From assembly GCA_029218405.1 (NCBI GenBank), contig JAQXRG010000070.1, positions 1 through 54,880 on the forward strand: 54,880 nt of DNA, written 5' to 3'. The stretch comes from Bacteroidales bacterium (GTDB taxonomy: Bacteria; Bacteroidota; Bacteroidia; Bacteroidales; Bacteroidaceae). Shown here in pieces: positions 1 to 54,880 of this stretch. The notes beneath the pieces are model-generated. The model was not told where the DNA came from and ran no database searches. It worked only from the letters and a program-made list of their open reading frames with translations. Position numbers and translations under genes: made by a program. Within the stretch, counting starts at the first letter, position 1. Each line of letters opens with the position of its first letter.

Positions 1-141
1 GAAGGACGGGCCGAAGGGCTCGCCAAAGGAAGGGCGGAAGGCATCCTGCTCACAGCCAAGAACCTCAAATCCATGGGTCTCGCCACCGCCGACATCCTGC
101 GGGCCACCGGACTGACGGAACAGGAGATTGAAGCGCTCTGA
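1..141 (+). CDS. C-terminal fragment of PD-(D/E)XK nuclease / Rpn-like transposase family protein
   Basis: An open frame runs in from the left edge and ends at TGA 139-141, giving 46 residues. The fragment begins with the alternating EGRAEG/AKGRAEG pattern, then a short helical segment (LLTAKNLKSMGL) and ends in a helix-turn-helix-like TGLTEQEIEAL. This tail is typical of the Rpn/PD-(D/E)XK nuclease 'transposase' family of Bacteroidetes, whose catalytic core would lie outside the window. Such proteins are linked to recombination and mobile DNA, though many copies have unclear roles. Family assignment rests only on the tail pattern; nuclease activity cannot be judged here. Confidence 0.6.
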   Translation, partial: EGRAEGLAKGRAEGILLTAKNLKSMGLATADILRATGLTEQEIEAL

Positions 142-177
142 TGCCGGAGACCTGGCAGCACGACAGCACAGAAACGC

Positions 178-345
178 TGAGCCACGGCCCCCAAACCCGT
201 AAACGGAACCGCAGGGCCGCGATAACACAGAACCGCAAAACCGCGATAATTCGGAACCGCAGGGCCACGGAAACCCGAAAATCAGCAACCGCAGGGTCCA
301 AACCAGGAAACTCAGCAACGCGATAATACGGAACCACAGGGCCAC
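178..345. repeat. degenerate tandem repeat around 'GAACCGCAGGGCC'
   Basis: The stretch after the nuclease tail repeats GAACCGCAGGGCC or close variants (GAACCGCAAAACC, CAACCGCAGGGTCC, GAACCACAGGGCC), often followed by CGATAA, about every 25-30 bp. I see no convincing gene from 142 to 456. A second small repeat, variants of CTCGCTCACCCGACCGGCAC, sits at about 411-465 next to the following broken gene. Confidence 0.5.
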
Positions 346-456
346 GATACGGAGAAAGCTCCCTTCAAGGAATTTCCCCGCATCGTGGCTTTCTGCATCC
401 CCGACCGGCACCTCGTTCACCCGACAGGCGCCCCGCTCACCCGACCGGCACCTCGC

Positions 457-731
457 TCACCCGTCCGCATCCAGCTCCTCCAGCAGACGATGGCAGAAGG
501 CCGCATAGTAAGCGTCCACCCGCTCCTGGGACAGATGGGCGCACACCTTACGGAGCACAACCAGGTACGACCACTCGTGCTTCACTTGCCACAAACAATC
601 TTCGAGAAATTCGACTGGGAGCCCGCACATGCGTACAGGTCCTTCCTGCGCAGGCCGCGCACCGTGCGCAAGGCCTCATCGGCGGCCTGACGGATGACCC
701 GGCCCACCAACGGATGATAAATGTTTTCCAT
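457..731 (-). pseudogene. small Bacteroidales protein of unknown function, broken by a 2-bp insertion
   Basis: From ATG at 731 the minus-strand frame reads MENIYHPLVGRVIRQAADEA and on through LRRKDLYAC. It then switches to a second frame that continues as GLPVEFLEDCLWQVKHEW and on through VLRKVCAHL to TGA at 457-459. Removing one TG from the GCATGTGCGGG near 625-630 would join the two parts into a single protein of about 90 residues. Without that change the first frame stops soon after. An ATG at 630 could start the second half alone (57 residues). Both halves have plausible composition and codon use, so a frameshifted real gene fits better than chance. I do not recognise the family. Confidence 0.5.
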
Positions 732-829
732 ATCCTCTAAATTCGGTTAATCATTCTGTTTTCTTCTTAAATCCTACCACATTCCATGGACTGTGGTAAA
801 CCGTTCGCCGCCTGTTGCAGCGTCCGGAA

Positions 830-837
830 CAAAGATA
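830..837 (-). promoter_or_regulatory. Bacteroides-type -7 element (TATCTTTG, minus strand)
   Basis: CAAAGATA on the plus strand reads TATCTTTG on the minus strand, matching TAnnTTTG. It would drive the broken small gene starting at 731 with a leader of roughly 90 nt. That leader holds a small inverted repeat (ACCACA...TGTGGT, about 777-798) around the palindrome TCCATGGA. Confidence 0.4.
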
Positions 838-890
838 TAACTTGCGGTCGAAATCACCAAATTATTAATCTTCTAAAACCATCTGACATC

Positions 891-2054
891 ATGAAATGGT
901 TCAAGCATTACACCAACATGGGGAATGACCCCCGTTACTCACTGCTCAACGAACAGCTCGGCCCGCGTGGCGTCGGCCTCTACTGGCTCATCATGGAGCA
1001 GCTCCACCTGCAGGAAAGGCGTGCCTGCTACCGCAAGGAACTGGTACGGTCGTTTGTCTCGCTCCGCATCACCCGAAACTTCATCCGGAAGGTCATCGAC
1101 GACTACGGACTCTTCGTCACCGACCGCAACGGCTTCCTCCGTCCGGCTGCCACCCCCATCGTCAACCCGCCCTTAGAAACCCATCCGGCCATCGAGGGGG
1201 AAGCACACCCGGCCCCCTACAAGAATGCCCCGCAACCGGGCGAGGGGAAGGCCGTGGCAAAGCCGGGCGATAGAAAGGCTGTGGAAGAACCGGGCGATGA
1301 AAGGGCTGTGACAGGGCCGCGTGATGGCCGGGCGACGGCCACTTCGTCTTCACATGGATTTAACACTCCCAACGCGCACGCGTATATAGATACAGAAAGA
1401 GAGTTAGAGAGAGAAGAAGAAAGAAAAGAAGAAACCAACAACGACCAGGGAGAAGAAGATGGCTACAACGGCCGGGGCGAGGGAACCGGCTACAGCGACC
1501 GAAGCGAAGGAACCGACAACAACGGCCGAAGCGAAGAAGACAGTTACAACGACAACGCACGCGAGGTCTTCGACGAGCTGTTCCGCCACGAACCCTGGCA
1601 TCCCTACGTGACCACCCTCTTCGGCGACCGCTCCGTGTGGCGCGAGAGTGTGCTCCTGCAGTCGCCCTACCGCGACCGGCTGCGCCGCTACTGGCCCATC
1701 GCCGTCTTCGAGTTCGCCAAACACATCGCCGCCCTCGACACCGGCACACGCATCGCCTCCGTCAGCGAGGCGCGCCACTACTTCGCCAACTTCGTGCGGG
1801 AGCACCTGCCCTGCGGACGCGAGCTGCGGCTGCGGCTCGACAGCATTGAGGAAAGCCGAAAGGAAACCCGCCCCTCGGTCTTCCAACGGCTCGCCCCTAC
1901 CGGCTACAGCGAGTTCCCACCGTCCGAAAGCAACAGCCAGTTCCCAGTGTCCGAAAGCTACAGCCAGTCCCCAGTGTCCGAAAAGAACGTCGAGTCCCAA
2001 GAGACCGGCAGCGAAAGCCTTCCCCAACCTGACCCCATTGCCGAACGCGTATGA
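891..2054 (+). CDS. DUF4373-type replication-initiation-like protein
   Basis: Starting at the ATG that gives MKWFKHYTNMGNDPRYSLLN, the protein is 387 residues; the open frame extends 35 codons further upstream, but those residues look random. Residues about 1-90 match the DUF4373/Lin1244-type N-terminal domain found in phage and plasmid replication proteins of Bacteroidetes (GxRGVGLYWLIMEQL core), a winged-helix-like DNA-binding fold. The middle is low complexity: PGD/GxKAV repeats, then an acidic ERELEREEERKEE run and GYNGRGEG/GYSDRSEG repeats. A second conserved block follows (FDELFRHEPWHPYV to FVREHLPCG). The C-terminus carries three 9-residue repeats like SQFPVSESY. Its stop overlaps the next start (ATGA), so it is probably translated together with the primase. 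DNA binding is inferred from the family. Confidence 0.7.
   Translation: MKWFKHYTNMGNDPRYSLLNEQLGPRGVGLYWLIMEQLHLQERRACYRKELVRSFVSLRITRNFIRKVIDDYGLFVTDRNGFLRPAATPIVNPPLETHPAIEGEAHPAPYKNAPQPGEGKAVAKPGDRKAVEEPGDERAVTGPRDGRATATSSSHGFNTPNAHAYIDTERELEREEERKEETNNDQGEEDGYNGRGEGTGYSDRSEGTDNNGRSEEDSYNDNAREVFDELFRHEPWHPYVTTLFGDRSVWRESVLLQSPYRDRLRRYWPIAVFEFAKHIAALDTGTRIASVSEARHYFANFVREHLPCGRELRLRLDSIEESRKETRPSVFQRLAPTGYSEFPPSESNSQFPVSESYSQSPVSEKNVESQETGSESLPQPDPIAERV
1449..1990 (+). repeat. in-frame coding minisatellites inside the DUF4373 gene
   Basis: Two blocks of coding tandem repeats keep the frame open. At about 1460-1550 variants of GGCTACAACGGCCGGGGCGA encode GYNGRGEGTG-like units. At about 1908-1988 three 27-bp units encode S(E/Q)(F/S)P(P/V)SES(N/Y). 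Unit lengths are multiples of three, as expected if copy number varies without frameshifts. Confidence 0.6.
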
Positions 2055-4057
2055 GAGACTTCAGCCACTTCAACATCGACCTCCGCGGACACACCAGCGG
2101 ACGGATCAAGACCCTCTGCCCCTGGTGCTCCGAACAGCGCAGGGACAAGAAGGACCGGTGCCTGAGCGTGAACATCGACAAGGGCCTCTACAAGTGCCAC
2201 CACTGCGGCGCCGCCGGCATCGTGCCCGACATGGCCGAGGAACGCCGCCGACAGCAGGAATGGGAACGGCGCAAACGACAGCTCGAGGAGCAGCGGCGCA
2301 AAGGGAGCGCGGCAGGACGCTTCCGCAGGCCCGAATGGCGGCCCGAGTTCCTCACCCTTGCCCCCGAGGCAGAGGACTACCTCGTCCGCCAGCGGGGCAT
2401 CAGCCGGCGCACGCTCCTCGCCGCCAAGGTCACCGCACAGCCTGTCCACCTGCCCTCCTCGCCCGAGGGACAGGACGAGCTGGCCATCGGCTTCAACTAC
2501 TTCGAGCAGGGGCAGCTGGTCAACACCAAGTTCCGGACCCTCGACAAGCGCTTCGCCCTCGTGCCCGGTGCCGAGCTCATCCCCTACCACATCGACAGCC
2601 TCTTCGGCGCGACGGTGTGCTACATCACCGAGGGCGAGATCGACGCCCTCACCCTCCTGCACTGCGGCTACGAAGCCGTGACCAGCGTCCCCGCGGGCGG
2701 AGGGGCGAAGACGGACTGGATGGACCGCTTCGTGGAGACGCACTTCGAGGACAAGCAGACGGTGGTGCTCTGCATGGACGCCGACGAAGTGGGCGGCAAG
2801 CTCACCGCCGAGCTGGCCAGACGGCTCGGGGCCGAACGCTGCCGGCTGGTGCGCTGGGAGGCGGGCTGCAAGGACGCCAACGACGTGCTGACGCGCTACG
2901 GCGAGGAGGCGGTGCGCCGCTGCGTGGAGGCCGCCCAGGACCTGCCCCTCGACGGCATCTTCACCGCGGGCGACCTGACCGACGAGCTGCACACGCTCTA
3001 CCTCAACGGCATGGGACGCGGCGCGGACACGGGCTGGACGGACTTCGACCGACTCGTGTCGTTCGAGCCCGGACGCTTCGCCGTGGTGACCGGCCGCCCG
3101 GGCGAGGGCAAGAGCGAGTGGATAGACGAGCTGTGCCTGCGCCTCTGCCTGCGCCACGAATGGAGAGTGGCCTACTTCTCGCCCGAGAACATGCCCATCG
3201 TGCTCCACCTGCGCAAGCTGGCGGAGAAAATCACGGGGGTGCCCTTCGCCCCCGCCGGACGGATGGACGAGGCGCTCTTCGGCCGGGTGCGCGACTGGTT
3301 GGCGACGAACGTGAGCCACATCCTGCCGGCCGACGATGACTACACGCTCGACACCCTCCTGCACAAGGCGGCGCAGCTCGTGGCGCGCAGGGGCATCCGC
3401 ATCCTGGTGTGCGACCCGCTGAACCGCATCGAGCAGCGCATGGAGGCGGGACAGACGGAGCTGCAGTACCTCTCCAGCGTGCTCAACCGACTGGTGCGCT
3501 TCGCGCAGCAGCACCGGGTGCTGGTCATCCTCGTGGCCCATCCGCGAAAGGTGAACCGCAACAACCTGGACGGGCGGCGGCGACGGGTGGAGATGAACGA
3601 CATCAACGGCAGCGCGGACTTCGGCAACAAGGCGGACTATTGCTTCGTGGTGGACCGCGACGACGAACGGCAGTGCACGCACTTGTTCGTGGACAAGGTG
3701 CGCTTCAAGTACCTCGGCGACCGGGGGGAGGCCACGTTCCACTACGATGTCCGCTCGGGGCGCTTCCTGACGTGCGGCTTCCAGAAGGTGTACAACACGC
3801 AGTTGGGGGAGGTGAAGATGGAGCAGAAGGTGGACTGGCGGTGGTTCAACACGGTGTGGATAGACACGCACACGCTGACGGGAACGGATGGGGAGGAACG
3901 GCCGGTCCCGAGAGCTTCCGCCTCCGTCCGGCCGGAAAAGACGACCGCCTCAGGGAACGCTCCAAGCCCGGGAGCTTCCGCCTCCGTCCGGCCGGAGAAC
4001 GCGCCACCGGAAGGGAGGACAACGGCGGGAACAACGGGGGAAAGGAGGGACGCATGA
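2051..4057 (+). CDS. Toprim primase / RecA-like DnaB-type helicase fusion
   Basis: A 668-residue protein with the layout of a T7 gp4-like primase-helicase. A zinc-binding module comes first (CPWC at 23-26, KCHHC at 48-52). The Toprim domain follows (YITEGEIDAL about 191-200, with E194; acidic pair DAD at 243-245). A RecA/DnaB-type ATPase is last (Walker A GRPGEGKS at 348-355; Walker B ILVCD at 451-455; VLVILVAHPRK motif). It should prime and unwind DNA for an element's replication. The last ~60 residues are low complexity and repeat ASASVRPE twice. ATG overlaps the previous stop, and its own stop overlaps the next gene's ATG, so the three genes form a tight operon. Function is by family motifs; the helicase class is confident, the host element is not. 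Confidence 0.85.
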   Translation: MRDFSHFNIDLRGHTSGRIKTLCPWCSEQRRDKKDRCLSVNIDKGLYKCHHCGAAGIVPDMAEERRRQQEWERRKRQLEEQRRKGSAAGRFRRPEWRPEFLTLAPEAEDYLVRQRGISRRTLLAAKVTAQPVHLPSSPEGQDELAIGFNYFEQGQLVNTKFRTLDKRFALVPGAELIPYHIDSLFGATVCYITEGEIDALTLLHCGYEAVTSVPAGGGAKTDWMDRFVETHFEDKQTVVLCMDADEVGGKLTAELARRLGAERCRLVRWEAGCKDANDVLTRYGEEAVRRCVEAAQDLPLDGIFTAGDLTDELHTLYLNGMGRGADTGWTDFDRLVSFEPGRFAVVTGRPGEGKSEWIDELCLRLCLRHEWRVAYFSPENMPIVLHLRKLAEKITGVPFAPAGRMDEALFGRVRDWLATNVSHILPADDDYTLDTLLHKAAQLVARRGIRILVCDPLNRIEQRMEAGQTELQYLSSVLNRLVRFAQQHRVLVILVAHPRKVNRNNLDGRRRRVEMNDINGSADFGNKADYCFVVDRDDERQCTHLFVDKVRFKYLGDRGEATFHYDVRSGRFLTCGFQKVYNTQLGEVKMEQKVDWRWFNTVWIDTHTLTGTDGEERPVPRASASVRPEKTTASGNAPSPGASASVRPENAPPEGRTTAGTTGERRDA

Positions 4058-4251
4058 AACGGACGGCCCTGGCCCTGTTGTACTTCCCCGACGCCACGCC
4101 CCGAAACGCGCGGAGGAGGCTCACGGAATGGATCCACCACTGCCCGGAACTCTACGCGCTGCTCACCAAGGGAGGCCGGAAATTCGACGGACGGCAGGAA
4201 CTGACTGCACGGGAAGTACGTCTCATCCAGCAATACCTCGGAGAGCCGTAA
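4054..4251 (+). CDS. DUF4248 domain-containing protein
   Basis: A 65-residue protein beginning MKRTALALLYFPDATPRNAR and ending VRLIQQYLGEP. The pattern of LYFPDATP-A-RRLTEWI-CPEL near the start and REVRLI-YLGEP at the end is that of the Bacteroidales-specific DUF4248 family, small predicted helical DNA-binding-like proteins without a known job. It overlaps the primase stop by four bases (ATGA), so it is translationally coupled. DUF4248 genes commonly sit between a primase-type gene and a HU-like gene in this phylum, as here. The role is unknown; a wHTH-like adaptor for replication is only a guess. Confidence 0.75.
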   Translation: MKRTALALLYFPDATPRNARRRLTEWIHHCPELYALLTKGGRKFDGRQELTAREVRLIQQYLGEP

Positions 4252-4332
4252 GGAACGGGCCGGAAACCCTGTCCTTCCACCGCCAGGACGGGCGGACCCG
4301 TCCCCCGACAATGCCTGTCCTGACGGTGGGAC

Positions 4333-4365
4333 AATGCCCATGCTGAGGGTGCCAGCATGGGCATT
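4333..4365. repeat. perfect 13-bp hairpin with an extra dispersed arm
   Basis: AATGCCCATGCTG (4333-4345) and its exact complement CAGCATGGGCATT (4353-4365) flank a 7-nt loop. A third copy of the arm, AATGCCCATGCTG, lies at 4402-4414. There is no T-run, so a classic terminator is not shown. The gap 4252-4540 holds no gene otherwise. Confidence 0.6.
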
Positions 4366-4479
4366 CACACGTCCTCACTTCGGGCAGGCTGGCCTCCTGA
4401 GAATGCCCATGCTGGGAAGGTTGCGGCAGAGGTGGCCGGAAGTGACCCAAAGCAGCCGTCGCACCGCGACGGGGTGACG

Positions 4480-4487
4480 TATCTTTG
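4480..4487 (+). promoter_or_regulatory. -7 promoter element TATCTTTG for the HU-HIG gene
   Basis: TATCTTTG matches the Bacteroidetes TAnnTTTG element and lies 53 bp before the HU-HIG start codon. A -33 TTTG box is not obvious. It suggests HU-HIG, smalltalk and amidase can be transcribed apart from the primase genes. Confidence 0.6.
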
Positions 4488-4540
4488 CACCGTGAGAGAT
4501 CATTAACTGCTATCATTCATCCTAATACTGACTTGAAGAC

Positions 4541-5026
4541 ATGCCAAAAGCTTACAAAGTGACCAAGCGCACCGTGATGTTCGACAAGGAGAACCCACGG
4601 GAAGTGTACACCGTTCTGCCGGTGACGTACGGCACGCTGACGACTGACGACGTGGCGCAGCAGATTGCCGCCGAGTCGTCGGCCACGCCGGGCGACGTGA
4701 AGAACGTGCTGGACCGCTACGCGTACTATGTGAAGGAGAACCTGAAGAAGGGTTATGCCATCCAGCTCTTAGGATTCGGGGTGCTGAACATCCGGTTCCT
4801 GCGGGGAAAGGCGGTGGACAACGCGGACAAGGCGAACGCCTCGCTCATCCGGGGGCTGGTGCCGGGCTTCTCGCCGTCGTTCACGATGGTGAACGGGACG
4901 CGCAAGTATGACTTGCTGCCGGACAAGATCCAGCTGGTGAAGTTCAACGGTTCGCTGCCGGGAGATGGGGAGGGTTCTTCGGAACCCTCGGACCCGAGTG
5001 AGGAACCGACGGATCCGATTGTCTGA
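4541..5026 (+). CDS. HU-family (HU-HIG type) DNA-binding protein
   Basis: A 161-residue protein starting MPKAYKVTKRTVMFDKENPR. The HU-HIG layout is visible: an N-terminal strand region with TYGTLTTDDVAQQIAAESS, the helical DVKNVLDRYAYYVKENLKKG segment, and the IQLLGFGVLNIRF strand. These are the Bacteroidales variant of the HU/IHF fold. The last ~25 residues are acidic and Pro/Ser-rich (GEGSSEPSDPSEEP), a flexible tail often seen in this family. It probably bends or coats DNA. Placement after the primase and DUF4248 and before smalltalk and the amidase is the standard order of this cassette. Its target DNA is not known. Confidence 0.8.
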   Translation: MPKAYKVTKRTVMFDKENPREVYTVLPVTYGTLTTDDVAQQIAAESSATPGDVKNVLDRYAYYVKENLKKGYAIQLLGFGVLNIRFLRGKAVDNADKANASLIRGLVPGFSPSFTMVNGTRKYDLLPDKIQLVKFNGSLPGDGEGSSEPSDPSEEPTDPIV

Positions 5027-5075
5027 GGGGGAGCGATTCGGCCCGGCCTCTCCTGAATGGGGTGTCCGGTCCGAA

Positions 5076-5163
5076 CCGGGGTTTTCGATCCATCGGGTTT
5101 TTCGATCCAACCGGGGTTTTCGATTCATCGGGTTTTTCGATCCACCCGGGGTTTTCGATCCAC
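5076..5163. repeat. 2.5 copies of a 35-bp tandem repeat
   Basis: Alternating 18- and 17-bp half units (CCGGGGTTTTCGATCCAT and CGGGTTTTTCGATCCAA with variants) run head to tail directly downstream of the HU-HIG gene. It may be non-coding, and is part of the 5027-5565 gene-free stretch. Confidence 0.65.
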
Positions 5164-5168
5164 CCCGT

Positions 5169-5227
5169 CCCCTCCTTCGCCAAGGAGGGGTCCTTCCCCT
5201 CCCAAACCCTCCCCTTCCTGGGGAGGG
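5169..5227. repeat. two adjacent GC-rich hairpins (REP-like)
   Basis: Hairpin one pairs CCCCTCCTT (5169-5177) with AAGGAGGGG (5182-5190) around a 4-nt loop. Hairpin two pairs CCCTCCCC (5207-5214) with GGGGAGGG (5220-5227) around TTCCT. Similar CCTCCCC/GGGGAGGG hairpins are dispersed in some Bacteroidetes genomes, so this may be a REP-like element and could also end transcription from the HU-HIG gene. Confidence 0.5.
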
Positions 5228-5378
5228 CTTAACTGGGACAAGCCCAGCTTTTTCTGGTAAGGGCAGCGAAGCTTTCGCCCTAAAGGGCTGCCCTTGCTCA
5301 CTACGCAGCAGAGCTGCGATTTGTTCCATTGGGGCTGGCTGGGCTGACGTGGATGAGGTGGCTGCCGGAGATTCCCTC

Positions 5379-5489
5379 GGATGACTGCGATGGAACTGCT
5401 GTCGGCGGTCCTTTCGGATGGCTGCGATGGAACTGCTGCCGGCGATCCTTTCGGATGGCTGCGATGGGACTGCTGCCGACGGTCCGCCC
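5379..5489. repeat. three tandem 37-bp repeats
   Basis: Three consecutive 37-bp units begin GGATGACTGCGATGGAACTG, GGATGGCTGCGATGGAACTG and GGATGGCTGCGATGGGACTG, differing at a few positions. They are followed at about 5531-5557 by an AT-rich run of ATTATTCATT repeats just before the smalltalk start. No gene is apparent from 5027 to 5565. Confidence 0.7.
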
Positions 5490-5565
5490 GGGGAGGTCGG
5501 GAGGGGTTCCTGATTGATTGTTGACGATTCATCATTATTCATTATTCATTATTCATTTAAAAATT

Positions 5566-5673
5566 ATGAGTAAACTGACTGCTGACCATTGGCGGACGAT
5601 TATCAACGCCATTTGTACTATCCTGACGACTGTGATCGCAGGCATCACCATGACTTCGTGCATCATGCTTTAG
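5566..5673 (+). CDS. smalltalk protein (35-residue membrane peptide)
   Basis: This ORF encodes 35 residues, MSKLTADHWRTIINAICTIL followed by TTVIAGITMTSCIML. The first ~9 residues are polar (DHWR) and the rest forms one hydrophobic segment ending near a Cys, so a single membrane helix or lipoprotein-like anchor is likely. Size, the W-x2-II start, the TxxTSC end and position between a HU-HIG gene and an amidase all match the Bacteroidetes 'smalltalk' family. Its function is not established. An AT-rich leader precedes it; no strong ribosome-binding site is seen, as is usual in this phylum. A role in passing the amidase through the membrane is speculation. Confidence 0.75.
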   Translation: MSKLTADHWRTIINAICTILTTVIAGITMTSCIML

Positions 5674-5691
5674 ACGTAATTCTTCGCGGAC

Positions 5692-6204
5692 ATGATTGAC
5701 GAACAGTTTCCTATCGTTGCGGGCGGCGAGACTGCCTTCTTCGAGACGCAGCTCCTGTCCTCCGTGGAGGGCGGGACGCTGATGGCGGGACCGGACAGCG
5801 TGCGCTTCCTCGTGGTGCACTGCTCGGCCACGCGCTGCGACCGGCCTTACCCGGTGGAACGGCTGCTGGCTGACCACCGGGCGAGGGGGTTCCGCACCAT
5901 CGGCTATCATTTTTACATCCGGCGCGACGGGACGCTGACGCAGCACCGGCAGCTCCTGGAGGTGGGGGCGCACGCGCGGCCTTACAACCGGTGCTCCATC
6001 GGCATCTGCTACGAGGGGGGACTGGACCCGCTGGGCCGGCCTGCCGATACGCGCACGACGGCGCAGCGGGAACGGCTCCGTGAGCTGCTGGGCTTGCTGC
6101 GGAGGTTGTTTCCGCAGGCCGTGGTGGCGGGACACCGGGACCTGCCGGGCGCCTCGCCCAAGGCGTGCCCTTGCTTCGACGTGGGGGCGGAAGGAATTTT
6201 CTGA
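5692..6204 (+). CDS. N-acetylmuramoyl-L-alanine amidase (amidase_2 fold)
   Basis: A 170-residue protein of the T7-lysozyme/PGRP-like type-2 amidase family, which cuts the bond between MurNAc and the stem peptide. Zinc ligands are visible: His in VVHCSAT (~43), His in VAGHRD (~148), and Cys in the ACPCFDV motif (~160). FRTIGYHFYIRRDGT and NRCSIGICYEGG are the usual core strands. No signal peptide is present, so export would need a holin or other route. The start at 5692 adds ~35 residues before the domain; an ATG at 5782 would fit the family's usual N-terminus. It follows smalltalk by 18 bp and ends the cassette. Confidence 0.85.
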   Translation: MIDEQFPIVAGGETAFFETQLLSSVEGGTLMAGPDSVRFLVVHCSATRCDRPYPVERLLADHRARGFRTIGYHFYIRRDGTLTQHRQLLEVGAHARPYNRCSIGICYEGGLDPLGRPADTRTTAQRERLRELLGLLRRLFPQAVVAGHRDLPGASPKACPCFDVGAEGIF

Positions 6205-6236
6205 GAGGCCGGTGCGGAAGTCTGCGTTTTTTTAGC

Positions 6237-6244
6237 TACCTTTG
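6237..6244 (+). promoter_or_regulatory. -7 promoter element TACCTTTG for the propeller lipoprotein
   Basis: TACCTTTG fits TAnnTTTG, preceded by a T-run. It lies 28 bp before the ATG at 6272 and so supports that start over an upstream one. Confidence 0.65.
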
Positions 6245-6271
6245 CGGTTCAACCTATCAACTGTATGGACA

Positions 6272-7294
6272 ATGAAGTATGTATTCTATTTTTTAGTGGC
6301 CTTGCTCTGCAGCGCGTGCGCCTCGGAGCGGAAGGGCGAGCGGGAGAAATGGCAGCGGCAGCGGGACAACATCGTGGACGTGCGGGACAAGGTGAAGGAG
6401 ATTGACACGGGCGATATCCTGATCGGGAACTGGGCGCAACCGTATGTCTGTGGCCGGTACCTGGTGATTGCCGACGCCAAGTCGATGGACCAGCAGGTGC
6501 ACGTGTTCGACAAGCGGACGTTCCGCCATGTGGTGAGCTTCGGCGACAAGGGACAGGGACCGAAAGAGGTGACCGTGCTCGGGACGGTGGCGTGGAACGA
6601 GGAGCGGCACGACTTCTATGTGACGGACCACGGGAAGCTGGCCATCCTGCGCTACAACCTGGACAGCCTGCTGACTGACCCGCTCTACGCGCCGACCACG
6701 AAGGTCAGGCTGTCCGAGTCGGCCTTCCCCAGCGACTATGTGTATGTGAACGATACCTTGGCGTACGGCGTGGTGATCCGGCCTACCTCTGTCTCGACCT
6801 TCGACCAGACCAGCGGACGATGGAACTTGCTGACGGGGGACTTCCGGACGACGGACTATGTGCATCCGGCGGACCACAAGAAGCGGATTACACTGGCGGT
6901 CTCCCTGCCGCACCAGCGGCTGGTGGAGTGTAACCAGCGGTTCGACCTCATCAGCCTGTACAACCTGGAGGGGGAGCTGCAATGCAACGTGTATGGCCCT
7001 AACTGGAACGAAGGGGGCGACCGGGAGGAGCATTTCAGCGACGCTGACGTGTGTGGCGACAAGCTTATCGCCGCGTACGTGGGAGGCGACTGGGCGCACA
7101 ACGACGGGGCCCGCACGCTGCTGGTGTTCTCGATGCAGGGGGACTACCTGCAGACGCTGGACGTGGGCAGGCGCATCAATTTCTTCTGTTGTGACGAGGA
7201 GAACGGACGGATCATCCTGAGCATGGACGATGAGATACAGTTCGGGTACATTGACTTGCAGGAATTGACGGAAGGGAATAGGTCCCCGAAGTAG
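6272..7294 (+). CDS. 6-bladed beta-propeller lipoprotein
   Basis: From the ATG giving MKYVFYFLVALLCSAC the protein has 340 residues, with a hydrophobic signal and a lipobox (CSAC, Cys16), so it is a predicted lipoprotein. The body has repeated strand patterns such as VCGRYLVIADAKS, VHVFDKRTFRHVVSFGDKGQGPKEV and TLLVFSMQGDYLQTLDV, as in the Bacteroidales '6-bladed beta-propeller' (DUF5128/DUF4221-like) proteins. These often lie beside export or glycan-uptake genes and may bind ligands; the ligand is unknown. It is a single-gene unit with its own promoter, convergent with the AraC gene. The in-frame upstream start would place the signal sequence internally, so it is rejected. Confidence 0.75.
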   Translation: MKYVFYFLVALLCSACASERKGEREKWQRQRDNIVDVRDKVKEIDTGDILIGNWAQPYVCGRYLVIADAKSMDQQVHVFDKRTFRHVVSFGDKGQGPKEVTVLGTVAWNEERHDFYVTDHGKLAILRYNLDSLLTDPLYAPTTKVRLSESAFPSDYVYVNDTLAYGVVIRPTSVSTFDQTSGRWNLLTGDFRTTDYVHPADHKKRITLAVSLPHQRLVECNQRFDLISLYNLEGELQCNVYGPNWNEGGDREEHFSDADVCGDKLIAAYVGGDWAHNDGARTLLVFSMQGDYLQTLDVGRRINFFCCDEENGRIILSMDDEIQFGYIDLQELTEGNRSPK

Positions 7295-7322
7295 AGGGGC
7301 CTGCCGGCGGCCGCGCCCCCGC

Positions 7323-8135
7323 TCAGATGCGCCAGCCGGCAGGGTCGCCGTCGTTGGCCGACACCTCCAACAGGGAGGAGGGGGCGTAGCCGCTGATCTT
7401 GCGGAAATCGGTGGTGAGGTGGGAGAAATCGTAGTAGCCGTTGCGCCAGGCCACCTCGGTGAGTGTGGCGGTACCCGGCAGCGATGACTTCAGGTCGTGG
7501 AGGGTACGGTGGTAACGCTGCAGCCGCAGGTAGTCCTTGGGCGAGAGGCCGACCTTCTCGGCGAACAGCCGGGAGAACTGGCGCTCGCTGAGACAGGCCT
7601 CGGAGGCGATGTCGCCCACCCGGAGGCCGGACACGTGCAGACGGCTGTAGGCCAGCGCACGGTACAGGCGGCGGAGGGTCAGGATGTCGGGAGCGGCACC
7701 GTCCACCCGCCGCAGGAAGAACGCGTCCATCGCCGCCCAGGCCTGCAGGGGACCCGGTGCCGACAGCACGCGGTCCTCCAGCTCCAGCAGCGAGGGGTCG
7801 GACAGGTCGGACAGCGGGACGGCCCGCCCGAAATACTCGTGGAGGGGGGCCTGGAAGAAAAGGCCGGCCCCCAGGGTGGTGAAGTGGGCGCCCACAATCT
7901 CTATCCCGCCGGTGGCAAGGATGTCCTGCCAGCGCACGCTCTGGCCCGAGAGGCAGCTCACCACCGGTCCGCAGCCGGCATAGTCCACCCGGTCGCCGCG
8001 GTAGAAGCACAGCCCCATCTCGCCGTTGGGCACGATGCGCTGCACGGCGGGAGGAGCGGGGTCGCGCCCATAGAAATACATCTTGAGGAAGGGGCGCAAC
8101 CGCTCGTGCGGCAACCGGAAGGACAGCTCGGTCAT
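7323..8135 (-). CDS. AraC family transcriptional regulator
   Basis: A 270-residue protein from ATG 8135 (MTELSFRLPHERLRPFLKMY); a GTG five codons upstream, overlapping the GNAT stop, is the alternative. The N-terminal ~140 residues resemble the cupin-like DUF6597 sensor domain of AraC proteins. The C-terminal ~100 residues hold two helix-turn-helices: LRVGDIASEACLSERQFSRLF, then TLTEVAWRNGYYDFSHLTTDF followed by RKISGYAPSSL, the classic AraC signature. It would regulate transcription in response to a small ligand that cannot be read from sequence. It follows the GNAT gene by 8 bp, so the two are likely one unit. Confidence 0.85.
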   Translation of the reverse strand: MTELSFRLPHERLRPFLKMYFYGRDPAPPAVQRIVPNGEMGLCFYRGDRVDYAGCGPVVSCLSGQSVRWQDILATGGIEIVGAHFTTLGAGLFFQAPLHEYFGRAVPLSDLSDPSLLELEDRVLSAPGPLQAWAAMDAFFLRRVDGAAPDILTLRRLYRALAYSRLHVSGLRVGDIASEACLSERQFSRLFAEKVGLSPKDYLRLQRYHRTLHDLKSSLPGTATLTEVAWRNGYYDFSHLTTDFRKISGYAPSSLLEVSANDGDPAGWRI

Positions 8136-8143
8136 GGCCGGTG

Positions 8144-8788
8144 TCACCACAACTGGCCGGGCAGCCGCCGCTTCTCCTTGGGCGGGAACTGCCGGTCGAA
8201 GGTTTCACACGCCGCCTCGTCCACAAAATAGCCCTGGGGCGTGGCGTACTCGCCGGTCACCCCGTCGAGGTAGCCGGGACGCAGCTCCTTGCAGAGGAAG
8301 AACGAGGCGTCCTCCCCTTCGGGCAGTCCGTGGTAGCGGAGGCTGAACTCGGAGGCGTAACGGAAGCCGCACTGGCCGTAGAAGGCGATGTCGCCCTCGA
8401 AGCAGACGGCGCCGAAGCCCATCCGGGAGGCCTCGGCGAGGGTATGGTCGAGCAAGGCCTTGCCATAGCCCCGCCGCTGCCAGGCGGGCAGGATGCCGAT
8501 GGGGCCCACGGTGAGGAGGGGCAGCGGCCCCTGCCGGTCGGTCTGCAGGACGGCCCTCATGCACGCCACCTGCCCCACGAGGAGCGGACGGCCGTCGGCG
8601 CCGGGGAGGGTCATCACTAAGTTCAGTTCGGGGACAAACGCCGGGTCCTGACGCAGGCAGTGCATCACATAGTGCTCCAGACAGCCGGGACGATAGACGT
8701 TCCAGAAGGCCTCACGGATGAGGTTCTCCACTTCGTGCCGCTCTTCGGGCCGTTCCCTTCGGATGATGTAGTCAATACAGTCGTTCAT
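8144..8788 (-). CDS. GNAT family N-acetyltransferase
   Basis: A 214-residue protein from ATG 8788 (MNDCIDYIIRRERPEERHEV). The acetyl-CoA binding motif A is clear: LTVGPIGILPAWQRRGYGKA (V-x3-LP-x-Q-R-R-G-x-G-x-A), followed by GFGAVCFEGD and YGQCGFRYA, typical of YhbS-like GNATs. The C-terminus (EGEDASFFLCKEL) fits the same subgroup. Substrate is unknown. The longer ORF would start upstream of the promoter, so the ATG at 8788 is chosen. It shares a transcript with the AraC regulator. Confidence 0.85.
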   Translation of the reverse strand: MNDCIDYIIRRERPEERHEVENLIREAFWNVYRPGCLEHYVMHCLRQDPAFVPELNLVMTLPGADGRPLLVGQVACMRAVLQTDRQGPLPLLTVGPIGILPAWQRRGYGKALLDHTLAEASRMGFGAVCFEGDIAFYGQCGFRYASEFSLRYHGLPEGEDASFFLCKELRPGYLDGVTGEYATPQGYFVDEAACETFDRQFPPKEKRRLPGQLW

Positions 8789-8824
8789 AATGGTTCGTTT
8801 TTTAATGAATGATGAATACGGGGG

Positions 8825-8832
8825 CAAAGATA
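8825..8832 (-). promoter_or_regulatory. -7 element TATCTTTG (minus strand) for GNAT-araC
   Basis: CAAAGATA on the plus strand gives TATCTTTG reading leftward, 37 bp before the GNAT ATG. It lies just 40 bp from the stop of the upstream hydrolase gene, so the GNAT-AraC pair has its own promoter. Confidence 0.65.
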
Positions 8833-8871
8833 CGTGTCCTGCCGCGAAGGGAACTGTAAAAACCGGACATC

Positions 8872-10194
8872 TCACTTCAGGTGCCGCTGGATCCAGCGCA
8901 GCTGCCCGCGCTCGGTCTCCTCGGACACCCAGTGCTCGTTGACGGGGGTCAGCAAGGCCTCCTTGGGCCCGGCCAGCACGTTATAGACGATGTAGCTGGT
9001 GGTGGGCGGACAGGTGTTGTCGTTGTAGCCCCAGGTCATATAGACGGGAGCGGTGATGAGCCGGGCGAAGTTGACCACGTCGTAATAGGCCATGGTGCGC
9101 AGCTTCTCGGGCGTGTCCATGCCCGGCTGGCGGAAGAAATGGGGATAGCCGCCCGCCTTGCCGGTGGTGTAGCGGGCCATGTCGCTCAGGGCCGGATGGT
9201 TGGCCACGCAGGCGGTGACCCGCGGGTCGAGTCCGGCGGTGACCAAGGCCAGCGCACCTCCCTGGCTGCCGCCCTGCACCACGACGTTGCGTCCGTCCCA
9301 CTCGGGCAGGGAGACCAGCAGGTCAATGGCCCGCACGCAGGCCAGATAGACCCGCTTCATGTAGTAGTGGTCGCGGTGGTCGAGCCCGTTGGTCAGGTAG
9401 CCGTTCTCGCGCCCGTTGAAGGCATTGCTGATTTCGCGGAACTGCGCGTCGGTGAGCCGGGGGTCCAGTCCGTGGATCTCCATCTCCATGCGGATGCAGC
9501 CTTCCTCGGCGTAGTAGGCATGGCGCAGGGGGTCCTTGATGGTCTTCACGCCCGCCCCCGGCGGACAGAGCACCACGGGGCAGCTTCCCTTCTGCGCGTG
9601 CTTGGGGTAGAACAGGTAGGCATAGACGCACTGGCCCCTGCGGTTGAGCTGCAGCCGCACGAGGTAGCAGTCCACCTTGTCGGTGCAGTACTCCTCGGCC
9701 CGCTCGCGGGTGTAGGTCAGGGGGAACTTGGCCGCCTCGGCCTTGTTCCGTTCCCAGAAGTCGCGGAAGTCGTCGGGCATCGCGGTGAAGGGTTCCAGTC
9801 GTTCGGGCGAGAAGCCCAGCTTGATGTGGTGGGTGTAGGTCTTTCCGCCCAGCTCGGCGGTGAGCGTGCAGTCGCGGAAGCCGGGCTCCTTCATCGTGCC
9901 GAAGGGCAGGGTGGCCCGTCCGTCCCGGAGGCGGAGGGTGCCGGTGCGGTCGGCGGGCAGCATATCATCGGCCAGAGTGTAGCGCACCTCCAGCCCGTCC
10001 ACGGGCATGCCGTAGCGGAAGAGCCTCACCTCCACCTCGGCCTTCTCGCCGGTGCGGTAGAGCCAGTCGGCGTGGTCGGGGACGGTGACCCACAGCACGT
10101 CGCTGCGGTAAGGATAGTTCTCGGCGTACAGGAGGCCGGCCAGCAGGAGGAGCGGCAGCATCCACAGTCGTTTGCAAGGTTGGTTCAGTCTCAT
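8872..10194 (-). CDS. secreted acetylxylan esterase-like alpha/beta hydrolase (CE7/AXE1)
   Basis: From ATG 10194 (MRLNQPCKRLWMLPLLLLAG) the protein has 440 residues with a signal peptide ending near LLYA. Residues ~20-130 form a beta-sandwich-like N-terminal domain. The rest is an AXE1/acetyl-xylan-esterase fold: RRGQCVYAYLFYPK and VVLCPPGAGVKT early, the nucleophile elbow GGSQGG (Ser ~314), the acid in TWGYNDNTCPP and the catalytic His in NEHWVS near the end. The family removes acetyl groups from sugars. No xylanase or other glycan enzyme is adjacent, so the natural substrate is open. An upstream in-frame start adds 13 residues before the signal peptide and is less likely. Confidence 0.8.
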   Translation of the reverse strand: MRLNQPCKRLWMLPLLLLAGLLYAENYPYRSDVLWVTVPDHADWLYRTGEKAEVEVRLFRYGMPVDGLEVRYTLADDMLPADRTGTLRLRDGRATLPFGTMKEPGFRDCTLTAELGGKTYTHHIKLGFSPERLEPFTAMPDDFRDFWERNKAEAAKFPLTYTRERAEEYCTDKVDCYLVRLQLNRRGQCVYAYLFYPKHAQKGSCPVVLCPPGAGVKTIKDPLRHAYYAEEGCIRMEMEIHGLDPRLTDAQFREISNAFNGRENGYLTNGLDHRDHYYMKRVYLACVRAIDLLVSLPEWDGRNVVVQGGSQGGALALVTAGLDPRVTACVANHPALSDMARYTTGKAGGYPHFFRQPGMDTPEKLRTMAYYDVVNFARLITAPVYMTWGYNDNTCPPTTSYIVYNVLAGPKEALLTPVNEHWVSEETERGQLRWIQRHLK

Positions 10195-10254
10195 GGTCAG
10201 TAGCGGTAAATGGGTGAGTGACGAATGGTTCAAAGGATTCTGGGGGTGAATGGC

Positions 10255-12720
10255 TCAGTTCTGGTAATACACTCGCTTGACGCGGTTGGACACGCCGGTG
10301 AGGATCTCGTAGGGGATGGTGCCCAGCTCGTCGGACAACTGGGTGACGGGCAGGTCGTCGCCGAAGATGACCACCTTGTCGCCTTCTTGGCAGTCGATGC
10401 CGGTGACATCGATCATGCACACGTCCATGCAGATGTTGCCCACGTAGGGTGCCTTCTGCCCCTTCACGAGGCAGTAGCCGTGGCCGTTGCCCAGGTGCCG
10501 GTTCAGTCCGTCCGCGTAGCCGATGGGGATGGCGGCGATGCGGGAGTCGCGCTGCAGCACGCCCTTGCGGCTGTAGCCCACGGTCTCCTCGGCCGGCACG
10601 TCGTGAATCTGGAGGATGGTGGTCCGCAGGGTGCTCACGTTGTGCAGGATGTGGTTGGTGAAGGGGTCGATGCCGTAGAGGCCGATACCGAGGCGCACCA
10701 TCTCGAACTGGGCGCCGGGGTAGCGCTCGATGCCCGCCGTGTTGCAGATGTGGCGCAGGATCTTGTGCTTGAAGGCCGACTGCAGGGTGGCGGCGGCGGC
10801 TTCGAACGTCTCTATCTGCCGCCGGGTGAACGAGTCGAACCGTGTGGCGTCGCTGCCCACGAGGTGGGAGAAGATGGAGCGGGGGATGACGGAGTTCTGC
10901 CGCCGGAGCCGTTCCACCAACCGGGGCATGTCCTTGGGGTCGAAGCCCAGCCGGTGCATCCCCGTGTCTATCTTGATGTGGATGGGGAAGTTGGTCACGC
11001 CCTCGCGTTCGGCGGCCTTGATGAGCTCTTCCAGCAGGTGGAAGCTATAGACCTCGGGCTCCAGCTTGTAGTCGAAGAGGGTATGGAAGGCGGTCAGCTC
11101 GGGGTTCATGATGATGATGGAGCTGTTGATGCCCGCCTTGCGCAGGTCGGCCCCTTCGTCGGCCACCGCCACGGCGAGGTAATCGACGCGCTGGTCCTCC
11201 AAGGTCTTGGCAATCTCGAACGAGCCGGCCCCGTAGGCCGACGCCTTGACCATGCAGACCATCTTGGTGTCCGGCTTGAGGCGGTTGCGGTAATGGTTCA
11301 GGTTGTCCACCAGCGCGTTGAGGTTAATCTCAAGGATGGTCTCGTGGACCTTCAGCTCCAGCAGGTCGGTGATGAGGTCGAAGCGGAAGGCGCGCGCGCC
11401 CTTGATGAGCACCACGGCGTCGCGCAGCGAGAGCAGCAGCTCGGACTCCAGCAGCTCGGCCGTGGAGCGGAAGAAGTGTTTCTCGATGCCGAAACGGGCG
11501 GAGGAGGCGGAAATCTCCTCGCCCACCCCGATGATGGTGTCCACGCCCCGGCTGTTCACCAGGTCGGCCACCTGGCGGTAGAGGAGCTTGCCGCTCTGTC
11601 CGCTCTCCAGGATGTCGGACAGGATGAGCACCTTCTTGCGGCCCTTGTCGTCGCTGCGGCGTGCCATGAAGTCGAGGGCGATGTCGAGCGAGGCGAAATC
11701 GGAGTTGTAGCTGTCGTTGATGAGCACGCAGCCGTTCTGCCCCTCCTTCACCTCCAGGCGCATCGCCACGGGTTCGAGGCGTGCCATGCGCTCGGCGATG
11801 GCCTCGGGCGAGACCATGAGGTACAGGGCCACGGCAAGGCAGTGGAGGGAGTTCTCCACCGAGGCGTCGTCGATGAAGGGGATGCGGTACTCCTTGCGGA
11901 AGCCGAGGTAGCGGTAGCGGACGGTGGTGCCGGTGGTGTCCTTCTCGACCGACTCGATGAACAGGGGCCGCTCGGGGTCTTTCATGGACCAGGCTATCTC
12001 GCGCGAGGTGAAGAGGAACTTGCTCACGCAGCTGCTCACCAGCTCGTTGTCGCCGTTGTAGATGATGACGTCACAGTCCTTGAAGAGCTGGAGCTTCTCC
12101 ATGCACTTGTCCTGCAACGAGCTGAAGTTCTCCTGATGGGCCCCTCCGATGTTGGTCAGCACCCCGATGGTGGGACGGATGATGGGCTGGAGGGCCTCCA
12201 TCTCGTTCATCTCGGAGATGCCCGCCTCGAAGACGCCCAGCTCGGTGTGCTCGTTCATGAGCCAGACGGAGAGGGGCACGCCTATCTGTGAGTTGTAGCT
12301 GCGGGGGGATCGGGTGATGACCTTGTCTGGACTGACCAGCTGGTAGATCCATTCCTTCACCACTGTCTTGCCGTTGCTGCCGGTGATGCCGACCACGGGC
12401 ACGTCGAAGCCGGCGCGGTGGCTGGCGGCGAGGCGCTGGAGGGCGCGCAGCGGACGGTCCACGCGCAGGAAGTTGGCGTCGGGGAAAGCGGTAAGGGGCG
12501 TGGGCACGTCGCTCACCACAAAGTTGCGTACGCCCCGCTTGTAGAGGTCGGGGATATATTTATGGCCGTCGTTGCGCTTGGTCTTGAGCGCAAAGAACAG
12601 GGTCTCCTCGGGGAAACACAGGGAGCGGCTGTCGGTCAGTATCCAGTCAATCTGTGCGGGACGCTGTCCGATTCGTTCAGCCGCGATGACTGAAACTATC
12701 TCTTCAATTGAATTTGGCAT
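10255..12720 (-). CDS. murF: bifunctional MurF ligase / alanine racemase
   Basis: An 821-residue fusion. The N-terminal ~450 residues are MurF (UDP-MurNAc-tripeptide:D-Ala-D-Ala ligase), with P-loop GITGSNGKT at 111-119, FEAGISEMNEMEAL, and VLINDSYNSDFASL. The C-terminal ~370 residues are alanine racemase: PLP lysine in MVCMVKASAYGAG, HIKIDTGMHRLGF, the RPGxxFxMVRLGIGLYG-like segment and IPIGYADGLNRHLGNG. Both act in the cytoplasm on the D-Ala branch of peptidoglycan synthesis: Alr makes D-Ala, MurF adds D-Ala-D-Ala. This fusion is normal for Bacteroidetes. It stands 60 bp downstream of the hydrolase gene's start on the same strand, and the AAA pseudogene is divergent from it. Confidence 0.95.
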   Translation of the reverse strand: MPNSIEEIVSVIAAERIGQRPAQIDWILTDSRSLCFPEETLFFALKTKRNDGHKYIPDLYKRGVRNFVVSDVPTPLTAFPDANFLRVDRPLRALQRLAASHRAGFDVPVVGITGSNGKTVVKEWIYQLVSPDKVITRSPRSYNSQIGVPLSVWLMNEHTELGVFEAGISEMNEMEALQPIIRPTIGVLTNIGGAHQENFSSLQDKCMEKLQLFKDCDVIIYNGDNELVSSCVSKFLFTSREIAWSMKDPERPLFIESVEKDTTGTTVRYRYLGFRKEYRIPFIDDASVENSLHCLAVALYLMVSPEAIAERMARLEPVAMRLEVKEGQNGCVLINDSYNSDFASLDIALDFMARRSDDKGRKKVLILSDILESGQSGKLLYRQVADLVNSRGVDTIIGVGEEISASSARFGIEKHFFRSTAELLESELLLSLRDAVVLIKGARAFRFDLITDLLELKVHETILEINLNALVDNLNHYRNRLKPDTKMVCMVKASAYGAGSFEIAKTLEDQRVDYLAVAVADEGADLRKAGINSSIIIMNPELTAFHTLFDYKLEPEVYSFHLLEELIKAAEREGVTNFPIHIKIDTGMHRLGFDPKDMPRLVERLRRQNSVIPRSIFSHLVGSDATRFDSFTRRQIETFEAAAATLQSAFKHKILRHICNTAGIERYPGAQFEMVRLGIGLYGIDPFTNHILHNVSTLRTTILQIHDVPAEETVGYSRKGVLQRDSRIAAIPIGYADGLNRHLGNGHGYCLVKGQKAPYVGNICMDVCMIDVTGIDCQEGDKVVIFGDDLPVTQLSDELGTIPYEILTGVSNRVKRVYYQN

Positions 12721-12814
12721 GTTCTTAATTGTTTTAGCGGTCTAAGTACGGCATTTTTTCTGAGATTCGCCCTATCTTTAACAGTATTTGGCTTAAAGGC
12801 GGGCAATAAATGCG

Positions 12815-12822
12815 TATCTTTG
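12815..12822 (+). promoter_or_regulatory. -7 element TATCTTTG before the AAA pseudogene
   Basis: TATCTTTG lies 36 bp before the ATG of the broken ATPase gene; a TTTG box is found 24 bp upstream at 12787-12790. The promoter appears intact although the gene is not. Confidence 0.6.
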
Positions 12823-12857
12823 CGTCATTATTGATTTAACATAACGCAATACCCATA

Positions 12858-13857
12858 ATGATGCCGAAGCAAGAACACCCCAAGAACCCTTTCATCATTG
12901 AGGGGTACGTGTCGCCCGATTATTTCTGCGACCGTGAGAAAGAGACCGACCTGCTCCTACGAGACCAAGAACCTTGACGAATTTGTGTATGAACTCGGAA
13001 AAGGCATTCTGGCGGAACTGCGCTCCAAAGGCCGCAAGGTGTGGGAAACGTTCCTGGATGTGGTCCATTCGCTGAGATCCACCATTTCATTCGATATCAA
13101 CGGCAATCCGGAATGGAGTGCGGGTATCGGCGACATCACACGCGCCGACGTGACACTTGACGAACTGTTCAACTACCTCAGCTGCGCCAACAAGCCGTGT
13201 CTGGTCGCCATTGACGAGTTCCAGACCATTGCCGGCTATCCGGAGAAGACGGTGGAAGCGGCGCTACGAAAGCGGATACAGAACTGCCACAATGCGAATT
13301 TCGTGTTCGCGGGCTCTAAGCGGCACATGGTGGCACAGATGTTCACCTCGCCCTCACGTCCCTTCTACAACAGTTCGGCCATTATGGGACTGGAACCGAT
13401 TGACCGGACGGTGTATTGTGCATTCGCCAACCGACACCTCTCACGCATCGGGAAAGAAATCTCGCGCGAGGCGTTCGACCATCTCTACGACACTTACGAT
13501 GGCGTGACGTGGTACATTCAATATGTCATGAACATGCTCTATACGTCCCTGTCGGACCACGCTGTGTTCACGGTGGAGGACGTGGAGAACGTAGCGGACG
13601 ACATTGTCTCGCAGCATCGCTTTGCCTACCAGGCCTTGCTCTACCAGCTGACATCGAAACAGAAGCAGGTCATAACGGCCATCGCCCGCGAGCACAAGGT
13701 GGCCTCCGTCCTGTCACAGGCGTTTCTCCGCAAGTACCACCTGGGAGCGAGCACGGTGCAGGGAACTGTCAAGGTATTGCTGGACCGCGACCTCATCACC
13801 TACGACGAGGGGGTGTATCAGCTCAGCGACAAGTTTTTCTCACGCTATCTTGCCTGA
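12858..13857 (+). pseudogene. archaeal-type AAA ATPase, internal deletion removing the P-loop
   Basis: The gene starts MMPKQEHPKNPFIIEGYVSP and continues to DREKETDLLL, then stops out of frame. After CTGCTC at about 12955 a different frame runs YETKNLDEFVYELGKGILAE to the end at 13857. Intact relatives in Bacteroidales have between these blocks about 45-50 residues with the Walker A motif (xAPRRxGKTxL); here they are missing. The remaining part keeps the Walker B-like CLVAIDEFQTI and the C-terminal winged helix (LGASTVQGTVKVLLDRDLI). Without a P-loop it cannot bind ATP normally, and the frame is broken, so it is called a pseudogene. A shorter product from an internal start cannot be excluded. 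Confidence 0.8.
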
Positions 13858-13870
13858 AGGGACACGCCCA

Positions 13871-13990
13871 CAGCCGGAAACCGAAAGAACCTACCGGAAA
13901 CGGAGGACTGCTACCGGGAGCGGAAAGACACTACCGGGAGCGGAAGGACACTACCGGGAGCGGAAGGACAGCTACCGGGACGGAAGGACT
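13871..13990. repeat. six tandem 20-bp repeats
   Basis: Six 20-bp units fit the interval exactly; the best copies read CTACCGGGAGCGGAAGGACA (13931-13950 and 13951-13970), with more diverged copies at both ends. The last unit contains the stop codon and final codons of the GSCFA gene on the opposite strand. Confidence 0.8.
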
Positions 13991-14940
13991 TCGGGGAACT
14001 CGAGGTAAGGGTACTGCTCCTGCAGCCGGCGGACCTTTGCCTCTAACTGAGCGAGAAACTGGAGGTGGGCCTCCGAGCCGGGACGGAAGGGACGGTGGTC
14101 CAACGCCTTGCCCACCGCCTCACACTCCTTCATCACCCGGAGGGTGGCGGCGGAGAAATAGGTGCGGCAGAAGCAGTCCCAGATGTAGTCAACGGCCAGC
14201 GTGCTGGGATGGAGCATGTCATCGGCATAGAAACGGTAGTCGCGCAGCTCGTCCATCAACAGCTCGTAGGCAGGGAAATACCGGCAGAAGGGGTACTCCT
14301 GACACAGACGGTCAATGGCCAGCAGCAGGGTGGCCTTGCTCAGCTGGTTGCCGTGCATCCCGTCCTTGGCGTGGCGGATGGGACTGACGGTGAACAGCAC
14401 CTTGAGCTGCGGACGGACAGCGTGGAGCCGCTCCAGCAGGGGACGCCATTCGGCGCAGATGTCCTCGACCGACAACAGACGGCGGGTGAACAGTCGCTCG
14501 GGTAGCTTGTGGCAGTTGCCTACGATACAGCCGTCGGCCTTCCACGCATAGACCCGGGCCGTGCCGAAGGTGAGCAGGAGCCAGTCCGCCTGCGGCAGGA
14601 ACGCGGAGGCGGCGGACAGGCTGTCGTTGACCCGCCGCAGGCATTCGTCGCGGTCGGGGTCGGAGAAGGAGGTGTGGTGCATGCGGCTGCCCCACAGGCC
14701 GCGGTCGAAGAACAGGTCATCGGCCTCGTAACGTTTCGCCTCCAGCACCTCGCGGAGGGCGGCAGCGATGGAGGAGGGATTGTAGAGCACGCCGTAGGGG
14801 TTCTGCAAGCAGCGGAAACGGGCGGCCCGCAGGTGGGCGCCGATGTGCTCGGTGAAGCAGGAGCCCCATAGCAGCAGGCGGTCGGCATGACGGATTTCGT
14901 CTGTCCCAGCCGGAAGGGACACGAGGGTTCTGAATTGCAT
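13972..14940 (-). CDS. GSCFA domain-containing protein (SGNH-like esterase)
   Basis: A 322-residue protein from ATG 14940 (MQFRTLVSLPAGTDEIRHAD). The family-naming block GSCFTEHIG (Ser ~34 region) is present, followed by NPYGVLYNPSSIA, LLTFGTARVY, FTVSPIRHAKDGMHGNQLSK and the terminal DMLHPSTLAVDYIW with the Asp-His pair. These fit an SGNH/GDSL-type hydrolase, perhaps acting on cell-wall or polysaccharide esters; the substrate is not known. The final codons lie inside a 20-bp tandem repeat (…LPSR then TAG), so its C-terminus was probably reshaped by the repeat. No signal peptide is seen. Confidence 0.8.
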   Translation of the reverse strand: MQFRTLVSLPAGTDEIRHADRLLLWGSCFTEHIGAHLRAARFRCLQNPYGVLYNPSSIAAALREVLEAKRYEADDLFFDRGLWGSRMHHTSFSDPDRDECLRRVNDSLSAASAFLPQADWLLLTFGTARVYAWKADGCIVGNCHKLPERLFTRRLLSVEDICAEWRPLLERLHAVRPQLKVLFTVSPIRHAKDGMHGNQLSKATLLLAIDRLCQEYPFCRYFPAYELLMDELRDYRFYADDMLHPSTLAVDYIWDCFCRTYFSAATLRVMKECEAVGKALDHRPFRPGSEAHLQFLAQLEAKVRRLQEQYPYLEFPEVLPSR

Positions 14941-14976
14941 AAGCGGACTATATATAATATAAGGTGACTCTGGGCG

Positions 14977-14984
14977 CAAAGATA
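14977..14984 (-). promoter_or_regulatory. -7 element TATCTTTG (minus strand) for the GSCFA gene
   Basis: CAAAGATA on the plus strand lies 37 bp before the GSCFA ATG, the same spacing as for the GNAT gene. It supports ATG 14940 over the upstream in-frame start. Confidence 0.6.
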
Positions 14985-15068
14985 CGGACTCTGCGGAAGA
15001 CCGGAAAGAAAAATGGTCGGATTCGGAAAAATAATGTGCTAAAAAGACGAAAATAGGACAACTTTTCT

Positions 15069-15076
15069 TACTTTTG
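15069..15076 (+). promoter_or_regulatory. -7 element TACTTTTG for susC-susD
   Basis: TACTTTTG fits TAnnTTTG, 41 bp before the SusC ATG. Just downstream the heptamer AGTTATA occurs twice (AGTTATA-ACGG-AGTTATA, 11-bp spacing), a possible operator. Confidence 0.6.
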
Positions 15077-15116
15077 CACTGTTGATAAGTTATAACGGAG
15101 TTATACCCTATATATT

Positions 15117-18100
15117 ATGAAAAGAAGAACAAACCTAACCAGTATGCTGCTGCTCCTGTTGGGAGCCTCCTCAGGAGCAGTTTACGGAGGGAACCCCGCT
15201 TCCCTACCGAGCGTCAGAATCGTTCAGCAGAACGGAAATTGCACCGGAGTTGTCAAAGACCTGACGGGTGAGACCGTCGTGGGAGCGTCTGTCGTCGTGA
15301 AAGGGACCACGCAGGGTTCCATCACCGACCTTGACGGACGGTTCTCATTGCCCGATGTCCGCAAGGGCGCCGTGCTGCGCGTCTCCTTCGTGGGCTACCA
15401 GACCCAGGAAGTGACCTGGAACGGCCAGCCGCTGACCATCGTCCTGAAGGAGGATGCCCACGGTCTGGACGAAGTGGTGGTCGTGGGATTCGGCTCGCAG
15501 AAGAAGGCCGACCTGACGGGTGCCGTCTCGCAGGTGAAGATGGAAGAGGTGCTGGGTGACCGTCCGGTCATCAGCGCCACGGCGGCCCTGCAGGGGGCCA
15601 TGCCGGGTCTGATGGTGTCGGGTGCCTCGGCCCCGGGCCAAAGCAAGAGCTTCAACATCCGCGGCGACCTGTCCATCAACGGCGGAGCGCCATTGGTGTT
15701 GATTGACAACGTGGAGGGCGACCTCAACGCCCTGAACCCGGACGACATCGAGAGCGTGTCGGTGCTGAAGGACGCGGCCTCATCGGCCATCTACGGCGCA
15801 CGGGCCGCCGGGGGTGTCATCCTCGTGACCACCAAACGCCCGCAGAACAACACGAAGTTCCAGTTCAACTACAGCTTCAACCAAGGATGGGAGAACTCCA
15901 TCGGACGGCCCAAGCAGGCCTCGCTGGCCGACTACATCGCGGCGTACGAGGAGGCCGGCTACTCCAGCCAGTACTGGGCGGGCAACGGACAGATCAGCAC
16001 CTGGAAGGAGCTGCTGGGCCAGTACCGCGCAGGCACGCTGCAAGGGGTGCGCGAGAACGGTATCTACCAGCACACCGACGGCGCGGTGTACTACCTGAAG
16101 GAAGGGGACCCGCAGGGCAACGCGCTGGGCACCGGTGCGCTGTCCAACCATAACCTGTCGGTATCGGGCGGCACGGACAAGCTGCGCTTCCGCATCTCGG
16201 GCAACTACAGCTACGAGAACGGCCCCATGGTGACCAGCAAGGACCAGTACATCCGTAAGGCCCTGAGCGCCTTCATCTCGGCCGACATCAACCCGTGGTA
16301 CACGCAGGAAATCACCATGTACTACACGGACACGAAGGAGAGTGCCCTGACAAGCAACATGCGCGACCCCTTCACCAACCGCCTGATCAGCTGGTACCCG
16401 GAAGGCTACATGCCGGGCGAGATTCTCGGGACGGACGAGGACTACATCATCGACTCGCCGAAGAACGCCTACCTCGTGTCGCCTACCAAGACGACGCGCA
16501 ACTCTACCCCGCGCATCCAGGTGAAGAGCATCATCAAGCCACTGAAGAACTGGGACATCGTGGCGGAATATACCTTCAACCGCAAGAACTACAAGATGAC
16601 CAACTACACGGGACTGATGGAATACGCCGACGTGCAGCTGGCCGTGAAGAAATCGCCCATGAGCGGCATCGATGTCTATACCCTCAACACGGAGGAGACG
16701 AAATACAACGCCCTGAACCTCTACTCGACCTACCGCCTCGAACTGGGACGGCACAAGGCGAGCGTGATGGCGGGCTTCAACCAGGAGAGCTCGTGGTGGG
16801 GACAGCTGAACACGAACATCGAGCAGCAGTCGGTGCCCACGGTGCCTTCGTTCGGCGGTGGCACGGGCACGAAGAACATCGTGGAGCAATACAAGGAATA
16901 TGCCGTGCGGGGCGCCTTCGGACGACTGACCTACAGCTATGACGACAAGTACCTGCTGACGGCCAACATGCGCTACGACGGCTCGTCAAAGTTCCCGAAG
17001 GAGAACCGCTTCGGCTTCTTCCCCTCGGTGTCGGTGGGCTGGCGCCTGGGACAGGAGAAGTTCATGGACTGGTCGCGCGACGTGCTGGATGACTTCAAGC
17101 TCCGCGCCTCGTACGGCTCCATCGGCAACCAGAACATCAGCCCCTACGGCTTCGTGGCGGCGATGGGCATCGGACAGTCCAACACGTGGCTCAGCGGCGG
17201 CGACAAGATCACTTACTTCGGCGTGCCCGGACTGGTACGCGCCAACTATACGTGGGAGACGGTGACCACCCTCGACCTCGGCTTCGACCTGACCCTGTTC
17301 GGGAACCGCCTGAACGCCGTGTTCGACTGGTACCGCCGCAACACGAAGGACATGCTGGCCGACGGCGTGGAGCTGCCCGCCACCGTAGGCACCAAGGCTC
17401 CGCTGCAGAACGTGGCGGACATGCGCACCAACGGATGGGAACTGGCGGTGACCTGGCGTGACCGCATCGGCGACTGGAACTACTCGGTGGGCTTCAACGT
17501 GTACGACCACCTGTCGAAAATCACGAAATACAACAACGAGTCGGGCAACCTGAACTACTACTACGAAGGCTGCACGTTCAATGACATCTGGGGCTATGTG
17601 TCCGACGGTTTCTACACCATCGACGACTTCGACCCCGACAAGGCCAAGGTGGGCACCTGGGTGCTGAAGGAAGGCGTGACCGCCATCAACGGCTACACCC
17701 CGCAGCCGGGTGACGAAAAGTTCAAGGACCTGGACGGCAACGGCATCATCAACACGGGAGCCGGCACGGTGGATGACCCGGGCGACCGGCGCATCATCGG
17801 CAACAAGACCTCGCGCTACCAGTTCGGCGCCAACCTCGGCGCGGGCTACAAGGGCTTCGACCTGAGCGTCCTGCTGCAAGGCGTGGGCAAACGGGACGTG
17901 GCGCTGGGCGGAGCGGCCCTCTTCCCCTTCGGGGCCGGCGGACCGGACGGCGTGTTCTTCCCGCTCTACTACAACCAGACCGACTACTGGAAGGCCAAGA
18001 GCTACGACCCTGCCAGCCCGGACTACATGGTGCCCGAAAACCCCAACGCCAGCCTGTTCCGCATCTACGGACAGGAAGGGAACGTGGGCTCGAACGCCCG

Positions 18101-18338
18101 CACCAGCACGAAGTACCTGCAGGACGGTTCGTACCTGCGCGTGAAGAACGTCACCCTGTCGTACACCTTCCCCACCTCCTGGATACAGCGGCTGCGGCTC
18201 AGCCAGCTCCGGCTGTACGTGAGCGTGGAAAACCTCGCCACCTTCACCTCGTTGCCGAAAGGCTATGACCCGGAGAGCCTCCAGTGGTCGTACCCCTTCT
18301 ACCGTACCTGGTCGGTGGGCGCCAATGTTTCATTCTAA
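15117..18338 (+). CDS. SusC/RagA family TonB-linked outer-membrane protein
   Basis: A 1073-residue TonB-dependent transporter. It has a signal peptide (LLLLLGASSGAVYG), a carboxypeptidase-regulatory-like beta domain at ~43-112 (GVVKDLTGETVVGASVVVKG, DGRFSLPDV, VSFVGYQTQEV), the TonB-box/plug junction LDEVVVVGFGSQKKADLTGA at ~117-136, the plug (IRGDLSINGGAPLVLIDNVE, DAASSAIYGARAAGGVILVT) and a long 22-strand-type barrel ending in Phe (VGANVSF). No STN signalling domain is seen, so it need not be tied to an anti-sigma factor. It should import an oligomeric ligand with the SusD partner 16 bp downstream. No glycan-degrading enzyme or dedicated regulator is adjacent, so the ligand is unknown. Confidence 0.92.
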   Translation: MKRRTNLTSMLLLLLGASSGAVYGGNPASLPSVRIVQQNGNCTGVVKDLTGETVVGASVVVKGTTQGSITDLDGRFSLPDVRKGAVLRVSFVGYQTQEVTWNGQPLTIVLKEDAHGLDEVVVVGFGSQKKADLTGAVSQVKMEEVLGDRPVISATAALQGAMPGLMVSGASAPGQSKSFNIRGDLSINGGAPLVLIDNVEGDLNALNPDDIESVSVLKDAASSAIYGARAAGGVILVTTKRPQNNTKFQFNYSFNQGWENSIGRPKQASLADYIAAYEEAGYSSQYWAGNGQISTWKELLGQYRAGTLQGVRENGIYQHTDGAVYYLKEGDPQGNALGTGALSNHNLSVSGGTDKLRFRISGNYSYENGPMVTSKDQYIRKALSAFISADINPWYTQEITMYYTDTKESALTSNMRDPFTNRLISWYPEGYMPGEILGTDEDYIIDSPKNAYLVSPTKTTRNSTPRIQVKSIIKPLKNWDIVAEYTFNRKNYKMTNYTGLMEYADVQLAVKKSPMSGIDVYTLNTEETKYNALNLYSTYRLELGRHKASVMAGFNQESSWWGQLNTNIEQQSVPTVPSFGGGTGTKNIVEQYKEYAVRGAFGRLTYSYDDKYLLTANMRYDGSSKFPKENRFGFFPSVSVGWRLGQEKFMDWSRDVLDDFKLRASYGSIGNQNISPYGFVAAMGIGQSNTWLSGGDKITYFGVPGLVRANYTWETVTTLDLGFDLTLFGNRLNAVFDWYRRNTKDMLADGVELPATVGTKAPLQNVADMRTNGWELAVTWRDRIGDWNYSVGFNVYDHLSKITKYNNESGNLNYYYEGCTFNDIWGYVSDGFYTIDDFDPDKAKVGTWVLKEGVTAINGYTPQPGDEKFKDLDGNGIINTGAGTVDDPGDRRIIGNKTSRYQFGANLGAGYKGFDLSVLLQGVGKRDVALGGAALFPFGAGGPDGVFFPLYYNQTDYWKAKSYDPASPDYMVPENPNASLFRIYGQEGNVGSNARTSTKYLQDGSYLRVKNVTLSYTFPTSWIQRLRLSQLRLYVSVENLATFTSLPKGYDPESLQWSYPFYRTWSVGANVSF

Positions 18339-18353
18339 AAAACCACGAATACT

Positions 18354-20444
18354 ATGAACCTGAAGAATATCATAGCGGGCGGCATGGCCGCCCTGACCAC
18401 CCTGACCGCCTGCAACGACAGCTTCCTGGACAAGGAACCCATCGGCTCGCTGGGTGAATCGAACGCCTTCCTGACCTACGACAACTTCAAGGCGTACATG
18501 TACAACTGCTACGCGCTGTTCACCGACGCGCGCATCTACACCAACTTCTCCGGCGGCAGCTACTACTGGGGCGGCCAATGGAACAGTGACTTCTACGCGG
18601 GCATCATGACCACCCGCGACAACAGCTTCAACCCCTACGCCTACGGCAGCAAGAGCGTGACCACCAGCTCGAACGACTGGAACTTCGCCTACCCGCGCAC
18701 GGTGAACATCATGCTGAGCCACCTGGACGGCAGTCGGCTGACGGAGACCGAGAAACGGCACTGGCGGTCGGTGGGCTACTTCTTCCACGCCTGGTGGTAC
18801 ATGGAGCTCATCTCGAAATACGGCGACGTGCCCTGGATCAACCAGCCGCTGACCGATGAGTCGCCGGAGGCCTACGGACCCCGCACGCCCCGCGCCGAGG
18901 TGGCCGACTCCATCATCGCCCGTCTGGAGTATGCGGCGGCCAACATCGGCGACACGTCACGCGACGGGGACAACCCCGTGACGGCCAACGCCATCAAGGC
19001 AGCCCTGAGCCGCTTCCTGCTCCGAGAGGGCACGTGGGCCAAGTACCACGGACTGAACGAGCCCTGGCAGCAGTACCTGCAGAAGTGCCTGACGGTGTCG
19101 GAGGAGCTGATGGCGGCCTACCCCACCCTGCACTACGGCAACGGCTACAACCAGTATCCGGGAGCGGGTTACGACGAGATGATGACCTCCGAGGACCTGG
19201 GCAAGGTGCCCGGTGTCATCCTGTACAAGCAGTACCTGGACCCGCTGCTCTACCACCGCTTCAGTGACCTGACGCACGTGGAGGCCCACCGCGCCGACGC
19301 GCCGCAACAGACGGTGGACCTCTTCCTGATGCGCAACGGAAAGCCCATCGCCAACGCCTCCTCGGGATTCCACGGAGGAGAGGGCAAGGACCTGTGGGAC
19401 TACTACGAGGACCGCGACCCGCGCCTGCCCATCAACTTCTGCCCGCCGGCACAGGCCAACGCCTACGTGAGCCACGCCAACCCGGACAACGAGACGACGT
19501 TCAAGAAATGGCAGTTCTGGAAGGTGGGCGAAAGCCTGCAGAACAAGGGCAAGTTTGTGGTGACGGAGGAGTATGAGCAGAAGTTCCGCCGCTACATCGA
19601 CTACTTCGGGGCCAACGTGACCTGCGAGAACGGCACGGGCAACGAGGCCATCGGCTCGAAGCGGCTGCCGGGACACAACTGGGGAGGCTCGATGACGCAC
19701 TCCTCGCCCAACATCACGCAGTACTGCCAGACCGACAACTACATGCGCTGCTGGACGGGCTACTACTTCTGGAAGCACTACACGGCCTGGGAAGTGGGCA
19801 GCAACGGTAACTACCAGACCTCGGACAAGCCTATCTTCACCATCGAGGAGGTGCTGCTGAACTATGCCGAGGCGGCGTTCGAGCTGGAGAGATTCACTCA
19901 GGACGTGGCCGACCGCACCATCAACAAGCTCCGCGACCGTGCGGGTGTGGCCCCGATGACCGTGGCCGAAATCGGTCCGGACTTTGACCCCCACCGTGAC
20001 AAAGGCACCGCTGCCTGGACGAAGGGATATGACGCCAAGACCAACTACGAGGTGGCCCCGGTGCTGTGGGAAATCCGCCGCGAACGAATGGTGGAACTCA
20101 TGGGGCAGGGCTTCAGCTTCTACGACGTGAAGCGCTGGCACAAGGCTCCCTACTTCACCAACCAGCAGCCTTGTGGCGCGTGGATTACCGCCACGAACGT
20201 GCCGTATGGTACCGGCGTGTACACCGGTCAGTTTGTGGACTACAACGAAATCCGCTCCAAAGGGTTCGCCCCCCCGCAGAACAACGACACCGGCTCGGGC
20301 TGGATCTACACCAAGCACGGCCCGTTGTCGGTAGGCAGCGGCTGGAACGATACGTTCTACTTAGAGATGGTGCCGCAGGACCAGATTAACCTGAACCCGG
20401 CACTCACCCAGAACCCTGGCTACGAAGAGCTGTTCGGTAAATAA
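18354..20444 (+). CDS. SusD/RagB family nutrient-binding lipoprotein
   Basis: A 696-residue surface lipoprotein with lipobox LTAC (Cys20) followed by NDSFLDKEPIGSL, the standard SusD start. TPR-like helical segments and the RagB/SusD C-terminal pattern (FTIEEVLLNYAEAAFELERF, TINKLRDRAGV, LWEIRRERMVELMGQGFSFYDVKRW) are clear. It caps the SusC transporter and captures ligand at the cell surface. The length is above the usual 500-600, with long loops rich in aromatic residues and glycine (~220-480). The gene is 16 bp after susC and is the end of the operon; repeats follow. Confidence 0.92.
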   Translation: MNLKNIIAGGMAALTTLTACNDSFLDKEPIGSLGESNAFLTYDNFKAYMYNCYALFTDARIYTNFSGGSYYWGGQWNSDFYAGIMTTRDNSFNPYAYGSKSVTTSSNDWNFAYPRTVNIMLSHLDGSRLTETEKRHWRSVGYFFHAWWYMELISKYGDVPWINQPLTDESPEAYGPRTPRAEVADSIIARLEYAAANIGDTSRDGDNPVTANAIKAALSRFLLREGTWAKYHGLNEPWQQYLQKCLTVSEELMAAYPTLHYGNGYNQYPGAGYDEMMTSEDLGKVPGVILYKQYLDPLLYHRFSDLTHVEAHRADAPQQTVDLFLMRNGKPIANASSGFHGGEGKDLWDYYEDRDPRLPINFCPPAQANAYVSHANPDNETTFKKWQFWKVGESLQNKGKFVVTEEYEQKFRRYIDYFGANVTCENGTGNEAIGSKRLPGHNWGGSMTHSSPNITQYCQTDNYMRCWTGYYFWKHYTAWEVGSNGNYQTSDKPIFTIEEVLLNYAEAAFELERFTQDVADRTINKLRDRAGVAPMTVAEIGPDFDPHRDKGTAAWTKGYDAKTNYEVAPVLWEIRRERMVELMGQGFSFYDVKRWHKAPYFTNQQPCGAWITATNVPYGTGVYTGQFVDYNEIRSKGFAPPQNNDTGSGWIYTKHGPLSVGSGWNDTFYLEMVPQDQINLNPALTQNPGYEELFGK

Positions 20445-20503
20445 GTCCTCGGACAGGAAGTGAATCGGGCCAGTCAATGCAAGAAGAAGGGGTCCGAAAC
20501 GGA

Positions 20504-20665
20504 GTTCTAACGGGGTTCAAATTCCGTTCAAACGAAGTTTAAACGGAATTCAAACGTGATTCAAAGACGGTTTAGATTTCGTTGAAACAGAAGTCGAACG
20601 AGCAGCCAAGCAGAGGTCCAAACGGAATCCAAACGGAGTTCGAACGAAGCCTAAACAGCGCCTTA
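20504..20665. repeat. 11-bp phased degenerate repeat
   Basis: From about 20504 the sequence repeats every 11 bp (sometimes 12): CGAAGTTTAAA, CGGAATTCAAA, CGTGATTCAAA, then CGGAATCCAAA, CGGAGTTCGAA, CGAAGCCTAAA, about fourteen units in all. A consensus is CGnAnTTCAAA. The unit is close to one helical turn, so the AAA tracts lie on one face of DNA. It lies between susD and dxs in a 626-bp stretch with no gene. Confidence 0.6.
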
Positions 20666-20739
20666 TAACCAGCGCCAGCTTTTCTGCGGATGCTACGGCA
20701 TCGGTAAGTAGGCTGGCGCTGCTTCTTTCTTCCCCGGTT

Positions 20740-20965
20740 TGTCCGAATCCACTATCCTCGCCTCCGGGGGGCCTTCGACTGTCTCGCATTCCTTTCTTCC
20801 GCCGCCACCTCCAAAGTTTCCTCCGTCCGCCTCGCCTTCCTTCTTTCGCCTTCCCCACCTCCGTGGGTTCCTTCGGCCATTTCTTCCACCTCCCCCATCT
20901 CCGGAGTTTCCTCCGTCCACCGCCACCTCCTCCGGGGGTTCCTCCGTCCGCCTGTCCCTTCCTGC
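20740..20965. repeat. pyrimidine-rich imperfect repeats upstream of dxs
   Basis: The plus strand is almost all C and T, with several copies of CCACCTCC-(A/G)-x-GTTTCCTCCGTCCxCC, for example near 20808, 20894 and 20925. Open frames here are low complexity and not credible genes. Confidence 0.5.
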
Positions 20966-21040
20966 ACGACCCAAATTTTTCCCATTCCCGATTATTGAAG
21001 AAAAAGCCTTCCTCATGCAGGTTATTCCATCCTTTTTTCT

Positions 21041-21048
21041 TACCTTTG
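21041..21048 (+). promoter_or_regulatory. -7 element TACCTTTG for dxs-trkA
   Basis: TACCTTTG fits TAnnTTTG and sits 22 bp before the dxs start codon, leaving a very short leader. Confidence 0.65.
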
Positions 21049-21070
21049 TAAACTTTAAAAATTTGGATGG

Positions 21071-22978
21071 ATGGAACAACCGACAGCATACGAATTACTG
21101 AACCATATTGACAGCCCGGCCGACCTGCGGAAACTGGCTCCCGAGCAGCTTCCGGAAGTCTGTCACGAACTCCGGCAGCGCATCATCGACGAAGTGTCGA
21201 AAAACCCCGGACACTTCGGCTCCAGCCTTGGCGTGGTGGAACTGACCGTCGCGCTGCACTATTGCTTCGACACCCCCTACGACCGCATCGTGTGGGACGT
21301 GGGACACCAGGCCTATGGCCACAAGATCCTGACCGGCCGACGCGACAGCTTCCACACCAACCGGAAGCTGAACGGCATCCGACCGTTCCCTTCCCCCAAC
21401 GAGAGCGAATACGACACCTTTACCTGTGGACATGCCTCCAACTCCATCTCCGCCGCCTTGGGCATGGCAGTGGCAGCCGCCTATAAGGGAGAAGAGCAAC
21501 GGAAGGTGGTGGCCGTCATCGGGGACGGCTCGATGAGCGGCGGACTGGCCTTCGAAGGCCTGAACAACGCCTCCTCTACCCCGAATAACCTGCTCATCAT
21601 TCTGAATGACAACAATATGGCCATCGACCGGAGCGTGGGAGGCATGAAGCAGTACCTGCTCCACCTGCAGACCTCGGAAAGCTACAACCGCATCCGCTAC
21701 TGCCTGTCGCGGAGACTGCACAAGTGGGGGCTGCTGACCGACGAAGGGCGCAAAAGCATCCTCCGCTTCAACAACAGCGTGAAGTCAATCGTGGCCCAAC
21801 AGCAAAACATCTTCGAGGGGATGAACATCCGGTACTTCGGTCCGGTGGACGGACACGACGTGGCCGGACTCGTCAAGGTGCTGCGCGAAATCAAGGACAT
21901 GAAAGGACCCAAGCTCCTGCATCTCCACACCGTCAAGGGACGGGGCTACCGCCCGGCGGAAAAGGACGCGACCGTGTGGCACGCTCCCGGCATCTTCGAC
22001 AAGGAGACCGGCGAGCGGATCATCGCCGACACCACGGGCATGCCGCCCCTCTTCCAGGAGGTGTTCGGCAACACCCTGCTGGAACTGGCACGGCAGAACC
22101 CCAAAATCATCGGGGTGACACCGGCCATGCCCACCGGTTGCTCCATGAACCTGCTGATGCAGGCCCTGCCGGACCGTGCCTTCGATGTGGGCATCGCCGA
22201 AGGACATGCCGTCACGTTCTCTGGCGGCATGGCGAAGGAAGGGCTCATCCCGTTCTGCAACATCTACTCGTCGTTCATGCAGCGGGCCTATGATAACGTC
22301 ATCCACGACGTGGCCATCCACCGCCAGCACGTGGTGCTGTGCCTGGACCGTGCGGGACTGGTGGGCGAGGACGGACCGACCCATCACGGAGCGTTCGACC
22401 TGGCTTATTTCCGCCCTATCCCGAACCTGACCATCGCCTCTCCGTACGACGAGCACGAGCTGCGCCGCCTGATGTACACCGCGCAACTGCCGGAACAGGG
22501 TCCTTTCGTCATCCGCTACCCTCGCGGCAGAGGCGTGCTGGCCGACTGGCAATGCCCCTTAGAAGCCGTCGAAGTGGGCAAGGGCAGACGGCTGAAACCG
22601 GGCACGGACATGGCGGTCATCACCCTGGGCCCCATCGGCAACGTGGCCGCACGCGCCATCCGGCGGGTGGAGGAGGAAGGGAAAGGCAGCATCGCTCACT
22701 ACGACCTGCGCTTCCTGAAACCGCTGGACACCGGCCTGCTGGATGAGGTAGGCCAGCGCTTCTCCCACATCATCACCGTCGAGGACGGGGTACGGATGGG
22801 AGGCATGGGGTCGGCGGTGCTCGAATACCTGTCCGACCAAGGCCACACCCCCGTGCTGAAACGGCTGGGACTGCCCGACAAGTTCGTGCAGCACGGTTCC
22901 GTAAAAGACCTGTATGCCCTCTGCGGACTTGACGAGGAGAGCATCTATCGTACCATCCTACAAACATTGGACGCATGA
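21071..22978 (+). CDS. dxs: 1-deoxy-D-xylulose-5-phosphate synthase
   Basis: A 635-residue TPP-dependent enzyme that joins pyruvate and glyceraldehyde-3-phosphate, the first step of the MEP isoprenoid pathway, in the cytosol. Seen are [20 protein letters not shown] with the substrate-binding His, [18 protein letters not shown], the TPP/Mg motif [17 protein letters not shown] ending in [15 protein letters not shown], and the central catalytic region [20 protein letters not shown]. The C-terminal domain follows ([15 protein letters not shown]). Length and domain order are normal. Its stop overlaps the trkA start (ATGA), so the two are coupled. ATG 21071 is chosen over ATG 21067, which is in another frame. 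Confidence 0.96.
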
Positions 22979-24315
22979 AAATCATTATCGCAGGCGCCGG
23001 AGCCGTGGGCACCCACTTGGCCAAACTGCTCTCCGGCGAAAAGCAAGACATCATCCTGATGGACGAGGACGAGGAAAAGTTGTCGCGAATGGGCAACAAT
23101 TTCGACCTGATGACCGTCAACCTCTCGCCGACCTCCATCTCTGGACTGAAGGAAGCAGGCGTGACCGGCTGCGACCTGTTCATCGCCGTCACGCCCATTG
23201 AGAGCCAGAACATGACGGCCTGTATGCTGGCCACCAGCCTGGGGGCCAAGAAGACCGTGGCGCGCATCGACAACTACGAGTACCTGCTGCCGAAACACAA
23301 GGAGTTTTTCGCCAAGCTGGGCGTGGATTCGCTGATTTACCCGGAAATGCTCGCCGCCCGCGACATCGTGGATGCCGTGAGGATGAGCTGGATACGCCAG
23401 TGGTGGGAGTTCGCCGGGGGAGCCCTGGTGCTGATCGGCACCAAGATGAGGGCCACCGCTGAAATCCTGAACGTCCCCCTGCACGAGCTGGGCGGACGCA
23501 ACATCCCTTTCCACATCGTGGCCATCAAGCGCGGGACGGAAACCATTATCCCACGAGGCGATGACTACATCCGGCTGAACGACGTGGTCTATTTCACGAC
23601 CACCAAAAAGTACATTCCTTACATCCGCAAGATAGCCGGCAAGGAGAATTACGCCGACATCCGCAACGTGATGATCATGGGCGGCAGCCGCATCGCCGTA
23701 CGGGCAGTGCAGTACATGCCGGACTACATGCGGACGAAAATCATTGAGAGCAACCTGTCGCGCTGCCACCGCCTGACCGAACTGGTGGACGACAACGTAA
23801 TGGTAATCAACGGCGACGGACGTGACATGGAGCTGCTGCTGGAAGAAGGTATCAAGAACACGGAGGCCTTCGTGGCACTGACCGGCAGTTCGGAGACCAA
23901 CATCCTGGCCTGTCTGGCCGCCAAACGGCTGGGGGTCACAAAGACCGTGGCGGAAGTGGAGAACGTGGACTACATCAGCATGGCGGAAAGCTTGGACATC
24001 GGTACGGTCATCAACAAGAAATTCATTGCCGCCAGCCATATCTACCAGATGATGCTGGACGCTGACGTGTCGAACGTGAAGTGCCTGACCTTCGCCAACG
24101 CCGACGTGGCTGAATTTACGGTCAAGGAAGGGGCCATGATCACACGGGCGGCCGTGAAGAACATCGGTCTTCCCAAAGGGGCCACCATCGGCGGCCTGAT
24201 CCGGAACGGCGAAGGACTGTTGGTGACGGGTAACACGACCATACAGCCCGACGACCATGTCGTGGTGTTCTGTCTGGGAATGATGATCAAGAAACTGGAG
24301 AAATACTTCACGTGA
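22975..24315 (+). CDS. trkA: Trk system potassium uptake protein TrkA
   Basis: A 446-residue peripheral membrane regulator with two RCK halves. The first begins [20 protein letters not shown] (GxGxxG) with the acidic end [11 protein letters not shown]; the second begins [17 protein letters not shown], about residue 225. RCK_C-like segments follow each. TrkA gates the K+ channel subunit TrkH/TrkG using NAD(H). It overlaps dxs by four bases. The expected trkH gene is not the next gene; instead a phosphatase is encoded on the opposite strand and overlaps the 3' end by eight bases. The TrkH partner must lie elsewhere or be absent. Confidence 0.93.
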
Positions 24316-24826
24316 CGCGGAACCGCCGCACCTCGGCGTTCTGCAGGAACGTGACGCTGCGGAGCGCGTCCATCGGGACACCGCGCAACCAGGCTTCGAT
24401 GGAACGGCCCACCAGTCCGTGCGACACGACCAAGACCGTACGACCGGCATACTGTCGCCGCAGGTACGCCACACATTGTCCGGCCCGCTCGTACAGCTGA
24501 CGGGGCGTCTCCGCGTCAGCGGGCGGACACGAACGGTCCACCCCGTCAAAGGGCAGTCCTGTCCAGCTGCCCCAGTCAGCTTCCCGGAACAGGGACGACT
24601 GCTCCCAGGGCAACCGACGGTCACCCACCGCCAAGCGGACGGTGTCAGTCACCCGCTGTAGGTCGCTGCTCACCACGGCGTCGATACGGACCTCCCGCAA
24701 CTGCCGTCCCAGTTCCACCGCCTGCCTCCGTCCTTCGTCCGTAAGCTGTCCCGGCAGCTGCCCCTGGAACACACGGGCCAGGTTCTCCTCCGTCTGGCCG
24801 TGCCGCGCCAAATAGACCGTCAGCAC
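24308..24826 (-). CDS. histidine phosphatase family protein (phosphoglycerate-mutase-like)
   Basis: From GTG 24826 the protein has 172 residues, beginning (V/M)LTVYLARHGQTEENLA. This holds the catalytic RHG motif with the phosphohistidine. Also seen are GQLPGQLTDEGRRQA, VVSSDLQRVTDT, the acid in FREADWGSWTG, and the second catalytic His in VLVVSHGLVGRS, which is the complete signature of the dPGM/CobC-like phosphatase superfamily. Substrate is not predictable. An ATG at 24874 is possible but would overlap the FNT gene by 44 bp; the GTG leaves a 4-bp gap. It is in one unit with the FNT channel and overlaps trkA tail to tail. Confidence 0.85.
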   Translation of the reverse strand: MLTVYLARHGQTEENLARVFQGQLPGQLTDEGRRQAVELGRQLREVRIDAVVSSDLQRVTDTVRLAVGDRRLPWEQSSLFREADWGSWTGLPFDGVDRSCPPADAETPRQLYERAGQCVAYLRRQYAGRTVLVVSHGLVGRSIEAWLRGVPMDALRSVTFLQNAEVRRFRVT

Positions 24827-24830
24827 CGGC

Positions 24831-25430
24831 TCACTGCCGGCTGCCGGCACACCACTGGAACAAACGGTACGCATTGCACCCGATAAAGTTGCCCAGCACC
24901 GACGACAGATACGCCATCAGGACCGGACCGGTGAATCCGGAAAGCTCCAGCCCCAACAGGTAGTAGAACGCGTCGGCAATGCTGTGTGCGAAACCACAGA
25001 CAATGAACAAGGGAATGCCGAACAGTAGGGGCAGCCATTGAGCCTTCCGGCCGAAATTGACGACCGTGGTCATGATGAAGCCACAGAACACGGCCAGCAC
25101 CAGCACCTTCCAGAAGCCGGCCTCCACCCGCTTGCCGACAATGACGGCAGCCGTCTCCACCAGTTCGGGTTGGGTGAACCGGATGGCATACGCCACCAAG
25201 CCACATCCCACGATGTTGCCCAGCAGCACCACAGGCAGCTCCCTCCAGTCCTGGGACGTGCGCACAAACCCGCTCACGCCGGTATAAAGCTTCAGCTTGT
25301 AATGAATGATGGACAACAGTCCGAACGAGAACAAAACCGCGCCGACAATGCCTCCGGCCTTCAGGAAGGCGACACCGCCCAGCGAGATAAAAGCTCCTCC
25401 TAAAATGGAGTCAATAAACACTTTCTTCAT
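24831..25430 (-). CDS. formate/nitrite transporter (FNT) family channel
   Basis: From ATG 25430 (MKKVFIDSILGGAFISLGGV) this is a 199-residue protein with about six hydrophobic segments, near the lower end of FNT length. Characteristic segments include AFISLGGVAFL, the LYTGVSG loop and VLLGNIVGCGLVAYAIRF. The C-terminal half has WKVLVLAVFCGFIMTTVVNF and CGFAHSIADAFYYLLGL. FNT channels pass formate, nitrite or hydrosulfide across the inner membrane; which one cannot be told. The ORF could begin at an upstream GTG (25436), but the ATG fits better. A near-match to the -7 element (TACCTTAG, minus strand, about 25464-25471) may be its promoter. Confidence 0.8.
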   Translation of the reverse strand: MKKVFIDSILGGAFISLGGVAFLKAGGIVGAVLFSFGLLSIIHYKLKLYTGVSGFVRTSQDWRELPVVLLGNIVGCGLVAYAIRFTQPELVETAAVIVGKRVEAGFWKVLVLAVFCGFIMTTVVNFGRKAQWLPLLFGIPLFIVCGFAHSIADAFYYLLGLELSGFTGPVLMAYLSSVLGNFIGCNAYRLFQWCAGSRQ

Positions 25431-25546
25431 AATCACAGTGAGTAGTTGAGATTGAATTGGGCCGCTAAGGTACGACTATTTTCCGACCCGGCAACACCTG
25501 GCACGCAACTTCATCGCTTTTTTCGGAAAAATAAAGCGATGACTGT

Positions 25547-25577
25547 TTTGTCATTTCAAAAAATAGGCCTAAATTTG
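25547..25577 (+). promoter_or_regulatory. full Bacteroides promoter (TTTG-19-TAAATTTG)
   Basis: A -33 box TTTG (25547-25550) is followed after 19 bp by the -7 box TAAATTTG (25570-25577), the textbook spacing for the Bacteroidetes primary sigma factor. It is 30 bp upstream of the transglutaminase-like lipoprotein gene and is the best promoter in the window. Confidence 0.75.
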
Positions 25578-25606
25578 GAGCAAAATACCAAAATTACCTT
25601 AACCTT

Positions 25607-28285
25607 ATGACATTCAAGAACAGATTTCACTTGGTGACTCTCCTGTCGGTCCTGCTGGCGTTCACGACCAGCTGCGGGAACCGTTCGGAGCATTTCATCA
25701 CCGACAGTGCCTACCTCCAACAGGTTGAGCAAGACCTGCAGGCACGCTGCGAGCAATTACCGAACGGCGATCTTTTCGGCATCCTGAACCAATCCCTGAG
25801 CACGGCCGAAAAAGAAGCGCTGAGTTTCCTGTACGCCTACATGCCGACCGCCGACATCGCGGACTATCCCGGCGAGTTCTTTCTGGAGAACGTCAGAACC
25901 AGCTTCCAGACCCGGGAAGAAATGCCTTGGGGCCGCCTCATCCCGGAAGAAGTGTTCCGCCATTTCGTGCTGCCCGTCCGCGTCAACAACGAGAACCTGG
26001 ACAACAGCCGCATGGTGTTCTACCAGGAGCTGAAGGACCGGGTGAAGGGCCTTTCCCTGCACGACGCAGTGATTGAGGTCAACCATTGGTGTCACGAGAA
26101 GGTCATCTACACGCCTTCCGACGCCCGCACCAGCTCTCCACTGGCTTCCGTCAAGACCGCTTACGGACGTTGCGGCGAAGAGTCCACGTTCACCGTGGCC
26201 GCCCTGCGCTCGGTGGGCATCCCTGCCCGCCAGGTCTATACCCCGCGCTGGGCACACACCGACGATAACCACGCCTGGGTGGAAGCCTGGGTGAACGGAC
26301 AATGGTACTTCCTGGGTGCCTGCGAGCCCGAACCGGTGCTGAACCTGGGCTGGTTCAACGCTCCGGCCAGCCGGGGCATGCTGATGCACACCAAGGTGTT
26401 CGGCAAGTACGCCGGACAGGAAGAAATCATGGTGCAGACCCCGCGCTATACCGAAATCAACATCATCGACAACTACGGTACTTCGGCCAAGGCGGAAGTG
26501 GAGGTCGTGGACGCGGACGGCAAACCCGTGCCGGGCGCGTGGGTGGAATTCAAGATTTACAACTACGCTGAATTCCATACAGTAGCCGCCAAGACCACCG
26601 ACGAACAGGGAAAGACCTGGCTGAGCGCCGGTCTGGGTGACATGCTGGTATGGGCCTCGAAGGACGGCCGGTACGGCTACAAGAAGCTGTCGTTCGGCAA
26701 AGACGCTTCCATCACCCTGAAGATTGACAAGACGGGACAGGAAGCGCTGGTGGAAGAACTGGACATCGTGCCTCCTCCTGAGAAAGCGAACCTGCCGGAA
26801 GTGACGGACGAGCAACGCGCGGAGAACACCCGCCGCATGGCACAGGAAGACTCCATCCGCAACGCCTATGTCGCCACCTTCGTGGACGAGAGCAAGGGAG
26901 AGACCTTCGGCAAGGCACAGGAGCTGGACGCCAAGCTGGTGGCCAAGCTGCTGGTCAAGTCGCGCGGCAACTGGCAGACCATCGAGGAGTTCTTAGTTTC
27001 TACGGACAAGGGACAGAAGGCCATGGCACTGGAACTGCTGCAGCAGATTTCGTCGAAAGACCTGCGTGACGTGGCTCCGGAAGTCCTCCGTGACCACTTG
27101 GAGAACAGCCGCAACCCGTTGGACGCACCCGCCGCTCTGTACAACCGGTACATCCTGAACCCGCGTGTGGCTAACGAAATGATTACCCCCTACAAGGCGT
27201 TCTTCCAGCAGGCCGTGGCAGAAGACGAAGCGAAAGTTTTCGTGGCCGACCCGATGAAGCTGGTGGAATGGGTGAAGACGAACATCCGCATCGACGCGGA
27301 CTGCAACCTGGGAGGCGCTCCCATCCGGCCGGCCGGCGTATGGAAGACCCGCGTGGCCGACGAGTTCTCGCGCAACATCTTCTTCGTGTCCATGAGCCGC
27401 GCGATGGGCATCGCCGCACGCATCGACGAAGTGACGGGCAAGGTGCAGCTGATGCACGGCAAGCAGCCGATTGACATTGACTTTGAGGCCACCGAGCAGC
27501 AGTCGGTACCGACCGGCACCCTGATGGCCAAGTACACCCCCATCCGCTCCCTGACCGACCCGAAGTACTACTCTCATTTCACCCTGGCAAAGATTGACAA
27601 CGGTTACCTCAACCTGCTGGGCTATGACGAAGGCGACGTGGACATGGGCGGAGGCGCTACCTGGAGCAACTTGCTGAAAAAGGGACTGACCCTGGACGAA
27701 GGCTCCTACCTGCTCGCTACGGGTACCCGCATGGCAAACGGCAGTGTGCTGAACCGGATGGTATTCTTCCAGATTGAGGCCGGAAAGACCACCACGGTGG
27801 ACCTCGTGATGCGCGAAAGCAAGGACGACGTGCAGGTCATCGGCAACTTCAACTCCGAGAACAAGTTCATCGACGCAGTGACCGGTGAGGAGACCAGCCT
27901 GCTCGCCACCACCGGACGTGGCTACTACATCGTGGCCATCCTCGGCGCGCGTCAGGAACCGACCAACCACGCCATGCGCGACATCGCTGCCGTCAAGGAG
28001 AAGTTAGAGGAATGGGGCCGCAAGATGGTGCTCCTCTTCCCCGATGAGGAAGGCTACAGCAAGTTCGATGCCAAGGAGTTCGGCGCCCTGCCCGGCACCA
28101 TTGTCTATGGCATCGACAAGAGCCACGCCATCCAGAAAGAGATGGTAGCGGCCATGAAGCTGGCACACGCCAACACCCTGCCCATCTTCCTGATTGCCGA
28201 CACCTTCAACCGGGTAGTCTTCGTATCTCAGGGCTACACCATCGGACTGGGCGAGCAACTGATGCAAGTCATTCATAAACTATAA
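25607..28285 (+). CDS. large transglutaminase-domain lipoprotein
   Basis: An 892-residue predicted lipoprotein (lipobox TTSC, Cys23). Residues ~150-245 are a transglutaminase/protease-like core: the nucleophile in AYGRCGEES (Cys189), RSVGIPARQVYTPRW, and the His in DDNHAWVEAWV (His222). A beta-sandwich follows (DADGKPVPGAWVEFKIYNYA, ~300-370). Residues ~540-650 look like a second, degenerate core (FFVSMSRAMGIAARIDEVTG) without a matching RCG. The last ~110 residues (VAILGARQEP to RVVFVSQGYTIGLGEQLMQV) look like a thioredoxin fold without CxxC. It may process peptides or cell-wall material in the periplasm; the true reaction is unknown. The gene is monocistronic or read through into frr 31 bp later. 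Confidence 0.75.
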   Translation: MTFKNRFHLVTLLSVLLAFTTSCGNRSEHFITDSAYLQQVEQDLQARCEQLPNGDLFGILNQSLSTAEKEALSFLYAYMPTADIADYPGEFFLENVRTSFQTREEMPWGRLIPEEVFRHFVLPVRVNNENLDNSRMVFYQELKDRVKGLSLHDAVIEVNHWCHEKVIYTPSDARTSSPLASVKTAYGRCGEESTFTVAALRSVGIPARQVYTPRWAHTDDNHAWVEAWVNGQWYFLGACEPEPVLNLGWFNAPASRGMLMHTKVFGKYAGQEEIMVQTPRYTEINIIDNYGTSAKAEVEVVDADGKPVPGAWVEFKIYNYAEFHTVAAKTTDEQGKTWLSAGLGDMLVWASKDGRYGYKKLSFGKDASITLKIDKTGQEALVEELDIVPPPEKANLPEVTDEQRAENTRRMAQEDSIRNAYVATFVDESKGETFGKAQELDAKLVAKLLVKSRGNWQTIEEFLVSTDKGQKAMALELLQQISSKDLRDVAPEVLRDHLENSRNPLDAPAALYNRYILNPRVANEMITPYKAFFQQAVAEDEAKVFVADPMKLVEWVKTNIRIDADCNLGGAPIRPAGVWKTRVADEFSRNIFFVSMSRAMGIAARIDEVTGKVQLMHGKQPIDIDFEATEQQSVPTGTLMAKYTPIRSLTDPKYYSHFTLAKIDNGYLNLLGYDEGDVDMGGGATWSNLLKKGLTLDEGSYLLATGTRMANGSVLNRMVFFQIEAGKTTTVDLVMRESKDDVQVIGNFNSENKFIDAVTGEETSLLATTGRGYYIVAILGARQEPTNHAMRDIAAVKEKLEEWGRKMVLLFPDEEGYSKFDAKEFGALPGTIVYGIDKSHAIQKEMVAAMKLAHANTLPIFLIADTFNRVVFVSQGYTIGLGEQLMQVIHKL

Positions 28286-28316
28286 GATTAACTATTAACT
28301 GTAAGAAACAAGCATT

Positions 28317-28877
28317 ATGGCAGATTCAAAGACGATTCTCAGCGCAGCTGAGGAAAAAATGGATATGGCAATCATGTACTTAGACGAGGCACTGGCACAC
28401 ATCCGGGCCGGAAAGGCGGACATTCGTCTGCTTGACGGTATCCGTGTGGACTCCTACGGCAGTATGGTACCTATTAATAATGTAGCGGCGGTGACCACTC
28501 CCGACGCCCGCAGCATCGCCATCAAGCCGTGGGACAAGAGCATGTTCCGCGTCATCGAAAAGGCCATCATCGACTCCACCCTCGGCATCATGCCCGAGAA
28601 CAACGGTGAAATCATCCGCATCGGCATCCCGCCGTTGACAGAGGAACGACGCAAGCAGCTGGCCAAGCAGTGCAAGGGCGAAGGCGAGACCGCCAAGGTG
28701 AGCGTGCGCAACGCCCGCCGCGACGCGATCGACGCGCTGAAGAAAGCCGTGAAGGAAGGCATGGCCGAGGACGAACAGAAGAACTCGGAAGCCAAGCTGC
28801 AGAAGGTGCATGACAAGTACATCAAGCAGATTGACGAAATGCTGGCGGCCAAGGACAAGGAAATCATGACCGTATAA
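28317..28877 (+). CDS. frr: ribosome recycling factor
   Basis: A 186-residue protein of normal RRF length that, with EF-G, splits the post-termination ribosome. Typical segments are [20 protein letters not shown], the [20 protein letters not shown] hinge-strand region, [14 protein letters not shown], then the conserved [20 protein letters not shown] and [10 protein letters not shown]. Domain II lies in the first third, flanked by the three-helix bundle. A hairpin at 28900-28929 just after the stop probably terminates the transcript or separates it from rsgA. Confidence 0.96.
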
Positions 28878-28899
28878 CAAACTCCCGACACGAAGACGC

Positions 28900-28929
28900 A
28901 AAGGGACCTCCTTGGGGAGGTGTCCCTTT
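28900..28929 (+). terminator. hairpin between frr and rsgA
   Basis: AAAGGGACCTCC pairs with GGAGGTGTCCCTTT with a 2-nt bulge and a 4-nt TTGG loop. The right arm ends in CCCTTTG rather than a long T-run, so termination may be partial and allow rsgA expression. Confidence 0.5.
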
Positions 28930-28974
28930 GTGGCTTCGTGCCGCAGTACAAATATCCACCACATCGATTCAACA

Positions 28975-29910
28975 TTGGAAAAAGGTTTAGTAGTAAAGAA
29001 TACCGGAAGCTGGTACATCGTCAAGACGGACGACGGCCGCTATGTAGAATGCAAGATAAAGGGGAATTTCCGGCTGAAAGGCATCCGCAGCACCAACCCT
29101 GTCGCCGTGGGTGACCGGGTGAGCATCCTCACCAACACCGAGGGGACGGCCTTCATCACCGAAATCGAGGACCGGAAGAACTACATCATCCGCCGCGCGT
29201 CCAACCTCTCGAAACAGTCGCACATCATCGCCGCCAACCTCGACCAGTGCATGCTGGTCGTGACCGTGAATTATCCGGAGACCTCGACCATCTTCATCGA
29301 CCGTTTCCTGGCTTCGGCCGAGGCCTACCGGGTGCCCGTCGCACTGGTCTTCAACAAGACCGACCTGTACACCGAGGACGAGCGGCGTTACCTGGAAGGG
29401 CTCATCCACCTCTACACCCACATCGGCTACCCCTGCTACGCCGTGTCCGCCCTCCACAACGAAGGCATTGACGACGTGAAGCAAGCGCTGGCAGGAAAGG
29501 TCACACTGTTCTCCGGCAACTCCGGCGTGGGCAAATCGACCCTCATCAACGCCATCCTGCCCGAACAGCACCTGAAGACCGGCGAGATTTCCACCGCCCA
29601 CAACAAGGGCATGCACACCACCACCTTCTCCGAGATGTTCCCCGTAGCGGGCGAGGGCTACCTGATTGACACGCCGGGCATCAAGGGATTCGGCACTTTC
29701 GACATGAAAGACGAGGAAGTGGGCCATTACTTCAAGGAAATCTTTGAATTCTCCGCCGGCTGCAAGTACGGCAACTGTACCCACCGGCACGAACCCGGAT
29801 GCGCGGTGCGCGAGGCAGTGGAGAACCACTACATCAGTGAGTCGCGCTATACTTCTTACCTGAACATCCTGGAGGACCGCGAGGAAGGCAAGTACCGTGC
29901 CCCCTTCTGA
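28975..29910 (+). CDS. rsgA: ribosome small-subunit-dependent GTPase A
   Basis: A circularly permuted GTPase that checks 30S maturation. The TTG at 28975 gives (M)[20 protein letters not shown], matching the usual RsgA N-terminus, 311 residues. It has an OB fold (~1-70), then the G4 motif NKTDLY, G1 [14 protein letters not shown]3 DTPGIKG and the C-terminal zinc motif [14 protein letters not shown]. No ATG is available near the family start; an upstream TTG at 28912 lies inside the hairpin and would add 21 unmatched residues. Use of TTG and an upstream terminator suggest low expression. Confidence 0.9.
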
Positions 29911-29964
29911 CCCTCCCCTACCTGGTACATTTCACAATTGAAAACCCTATCAAACCCTACAGAC

Positions 29965-30987
29965 ATGAAAAGAATAAGCTATTACCTCCTGCCCCTGCTG
30001 CTGGCGTTCATCACCGCCGGCACCTTGCAGGCGAAGAAGAAGCCGGCCCCCACCGCTGAAGAGAAAGGACTGGCAAGTATCAACCGTATCAGCGCCGAAG
30101 CCTTTGTCGGCTTCCTGGCCTGCGACGAGCTGGAAGGACGCGAAGCCGGCTGGAAAGGCGGACGCATCGCCGGCAACTACATCGTCTCCCTGCTGAAGCA
30201 ATGGGGACTGCAACCGGTGTTCGATGACTATTACCAGCCCTTTGAGGCCTACCGCATCGAACGGCAGAAGCCGGGACGGCTGCAGGTACACCCCGACTCC
30301 ATCGCCAAGATCAAGACGGGAGTCCACCAGAAATACAACATGCGCAACATCCTTGTGAAGATAGACGGCAAGCGTACGGACGAGGTGGTGGTCATCGGCG
30401 CCCACTACGACCACTTGGGCTATGACCCCATGCTGGACGGCGACCAGATTTACAACGGTGCCGACGACAACGCTTCGGGCGTGTCGGCTGTGCTCCAGAT
30501 CGCGCGCGCCTTCCTGGCCACCGGACAGCAGCCCGAACGTACCGTGTACTTCGCCTTCTGGGACGGGGAAGAGAAAGGACTGCTCGGCTCGCGCTACTTC
30601 GCCCAGACCTATCCCGACATGAAGAAAATCAAAGGCTACCTCAACTTCGACATGATCGGCCGCAACAACAATGAGTCGAAACCCAAGCATGTGGTCTATT
30701 TCTACACGGAAAGCGCCACCGCCTTCGGGGAATGGCTGAAGAGCGACGTGGAAAAATACAACCTGCAGCTGGAGCCGAACTACCGTCCGTGGGACAAGCC
30801 CGTAGGCGGCAGCGACAACGGTACCTTCGCCAAGCACGACATCCCCATCATGTGGTACCACACCGACGGCCATCCCGACTATCACCTGCCGGGTGACGAA
30901 GCGGCCAAGATCAACTGGGAGAAGCTGACCGAAATCACCAAAGCCTCCTTCCTCGGCTTCTGGAAGATGGCCAACCTGAATTTCTAA
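29965..30987 (+). CDS. secreted M28 family metallopeptidase
   Basis: From ATG 29965 (MKRISYYLLPLLLAFITAGT) this 340-residue protein has a signal peptide ending near LQA. The M28 zinc set is complete: GAHYDHLGYD (first His), GADDNASGVSA (bridging Asp), FWDGEEKGLLGS (catalytic Glu-Glu), NFDMIGRN (Asp) and MWYHTDGHPDYHLPGDEAAKIN (last His). It is expected to be a periplasmic or secreted aminopeptidase; substrate unknown, though the same family includes glutaminyl cyclases. The upstream in-frame start at 29938 puts nine extra residues before the signal peptide and is not preferred. The next gene, the permease, follows after 21 bp. Confidence 0.88.
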   Translation: MKRISYYLLPLLLAFITAGTLQAKKKPAPTAEEKGLASINRISAEAFVGFLACDELEGREAGWKGGRIAGNYIVSLLKQWGLQPVFDDYYQPFEAYRIERQKPGRLQVHPDSIAKIKTGVHQKYNMRNILVKIDGKRTDEVVVIGAHYDHLGYDPMLDGDQIYNGADDNASGVSAVLQIARAFLATGQQPERTVYFAFWDGEEKGLLGSRYFAQTYPDMKKIKGYLNFDMIGRNNNESKPKHVVYFYTESATAFGEWLKSDVEKYNLQLEPNYRPWDKPVGGSDNGTFAKHDIPIMWYHTDGHPDYHLPGDEAAKINWEKLTEITKASFLGFWKMANLNF

Positions 30988-31008
30988 CCCCTTCAACAAG
31001 TACAACAA

Positions 31009-32673
31009 ATGGGATTGTTTATCCGTAAATCCATCGAATCCCTGCAGGCCGAGGCCGCACAGACGGGCAGCAAGACGCTCAAGCGCGTGCTGGGTCCCGT
31101 GAGCCTCGTCGCGCTGGGCGTGGGTGTCATCATCGGTGCCGGCCTGTTCTCCATCACCGGCACCGTGGCCGCCACCTATACCGGCCCGGCCATCACCCTG
31201 TCGTTCATCATCGCCGCCATCGGCTGCTGCTTCGCGGGGTTGTGCTACGCAGAGTTCTCGTCCATGATACCCGTGGCGGGCAGTGCCTACACCTATTCCT
31301 ACGCCACCATGGGCGAGCTCATCGCCTGGATTATCGGCTGGGACCTGGTGCTGGAGTACTCCGTGGCCGCCACCACCGTCAGCATCAGCTGGAGCCGCTA
31401 CCTGGTAGTGTTCCTGCAAGGCATCGGCATCGAGCTGCCCCATGCCCTGGTGGCCTGTCCGTGGGACGGAGGTGTCATCAACATCCCCGCCATGGTCATC
31501 GTGGTGCTGATGAGCCTGCTGCTCATGCGCGGCACCGCCGGCAGCTCGTTCGTGAACGGACTGATTGTGTTCCTGAAGATTGCCGTCATCCTCGTGTTTG
31601 TGGCCTTGGGCTGGCGCTTCATCCAGACCGATAACTTCGTACCCTACATTCCCGCGAACACCGGCCATCTGGGCGAGTTCGGCTTCTCGGGCGTACTGCG
31701 GGGAGCCGCCATCGTGTTCTTCGCCTTCCTGGGATTCGACGCGGTCAGCACCGCCGCCCAGGAGACCAAGAACCCCAAGCGCGACATGCCCATCGGCATC
31801 CTCGTCTCGCTGCTGGTCTGCACCGTGCTCTACATCCTGTTCGCCTACGTCATGACAGGCGTGGCCCACTACACCCAGTTCCAGGGCCAGGAAGGCATCG
31901 CGCCCGTGGCTGTCGCCATTGGCAACATGGGCACCCCCGATACCGCCGGGGTCATCCAACCCGCCTATCCCTGGCTGAACAAGGCCATCATCCTGGCCAT
32001 CCTGTTCGGCTACTGCTCGGTCATCATGGTCACCCTGCTCGGACAGAGCCGCGTGTTCCTGAGCATGAGCCACGACGGGTTGCTGCCAGGCTTCTTCTCG
32101 CGCATCAACGAGAAATACCGTACGCCGGTCCACAACAACTGCCTGTTCATGGTCGTGGTCAGCCTGCTGGCCGGCTTCGTACCGGCACAGGTGGCAGGCG
32201 AGATGACCAGCATCGGCACGCTGCTCGCCTTCACCCTGGTGTGCGCCGGCGTGCTCATCGTGCGCAAGACCATGCCCGACGTGCACCGCGCCTTCCAGAC
32301 CCCCTTCGTGCCCTTTGTCCCCATCATGGGCATCCTGACCTGTCTGTGCATGATGGTCTTCCTGCCCGCCGACACGTGGATACGGTTGGTGGTGTGGATG
32401 CTCATCGGGCTTGACGTGTACGCCCTGTATGGCATCCGGCACAGCAAGCTGGAGCCCGGCATGACCCACCGCAAGGGAGACATGACCCTGAACATCATCG
32501 GACTCGTGCTGGCGGTGCTCTGCGTCATCACCGGCCTGTGGCACCAGCAGACGGTAGGATGGGACGCCGACAAGACCCTGCTCGGCATCTCCTTCGTGTT
32601 CGCCTTCACCCACTGCGCCTTCTATGTGTGGCGGATGTGGAAGCAGACAAAACGGAGCTCCTACATTAAATAA
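31009..32673 (+). CDS. APC family amino acid permease
   Basis: A 554-residue inner-membrane protein with about 13-14 hydrophobic segments. The start carries the APC signature VSLVALGVGVIIGAGLFSIT, then YAEFSSMIPVAGSAYTYSYA and TMGELIAWIIGWDLVLEYSV, as in cationic amino acid transporters (YfnA/CAT type). GAAIVFFAFLGFDAVSTAAQETKNPKRDMP is the second typical block. A C-terminal pair of helices after ~470 is like the CAT extension. It likely imports amino acids by exchange or proton symport; the substrate is not determined. It follows the M28 peptidase closely, so uptake of released amino acids is a plausible link. Confidence 0.88.
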   Translation: MGLFIRKSIESLQAEAAQTGSKTLKRVLGPVSLVALGVGVIIGAGLFSITGTVAATYTGPAITLSFIIAAIGCCFAGLCYAEFSSMIPVAGSAYTYSYATMGELIAWIIGWDLVLEYSVAATTVSISWSRYLVVFLQGIGIELPHALVACPWDGGVINIPAMVIVVLMSLLLMRGTAGSSFVNGLIVFLKIAVILVFVALGWRFIQTDNFVPYIPANTGHLGEFGFSGVLRGAAIVFFAFLGFDAVSTAAQETKNPKRDMPIGILVSLLVCTVLYILFAYVMTGVAHYTQFQGQEGIAPVAVAIGNMGTPDTAGVIQPAYPWLNKAIILAILFGYCSVIMVTLLGQSRVFLSMSHDGLLPGFFSRINEKYRTPVHNNCLFMVVVSLLAGFVPAQVAGEMTSIGTLLAFTLVCAGVLIVRKTMPDVHRAFQTPFVPFVPIMGILTCLCMMVFLPADTWIRLVVWMLIGLDVYALYGIRHSKLEPGMTHRKGDMTLNIIGLVLAVLCVITGLWHQQTVGWDADKTLLGISFVFAFTHCAFYVWRMWKQTKRSSYIK

Positions 32674-32721
32674 GTGATAAAAGAGAGCAAAAAACAGAAA
32701 AACCTTTGCTCCAGACAAGGC

Positions 32722-32768
32722 TAATCCGTAAAAATGGTGTTACTTTACGCACTCATTTTTACGGATTA
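32722..32768 (+). promoter_or_regulatory. perfect 15-bp inverted repeat directly before cysQ
   Basis: TAATCCGTAAAAATG (32722-32736) pairs exactly with CATTTTTACGGATTA (32754-32768) around a 17-nt loop, ending six bases before the cysQ ATG. A weak -7-like box, AACCTTTG, lies at about 32701-32708, so a transcript would begin before the hairpin. It could be the terminator of the upstream permease, an operator, or a leader structure for the sulfation operon. Confidence 0.5.
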
Positions 32769-32773
32769 TCTTT

Positions 32774-33592
32774 ATGGAGAAAGACTTATTGCTGACAGCT
32801 ATCCGCGCCGCGCTGAAAGGAGGAGCGGCCATCATGGAAGTGTATGCCGACCCGAACGCGGACTTTGAGATAGAGAGAAAGGCGGACAACTCGCCCCTCA
32901 CCATCGCCGACCGGCGTTCCCACCAGGCCATCGCAGAGGAACTGGCCCTGACACCCTACCCCGTCCTGAGCGAGGAAGGCAAGGAGACAGCCCCCGAGGT
33001 CCGCCAGGCCTGGGAGACGCTCTGGGTGGTGGACCCGCTGGACGGGACCAAGGAATTCATCAAGCGCAACGGTGAGTTCACCGTCAACATCGCCCTCGTG
33101 CGCCACGGAGCCCCCGAGGCGGGGGTCATCTACGTGCCGGTGACCCGCGACCTCTACTTCGCCGACACCCAGACCGGCGCCTACAAGCTGGAAGGCATTG
33201 AGCGGCTCGATGCCGGTGATACCGTGGACAGCCTCATCCGCCGTTCCACCCGCCTGTCGGCCGCCGGCACGCACGAAGGGTTCGTAGTGGTCGCCTCCCG
33301 CTCGCACCTGAACGAGGAGACCGCCGCCTACATCGAGCGCATGAAGCAGTTGCACCCGCAGGTCAGCACCGCCTCGAAAGGCAGCTCGCTGAAGTTCTGC
33401 CTGGTGGCCGAAGGAAAGGCCGATGTCTATCCGCGCTTCGCGCCGACCATGGAATGGGACACGGCAGCCGGACACGCCATCGTGCGGGCAGCCGGACAGG
33501 AGGTCTATCAGGCTGCTACCGGAGTGCCCTTGCAGTACAACAAAGCCGACCTGCTCAATCCTTGGTTCATTGTGGAGGGGAAACGCTCATGA
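32774..33592 (+). CDS. cysQ: 3'(2'),5'-bisphosphate nucleotidase
   Basis: A 272-residue Mg-dependent, Li-sensitive phosphatase that turns PAP (left after sulfotransfer) into AMP. The IMPase-fold motifs are seen: KADNSPLTIADRRSHQAI, VLSEEG (metal Glu), WVVDPLDGTKEFI (the DPLDGT motif), FTVNIALV and the end motif MEWDTAAGHAIVRAAG. It leads a six-gene operon, and its stop overlaps the next start (ATGA), so it is coupled to the SLC13 permease. Its place with PAPS-making enzymes and a sulfotransferase says it relieves PAP inhibition of sulfotransfer. Confidence 0.94.
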   Translation: MEKDLLLTAIRAALKGGAAIMEVYADPNADFEIERKADNSPLTIADRRSHQAIAEELALTPYPVLSEEGKETAPEVRQAWETLWVVDPLDGTKEFIKRNGEFTVNIALVRHGAPEAGVIYVPVTRDLYFADTQTGAYKLEGIERLDAGDTVDSLIRRSTRLSAAGTHEGFVVVASRSHLNEETAAYIERMKQLHPQVSTASKGSSLKFCLVAEGKADVYPRFAPTMEWDTAAGHAIVRAAGQEVYQAATGVPLQYNKADLLNPWFIVEGKRS

Positions 33593-35130
33593 CGGCCCAA
33601 GGAATCATCGTACTCGTCTCGCTCATCGGTATGCTGGCCGCCCTCATGGCCGACAAGATGCGCCCTGGCATGATCCTGTTCTCGGTGCTGGTCATCTTTC
33701 TGTGCACCGGCATCCTGACCCCGCGCGAGATGCTGGAAGGGTTCAGCAACAAGGGCATGATGACCGTCGCCCTGCTCTTCCTCGTGAGCGAGGGAGTGCG
33801 GCAGAGCGGCGCGCTGGCCCTATGGGTCAAGAAGCTGCTGCCGCAGAAGAAGACCACAGTCTTCCGCGCGCAGCTGAGCATGCTGCCCGGCGTGGCCTTC
33901 ATCTCGGCGTTCCTGAACAACACGCCTGTAGTGGTCATCTTCGCCCCCATCCTCAAGCGGTGGGCCAGCACCGTCCGCCTGCCTGCCACGTACTTCCTCA
34001 TCCCTCTGTCCTACGTCACCATCCTCGGGGGCATCTGCACCCTCATCGGCACCTCGACCAACCTGGTGGTGCACAGCATGATTCAGGAAGCGGGACTACC
34101 CGGGTTCACGATGTTCGAACTGGGGAAGGTGGGCGTGTTCATCGCGCTGGCAGGCATCCTCTACCTGTTCGTGTTCTCGACCCGCCTCCTGCCCGCAGAC
34201 CGTCCGGACAACGCCCTGGCGGAAGACAGCCCTTCCTCGCTCCACGTGGTGGAAGCTGTGCTGGGCGCCCGCTTTCCCGGCATCAACAAGTCGGTGAAGG
34301 AATTTGACTTCACACGTCACTACGGAGCGGAACTGAAGGAACTGCGCCGGGGAGGCTCGACCTATACGCGGTGGGACGACCTGAGCTTCCGCGAGGGAGA
34401 CACGCTTGTGCTGCTCGCCGATGACAGCTTCCAGCGAACCTGGGGAGAGTCATCCGTCTTCATCATGCTGGCCAACGGAAAGGACAGCGAGCCCGTAGGA
34501 CGGAAAAAGCGCGGACTCGCCCTGCTGCTGCTGGTCCTCATGATTGCCGGTGCCACGGTGGGCGAGCTGCCGGACGTGAAGGCACTGCTGCCGGACGGCG
34601 TGCGGCTCGACATGTTCTTCTTCGCCGCCATCACCACCGTCATCATGGCCTGGACACACATCTTCCCGCCCCGCAAGTACACCAAGTACATCTCGTGGGA
34701 CATCCTCATCACCATCGCCTGCGCGTTCGGTATCAGCAAGGCCATGGAGAACTCCGGACTGGCCGACTGCATCGCCGCCTACATCATCAACCTGAGCCGC
34801 CACTACAGCCCCTACGTGTTGCTGGCGGTGATGTTCCTCATCACGAACGTCTTCACCGAACTGATTACGAACAATGCCGCGGCCGCCCTCTCCTTCCCCA
34901 TTGCCCTCTCGCTGTCCGCCCAGCTCGACGTGAGCCCCATGCCGTTCTTCGTGGTCATCTGCATGGCGGCCTCGGCCAGTTTCAGCACCCCCATCGGCTA
35001 CCAGACCAACCTGATTGTGCAGGGCATCGGTAACTACAAGTTCACGGACTTCGTGCGCGTAGGCCTGCCGCTCAACCTCATCACCTTTCTTATCTCCGTA
35101 TTTGTCATTCCGCAGATATGGCCGTTCTAA
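33589..35130 (+). CDS. SLC13/DASS family anion permease (probable sulfate importer)
   Basis: From ATG 33589 (MTAQGIIVLVSLIGMLAALM) this is a 513-residue membrane protein. It has two SLC13-type repeats with the re-entrant anion-binding motifs SAFLNNTPVVVIFAPI and NVFTELITNNAAAALSFPIA, each followed by a GTSTNLVV / TPIGYQTNLIV segment. A hydrophilic RCK_C-like domain sits in the middle at ~240-300 (RWDDLSFREGDTLVLLADDS). Many relatives carry two RCK_C domains and are ~590-600 residues; this one has one. Given cysQ upstream and cysCDN downstream, sulfate is the likely substrate. It overlaps cysQ by four bases and stops 22 bp before cysC. Confidence 0.88.
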   Translation: MTAQGIIVLVSLIGMLAALMADKMRPGMILFSVLVIFLCTGILTPREMLEGFSNKGMMTVALLFLVSEGVRQSGALALWVKKLLPQKKTTVFRAQLSMLPGVAFISAFLNNTPVVVIFAPILKRWASTVRLPATYFLIPLSYVTILGGICTLIGTSTNLVVHSMIQEAGLPGFTMFELGKVGVFIALAGILYLFVFSTRLLPADRPDNALAEDSPSSLHVVEAVLGARFPGINKSVKEFDFTRHYGAELKELRRGGSTYTRWDDLSFREGDTLVLLADDSFQRTWGESSVFIMLANGKDSEPVGRKKRGLALLLLVLMIAGATVGELPDVKALLPDGVRLDMFFFAAITTVIMAWTHIFPPRKYTKYISWDILITIACAFGISKAMENSGLADCIAAYIINLSRHYSPYVLLAVMFLITNVFTELITNNAAAALSFPIALSLSAQLDVSPMPFFVVICMAASASFSTPIGYQTNLIVQGIGNYKFTDFVRVGLPLNLITFLISVFVIPQIWPF

Positions 35131-35152
35131 CTACCTTAATATATTATAGAGT

Positions 35153-35764
35153 ATGACTGAACCAACGAACCACATTTACCCTGTCTTCGACCGCCTGCTG
35201 TCCCGCACGGACAAGGAACAGCTCCTGCACCAGCGGGGACTGATGGTCTGGCTGACCGGCCTCAGCGGCTCGGGCAAGAGCACCCTGGCCATTGCCTTGG
35301 AACGCGAGCTGCACCGGCGCGGCATCCTGTGCCGCGTCCTCGACGGCGACAACATCCGCAGCGGCATCAACAACAACCTGGGCTTCTCGGCCGAAGACCG
35401 GAAGGAGAACATCCGCCGCATCGCCGAAGTGGGAAAACTGTTTGTCAACACCGGCATCGTCACCCTCGCCGCCTTCATCAGCCCCACACGGGAGATGCGG
35501 GCGATGGCCGCCCACATCATCGGCGAAGCGGATTTCCTGGAAGTCTATGTCAGCACGCCGCTGGCCACCTGCGAACAGCGCGACGTGAAAGGACTGTACG
35601 CCAAGGCCCGTAAGGGAGACATCAGCCACTTCACCGGCATCTCCGCGCCTTTCGAGGCCCCCCTGCACCCCGCCCTCAGCCTGGACACCTCGGTGCTGGA
35701 CATCGAGCAGTCGGTCGGACGGCTGCTTGAACTTGTAATACCTAAAATAACGCTTACCAAATGA
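35153..35764 (+). CDS. cysC: adenylylsulfate (APS) kinase
   Basis: A 203-residue kinase that phosphorylates APS on the 3' position to make PAPS, the universal sulfate donor. Walker A GLSGSGKS lies at 36-43; further motifs are [20 protein letters not shown] (DGDxxR), the [12 protein letters not shown] block, [14 protein letters not shown], and [28 protein letters not shown]. All expected residues are present. Its stop overlaps the cysD start, so it is coupled to the ATP sulfurylase. Confidence 0.95.
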
Positions 35765-36675
35765 TGAAAACCTCTTATCCACTGAGCCACCTGAAAGAAC
35801 TCGAAGCCGAGTCCATCCACATCATCCGTGAGGTGGCCGCCGAATTTGAGAACCCCGTGATGCTCTACAGCATCGGCAAGGACTCGTCGGTCATGGTGCG
35901 GCTGGCAGAGAAGGCGTTCGCCCCCGGCAAGGCCCCCTTCCCCCTGATGCACATCGACTCGAAATGGAAGTTCAAGGAAATGATTCAGTTCCGCGATGAC
36001 TACGCCCGCCGGCACGGATGGCGGCTGATCGTGGAGAGCAACCAGGAAGCCTTCCGGACCGGAGTGGGACCGTTCACCCACGGCAGCAAGGTGCACACCG
36101 ACCTGATGAAGACACAGGCGCTGCTGCAGTCCCTCGACAAGTACCGGTTCGACGCCGCCTTCGGGGGCGCCCGCCGCGATGAGGAGAAGTCCCGGGCGAA
36201 AGAGCGCATCTTCTCCTTCCGCAACGAGTTCCACCAATGGGACCCCAAGCACCAGCGGCCCGAGCTGTGGGACCTCTACAACACCCGCATCCGCAAGGGC
36301 GAGAGCATCCGCGTGTTCCCGCTCAGCAACTGGACAGAGCTGGACATCTGGCAGTACATCCGGCTGGAACAGATTCCCATCGTCCCCCTCTACTTCGCCA
36401 AGCGGCGGCCGGTGGTCAACATCGACGGACAACTCATCCTGCCCGACGATGACCGTCTGCCCGAGCAGTACCGCGACAAGATAGAATACCGGAACATCCG
36501 CTTCCGCACCCTGGGATGCTGGCCGCTGACGGGCGCCATCGAAAGCGAGGCCGACACCATCGAGAAAATCGTGGAGGAAATGATGACTACCACCAGGAGC
36601 GAACGCACCACCCGGGTCATCGACTTCGACCAGGAAGCCAGCATGGAGGAAAAGAAACGGGAAGGCTACTTCTGA
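35761..36675 (+). CDS. cysD: sulfate adenylyltransferase subunit 2 (ATP sulfurylase small subunit)
   Basis: A 304-residue protein with the PP-loop pyrophosphatase motif [13 protein letters not shown] near residue 40, then [18 protein letters not shown], the conserved [20 protein letters not shown] and [11 protein letters not shown]. With CysN it adenylates sulfate to APS. The end (EKKREGYF) is the family's typical C-terminus. Two ATGs in a row (35761, 35764) can serve; the first overlaps the cysC stop. cysN follows after 52 bp. Confidence 0.96.
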
Positions 36676-36727
36676 CACCTCCTCCCCACAGACCGACTTT
36701 AACTATTCATCACCATTTCCACAACGT

Positions 36728-38188
36728 ATGACAACAGAAAACCTATCGATACAAGAATTCCTCGACCGCGACGAGCAGAAGAACCTGCTCCGCCTGCTCA
36801 CGGCCGGGTCGGTGGACGACGGAAAGTCCACCCTCATCGGACGACTGCTGTTCGACAGCAAGAAAATCTATGAAGACCAACTGGACGCCCTGCGGCGCGA
36901 CAGCCAGCGCATGGGCAACGCCGGCGGACACCTCGACTACGCCCTGATCTTAGACGGACTGAAGGCGGAACGCGAACAGGGCATCACCATCGACGTGGAC
37001 TACCGCTACTTCTCGACCAACCGCCGCAAGTTCATCATCGCCGACACGCCGGGACACGATCAGTACACCCGCAACATGATTACGGGCGGCTCCACCGCCA
37101 GCCTCGCCATCATCCTGGTGGACGCGCGCACCGGTGTCATCACCCAGACCCGCCGCCACAGCTACATAGTGTCGCTGCTGGGCATCCGCCACGTCGTGCT
37201 GGCCGTCAACAAGATGGACTTAGTGGACTTCTCGCAGGACGTGTTCCAGCGCATCGTGGACGACTACCGCGCCTTCCTCCAGCCCCTGGGCATCCCCGAC
37301 CTGCTGTGCGTGCCCATCTCGGCGCTCGACGGCGACAACGTGGTGGAGAAGTCGCCCCGTACCCCCTGGTACGAAGGCCCCTCGCTGCTGGAGCACTTGG
37401 AGAACGTGCGGATAGAGAACGACCCCAACCTGACCGACTTCCGCTATCCGGTGCAGTACGTGCTCCGTCCCGACCTCGACTTCCGGGGCTTCTGCGGAAA
37501 GGTGGCCTCCGGCATCGTGCGCCAGGGCGACGAGGTGGTGGCGCTCCCCTCGGGCAAACGGACGCACGTCCGGCGCATCGTCACCTACGAAGGCGACATC
37601 GACGAAGCCTTCCCGCCCATGTCCGTCACCTTGACCCTGGAGGACGAGATTGACGTGTCGCGCGGCGAGATGCTGGTACACCCCGACCGCCTGCCCCAGC
37701 GAGGACGGAACATCGAGGCCATGCTGGTATGGATGGACGAGGAGCCAATGGACACCGGCAAGTCCTTCTTCCTGAAGCAGACCACCAACACCAGCCGCAC
37801 GCGCATCGACAGCATCCGCTACAAGGTGGACATCAACACGATGGAGCAGCTGAGCGTGGAGAACGGGCGGCTCACCCCCGACACCCTCCCCTTCACGCTC
37901 AACCAAATCGGCAAGGTGACACTCACCTCGTCGAAGGAGCTGTTCTTCGACCCCTACGCGATGAACCAGGCGACCGGTGCCTTCATCCTCATCGACCCCA
38001 TCAGCCACACTACCTGTGCCGTGGGCATGATAACCGGCAGCGTGTCGGACCAGGAAGTACGCCGGGCCTCCGGGCTGCCCGTCATCGACCTGTCCCGCCT
38101 TGGCATTGACGCCTCGCACCACGAAGCCATCCGGACCGTCGTGAAGGAACTGGCACGGCAAGGCATCGCCGTCGAACTGCGCGACTGA
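36728..38188 (+). CDS. cysN: sulfate adenylyltransferase subunit 1 (GTPase subunit)
   Basis: A 486-residue EF-Tu-like GTPase whose GTP cleavage drives APS formation by CysD. G1 is [20 protein letters not shown] (about 26-45), G2 [17 protein letters not shown]3 [14 protein letters not shown] and G4 NKMDLVDF. Domains II and III follow ([20 protein letters not shown]). There is no C-terminal APS kinase fusion, in line with the separate cysC. Length is normal for stand-alone CysN. Confidence 0.96.
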
Positions 38189-38227
38189 CACAACGCACCT
38201 ACTGACTGACACTAACCACCAACCGCT

Positions 38228-39334
38228 ATGGGATTACTGGACTTTAACAAACTGCCTATCAACACACTGGTGGGAGCCGACTGGCAGACCTTCCACCGCA
38301 TCACCGCCGGACAGGCCATCGGCCCCGGCTACCGCAACAAGTACCGGCTGACGAAAGCCGTCTGCCGCCTGCTGTCGCTGCTCAAACCCCTGCAGGACCG
38401 TCGCTACCAACAGCTGCTGGCCGACCGGCCGCTGGAGCACGCGCCGGTCTTCATCCTGGGGCACTGGCGCAGCGGAACCACCTTCATGCACAACGTACTC
38501 TCGTGCGACCGGCACTTCGGCTACAACACTACCTACCAGACCGTCTTCCCCCACCTCATGATGTGGGGACAACCGTTCTTCAAGAAGAACATGAGCTGGC
38601 TCATGCCCGACCAACGCCCCACCGACAACATGGAGCTGGCCGTTGACCTGCCGCAAGAGGAAGAGTTTGCACTGACCAACATGATGCCCTACACGTACTA
38701 TAACTTCTGGTTCCTGCCCCAGCGGATGAACGAGTACGCCGACAAGTACCTGCTGTTCGACGGCATCACGCCGGAGGAGCTGAAGACCTTCGAGGAGATG
38801 TTCACCAAACTCATCAAGATTTCGCTGTGGAACACCCACGGCACGCAGTTCCTGAGCAAGAACCCGCCGCACACCGGCCGCGTGAAGGAGCTGGTGAAGA
38901 TGTTTCCCGATGCCAAGTTCATCTACCTGATACGCAATCCCTACACCGTGTTCGAATCGACCCGCAGCTTCTTCACCAACACCCTCCGTCCGCTACAGCT
39001 GCAGGACATCAGCGACGCGCGGCTGCAGGAGAACATCCTGTCCGTTTACAGCAAGCTCTACCACAAGTACGAGGCCGACAAGCACCTCATTCCCAAGGGG
39101 AATCTGGTGGAAGTCCGGTTTGAGGACTACGAGCGGCACCCCTTCGGGATGACCGAGGACATCTACCGCCGCCTGTCCCTGCCGGGCTTCGACACGGCAC
39201 GCACGGCCATCCAGTCCTACGTGGACAAGCTGAAAGGCTACCAGAAGAACCGTTACGCATACAAGCCCGAGACGGTGGAGCTGGTCGAACAACACTGGTC
39301 GTTCGCCCTGCGTCAGTGGGGCTACTCGCGCTGA
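38228..39334 (+). CDS. PAPS-dependent sulfotransferase family protein
   Basis: A 368-residue sulfotransferase closing the operon. The 5'-phosphosulfate loop is visible as LGHWRSGTTFMHN (79-88), and the 3'-phosphate site as IRNPYTVFESTRSFF (235-249). An internal His/Lys-containing segment, FLSKNPPHTGRVKELVKMF, matches the sulfotransferase_3 fold. There is no signal peptide, so it works in the cytosol. In B. thetaiotaomicron an equivalent gene at the end of the same operon is reported to sulfate steroids such as cholesterol. Whether this enzyme has that substrate, or makes a sulfolipid or sulfated glycan, cannot be said from sequence. Confidence 0.85.
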   Translation: MGLLDFNKLPINTLVGADWQTFHRITAGQAIGPGYRNKYRLTKAVCRLLSLLKPLQDRRYQQLLADRPLEHAPVFILGHWRSGTTFMHNVLSCDRHFGYNTTYQTVFPHLMMWGQPFFKKNMSWLMPDQRPTDNMELAVDLPQEEEFALTNMMPYTYYNFWFLPQRMNEYADKYLLFDGITPEELKTFEEMFTKLIKISLWNTHGTQFLSKNPPHTGRVKELVKMFPDAKFIYLIRNPYTVFESTRSFFTNTLRPLQLQDISDARLQENILSVYSKLYHKYEADKHLIPKGNLVEVRFEDYERHPFGMTEDIYRRLSLPGFDTARTAIQSYVDKLKGYQKNRYAYKPETVELVEQHWSFALRQWGYSR

Positions 39335-39373
39335 ACAGCCGCCCTTGTTGCGGCAGGACAGGCTTCCTATTAA

Positions 39374-43009
<3,636 letters not shown>

Positions 43010-43036
43010 GCTGAGGACAGCGTCGGTCCTACGCAA

Positions 43037-43090
43037 AAGAGCCAAAGAAAGCCGCCCGGTCTCATGAACGGGCGGCTTTCTTTGGCTCTT
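43037..43090. terminator. bidirectional terminator with a perfect 22-bp stem
   Basis: A perfect inverted repeat starts AAGAGCCAAAGAAAGCCG at 43037 and ends at 43090, with a 10-nt loop (43059-43068). It lies between the convergent beta-galactosidase and ROK genes, 27 bp after the former's stop. Pyrimidine-rich and A-rich flanks on each side suit termination in both directions. Confidence 0.85.
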
Positions 43091-43168
43091 CCTTTGATAA
43101 GAGTCGGGTATATCGTCGGAGAGGCATCGCCTGAACGGAAAGGTCCGTCGCGGCGGCGCGTCCCCTCG

Positions 43169-44371
43169 TCATTCCAGCAGCTTCTTGCGCGCTAGCAGGC
43201 AGGCGCCGATGACGCCGCAACGGTTGCCCAAGGCAGAGAGGACAATGGCCGTGTCGCGGTTCACCAGGTTCAGCGAATACTTCCGCACGGCGGTGATGAC
43301 CGGCTGCAGCAGGTAGTCGCCCGTGAGCGACAGCACGCCGCCCAGCACCACCAGCTCGGGATTCAACAGGTTGATGAGCCCCGCCAGGTAGCGGCCCAGC
43401 TTCTGGCCGATTTCCTCCACCAGCTCGATGCACAGCACGTCCTCGCGGTTGGTCGCATCGATGATGTCGCCCAAGGTCAGCGGCTGTCCCTCCAGAATAC
43501 GCTTCGAAAGGATGGACTGCTTGCCGTCCCTCACGCACGACAGCAGCTTGCGGTAGAGCGCGGCACCCGACACCTCGGTCTCCAAGCATCCCCGCTTGCC
43601 GCACTGGCAGATAATCTCATTGTCGAACACGTTGAAATGGCCGAACTCGCCGGAGAAGCCCGACTTGCCCGTATATACGTCGCCGTCCAGAATCAGGCCG
43701 GAGCCCAATCCCCAGCTCAGGTTGATGAAGATGATGTCCTTCTCTTCCTTCACCGCGCCCTTCATCATCTCGCCGTAGGCCATGGCCCGCGTGTCATTGT
43801 CGATGCACACGGGACAGCCCACCCGCTCGGTCAGCTCTTCCGCCAGGGGCCGCTCGTTGAAATTGAAAAGCACGTAGCTGCGTCCCACCTCCGGATTGAC
43901 CCGCCCCGAGATGTTCACACACACCTCCATCAGGTTGTCATGGTCGAACTCCGCCTCGTCGATGAACTTGCGGATGGCCGTACACAGGCTGTCGAGACAC
44001 GCTTCCGTGTTCTCCATGTGGAAAGGAATGTCCTCCTGGATGAGCACCACGTCGCCGATGAGGTCCATCAACGCGATGTCCAACGAGAACTTCTTGATGT
44101 CCACACCGATGAAATAACCGGCCTGCGGATTCAAGCCATACAAGGCCGGCGGACGCCCTTCCCCTGTTTCCAGCTTGCCGTAATTCGAGATTATTCCCTC
44201 CTTCATCATATCGTTCACAAACTTGGCAATGGTCGGAATACTACAGTCCAACTCCTTCGCCAAGTCGGGTATTGTTGTCGAGCGTGCCCGCAGGAAGTAC
44301 GCAATGATGCGCTTTTTCGTCAGGGCACTCTTCGAACCGTTTATAATAGCCGCCAGCATTCTTGATGTCAT
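43169..44371 (-). CDS. ROK family transcriptional regulator
   Basis: A 400-residue protein. An N-terminal winged helix (~20-75, TIPDLAKELDCSIPTIAKFV) precedes a ROK sugar-kinase-like domain with FIGVDIKKFSLDIALMDL, INLSWGLGSGLILDG, the zinc motif CQCGKRGCLE and the sugar-binding GFSGEFGHFNV. These mark a NagC/XylR-type repressor that senses a sugar. It is divergent from the mutarotase gene, so that pair's promoter is a likely target; the -7 element for this gene is near 44399-44406. The terminator at 43037-43090 closes it. Confidence 0.88.
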   Translation of the reverse strand: MTSRMLAAIINGSKSALTKKRIIAYFLRARSTTIPDLAKELDCSIPTIAKFVNDMMKEGIISNYGKLETGEGRPPALYGLNPQAGYFIGVDIKKFSLDIALMDLIGDVVLIQEDIPFHMENTEACLDSLCTAIRKFIDEAEFDHDNLMEVCVNISGRVNPEVGRSYVLFNFNERPLAEELTERVGCPVCIDNDTRAMAYGEMMKGAVKEEKDIIFINLSWGLGSGLILDGDVYTGKSGFSGEFGHFNVFDNEIICQCGKRGCLETEVSGAALYRKLLSCVRDGKQSILSKRILEGQPLTLGDIIDATNREDVLCIELVEEIGQKLGRYLAGLINLLNPELVVLGGVLSLTGDYLLQPVITAVRKYSLNLVNRDTAIVLSALGNRCGVIGACLLARKKLLE

Positions 44372-44398
44372 ATTCTTGATTTTTCAGATTAGGGAGAC

Positions 44399-44406
44399 AA
44401 ATATAG
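44399..44406 (-). promoter_or_regulatory. -7 element TATATTTG (minus strand) for the ROK gene
   Basis: CAAATATA on the plus strand reads TATATTTG leftward, about 30 bp before the ROK start codon. The remaining ~110 bp up to the mutarotase gene are AT-rich and probably hold the divergent promoter and the ROK operator. Confidence 0.55.
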
Positions 44407-44512
44407 GCATTAACTATGGATAATTTTGTGTATTTTTCTTTTATTTCTTTAAAAAACGAGGATAATCCCGTCAAAAAACAGTAATTTTAGCTGGTTAAAC
44501 CAACGATACGCC

Positions 44513-45622
44513 ATGAAAAGATTAACAAAGTTAGTAATGTCCTCGTACATTGTGTTCGCTTCCGCCCTCTGTTCCGGCTGTGGAGGAAGCGCGGTCTCCA
44601 CCCCTGCCCTGCCCGATTATCCTGTCACAGGAGGTGTCTCGGCTCCCTTCGCCGGCTGCATCGGCGAGCGGCTCATCGTCAGCGGTGGCTGTAATTTTCC
44701 TGACATTCCCGCCGCGGAAGGCGGAAAGAAAGTGTTCTATGCCGACACCTACGGCCTGAGGCTGTCTAACCCCGGTGCCCAGTGGATGCCGCTCACGCCC
44801 CTGGAGACCCCCACTGCCTACGGTGCCGGTGTCCAGGTGCCTTACGGACTGGTCTGCGCGGGCGGACAGAACGACCGCTCCTCCCTCTCCACCGCCTTCC
44901 TCCTGCAGTGGGACGAAAGCGCCCGCCAGTTAGTCACATCCGCTCTCCCCTCCCTGCCCGTCACCATCGACAATGCCGGAGGGGCCTATACGGGAGGGAA
45001 GGTCATCGTGACCGGCGGCAACCAGACCGACCGTGGGCAAGGAGTCTTCGCCCTCGACCTGAACCGTCCCGACGGCTGGCAGCGGCTGTGTGACTATCCG
45101 GGTCCGCGCCGGGTGCAGCCCATCGTGCTGGCCGACGAGCAGGCACTGTACCTCATCGGCGGATTCGACGCGATGCAGCAGGAAGGCACCAGTGAGCTGT
45201 CCACCAACGTGCTGCGCTACGACCTGGGCAGCGGCGAATGGACCGAGGAGACCCAGCTGCCGGTCGATGCGGAAGGGGTCCCCCGCTGCCTGGTAGGGGG
45301 AAGCGGAGTCTATGCCGACGGCTGCCTCATCCTGGCAGGAGGGGTTAACCACGACATCTTCCGCCAAGCCGTCGAAGGTAAGGCGCCGAAGGACTACCTG
45401 AAAAAGCCGAGGGAATGGTACAAGTTCAACCGCGACGTACTGGTATATCATCTCCAGGAACGCCGCTGGACCACCCATCCGCTGCCTGCGGGAACCGACA
45501 AGGCAGGCGGTGTGCTCGTCCGCCGGGGCAATACCCTCTACATGGTCTGCGGCGAGACGAAACCGGGCATCCGCACCCAAGAGGTCTTCAGCTTCTCACT
45601 GAAAGAAATCATCCATCCTTAA
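44513..45622 (+). CDS. cyclically permuted mutarotase (NanM-like kelch lipoprotein)
   Basis: A 369-residue lipoprotein (lipobox CSGC, Cys23). The body has kelch-type blades with repeated GG pairs: RLIVSGGCNFP, GLVCAGGQNDRS, VIVTGGNQTDRG, ALYLIGGFDA, CLILAGGVNHD and LYMVCGETKPG. The order and the C-terminal strand fit the 'cyclically-permuted mutarotase' family related to NanM, which speeds anomer change of N-acetylneuraminate in the periplasm. The neighbours, a divergent ROK regulator and a DUF5009 protein, agree with a glycan/sialic-acid setting. The lyase, epimerase and transporter genes expected of a sialic acid operon are not in the window. Confidence 0.85.
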   Translation: MKRLTKLVMSSYIVFASALCSGCGGSAVSTPALPDYPVTGGVSAPFAGCIGERLIVSGGCNFPDIPAAEGGKKVFYADTYGLRLSNPGAQWMPLTPLETPTAYGAGVQVPYGLVCAGGQNDRSSLSTAFLLQWDESARQLVTSALPSLPVTIDNAGGAYTGGKVIVTGGNQTDRGQGVFALDLNRPDGWQRLCDYPGPRRVQPIVLADEQALYLIGGFDAMQQEGTSELSTNVLRYDLGSGEWTEETQLPVDAEGVPRCLVGGSGVYADGCLILAGGVNHDIFRQAVEGKAPKDYLKKPREWYKFNRDVLVYHLQERRWTTHPLPAGTDKAGGVLVRRGNTLYMVCGETKPGIRTQEVFSFSLKEIIHP

Positions 45623-45645
45623 TCACTCATCCTCACACTACCCAG

Positions 45646-46779
45646 ATGGCTGTACAACAACGATTGGAGTCGCTCGACGCATTGCGCGGGCTGGATCTCT
45701 TCTTTTTGGTCGGACTGGAAGGCGTGCTGCATCCGCTGTCGCGGGCGGTGGAAGCACCGTGGTTCAAGTCTTTCATGTGGAACTTCACGCATGTGGAATG
45801 GGAAGGTTTCTCGCCGTGGGACCTTGTCATGCCGCTTTTCCTCTTCATGGCGGGGGTGTCCATCCCCTTTGCCTTAGGCCGCTCGAAAGGAGCCGCCGAC
45901 AACACCCCGGTGTACCGCCGCATCGGCCGGCGGTTCGTCCTGCTGTGGCTGTTTGGCATGATGTGTCAAGGTAACCTGCTGGGACTGGACCCCTCACACC
46001 TTTACCTGTACTCCAACACCTTGCAGACCATCGCCGTGGGCTACGTCATCGCCGCCCTGCTCTTTCTGCATACCTCGTGGAAGACGCAGACCGGCATCGC
46101 GCTGGCACTGCTGCTGGCCTATTGGGCGGCCTTGGAAGGCATCAGTGTTGACGGGTTCGGAGGCGGCGACTACACCCCTGACGGGAACCTGGCCGAATGG
46201 GTGGACCGCACCGTGCTGGGACGCTTCCGCGACGGAGCCACGGTGGATGCGTCCGGTGCCGTGGTCTTTGCCCCGTGGTACCGCTACACGTGGCTGCTGA
46301 GCAGCGGCAACTTCGGTGTGACGGTGCTGAGCGGCTGTCTGGCCGGGCAACTGCTGCGGCATCCTTCCGTACCGCCCGTCCGGAAGGCGGTCCTGCTGCT
46401 GCTCATCGGTGCCGCCCTCGTGGCCGCCGGATGGCTCTGGCACCTGGAGCTACCGGTCATCAAGAAACTTTGGACCAGTTCGATGGTGCTGGTCAGCAGC
46501 GGCTACTGCTTCCTGCTGATGGGCTTGTCGTATTATTGGATTGACTGCCGGAGGCACCGGAAAGGCCTCGGATGGCTGAAAGTCTATGGCATGAACTCCA
46601 TCACTGCCTATATGCTGGCCTCCTGCGTCAGCTTCAGCAGTGTCAGCCGCTCGCTGCTCTACGGCTTCGAGCAGTACACCGGCAGCTTCTACCCGGTCCT
46701 GATTGCCGCCGCCAACAGCCTGCTGCTGTTCGGCCTCCTCTATGTCCTGTACCGGAACAAGCTGTTCCTGAAGGTGTGA
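45646..46779 (+). CDS. DUF5009 / heparan-alpha-glucosaminide acetyltransferase-like membrane protein
   Basis: From ATG 45646 (MAVQQRLESLDALRGLDLFF) this is a 377-residue protein with about ten hydrophobic segments. The start, SLDALRGLDLFFLVGLEG, and MPLFLFMAGVSIPFALGR are the marks of the HGSNAT/YeiB-like acyltransferase family annotated as DUF5009 in Bacteroides. NSITAYMLASCVSFSS near the end belongs to the same fold. Such proteins may move acetyl groups across the inner membrane onto sugars; this activity is not shown here. It is 24 bp after the mutarotase and in the same operon, suggesting acetylation or deacetylation of an imported sugar. Confidence 0.82.
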   Translation: MAVQQRLESLDALRGLDLFFLVGLEGVLHPLSRAVEAPWFKSFMWNFTHVEWEGFSPWDLVMPLFLFMAGVSIPFALGRSKGAADNTPVYRRIGRRFVLLWLFGMMCQGNLLGLDPSHLYLYSNTLQTIAVGYVIAALLFLHTSWKTQTGIALALLLAYWAALEGISVDGFGGGDYTPDGNLAEWVDRTVLGRFRDGATVDASGAVVFAPWYRYTWLLSSGNFGVTVLSGCLAGQLLRHPSVPPVRKAVLLLLIGAALVAAGWLWHLELPVIKKLWTSSMVLVSSGYCFLLMGLSYYWIDCRRHRKGLGWLKVYGMNSITAYMLASCVSFSSVSRSLLYGFEQYTGSFYPVLIAAANSLLLFGLLYVLYRNKLFLKV

Positions 46780-46807
46780 CCCGCCCCACCGCAGGTACGT
46801 AACAACG

Positions 46808-46872
46808 AGGAGCCAAAAGTATTGTCCGGCCATCTGCCCACTGGGCGGTTCACCGGCAATACCTTTGGCTCC
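46808..46872. terminator. long hairpin between convergent DUF5009 and fumarase genes
   Basis: AGGAGCCAAAAGTATTG on the left pairs with CAATACCTTTGGCTCCT on the right with few mismatches, ~65 bp end to end. It lies between two convergent stops and should terminate both. Its outer core GAGCCAAA is shared with the terminator at 43037-43090. Confidence 0.75.
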
Positions 46873-46903
46873 TCTTCTATCTTATATTATCTATCCGTGC
46901 GGA

Positions 46904-48544
46904 TTACTTACCGCAGCAGCAACGGGGCTTGATCTGCTTGAAGAAGTCGTTGCCCTTGTTGTCCACCAGGATAAAGGCCGGGAAGTTCTCCACCTCAATC
47001 TTCCAGATGGCTTCCATGCCCAGTTCGGGGTATTCCACACACTCGATGCTCTTGATGTTGTTCTGCGCCAGGATAGCGGCCGGACCACCGATAGAGCCGA
47101 GGTAGAAACCGCCGTGCTTCTTGCAGGCATCGGTCACAGCCTGGCTACGGTTACCCTTGGCCAGCATGATCATGCTGCCGCCATTGGCCTGGAACAAGTC
47201 CACATACGGGTCCATACGTCCGGCTGTGGTGGGGCCCATCGAGCCGCAAGCCATGCCGGCAGGAGTCTTGGCAGGACCTGCATAGTAGATAGGATGGTCC
47301 TTGATGTACTGCGGCAGTTCCTCGCCACGGTCGAGACGCTCTTTCAGCTTGGCATGCGCGATGTCGCGGCCCACGATGATGGTACCGTTGAGCGACAGGC
47401 GGGTAGCCACGGGATACTTGTCGAGTTCGGCCAGGATTTCCGGCATCGGACGGTTCAGGTCAATCTTCACGGCGTTGCCCTCGCCCGCCTGACGCAGCTC
47501 TTCCGGAATCAGCTCGCCCGGGTTGGCGTCGAGCTTCTCAATCCAGATACCGTCCTTGTCAATCTTACACTTCACGTTACGGTCGGCCGAGCAGGAAACA
47601 CCCAGACCTACCGGACAGGAAGCGCCGTGACGCGGCAGACGAATGATGCGTACGTCGTGGGCATAGTACTTGCCGCCGAACTGTGCGCCCAGACCGATGC
47701 GGTGCGCTTCTTCCAGCACCTGCTTCTCCAGTTCCACATCACGGAACGCGCGTCCGCCTTCATTGCCGGTGGTCGGGAGATTGTCGTAATAGTGGGTGGA
47801 AGCCAGCTTCACGGTCAGCAGGTTCTTCTCGGCCGAGGTACCGCCGATGACGAAGGCGATATGGTAAGGAGGACAAGCCGCCGTGCCCAGTGTCTTCATC
47901 TTCTCCACGAGGAAGGGCACCAGTGTGCCGGGGTTCAGGATGGCCTTGGTCTCCTGGTAGAGGTAGGTCTTGTTGGCCGATCCGCCGCCCTTGGTCACGC
48001 AGAGGAAGCGGTATTCCATGCCCTCCACGGCTTCCAGGTCAATCTGTGCGGGGAGGTTGCAACGGGTGTTCACCTCATCGTACATGCTCAGCGGAGCGTT
48101 CTGCGAGTAGCGCAGGTTGTTCTCCGTGTAGGTCTTGAACACGCCGAGCGAGAGCGCTTCCTCATCGCAGTAGCCGGTCCACACCTGCTGTCCCTTCTCG
48201 CCATGGATGATGGCCGTACCCGTATCCTGGCAGAAAGGCAGTACGCCCTTGGCGGCCACTTCGGCATTGCGCAGGAAGGTCAGCGCCACGTACTTGTCGT
48301 TGTCGCTGGCTTCCGGGTCGTGCAGGATTTTGGCCACCTGCTCGTTGTGCTCGCGGCGCAGCATGAACGATACATCGTGGAAGGCGGCGTTGGCCATAGC
48401 GGTCAGACCTTCCTTCTCGATTTTCAGAATCGGTTTTCCTTCGAACTCGCTCACGGAGACGTAGTCTTTCGTAAGCAGATAGTATTCAGTCGTATCCTTT
48501 CCATGCTCGAACATGGGCTGATACTTGAAATCGGGTGTTGCCAT
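46904..48544 (-). CDS. class I fumarate hydratase ([4Fe-4S], FumA/FumB type)
   Basis: From ATG 48544 ([20 protein letters not shown]) the protein has 546 residues, close to E. coli FumA. The three cluster cysteines fall at the same numbers as in that enzyme: Cys105 in [11 protein letters not shown], Cys224 in [10 protein letters not shown] and Cys318 in [11 protein letters not shown]. The C-terminal half (fumerase_C) includes the [18 protein letters not shown]-like motif ([20 protein letters not shown]). It interconverts fumarate and malate in the cytosol, an oxygen-sensitive step of the reductive TCA branch to succinate in anaerobic Bacteroidales. The protein ends in CCCGK, an unusual cysteine cluster. 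An upstream start (48589) would overlap the promoter and is rejected. Confidence 0.95.
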
Positions 48545-48586
48545 AAGCTCTTCTATTTTGTTTAAATGGTTAGTTATCGTTGGAAG

Positions 48587-48594
48587 CAAAGTTA
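48587..48594 (-). promoter_or_regulatory. -7 element TAACTTTG (minus strand) for the fumarase gene
   Basis: CAAAGTTA on the plus strand reads TAACTTTG leftward, about 43 bp before the start codon at 48544. Confidence 0.65.
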
Positions 48595-48658
48595 CAAAGA
48601 TATTTTGAAAAACCTACAGAATACGAGGATAAAGATAGGACGATGGCCGCAAAATTTC

Positions 48659-50731
48659 TCATCTTCCAGGTTTGGCCACTCCTGTCTCCGTGTCCTTCAG
48701 ACCGTCCGTGTCCCGCTCAAGACCCTTGAACCGTCGTCCTTTTGACAAGGTCCAGGTCAGTTTGAAGCCTATGGCACTGGATGTGTCGCGGTTGCTCACG
48801 ACCAGGGACTTGTGGACGAGATGATTGTAGTTTTCCACTTCTTCCACCTTGCCATTCCGCTTGAACGGGTTCTGGCAGAAAAGGCCGACGGAGAGTCTTT
48901 TGATTCTGTAGGATGCCGAGAGATAGGAGGTGAGGATGTTACGTGCCTCGTATTCGTTCTCCATAAAGTGAAAACCGTTGTCCATGGTTGCCATCCAACT
49001 CCAGTTGCCCAGCCATGCCGTCAGTCCCAGCCGGAAGTTGAAAGAGGTCAGCCGGTGGCTGTAGTCTTGTCCGTCGTTGACGATGTGCAGCATCTCTGCC
49101 GAAAGGTAGGCATTGAGGTGTTTCGGAACGATGTCGTAGGAGGTGTAGTCCTGCAGCATGAGGAAATCGATGCGACGGCCTTCGAGGAACGTCTTGGCAA
49201 AGCGGTTGTCGTCTGTACGGTATATATGCTGCATGGCGGGATGGGCATTGTAGCGGTAGAAGGCCATCAGCCGGTTGTACAGTCGCGGAGACTGGTAGCT
49301 GAGGGCCAGGGTCTGTTCGTCACGCCTTGCCATGATGAGGTTCGGATTGCCCACCGAATATTCCATCCCGTTGGTCACGATGGCCATACCGCTCATGTTC
49401 TGCAGCCGGGACGGAGCGGGCGATGTGGTAAAGGAGTAGTGGAGTCGGACACGTTGAGTGACAGGCAGGGAAAGGTCCACTGTCGGACGCAGCCACAGCT
49501 TGTCGTAGCTGGCGTCCCCCTGGTGATAGTACTCACGGGTGAGGCCCACACCGGCCATATATCCTATCTTCCACAGCGAACCCTTCAGCTGCAGGAAAGC
49601 CTGGAGGCTGCCCGAATGGATTTGCGACACTTGCGTGACATCTCCCGAATAGTCGTTGTCGATGTATTTCTGGTGGTAGCGCACTCCGGCGGAAAGCGTG
49701 AAGGGCTTCATGCGGTTCTCGTAGACAGCTTCCGACCGGAGCGACCAAGCCTTGCCGAGCGTACTGTATCCGAAAGTATCCTCCTCCGAGGCAAACCGGT
49801 AGGTGTAGTCCGTATGTGTATAGGCCACGGAGGCATTGGCCACGAAGGTCTGCTGCTTGCCGATACCGGTCTTCCAATACAAGTCCAGCCAGGGACTGAC
49901 TACCTTCTCCGTGTTGTCGGTGGTCTCACTGCTGTTCCTGCCGTCGGGATAGGCCACGTCGGTCTTTTGGTGGTTGCGCGGACTGTCTGCTATGGAAGTG
50001 GAGAGGGTGGCGAGAAAAGCGTTCTCCGCGTGGGTCCGGCTGTATCTCGCCTGTAGGTGATGGTGGACGTTCCGATGGAGGATGTCGTAGGTGTTTCTCG
50101 CCACCTGGTAATAGGTACCCTCCTCCATGAGGTAGCGGGTCCGTTCCTCCATGAGGTAGCCATTGGAACGGCTGTATGCCCCCGAATAGTTCAGCCACAC
50201 TTCGTTGTCCCCGCTGTTCAGTCGGGTGTAGGCATTTCCTCTCGTCAGGTCCGCCTTGGGCACGTACGTGCCGCTGGTCCCGACGACATATCCTCTGGAA
50301 ACCTTGCGCGTGATGATATTGATCACGATGCCGACCCCATCGCCATATCGCATACCCGGACGGTCAATCAGCTCCACCTTCTCCACTTCCTTTGGCTGCA
50401 ACGCTTGCAGGTCGGCGGTCGATGCCTCCACGTCATTGATTCTCACCTGCACGGCGCCGATGAGCGAGCTGGTGGCCACGATACTTTCGTTGATGTCATC
50501 CACCTTGACGTTGGGCAACGGCAGCATCTTCAGGAAATGGTAGCCCGACGATGCCGACTTAGCCATTTCTTCAGAAGGGAAAATCAGCTGGCCGTCGGTA
50601 CGGCTGACCACCCGTGCCCCTCTTATCACAACTTCCTGCAGTTGTACACTCTTGTTCGGGGTATTGTCCTGCGCTTTCACTCCCGATGCTATCGACAACC
50701 CCAACACTACTAAAAAACCTGTTTTCTTCAT
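48659..50731 (-). CDS. TonB-dependent receptor / outer-membrane beta-barrel family protein
   Basis: A 690-residue outer-membrane protein with a signal peptide (MKKTGFLVVLGLSIASGVKA). A TonB box-like VQLQEVVIRGARVV is followed by a plug domain (LKMLPLPNVKVDDI, IRINDVEAS-like VRINDVEASTADLQALQPKE and RYGDGVGIVINIITRK) and a barrel rich in alternating aromatic strands. The C-terminal ~45 residues after the barrel (KGRRFKGLERDTDG) are a hydrophilic tail. It lacks the N-terminal carboxypeptidase-like domain common in this group. The gene lies 128 bp downstream of a membrane-bound regulator on the same strand. Ligand unknown. Confidence 0.85.
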   Translation of the reverse strand: MKKTGFLVVLGLSIASGVKAQDNTPNKSVQLQEVVIRGARVVSRTDGQLIFPSEEMAKSASSGYHFLKMLPLPNVKVDDINESIVATSSLIGAVQVRINDVEASTADLQALQPKEVEKVELIDRPGMRYGDGVGIVINIITRKVSRGYVVGTSGTYVPKADLTRGNAYTRLNSGDNEVWLNYSGAYSRSNGYLMEERTRYLMEEGTYYQVARNTYDILHRNVHHHLQARYSRTHAENAFLATLSTSIADSPRNHQKTDVAYPDGRNSSETTDNTEKVVSPWLDLYWKTGIGKQQTFVANASVAYTHTDYTYRFASEEDTFGYSTLGKAWSLRSEAVYENRMKPFTLSAGVRYHQKYIDNDYSGDVTQVSQIHSGSLQAFLQLKGSLWKIGYMAGVGLTREYYHQGDASYDKLWLRPTVDLSLPVTQRVRLHYSFTTSPAPSRLQNMSGMAIVTNGMEYSVGNPNLIMARRDEQTLALSYQSPRLYNRLMAFYRYNAHPAMQHIYRTDDNRFAKTFLEGRRIDFLMLQDYTSYDIVPKHLNAYLSAEMLHIVNDGQDYSHRLTSFNFRLGLTAWLGNWSWMATMDNGFHFMENEYEARNILTSYLSASYRIKRLSVGLFCQNPFKRNGKVEEVENYNHLVHKSLVVSNRDTSSAIGFKLTWTLSKGRRFKGLERDTDGLKDTETGVAKPGR

Positions 50732-50790
50732 CTTTTGCGATTCCTTTTATCAGTCATTATCACAGGGACAATCTCCCTGTTTCCGGAGCG

Positions 50791-50798
50791 CAAAAGTA
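50791..50798 (-). promoter_or_regulatory. -7 element TACTTTTG (minus strand) for the receptor gene
   Basis: CAAAAGTA on the plus strand gives TACTTTTG leftward, 60 bp before the receptor ATG. A small hairpin, CAGGGA-CAATC-TCCCTG (50763-50779), lies in the leader. Confidence 0.6.
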
Positions 50799-50831
50799 AA
50801 GAAGGGGTATCCATACAGCCTCAAAAAGAGG

Positions 50832-50874
50832 CTGACATTTGTCTGACAATCCGCAAAAGTCAGTCAAATGTCAG
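50832..50874. promoter_or_regulatory. 16-bp near-perfect inverted repeat (possible operator)
   Basis: CTGACATTTGTCTGAC (50832-50847) pairs with GTCAGTCAAATGTCAG (50859-50874) with one mismatch. It lies some 35-80 bp upstream of the receptor's -7 element and overlaps the last codons of the regulator gene. It may be the regulator's binding site or a terminator. Confidence 0.45.
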
Positions 50875-51624
50875 TTTTCCCGTCCCATTATCGGATGTTC
50901 GGCATACCTCCTGTTTCTTTTTCAGTTCGTAGCTTTTTCCACGCTCAGATGCTATCTCCCAGTCGGACGCTTCATGCAGTTCGTTCCTGAGCCTGCGTAT
51001 CGTAGTATAAAGCGTCTCTGCGGCATTTTCCTTGTTGGGCCATAGCGCATCGCAAATCTCCTGTTTGGTCAGTCTGTGGCCGGGGGCCTTCATGAACATC
51101 TCCATCAGCTGTTCCTGCATCGGAGTGAGGTGAAGAGACATGACGGGCATCTCTACAGCCGCAGCCTTTTTGGTCTTGATGGCGAGCAAGAGGGAAAGGA
51201 CGGTTCCCAGACAAAGCAGGAAGGAAAGACGCTGGTCGGACATGCTCCACACAAAAGCCATGGAAAAGTCGGCCCGTCCTTCCATCTTCACGTCAAAATC
51301 ATCGTCATCGGGGGTGATGTGGTAAGCGATGAACGCTTTGGAGCGCAATGCCTCCGTCTGAATGTGCTGTTGGAAGACAGGGTCTTCAATGGTCAGTACC
51401 TTACCCTCGACAGAAGGCGAGGACGAAACCAACAAGCGATAGGCCTTTATTGAGTCCTGTTTCATTCGCTCGTAGCCTTTGACCTTTATCGTCAACGACA
51501 ATGCCTGGACCAAATCAGTGTCCAAAGACCGTCTGGCCCTATCATAACCGGCAACACTGCTCGTGACGGTCATCACCAGCAGTATGAGAAATACAATCAA
51601 CGGAAGTCTTCTCATAACGATCAT
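50860..51624 (-). CDS. membrane-anchored winged-helix transcriptional regulator (OmpR/ToxR-like DNA-binding domain)
   Basis: A 254-residue protein with a membrane helix at ~7-24 (LPLIVFLILLVMTVTSSVAG), a periplasmic segment to ~133, a second helix at ~134-148 (LSFLLCLGTVLSLLLAI) and a C-terminal Trans_reg_C winged helix from ~165 (LTPMQEQLMEMFMKAPGHRL, ICDALWPNKENAAETLYTTIRRLRNELHE). This puts the sensor outside and the DNA-binding domain inside the membrane, a one-component system like ToxR but with reversed order. It lies immediately upstream of the TonB-dependent receptor, which it probably controls. Start ATG 51624; a second ATG at 51615 is possible. Confidence 0.8.
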   Translation of the reverse strand: MIVMRRLPLIVFLILLVMTVTSSVAGYDRARRSLDTDLVQALSLTIKVKGYERMKQDSIKAYRLLVSSSPSVEGKVLTIEDPVFQQHIQTEALRSKAFIAYHITPDDDDFDVKMEGRADFSMAFVWSMSDQRLSFLLCLGTVLSLLLAIKTKKAAAVEMPVMSLHLTPMQEQLMEMFMKAPGHRLTKQEICDALWPNKENAAETLYTTIRRLRNELHEASDWEIASERGKSYELKKKQEVCRTSDNGTGKLTFD

Positions 51625-51679
51625 TTATTGGTTTCACCATAAGGCTACCTGGGTTTTACAGGTTAGACATAATCAGAAG

Positions 51680-51687
51680 CAAAGTTA
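51680..51687 (-). promoter_or_regulatory. -7 element TAACTTTG (minus strand) for the regulator gene
   Basis: CAAAGTTA on the plus strand gives TAACTTTG leftward, 56 bp before the regulator ATG. The same octamer stands before the fumarase gene. Confidence 0.6.
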
Positions 51688-51796
51688 CAATATTTCTGCG
51701 AGATTCCAACAAGACACATGAAAAACCAATGGTTGACCGAAATTCTTTCACATAGGCAATAGACACCTCTTGACGAGTATTGGGATACTGACAGCA

Positions 51797-51846
51797 TTCA
51801 AACGGTGTTCGAAAAGGGTTTGAACACCTTTCGAACACCGTTTGAA
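51797..51846. terminator. perfect 18-bp inverted repeat downstream of desulfoferrodoxin
   Basis: TTCAAACGGTGTTCGAAA (51797-51814) and its exact complement (51829-51846) enclose a 14-nt loop that itself contains GTTTGAACACC, a third partial copy. It begins 15 bp past the desulfoferrodoxin stop, so it could end that transcript, although no T-run follows. Confidence 0.55.
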
Positions 51847-51861
51847 CCAAAAGAGATAGAG

Positions 51862-52242
51862 CTACCGCTCTACACGCCACAACCCGTGCAGGTTGCAATA
51901 GGCGCGTACCGCCACCACGGGAGCGGTGGTCTTGAAGTGCGCCACCGGACGGTCGCCGGGCTGTAACCGGCAGCGTTGGATGCCGCACTTCGTCTGCAGC
52001 TCTATCCACTCAATGTAGTGTTCCTTCAGCATGGGATGCTCCACACTGCCTACCGTGACCCTCCAGCCACCGGCCTCCGGTTCCATCACCGGGATGTGCT
52101 TCTCGTGCGAGGCGTCTTCAGTGTTCTCTTCCACCTTTTCCATCGGCTGACCGCAGCAATGCAGCTCACCGCCTCCTCCTCGTACTACTTCCACCAGGTT
52201 GCCACATACCACGCAACGGTAGATTTCTCCAGTCTTTGTCAT
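51862..52242 (-). CDS. dfx: desulfoferrodoxin (superoxide reductase)
   Basis: From ATG 52242 (MTKTGEIYRCVVCGNLVEVV) the protein has 126 residues and is preceded by a good ribosome-binding site (GGAGGAATC). The desulforedoxin-like centre is CVVCG plus LHCCGQPM (four Cys). The catalytic non-heme iron site is formed by His in EKHIPV, SVEHPM and EHYIEW, with Cys and His in YCNLHGLW. It reduces superoxide to hydrogen peroxide in the cytosol using rubredoxin-like donors, which protects an anaerobe exposed to air. Complete, two-iron type. It forms its own unit. Confidence 0.93.
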   Translation of the reverse strand: MTKTGEIYRCVVCGNLVEVVRGGGGELHCCGQPMEKVEENTEDASHEKHIPVMEPEAGGWRVTVGSVEHPMLKEHYIEWIELQTKCGIQRCRLQPGDRPVAHFKTTAPVVAVRAYCNLHGLWRVER

Positions 52243-52317
52243 GATTCCTCCTTTTCTAAACATGATGAATAGTGTCAAGTCTCATCATTAGAACAATTGG
52301 CCACGGAGGATTGTTCA

Positions 52318-53727
52318 TCACGGCCTTCCCAGTTCACGCTCCAACTCGTCCACTCCAGGAAAACCGATGAAGCGCCGCTTTAGCGTGCCTTCGGGCGAGA
52401 AGATGAGATAGGACGGTATGCGGTCAATACCCATCGTGCGGCACAGGTCTGCCCACTGCGCTTCCGTCAGCCGGTAATGCACGCCGGGGATTTTCTTCAG
52501 GCTCTCCCGCCACGCCATTTCCGGCGAAGACGCTCCCGTGACATAAAGAAAGACAACCTTGCCTTTCAACCGCTGTTTGAGCGGACGCATCAACGGCAAC
52601 GTCTTCCGGCAGGGACCACACCACGTCGCCCAGCAATCGACCAGTACTTGCCGACCACGATACGGTGCCAGCAACTGCCGCAACACATCCTCTCCTGACA
52701 CATCGGCCGGCAACTGCGCCACTACCGGGACGGCCATCGCCCCCACCTGACGCTGCATCGCCTCCTGCAACTGTCGTTTCTGCTCGGCATAGGCGATCCA
52801 TACCTGCTCCGACAACGCCGCCCGCATACACAACCATTCTTCCGGCATTCGACCGGCAGCCAACTGCTCGTTGGCAGCAGCGGCAGCGCCATCGAACCAG
52901 CACTTCCGCACTTTCTTCCATTCCGGACGGGCATCCGGCACGGCCGACATGGAGAGACGAGGCAGGTGAAGATAGACCGTAAATTCCCTGCCGGGCACCA
53001 ACAGCAACGGTAACGAAGCCCGATTGAGGTACAATCGTACCGTATCGGGACACGGCAACAGCATTTCCACATGAAACGAACCATCCGAACGGAGAGCGAT
53101 GGGCCGACGCACCGGCTCAGCAGACCGCCCATCGTGATAGACCAGGCTGGCCTCCACCTCCATCATCGACGCATCGTATCCCAACAGATAGCCATTGACC
53201 ATTCCCCTGCCGGGTGCCGCCGGCAGTTCCGGAAGCGGTGCCTCCGGCATTCGAGCCGATTCCTTCTGCAGGAAATCCGGAAGATAGACGTAGGGCTCGG
53301 CAGCATGGAGCTGTAGTCCCCAGATGGTCCAGCCGGCATCCCCCTCGACGACATCAAACGAATGGATGCCTTCGGGAAGCGGCTCAAACGACAGTGTCGC
53401 CTTCAACCGTCCTGATGCAGGAAAACACCGGGAGGCATCTGTCACCCCAATGGGGATGTCCGCCTCGCGCAGGCTGCACACCTGTAGCGGAGTCCGCAAA
53501 TAGGTATTCCACGAAAGAGATACCGTCGTTCCCTCCTCGCCATACAGTTCCACGTCCAATTGCGTATGGGCCGCCGTACTGACAATCCGCTGCACAACCA
53601 TCCTCGATGTGTTCGAGGTAATGAAAGCAGGATGCACAGTCTCTTTTTTATAGGAAGCGACGGCTGACAGCGGCCACTTCCACAAAAAGAGAGATAATAA
53701 GAAAAGAACCGATAGTTTGTTAGTCAT
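52318..53727 (-). CDS. TlpA-like thioredoxin-domain protein
   Basis: A 469-residue protein with a signal peptide (LSVLFLLSLFLWKWPLSAVA). Residues ~30-330 are a long, poorly conserved region with beta-rich segments (VNGYLLGYDASMMEVEASLV, RSDGSFHVEMLL resembles the DUF4369-like domain seen before thioredoxin folds in Bacteroidetes). The C-terminal ~130 residues are a TlpA/ResA-type thioredoxin with the active site in DCWATWCGPCRKT (~370) and the cis-Pro in RIPSYLIF. It is likely a periplasmic thiol-disulfide oxidoreductase; the partner is unknown. It stands 18 bp downstream of the DUF4954 pseudogene and may share its transcript. Confidence 0.8.
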   Translation of the reverse strand: MTNKLSVLFLLSLFLWKWPLSAVASYKKETVHPAFITSNTSRMVVQRIVSTAAHTQLDVELYGEEGTTVSLSWNTYLRTPLQVCSLREADIPIGVTDASRCFPASGRLKATLSFEPLPEGIHSFDVVEGDAGWTIWGLQLHAAEPYVYLPDFLQKESARMPEAPLPELPAAPGRGMVNGYLLGYDASMMEVEASLVYHDGRSAEPVRRPIALRSDGSFHVEMLLPCPDTVRLYLNRASLPLLLVPGREFTVYLHLPRLSMSAVPDARPEWKKVRKCWFDGAAAAANEQLAAGRMPEEWLCMRAALSEQVWIAYAEQKRQLQEAMQRQVGAMAVPVVAQLPADVSGEDVLRQLLAPYRGRQVLVDCWATWCGPCRKTLPLMRPLKQRLKGKVVFLYVTGASSPEMAWRESLKKIPGVHYRLTEAQWADLCRTMGIDRIPSYLIFSPEGTLKRRFIGFPGVDELERELGRP

Positions 53728-53745
53728 TGTCTGCGTTTACATCTG

Positions 53746-54880
53746 TTAGTTTCCCAGCCGTTCCAGCAACTCGTTCCCTAAGGCCGTCTTGACCCGGATA
53801 TGGTCGAGCACGGCGGTGACAAATGGATTGGCCTCGAAGACACCCCGCACCTGCTCGAAGTCCTCCTCCTGCTCCTTGCGACTGCCATCGGCACCGAATC
53901 CGGTCATCGAGGTCAACGAAAACTCCTTCTTGGCGTCCTCATACACCTGTTTGTCCAGTCCCACCACGGCCTCCTGCCAGCGGCGCACGATAGCGACCAC
54001 ATCGGCGGCGGTCAGGGTATCCGCATTCAGGCCGTAGAACTCCAGCAGGCGGTGGTATGCCCACGTCCACTCGTAGGTGTAGTAGTTGGCGTGCATCTCG
54101 ACAAAACGCTGGTGGATGGACTCGACGTCGGTCAGCTCACCCTGCTCGATGTCCTGCATCAGCCGCTCGATTTCGCTCTTGGGGGCAATCAGGCCGGAGA
54201 TGTCCACCCACTCTCCCTCGCCGATGGCCGTGTCGGGACGCAGCCGCGTCCGGATGGCCTCATCATCGGGCAAGGGCAAGTCTTCCAGCCGCTTGATGAG
54301 CGAGTTGCCCAGGAACTTATGGATGGCGGTCTCGTAGAACCGGATGCCCTTGTTCAAGGCGGAGTTCTTGATTTTCGCGCTTTGGTAGGAATATGTCTCC
54401 GATGTCTCTCCCGACACCCTGGCCAGCTCCTTCAGGATGTCCCTTCCTTTCAGCATCTTCTGGATGGTGTACGGACTGAGCAGGTTATAGTTGATCTGGT
54501 CCAGCCGGTCGGGGTCGGTACGACGGTCACGCTTGGGCCATTTCTGCGCGTCGCGGATGGTGCCCACGCTCCGCAGGTTCACGCCCGGTACCAGATACGT
54601 GGTGTTCTTCTGCTCGATGAGGTAGGAGAAAGGCAGGTCGGACGTGTCGGGATGGTTCACATGACGGCCCATGACGAGCGAGAACGCGCCGATACGGGCC
54701 GGCCACAGGATATACGAGTCGGATGTGGTCTTCGCGCCCCGCTCCATCGCCCCCTGGTGGATAGGTCACAGCTTGTACATGATGTTGCTCTGGTTCGAGC
54801 CCGAGCCGGCGTTCATGAACTAGAACATACCGGAGATGAGCAGGGTGGACTTTTGGAGGGTCACGGAGAACGGTCCGGCA
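53746..54880 (-). pseudogene. DUF4954 family protein, two in-frame stops, runs off the right edge
   Basis: The open part (MERGAKTTSDSYILWPARIG to ELLERLGN) is the C-terminal ~330 residues of a DUF4954 protein, a UDP-GlcNAc-pyrophosphorylase-like left-handed beta-helix family of ~650 residues. Continuing upstream in the same frame gives FMNAGSGSNQSNIMYKL, then GPFSVTLQKSTLLISGMF, all family-like, but interrupted by TGA at 54766-54768 (expected Gly) and TAG at 54820-54822 (expected Ser). The frame is not shifted, so these are two separate point changes. The downstream ATG at 54747 could only give a truncated product. The remaining N-terminus is outside the window. Confidence 0.75.

Follow-up and report, generated by a model that had tools for sequence, protein, structure and literature searches.

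We find that the window, by which we mean the whole 54,880-nucleotide stretch analysed here, part of an 83%-complete Phocaeicola assembly, carries a six-gene operon that, judged from its sequence, is a Phocaeicola copy of the already described BT_0411-BT_0416-type sulfation system and no new kind of system. We put the probability at about 80% that this operon serves to make PAPS, to transfer its sulfo group, likely to a steroid 3-hydroxyl, and to remove the PAP left behind, with no reductive drain found. All six reading frames are open and lie on the + strand between 32774 and 39334, preceded by a candidate operator:

32717..32773, no strand assigned: inverted repeat, candidate operator; 20-nt arms at 32717-32736 and 32754-32773, 90% complementary, 17 nt between them
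32774..33592, +: cysQ, 3'(2'),5'-bisphosphate nucleotidase, which removes PAP, the by-product of sulfotransfer; TIGR01331 265 bits (cut-off 228.8), Inositol_P PF00459
33589..35130, +: permease of SLC13/DASS type (CitMHS), proposed to take up sulfate; CitMHS PF03600 247.5 bits (cut-off 31.9), 2.6e-73; PF00939 2.5e-15
35153..35764, +: cysC, APS kinase; TIGR00455 235.5 bits (cut-off 138.7), PF01583 4.2e-63
35761..36675, +: cysD, ATP sulfurylase small subunit; NF009214 498 bits (cut-off 413)
36728..38188, +: cysN, ATP sulfurylase large (GTPase) subunit; NF003478 684 bits (cut-off 590)
38228..39334, +: PAPS-dependent sulfotransferase, predicted orthologue of the Bacteroides BT_0416-type steroid sulfotransferase; Sulfotransfer_3 PF13469 144.4 bits (cut-off 27), 8e-42

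Gene order and the match to the Bacteroides cluster

The first-pass annotation described a tightly packed six-gene set with ATGA overlaps at two junctions, and both the ORF coordinates and a direct reading of the sequence confirm it: cysQ overlaps the permease gene at 33589-33592 and cysC overlaps cysD at 35761-35764, while the remaining gaps measure 22, 52 and 39 bp. The overlap with cysQ follows from taking the ATG at 33589 as the permease start; the mechanical ORF listing starts earlier, at 33454. The permease exceeds the Pfam cut-offs for CitMHS and Na_sulph_symp, and its relatives of solved structure include VcINDY and SLC13 chains, but its score against the NCBIfam DASS model is 91.8 bits, under the cut-off of 198.6, and sulfate is for this reason a putative substrate, proposed from Pfam family membership. 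For the sulfotransferase, the profile search matched no NCBIfam model.

The same six-gene order is shared by 94 of the 119 loci with a sulfotransferase match (loci of 5 kb or longer, some genomes occurring twice), two of the 94 having a second APS-kinase-like match after cysN, and comparison with genome G013 shows purifying selection on each of the six genes (dN/dS 0.05-0.21); on these grounds we reject chance clustering. Same-order loci include those of B. fragilis, B. xylanisolvens, B. faecis, P. vulgatus ATCC 8482 and P. coprocola. Identity to the B. fragilis proteins is 65-86% across the six, and the sulfotransferase is 77% identical to its counterparts in both B. fragilis and P. vulgatus. 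In the nine variant loci that we read by eye, the inserted genes differ from locus to locus (in P. plebeius, a gene that by eye looks esterase-like sits between cysN and the sulfotransferase), and we found no constant extra partner among these nine; we therefore count no additional gene as part of the system.

Le et al. 2022 (PMC9417993) report that B. thetaiotaomicron BT_0416 yielded cholesterol sulfate both in vitro and when present in E. coli, and that the activity was lost on deleting the gene; they describe BT_0411-0415 as adjoining putative PAPS genes and the clusters of B. ovatus and B. fragilis as identical. The first-pass annotation had equated the gene set seen here with this steroid-sulfating operon, and gene order and an orthologous sulfotransferase bear this out, both being judged on B. 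fragilis, B. faecis, B. xylanisolvens and P. vulgatus as proxies for BT_0416. The likeness thus extends to gene set, to order (by way of B. fragilis and other Bacteroides loci), to a sulfotransferase of about 77% identity, and to an operon without reductive genes. The window differs in belonging to another genus, in lacking the promoter palindrome of Bacteroides, and in coming from a genome with a second sulfotransferase, and its activity and acceptor are predictions from sequence. It differs also in its flanks: upstream of the operon lies an amino-acid permease gene, and downstream a lacZ-type gene that G013 has there too. Animal cytosolic sulfotransferases (SULT2B1 and kin) share PAPS-dependent transfer and possibly the same product, cholesterol sulfate, but the protein of the window belongs to Sulfotransfer_3 (144 bits) and matches Sulfotransfer_1 weakly (32 bits).

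The upstream region

The inverted repeat ends at the base preceding the cysQ ATG, and its loop contains TTACTTTAC, which we take to resemble a Bacteroidetes -7 box. A similar repeat is present in the nearest relative (L186), and none with arms of at least 9 was found in 20 other Phocaeicola upstream regions. In four Bacteroides genomes the exact pattern AAACTTT-N10-AAAGTTT-N0-2-TAnnTTTG occurs once per genome, always before this operon, and it is found in neither of the two Phocaeicola genomes searched; an operator common to the window and Bacteroides was thus looked for and not found. Cholesterol is reported to raise expression of Bt_0412 and Bt_0416 (Le et al. 2022, PMC9417993); because the Bacteroides promoter palindrome was not found here, such cholesterol-responsive expression cannot be assumed for this operon. 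The window contains no Rfam match at or above the gathering score of its family, and a sigma-70 and terminator scan, which does not cover Bacteroidetes promoters, gave nothing above shuffled sequence there.

Sulfation versus cysteine synthesis

Assimilatory sulfate reduction combines cysDNC with cysH and cysIJ. The operon shares with that pathway ATP sulfurylase, APS kinase and PAP phosphatase, and cysD, cysN, cysC and cysQ are assimilation genes in other bacteria, so one might suppose that the PAPS genes here feed cysteine synthesis with the sulfotransferase as a passenger. We consider this very improbable and largely refuted. Unlike an assimilatory set, the operon ends in a sulfotransferase; its six genes include neither CysH nor a sulfite reductase, a profile search of the 83%-complete assembly found no match to the sulfite reductase family (NIR_SIR), and the second match there to the PAPS-reductase domain PF01507 is the tRNA enzyme MnmA. 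At 83% completeness, this one assembly does not by itself prove that a reductive pathway is lacking.

The wider family gives the same answer. Among 248 Bacteroidaceae genomes, 106 have the sulfotransferase, 107 have APS kinase, 105 have both and 140 have neither, so that PAPS genes and sulfotransferase are jointly present or absent in 245 (Fisher P 5e-67, with kinship ignored). The exceptions are one genome with the sulfotransferase and no APS kinase (G333, in 320 contigs) and two with APS kinase and without this sulfotransferase (G024 and G204), both of which have another one. Every sampled Bacteroidaceae genome with APS kinase thus has some sulfotransferase (107/107), and the PAPS genes are therefore usable as a marker of sulfation ability. 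The sulfite reductase family, in contrast, occurs in six of the 248, one of which (G439) also has the sulfotransferase (Fisher P 0.24, not significant). The first-pass claim that PAPS is made here for sulfation and not for cysteine is upheld by the absence of a reductive branch from operon and 83%-complete assembly; the supply is probably not dedicated to one enzyme in this organism.

The acceptor and a second sulfotransferase

The proposed pathway would begin with sulfate import by the SLC13-type permease, after which CysDN would convert sulfate and ATP to APS and CysC would phosphorylate APS to PAPS, both being established reactions of these enzyme families. Next, the Sulfotransfer_3 protein would transfer the sulfo group of PAPS to a hydroxyl on the acceptor, and CysQ would degrade PAP. 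Because the B. thetaiotaomicron orthologue acts on cholesterol, the likeliest acceptor would be a steroid 3-hydroxyl, for example that of cholesterol encountered in the gut, and by this analogy it is our best guess for the protein of the window. Identity of 77% between orthologues is insufficient to fix the acceptor.

In a tree of 77 rows, the sulfotransferase groups with sequences of Bacteroides, Phocaeicola and Mediterranea in a clade of 33 rows (99/89), which is nested in one of 62 rows (99/98). Nineteen columns are invariant in 71 aligned rows, including G78, R81, G83, H88, R130, D133, E144, K211, R236 and S244, of which G78, R81, G83, K211, R236 and S244 presumably belong to PAPS-binding motifs, and the protein departs from the consensus of at least 95% at three of 368 residues (56 clade rows, itself included). 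It had been suggested that phylogeny would place the enzyme by acceptor class: it does group with the sampled Bacteroides relatives and with no other class, but the tree contains no characterised enzyme of another class, which makes this a weak test.

It is also possible, if somewhat unlikely, that the natural substrate is a lipid or some other compound of the bacterium's own making, and that the enzyme, being broad, sulfates sterols as a side activity. Of 37 complete Phocaeicola genomes sampled, 33 have the sulfotransferase, which would also fit a self-made acceptor. The same would go for its occurrence in Bacteroides reticulotermitis and in 21 of 247 genomes sampled across the order (own included; identity of at least 56%), for the purifying selection on the operon, and for three genomes that keep both sulfotransferase and APS kinase although the two genes have come apart (G313, G325, G337). 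Yet the characterised relatives described in Le et al. 2022 (PMC9417993) and in reviews act on steroids, and no lipid-synthesis gene is a constant neighbour, either in the window or in the nine loci read by eye. A glycan or peptide acceptor, which may be what the second sulfotransferase locus or G204's lasso-like cluster uses, we regard as decidedly unlikely for this enzyme. Bacteroidaceae do have further PAPS-linked sulfotransferases, at a SusCD/GH123 locus (L239, L264) and within a lasso-like cluster (L227), and the esterase-like gene of P. plebeius would fit such an acceptor, but those enzymes fall outside the clade of the window's sulfotransferase (the second sulfotransferase of its own genome and that of G024) or mainly match another Pfam family (G204), and the genes neighbouring the operon in the window are not constant companions of the sulfotransferase.

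Steroid sulfation remains our preferred reading for the enzyme of the operon, and PAPS in this organism probably has a second consumer. Contig C48 of the assembly carries a second, distant gene of the Sulfotransfer_3 family, in a locus SusC-SusD-ASST-ChrA-sulfotransferase-GH123-DUF5107 (whole-genome searches used PF13469 and named protein queries). Of 61 Phocaeicola genomes, 2 gave a match to this second sulfotransferase, and the relative G024 has this locus and the PAPS genes, with no steroid-type enzyme found. We tentatively entertain, at less than even odds, that the operon supplies PAPS more generally, for sulfation of a steroid (or a lipid of the bacterium itself) and, through the second sulfotransferase, of a glycan or other SusCD-imported molecule. 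If true, this would mean that a polysaccharide-type locus can add or relay sulfate instead of removing it. A literature search with little coverage of subscription journals found no paper linking polysaccharide utilization loci of such bacteria to a sulfotransferase and an arylsulfotransferase. The same kind of search found nothing linking a Phocaeicola sulfotransferase to cholesterol sulfate. Mice colonised by B. thetaiotaomicron alone had less cholesterol sulfate and lower serum cholesterol when the strain lacked BT_0416 (Le et al. 2022, PMC9417993). Through the operon of the window, this Phocaeicola lineage would join the likely makers of cholesterol sulfate.

Coupling of PAPS synthesis to sulfotransfer

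The six genes and two ATGA overlaps reported by the first-pass annotation were confirmed, and profile searches assigned all six genes to the expected families:

32774-39334, + strand: cysQ, SLC13-type permease, cysC, cysD, cysN and sulfotransferase
38228-39334, + strand: the Sulfotransfer_3 sulfotransferase, last gene of the operon

They lie on contig C70, the window itself, of a 2.71 Mb Phocaeicola assembly (188 contigs, 83% complete). The permease is a clear CitMHS/SLC13-type protein, yet it scores below the NCBI DASS cut-off; we infer from its sequence that its substrate would be sulfate. All six genes are under purifying selection, with dN/dS of 0.05-0.21 against the relative G013, and of 0.03-0.09 for four genes against G042 (two with saturated dS).

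The operon had also been read as making PAPS without a reductive branch, and this holds in the 83%-complete own genome, in which PF01077 has zero matches and the PF01507 matches are CysD and one further protein, MnmA. Among 248 Bacteroidaceae genomes (our own and others sought at a completeness of at least 95%), the sulfotransferase is found in 106 and APS kinase in 107, with both in 105 and neither in 140 (Fisher P 5e-67, kinship ignored). At least three genera (g1, g2 and g167) contain both states, presence and absence, and among the 23 g2 genomes that lack the sulfotransferase, APS kinase is matched in G204 only. The sulfotransferase occurs without APS kinase in G333 alone, an assembly of 320 contigs, and APS kinase without the window-type sulfotransferase in G024 and G204 alone, both of which encode another sulfotransferase (a different Sulfotransfer_3 protein in G024, a Sulfotransfer_1 protein in G204). 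Both genes are also retained where they are separated on one contig (G313, G325) or lie on different contigs (G337). Sulfite reductase-type proteins are present in 6 of the 248 genomes, together with the sulfotransferase only in G439, on a contig other than the operon's; avoidance between the two is not significant across this sample (P 0.24).

Likeness to the Bacteroides cholesterol-sulfating cluster

According to excerpts of Le et al. 2022 (PMC9417993), BT_0416 of B. thetaiotaomicron forms cholesterol sulfate from cholesterol both in E. coli and in vitro, its deletion abolishes activity, it adjoins the putative PAPS genes BT_0411-BT_0415, and identical clusters exist in B. ovatus and B. fragilis. 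An excerpted 2025 review adds that activity was also confirmed in Parabacteroides merdae by Yao et al. Because B. thetaiotaomicron is not among the 80 named loci compared, of 245 relatives, we used B. fragilis (L134), in which gene order is the same as in the window and identities are 65% for cysQ, 74% for the permease, 72% for cysC, 86% for cysD, 70% for cysN and 77% for the orthologous sulfotransferase. The proposed match to the B. thetaiotaomicron steroid operon is upheld; the finding is real, its main point was read correctly, and the system is one already described in related bacteria.

Of 119 loci that contain a sulfotransferase match, 94 keep the six-gene order. Twelve of the remaining 25 have the sulfotransferase alone, eight of these being distant relatives at 26-42% identity (L105-L112) and four being orthologues without PAPS genes in the available stretch (L087, L088, L177, L187); the other 13 carry partial gene sets, several clipped by locus ends. 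G013 has the sulfotransferase closest to the window's (86%). A tree built from 77 sulfotransferases places the window in nested groups, first one of 7 Phocaeicola rows (100/99), next one of 33 rows that takes in Bacteroides and Mediterranea (99/89), and finally a 62-row clade (99/98); long branches make placement unsure for L092, L108, L109 and L110, and L092 is drawn inside the clade with a branch length of 4.2. Against the at least 95% consensus of 56 clade rows, the window differs at three residues only (253, 335 and 339). L092, on contig C42 of G013, is a second sulfotransferase of this closest relative, about 41-43% identical to the window's.

Further sulfotransferase loci and operon variants

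Our genome has an additional Sulfotransfer_3 gene on contig C48, in a run of SusC, SusD, an ASST-family protein, a ChrA-family transporter, the sulfotransferase, a GH123-type protein and a DUF5107-TPR protein:

L239 3432-18186: second locus, own genome (contig C48)
L264 2456-17011: second locus, G024

The run is shared with G024 as seven pairs at 49-79% identity, and its sulfotransferase is matched in these 2 of 61 Phocaeicola genomes and in none of the other 59. G024 retains cysQ, the permease, cysC, cysD and cysN; a steroid-type sulfotransferase was found neither beside these genes nor elsewhere in its 95%-complete genome. The GC of C48 (0.55-0.61) is in keeping with the window's (0.53-0.65), but the contig may still have been mis-binned into our assembly. 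The C48 sulfotransferase would probably use PAPS made by the operon, and loci of this type are perhaps PUL-like loci that add or relay sulfate.

Permease identity to the window's falls to 59-60% in nine Phocaeicola operons (L245, L249, L250, L254, L256-L259, L263) and is 77-79% in the remaining 11 of the 20 compared, while the adjoining cys genes are alike throughout; the transporter of the nine may have been replaced in place or have changed fast. Variable insert genes, named by eye from sequence, and other PAPS-linked loci are as follows:

L228 10088-12726: MBOAT-like and SGNH-like proteins, between cysD and cysN
L176 8114-8959: GDSL-type esterase, between cysN and sulfotransferase
L085 4631-5920 (reverse-complement coordinates): DUF1080-like protein, after the permease and ahead of cysC
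L100 8384-10273; L101 9638-10183 (both in reverse-complement coordinates): APS-kinase-like stretch after CysN, 34-36% identity
L227 5553-14796: lasso-like PAPS locus of G204, genus g2

The APS-kinase-like stretch, in frame with CysN in L100, is perhaps a degenerate fused domain; both operons have a normal cysC. In L227, cysD and a fused cysN-cysC, accompanied by a TauE-type permease, adjoin a lasso-peptide-like set (Asn synthase, Transglut_core3, PqqD) that includes Sulfotransfer_1 and HPr-kinase-like genes; this locus perhaps makes a sulfated RiPP and supplies the PAPS for it. Some lasso clusters carry sulfotransferase and HPr kinase genes, as an excerpted paper notes (PMC4289311).

Upstream repeats and proposed function

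Of 94 upstream regions of operons that begin with cysQ, 56 have a palindrome, AAACTTT-N10-AAAGTTT, directly ahead of TAnnTTTG (at most one mismatch per arm, a spacer of 11 in one region, related genomes counted apart), for example in the Bacteroides loci L076, L119 and L134. The same arrangement arose in 0 of 4700 mononucleotide shuffles, which do not keep dinucleotides. The exact form occurs once per genome, always before cysQ, in all four Bacteroides genomes searched (G447, G492, G453, G465), and is absent from the two Phocaeicola genomes searched (G000, G011). Paired changes (AAACTAT/ATAGTTT) are seen in L128 and L169. The Bacteroides palindrome is a candidate operator of a single-target regulator. 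Among 20 further Phocaeicola upstream regions, 15 have GTTATTTTAC shortly ahead of cysQ, often within a short inverted repeat. The window has its own repeat, resembled only by that of L186 among the loci inspected:

32717-32773: inverted repeat (arms of 20 nt) whose last base adjoins the cysQ ATG, with TTACTTTAC in the loop

Gene set, conservation, coupling and selection are direct observations, and beside them stands a proposed pathway in which sulfate, probably taken up by the permease, would be converted to APS and then PAPS, the sulfo group would be transferred to an acceptor, and PAP would be removed. By analogy with the orthologue BT_0416, the acceptor in this organism would be cholesterol.
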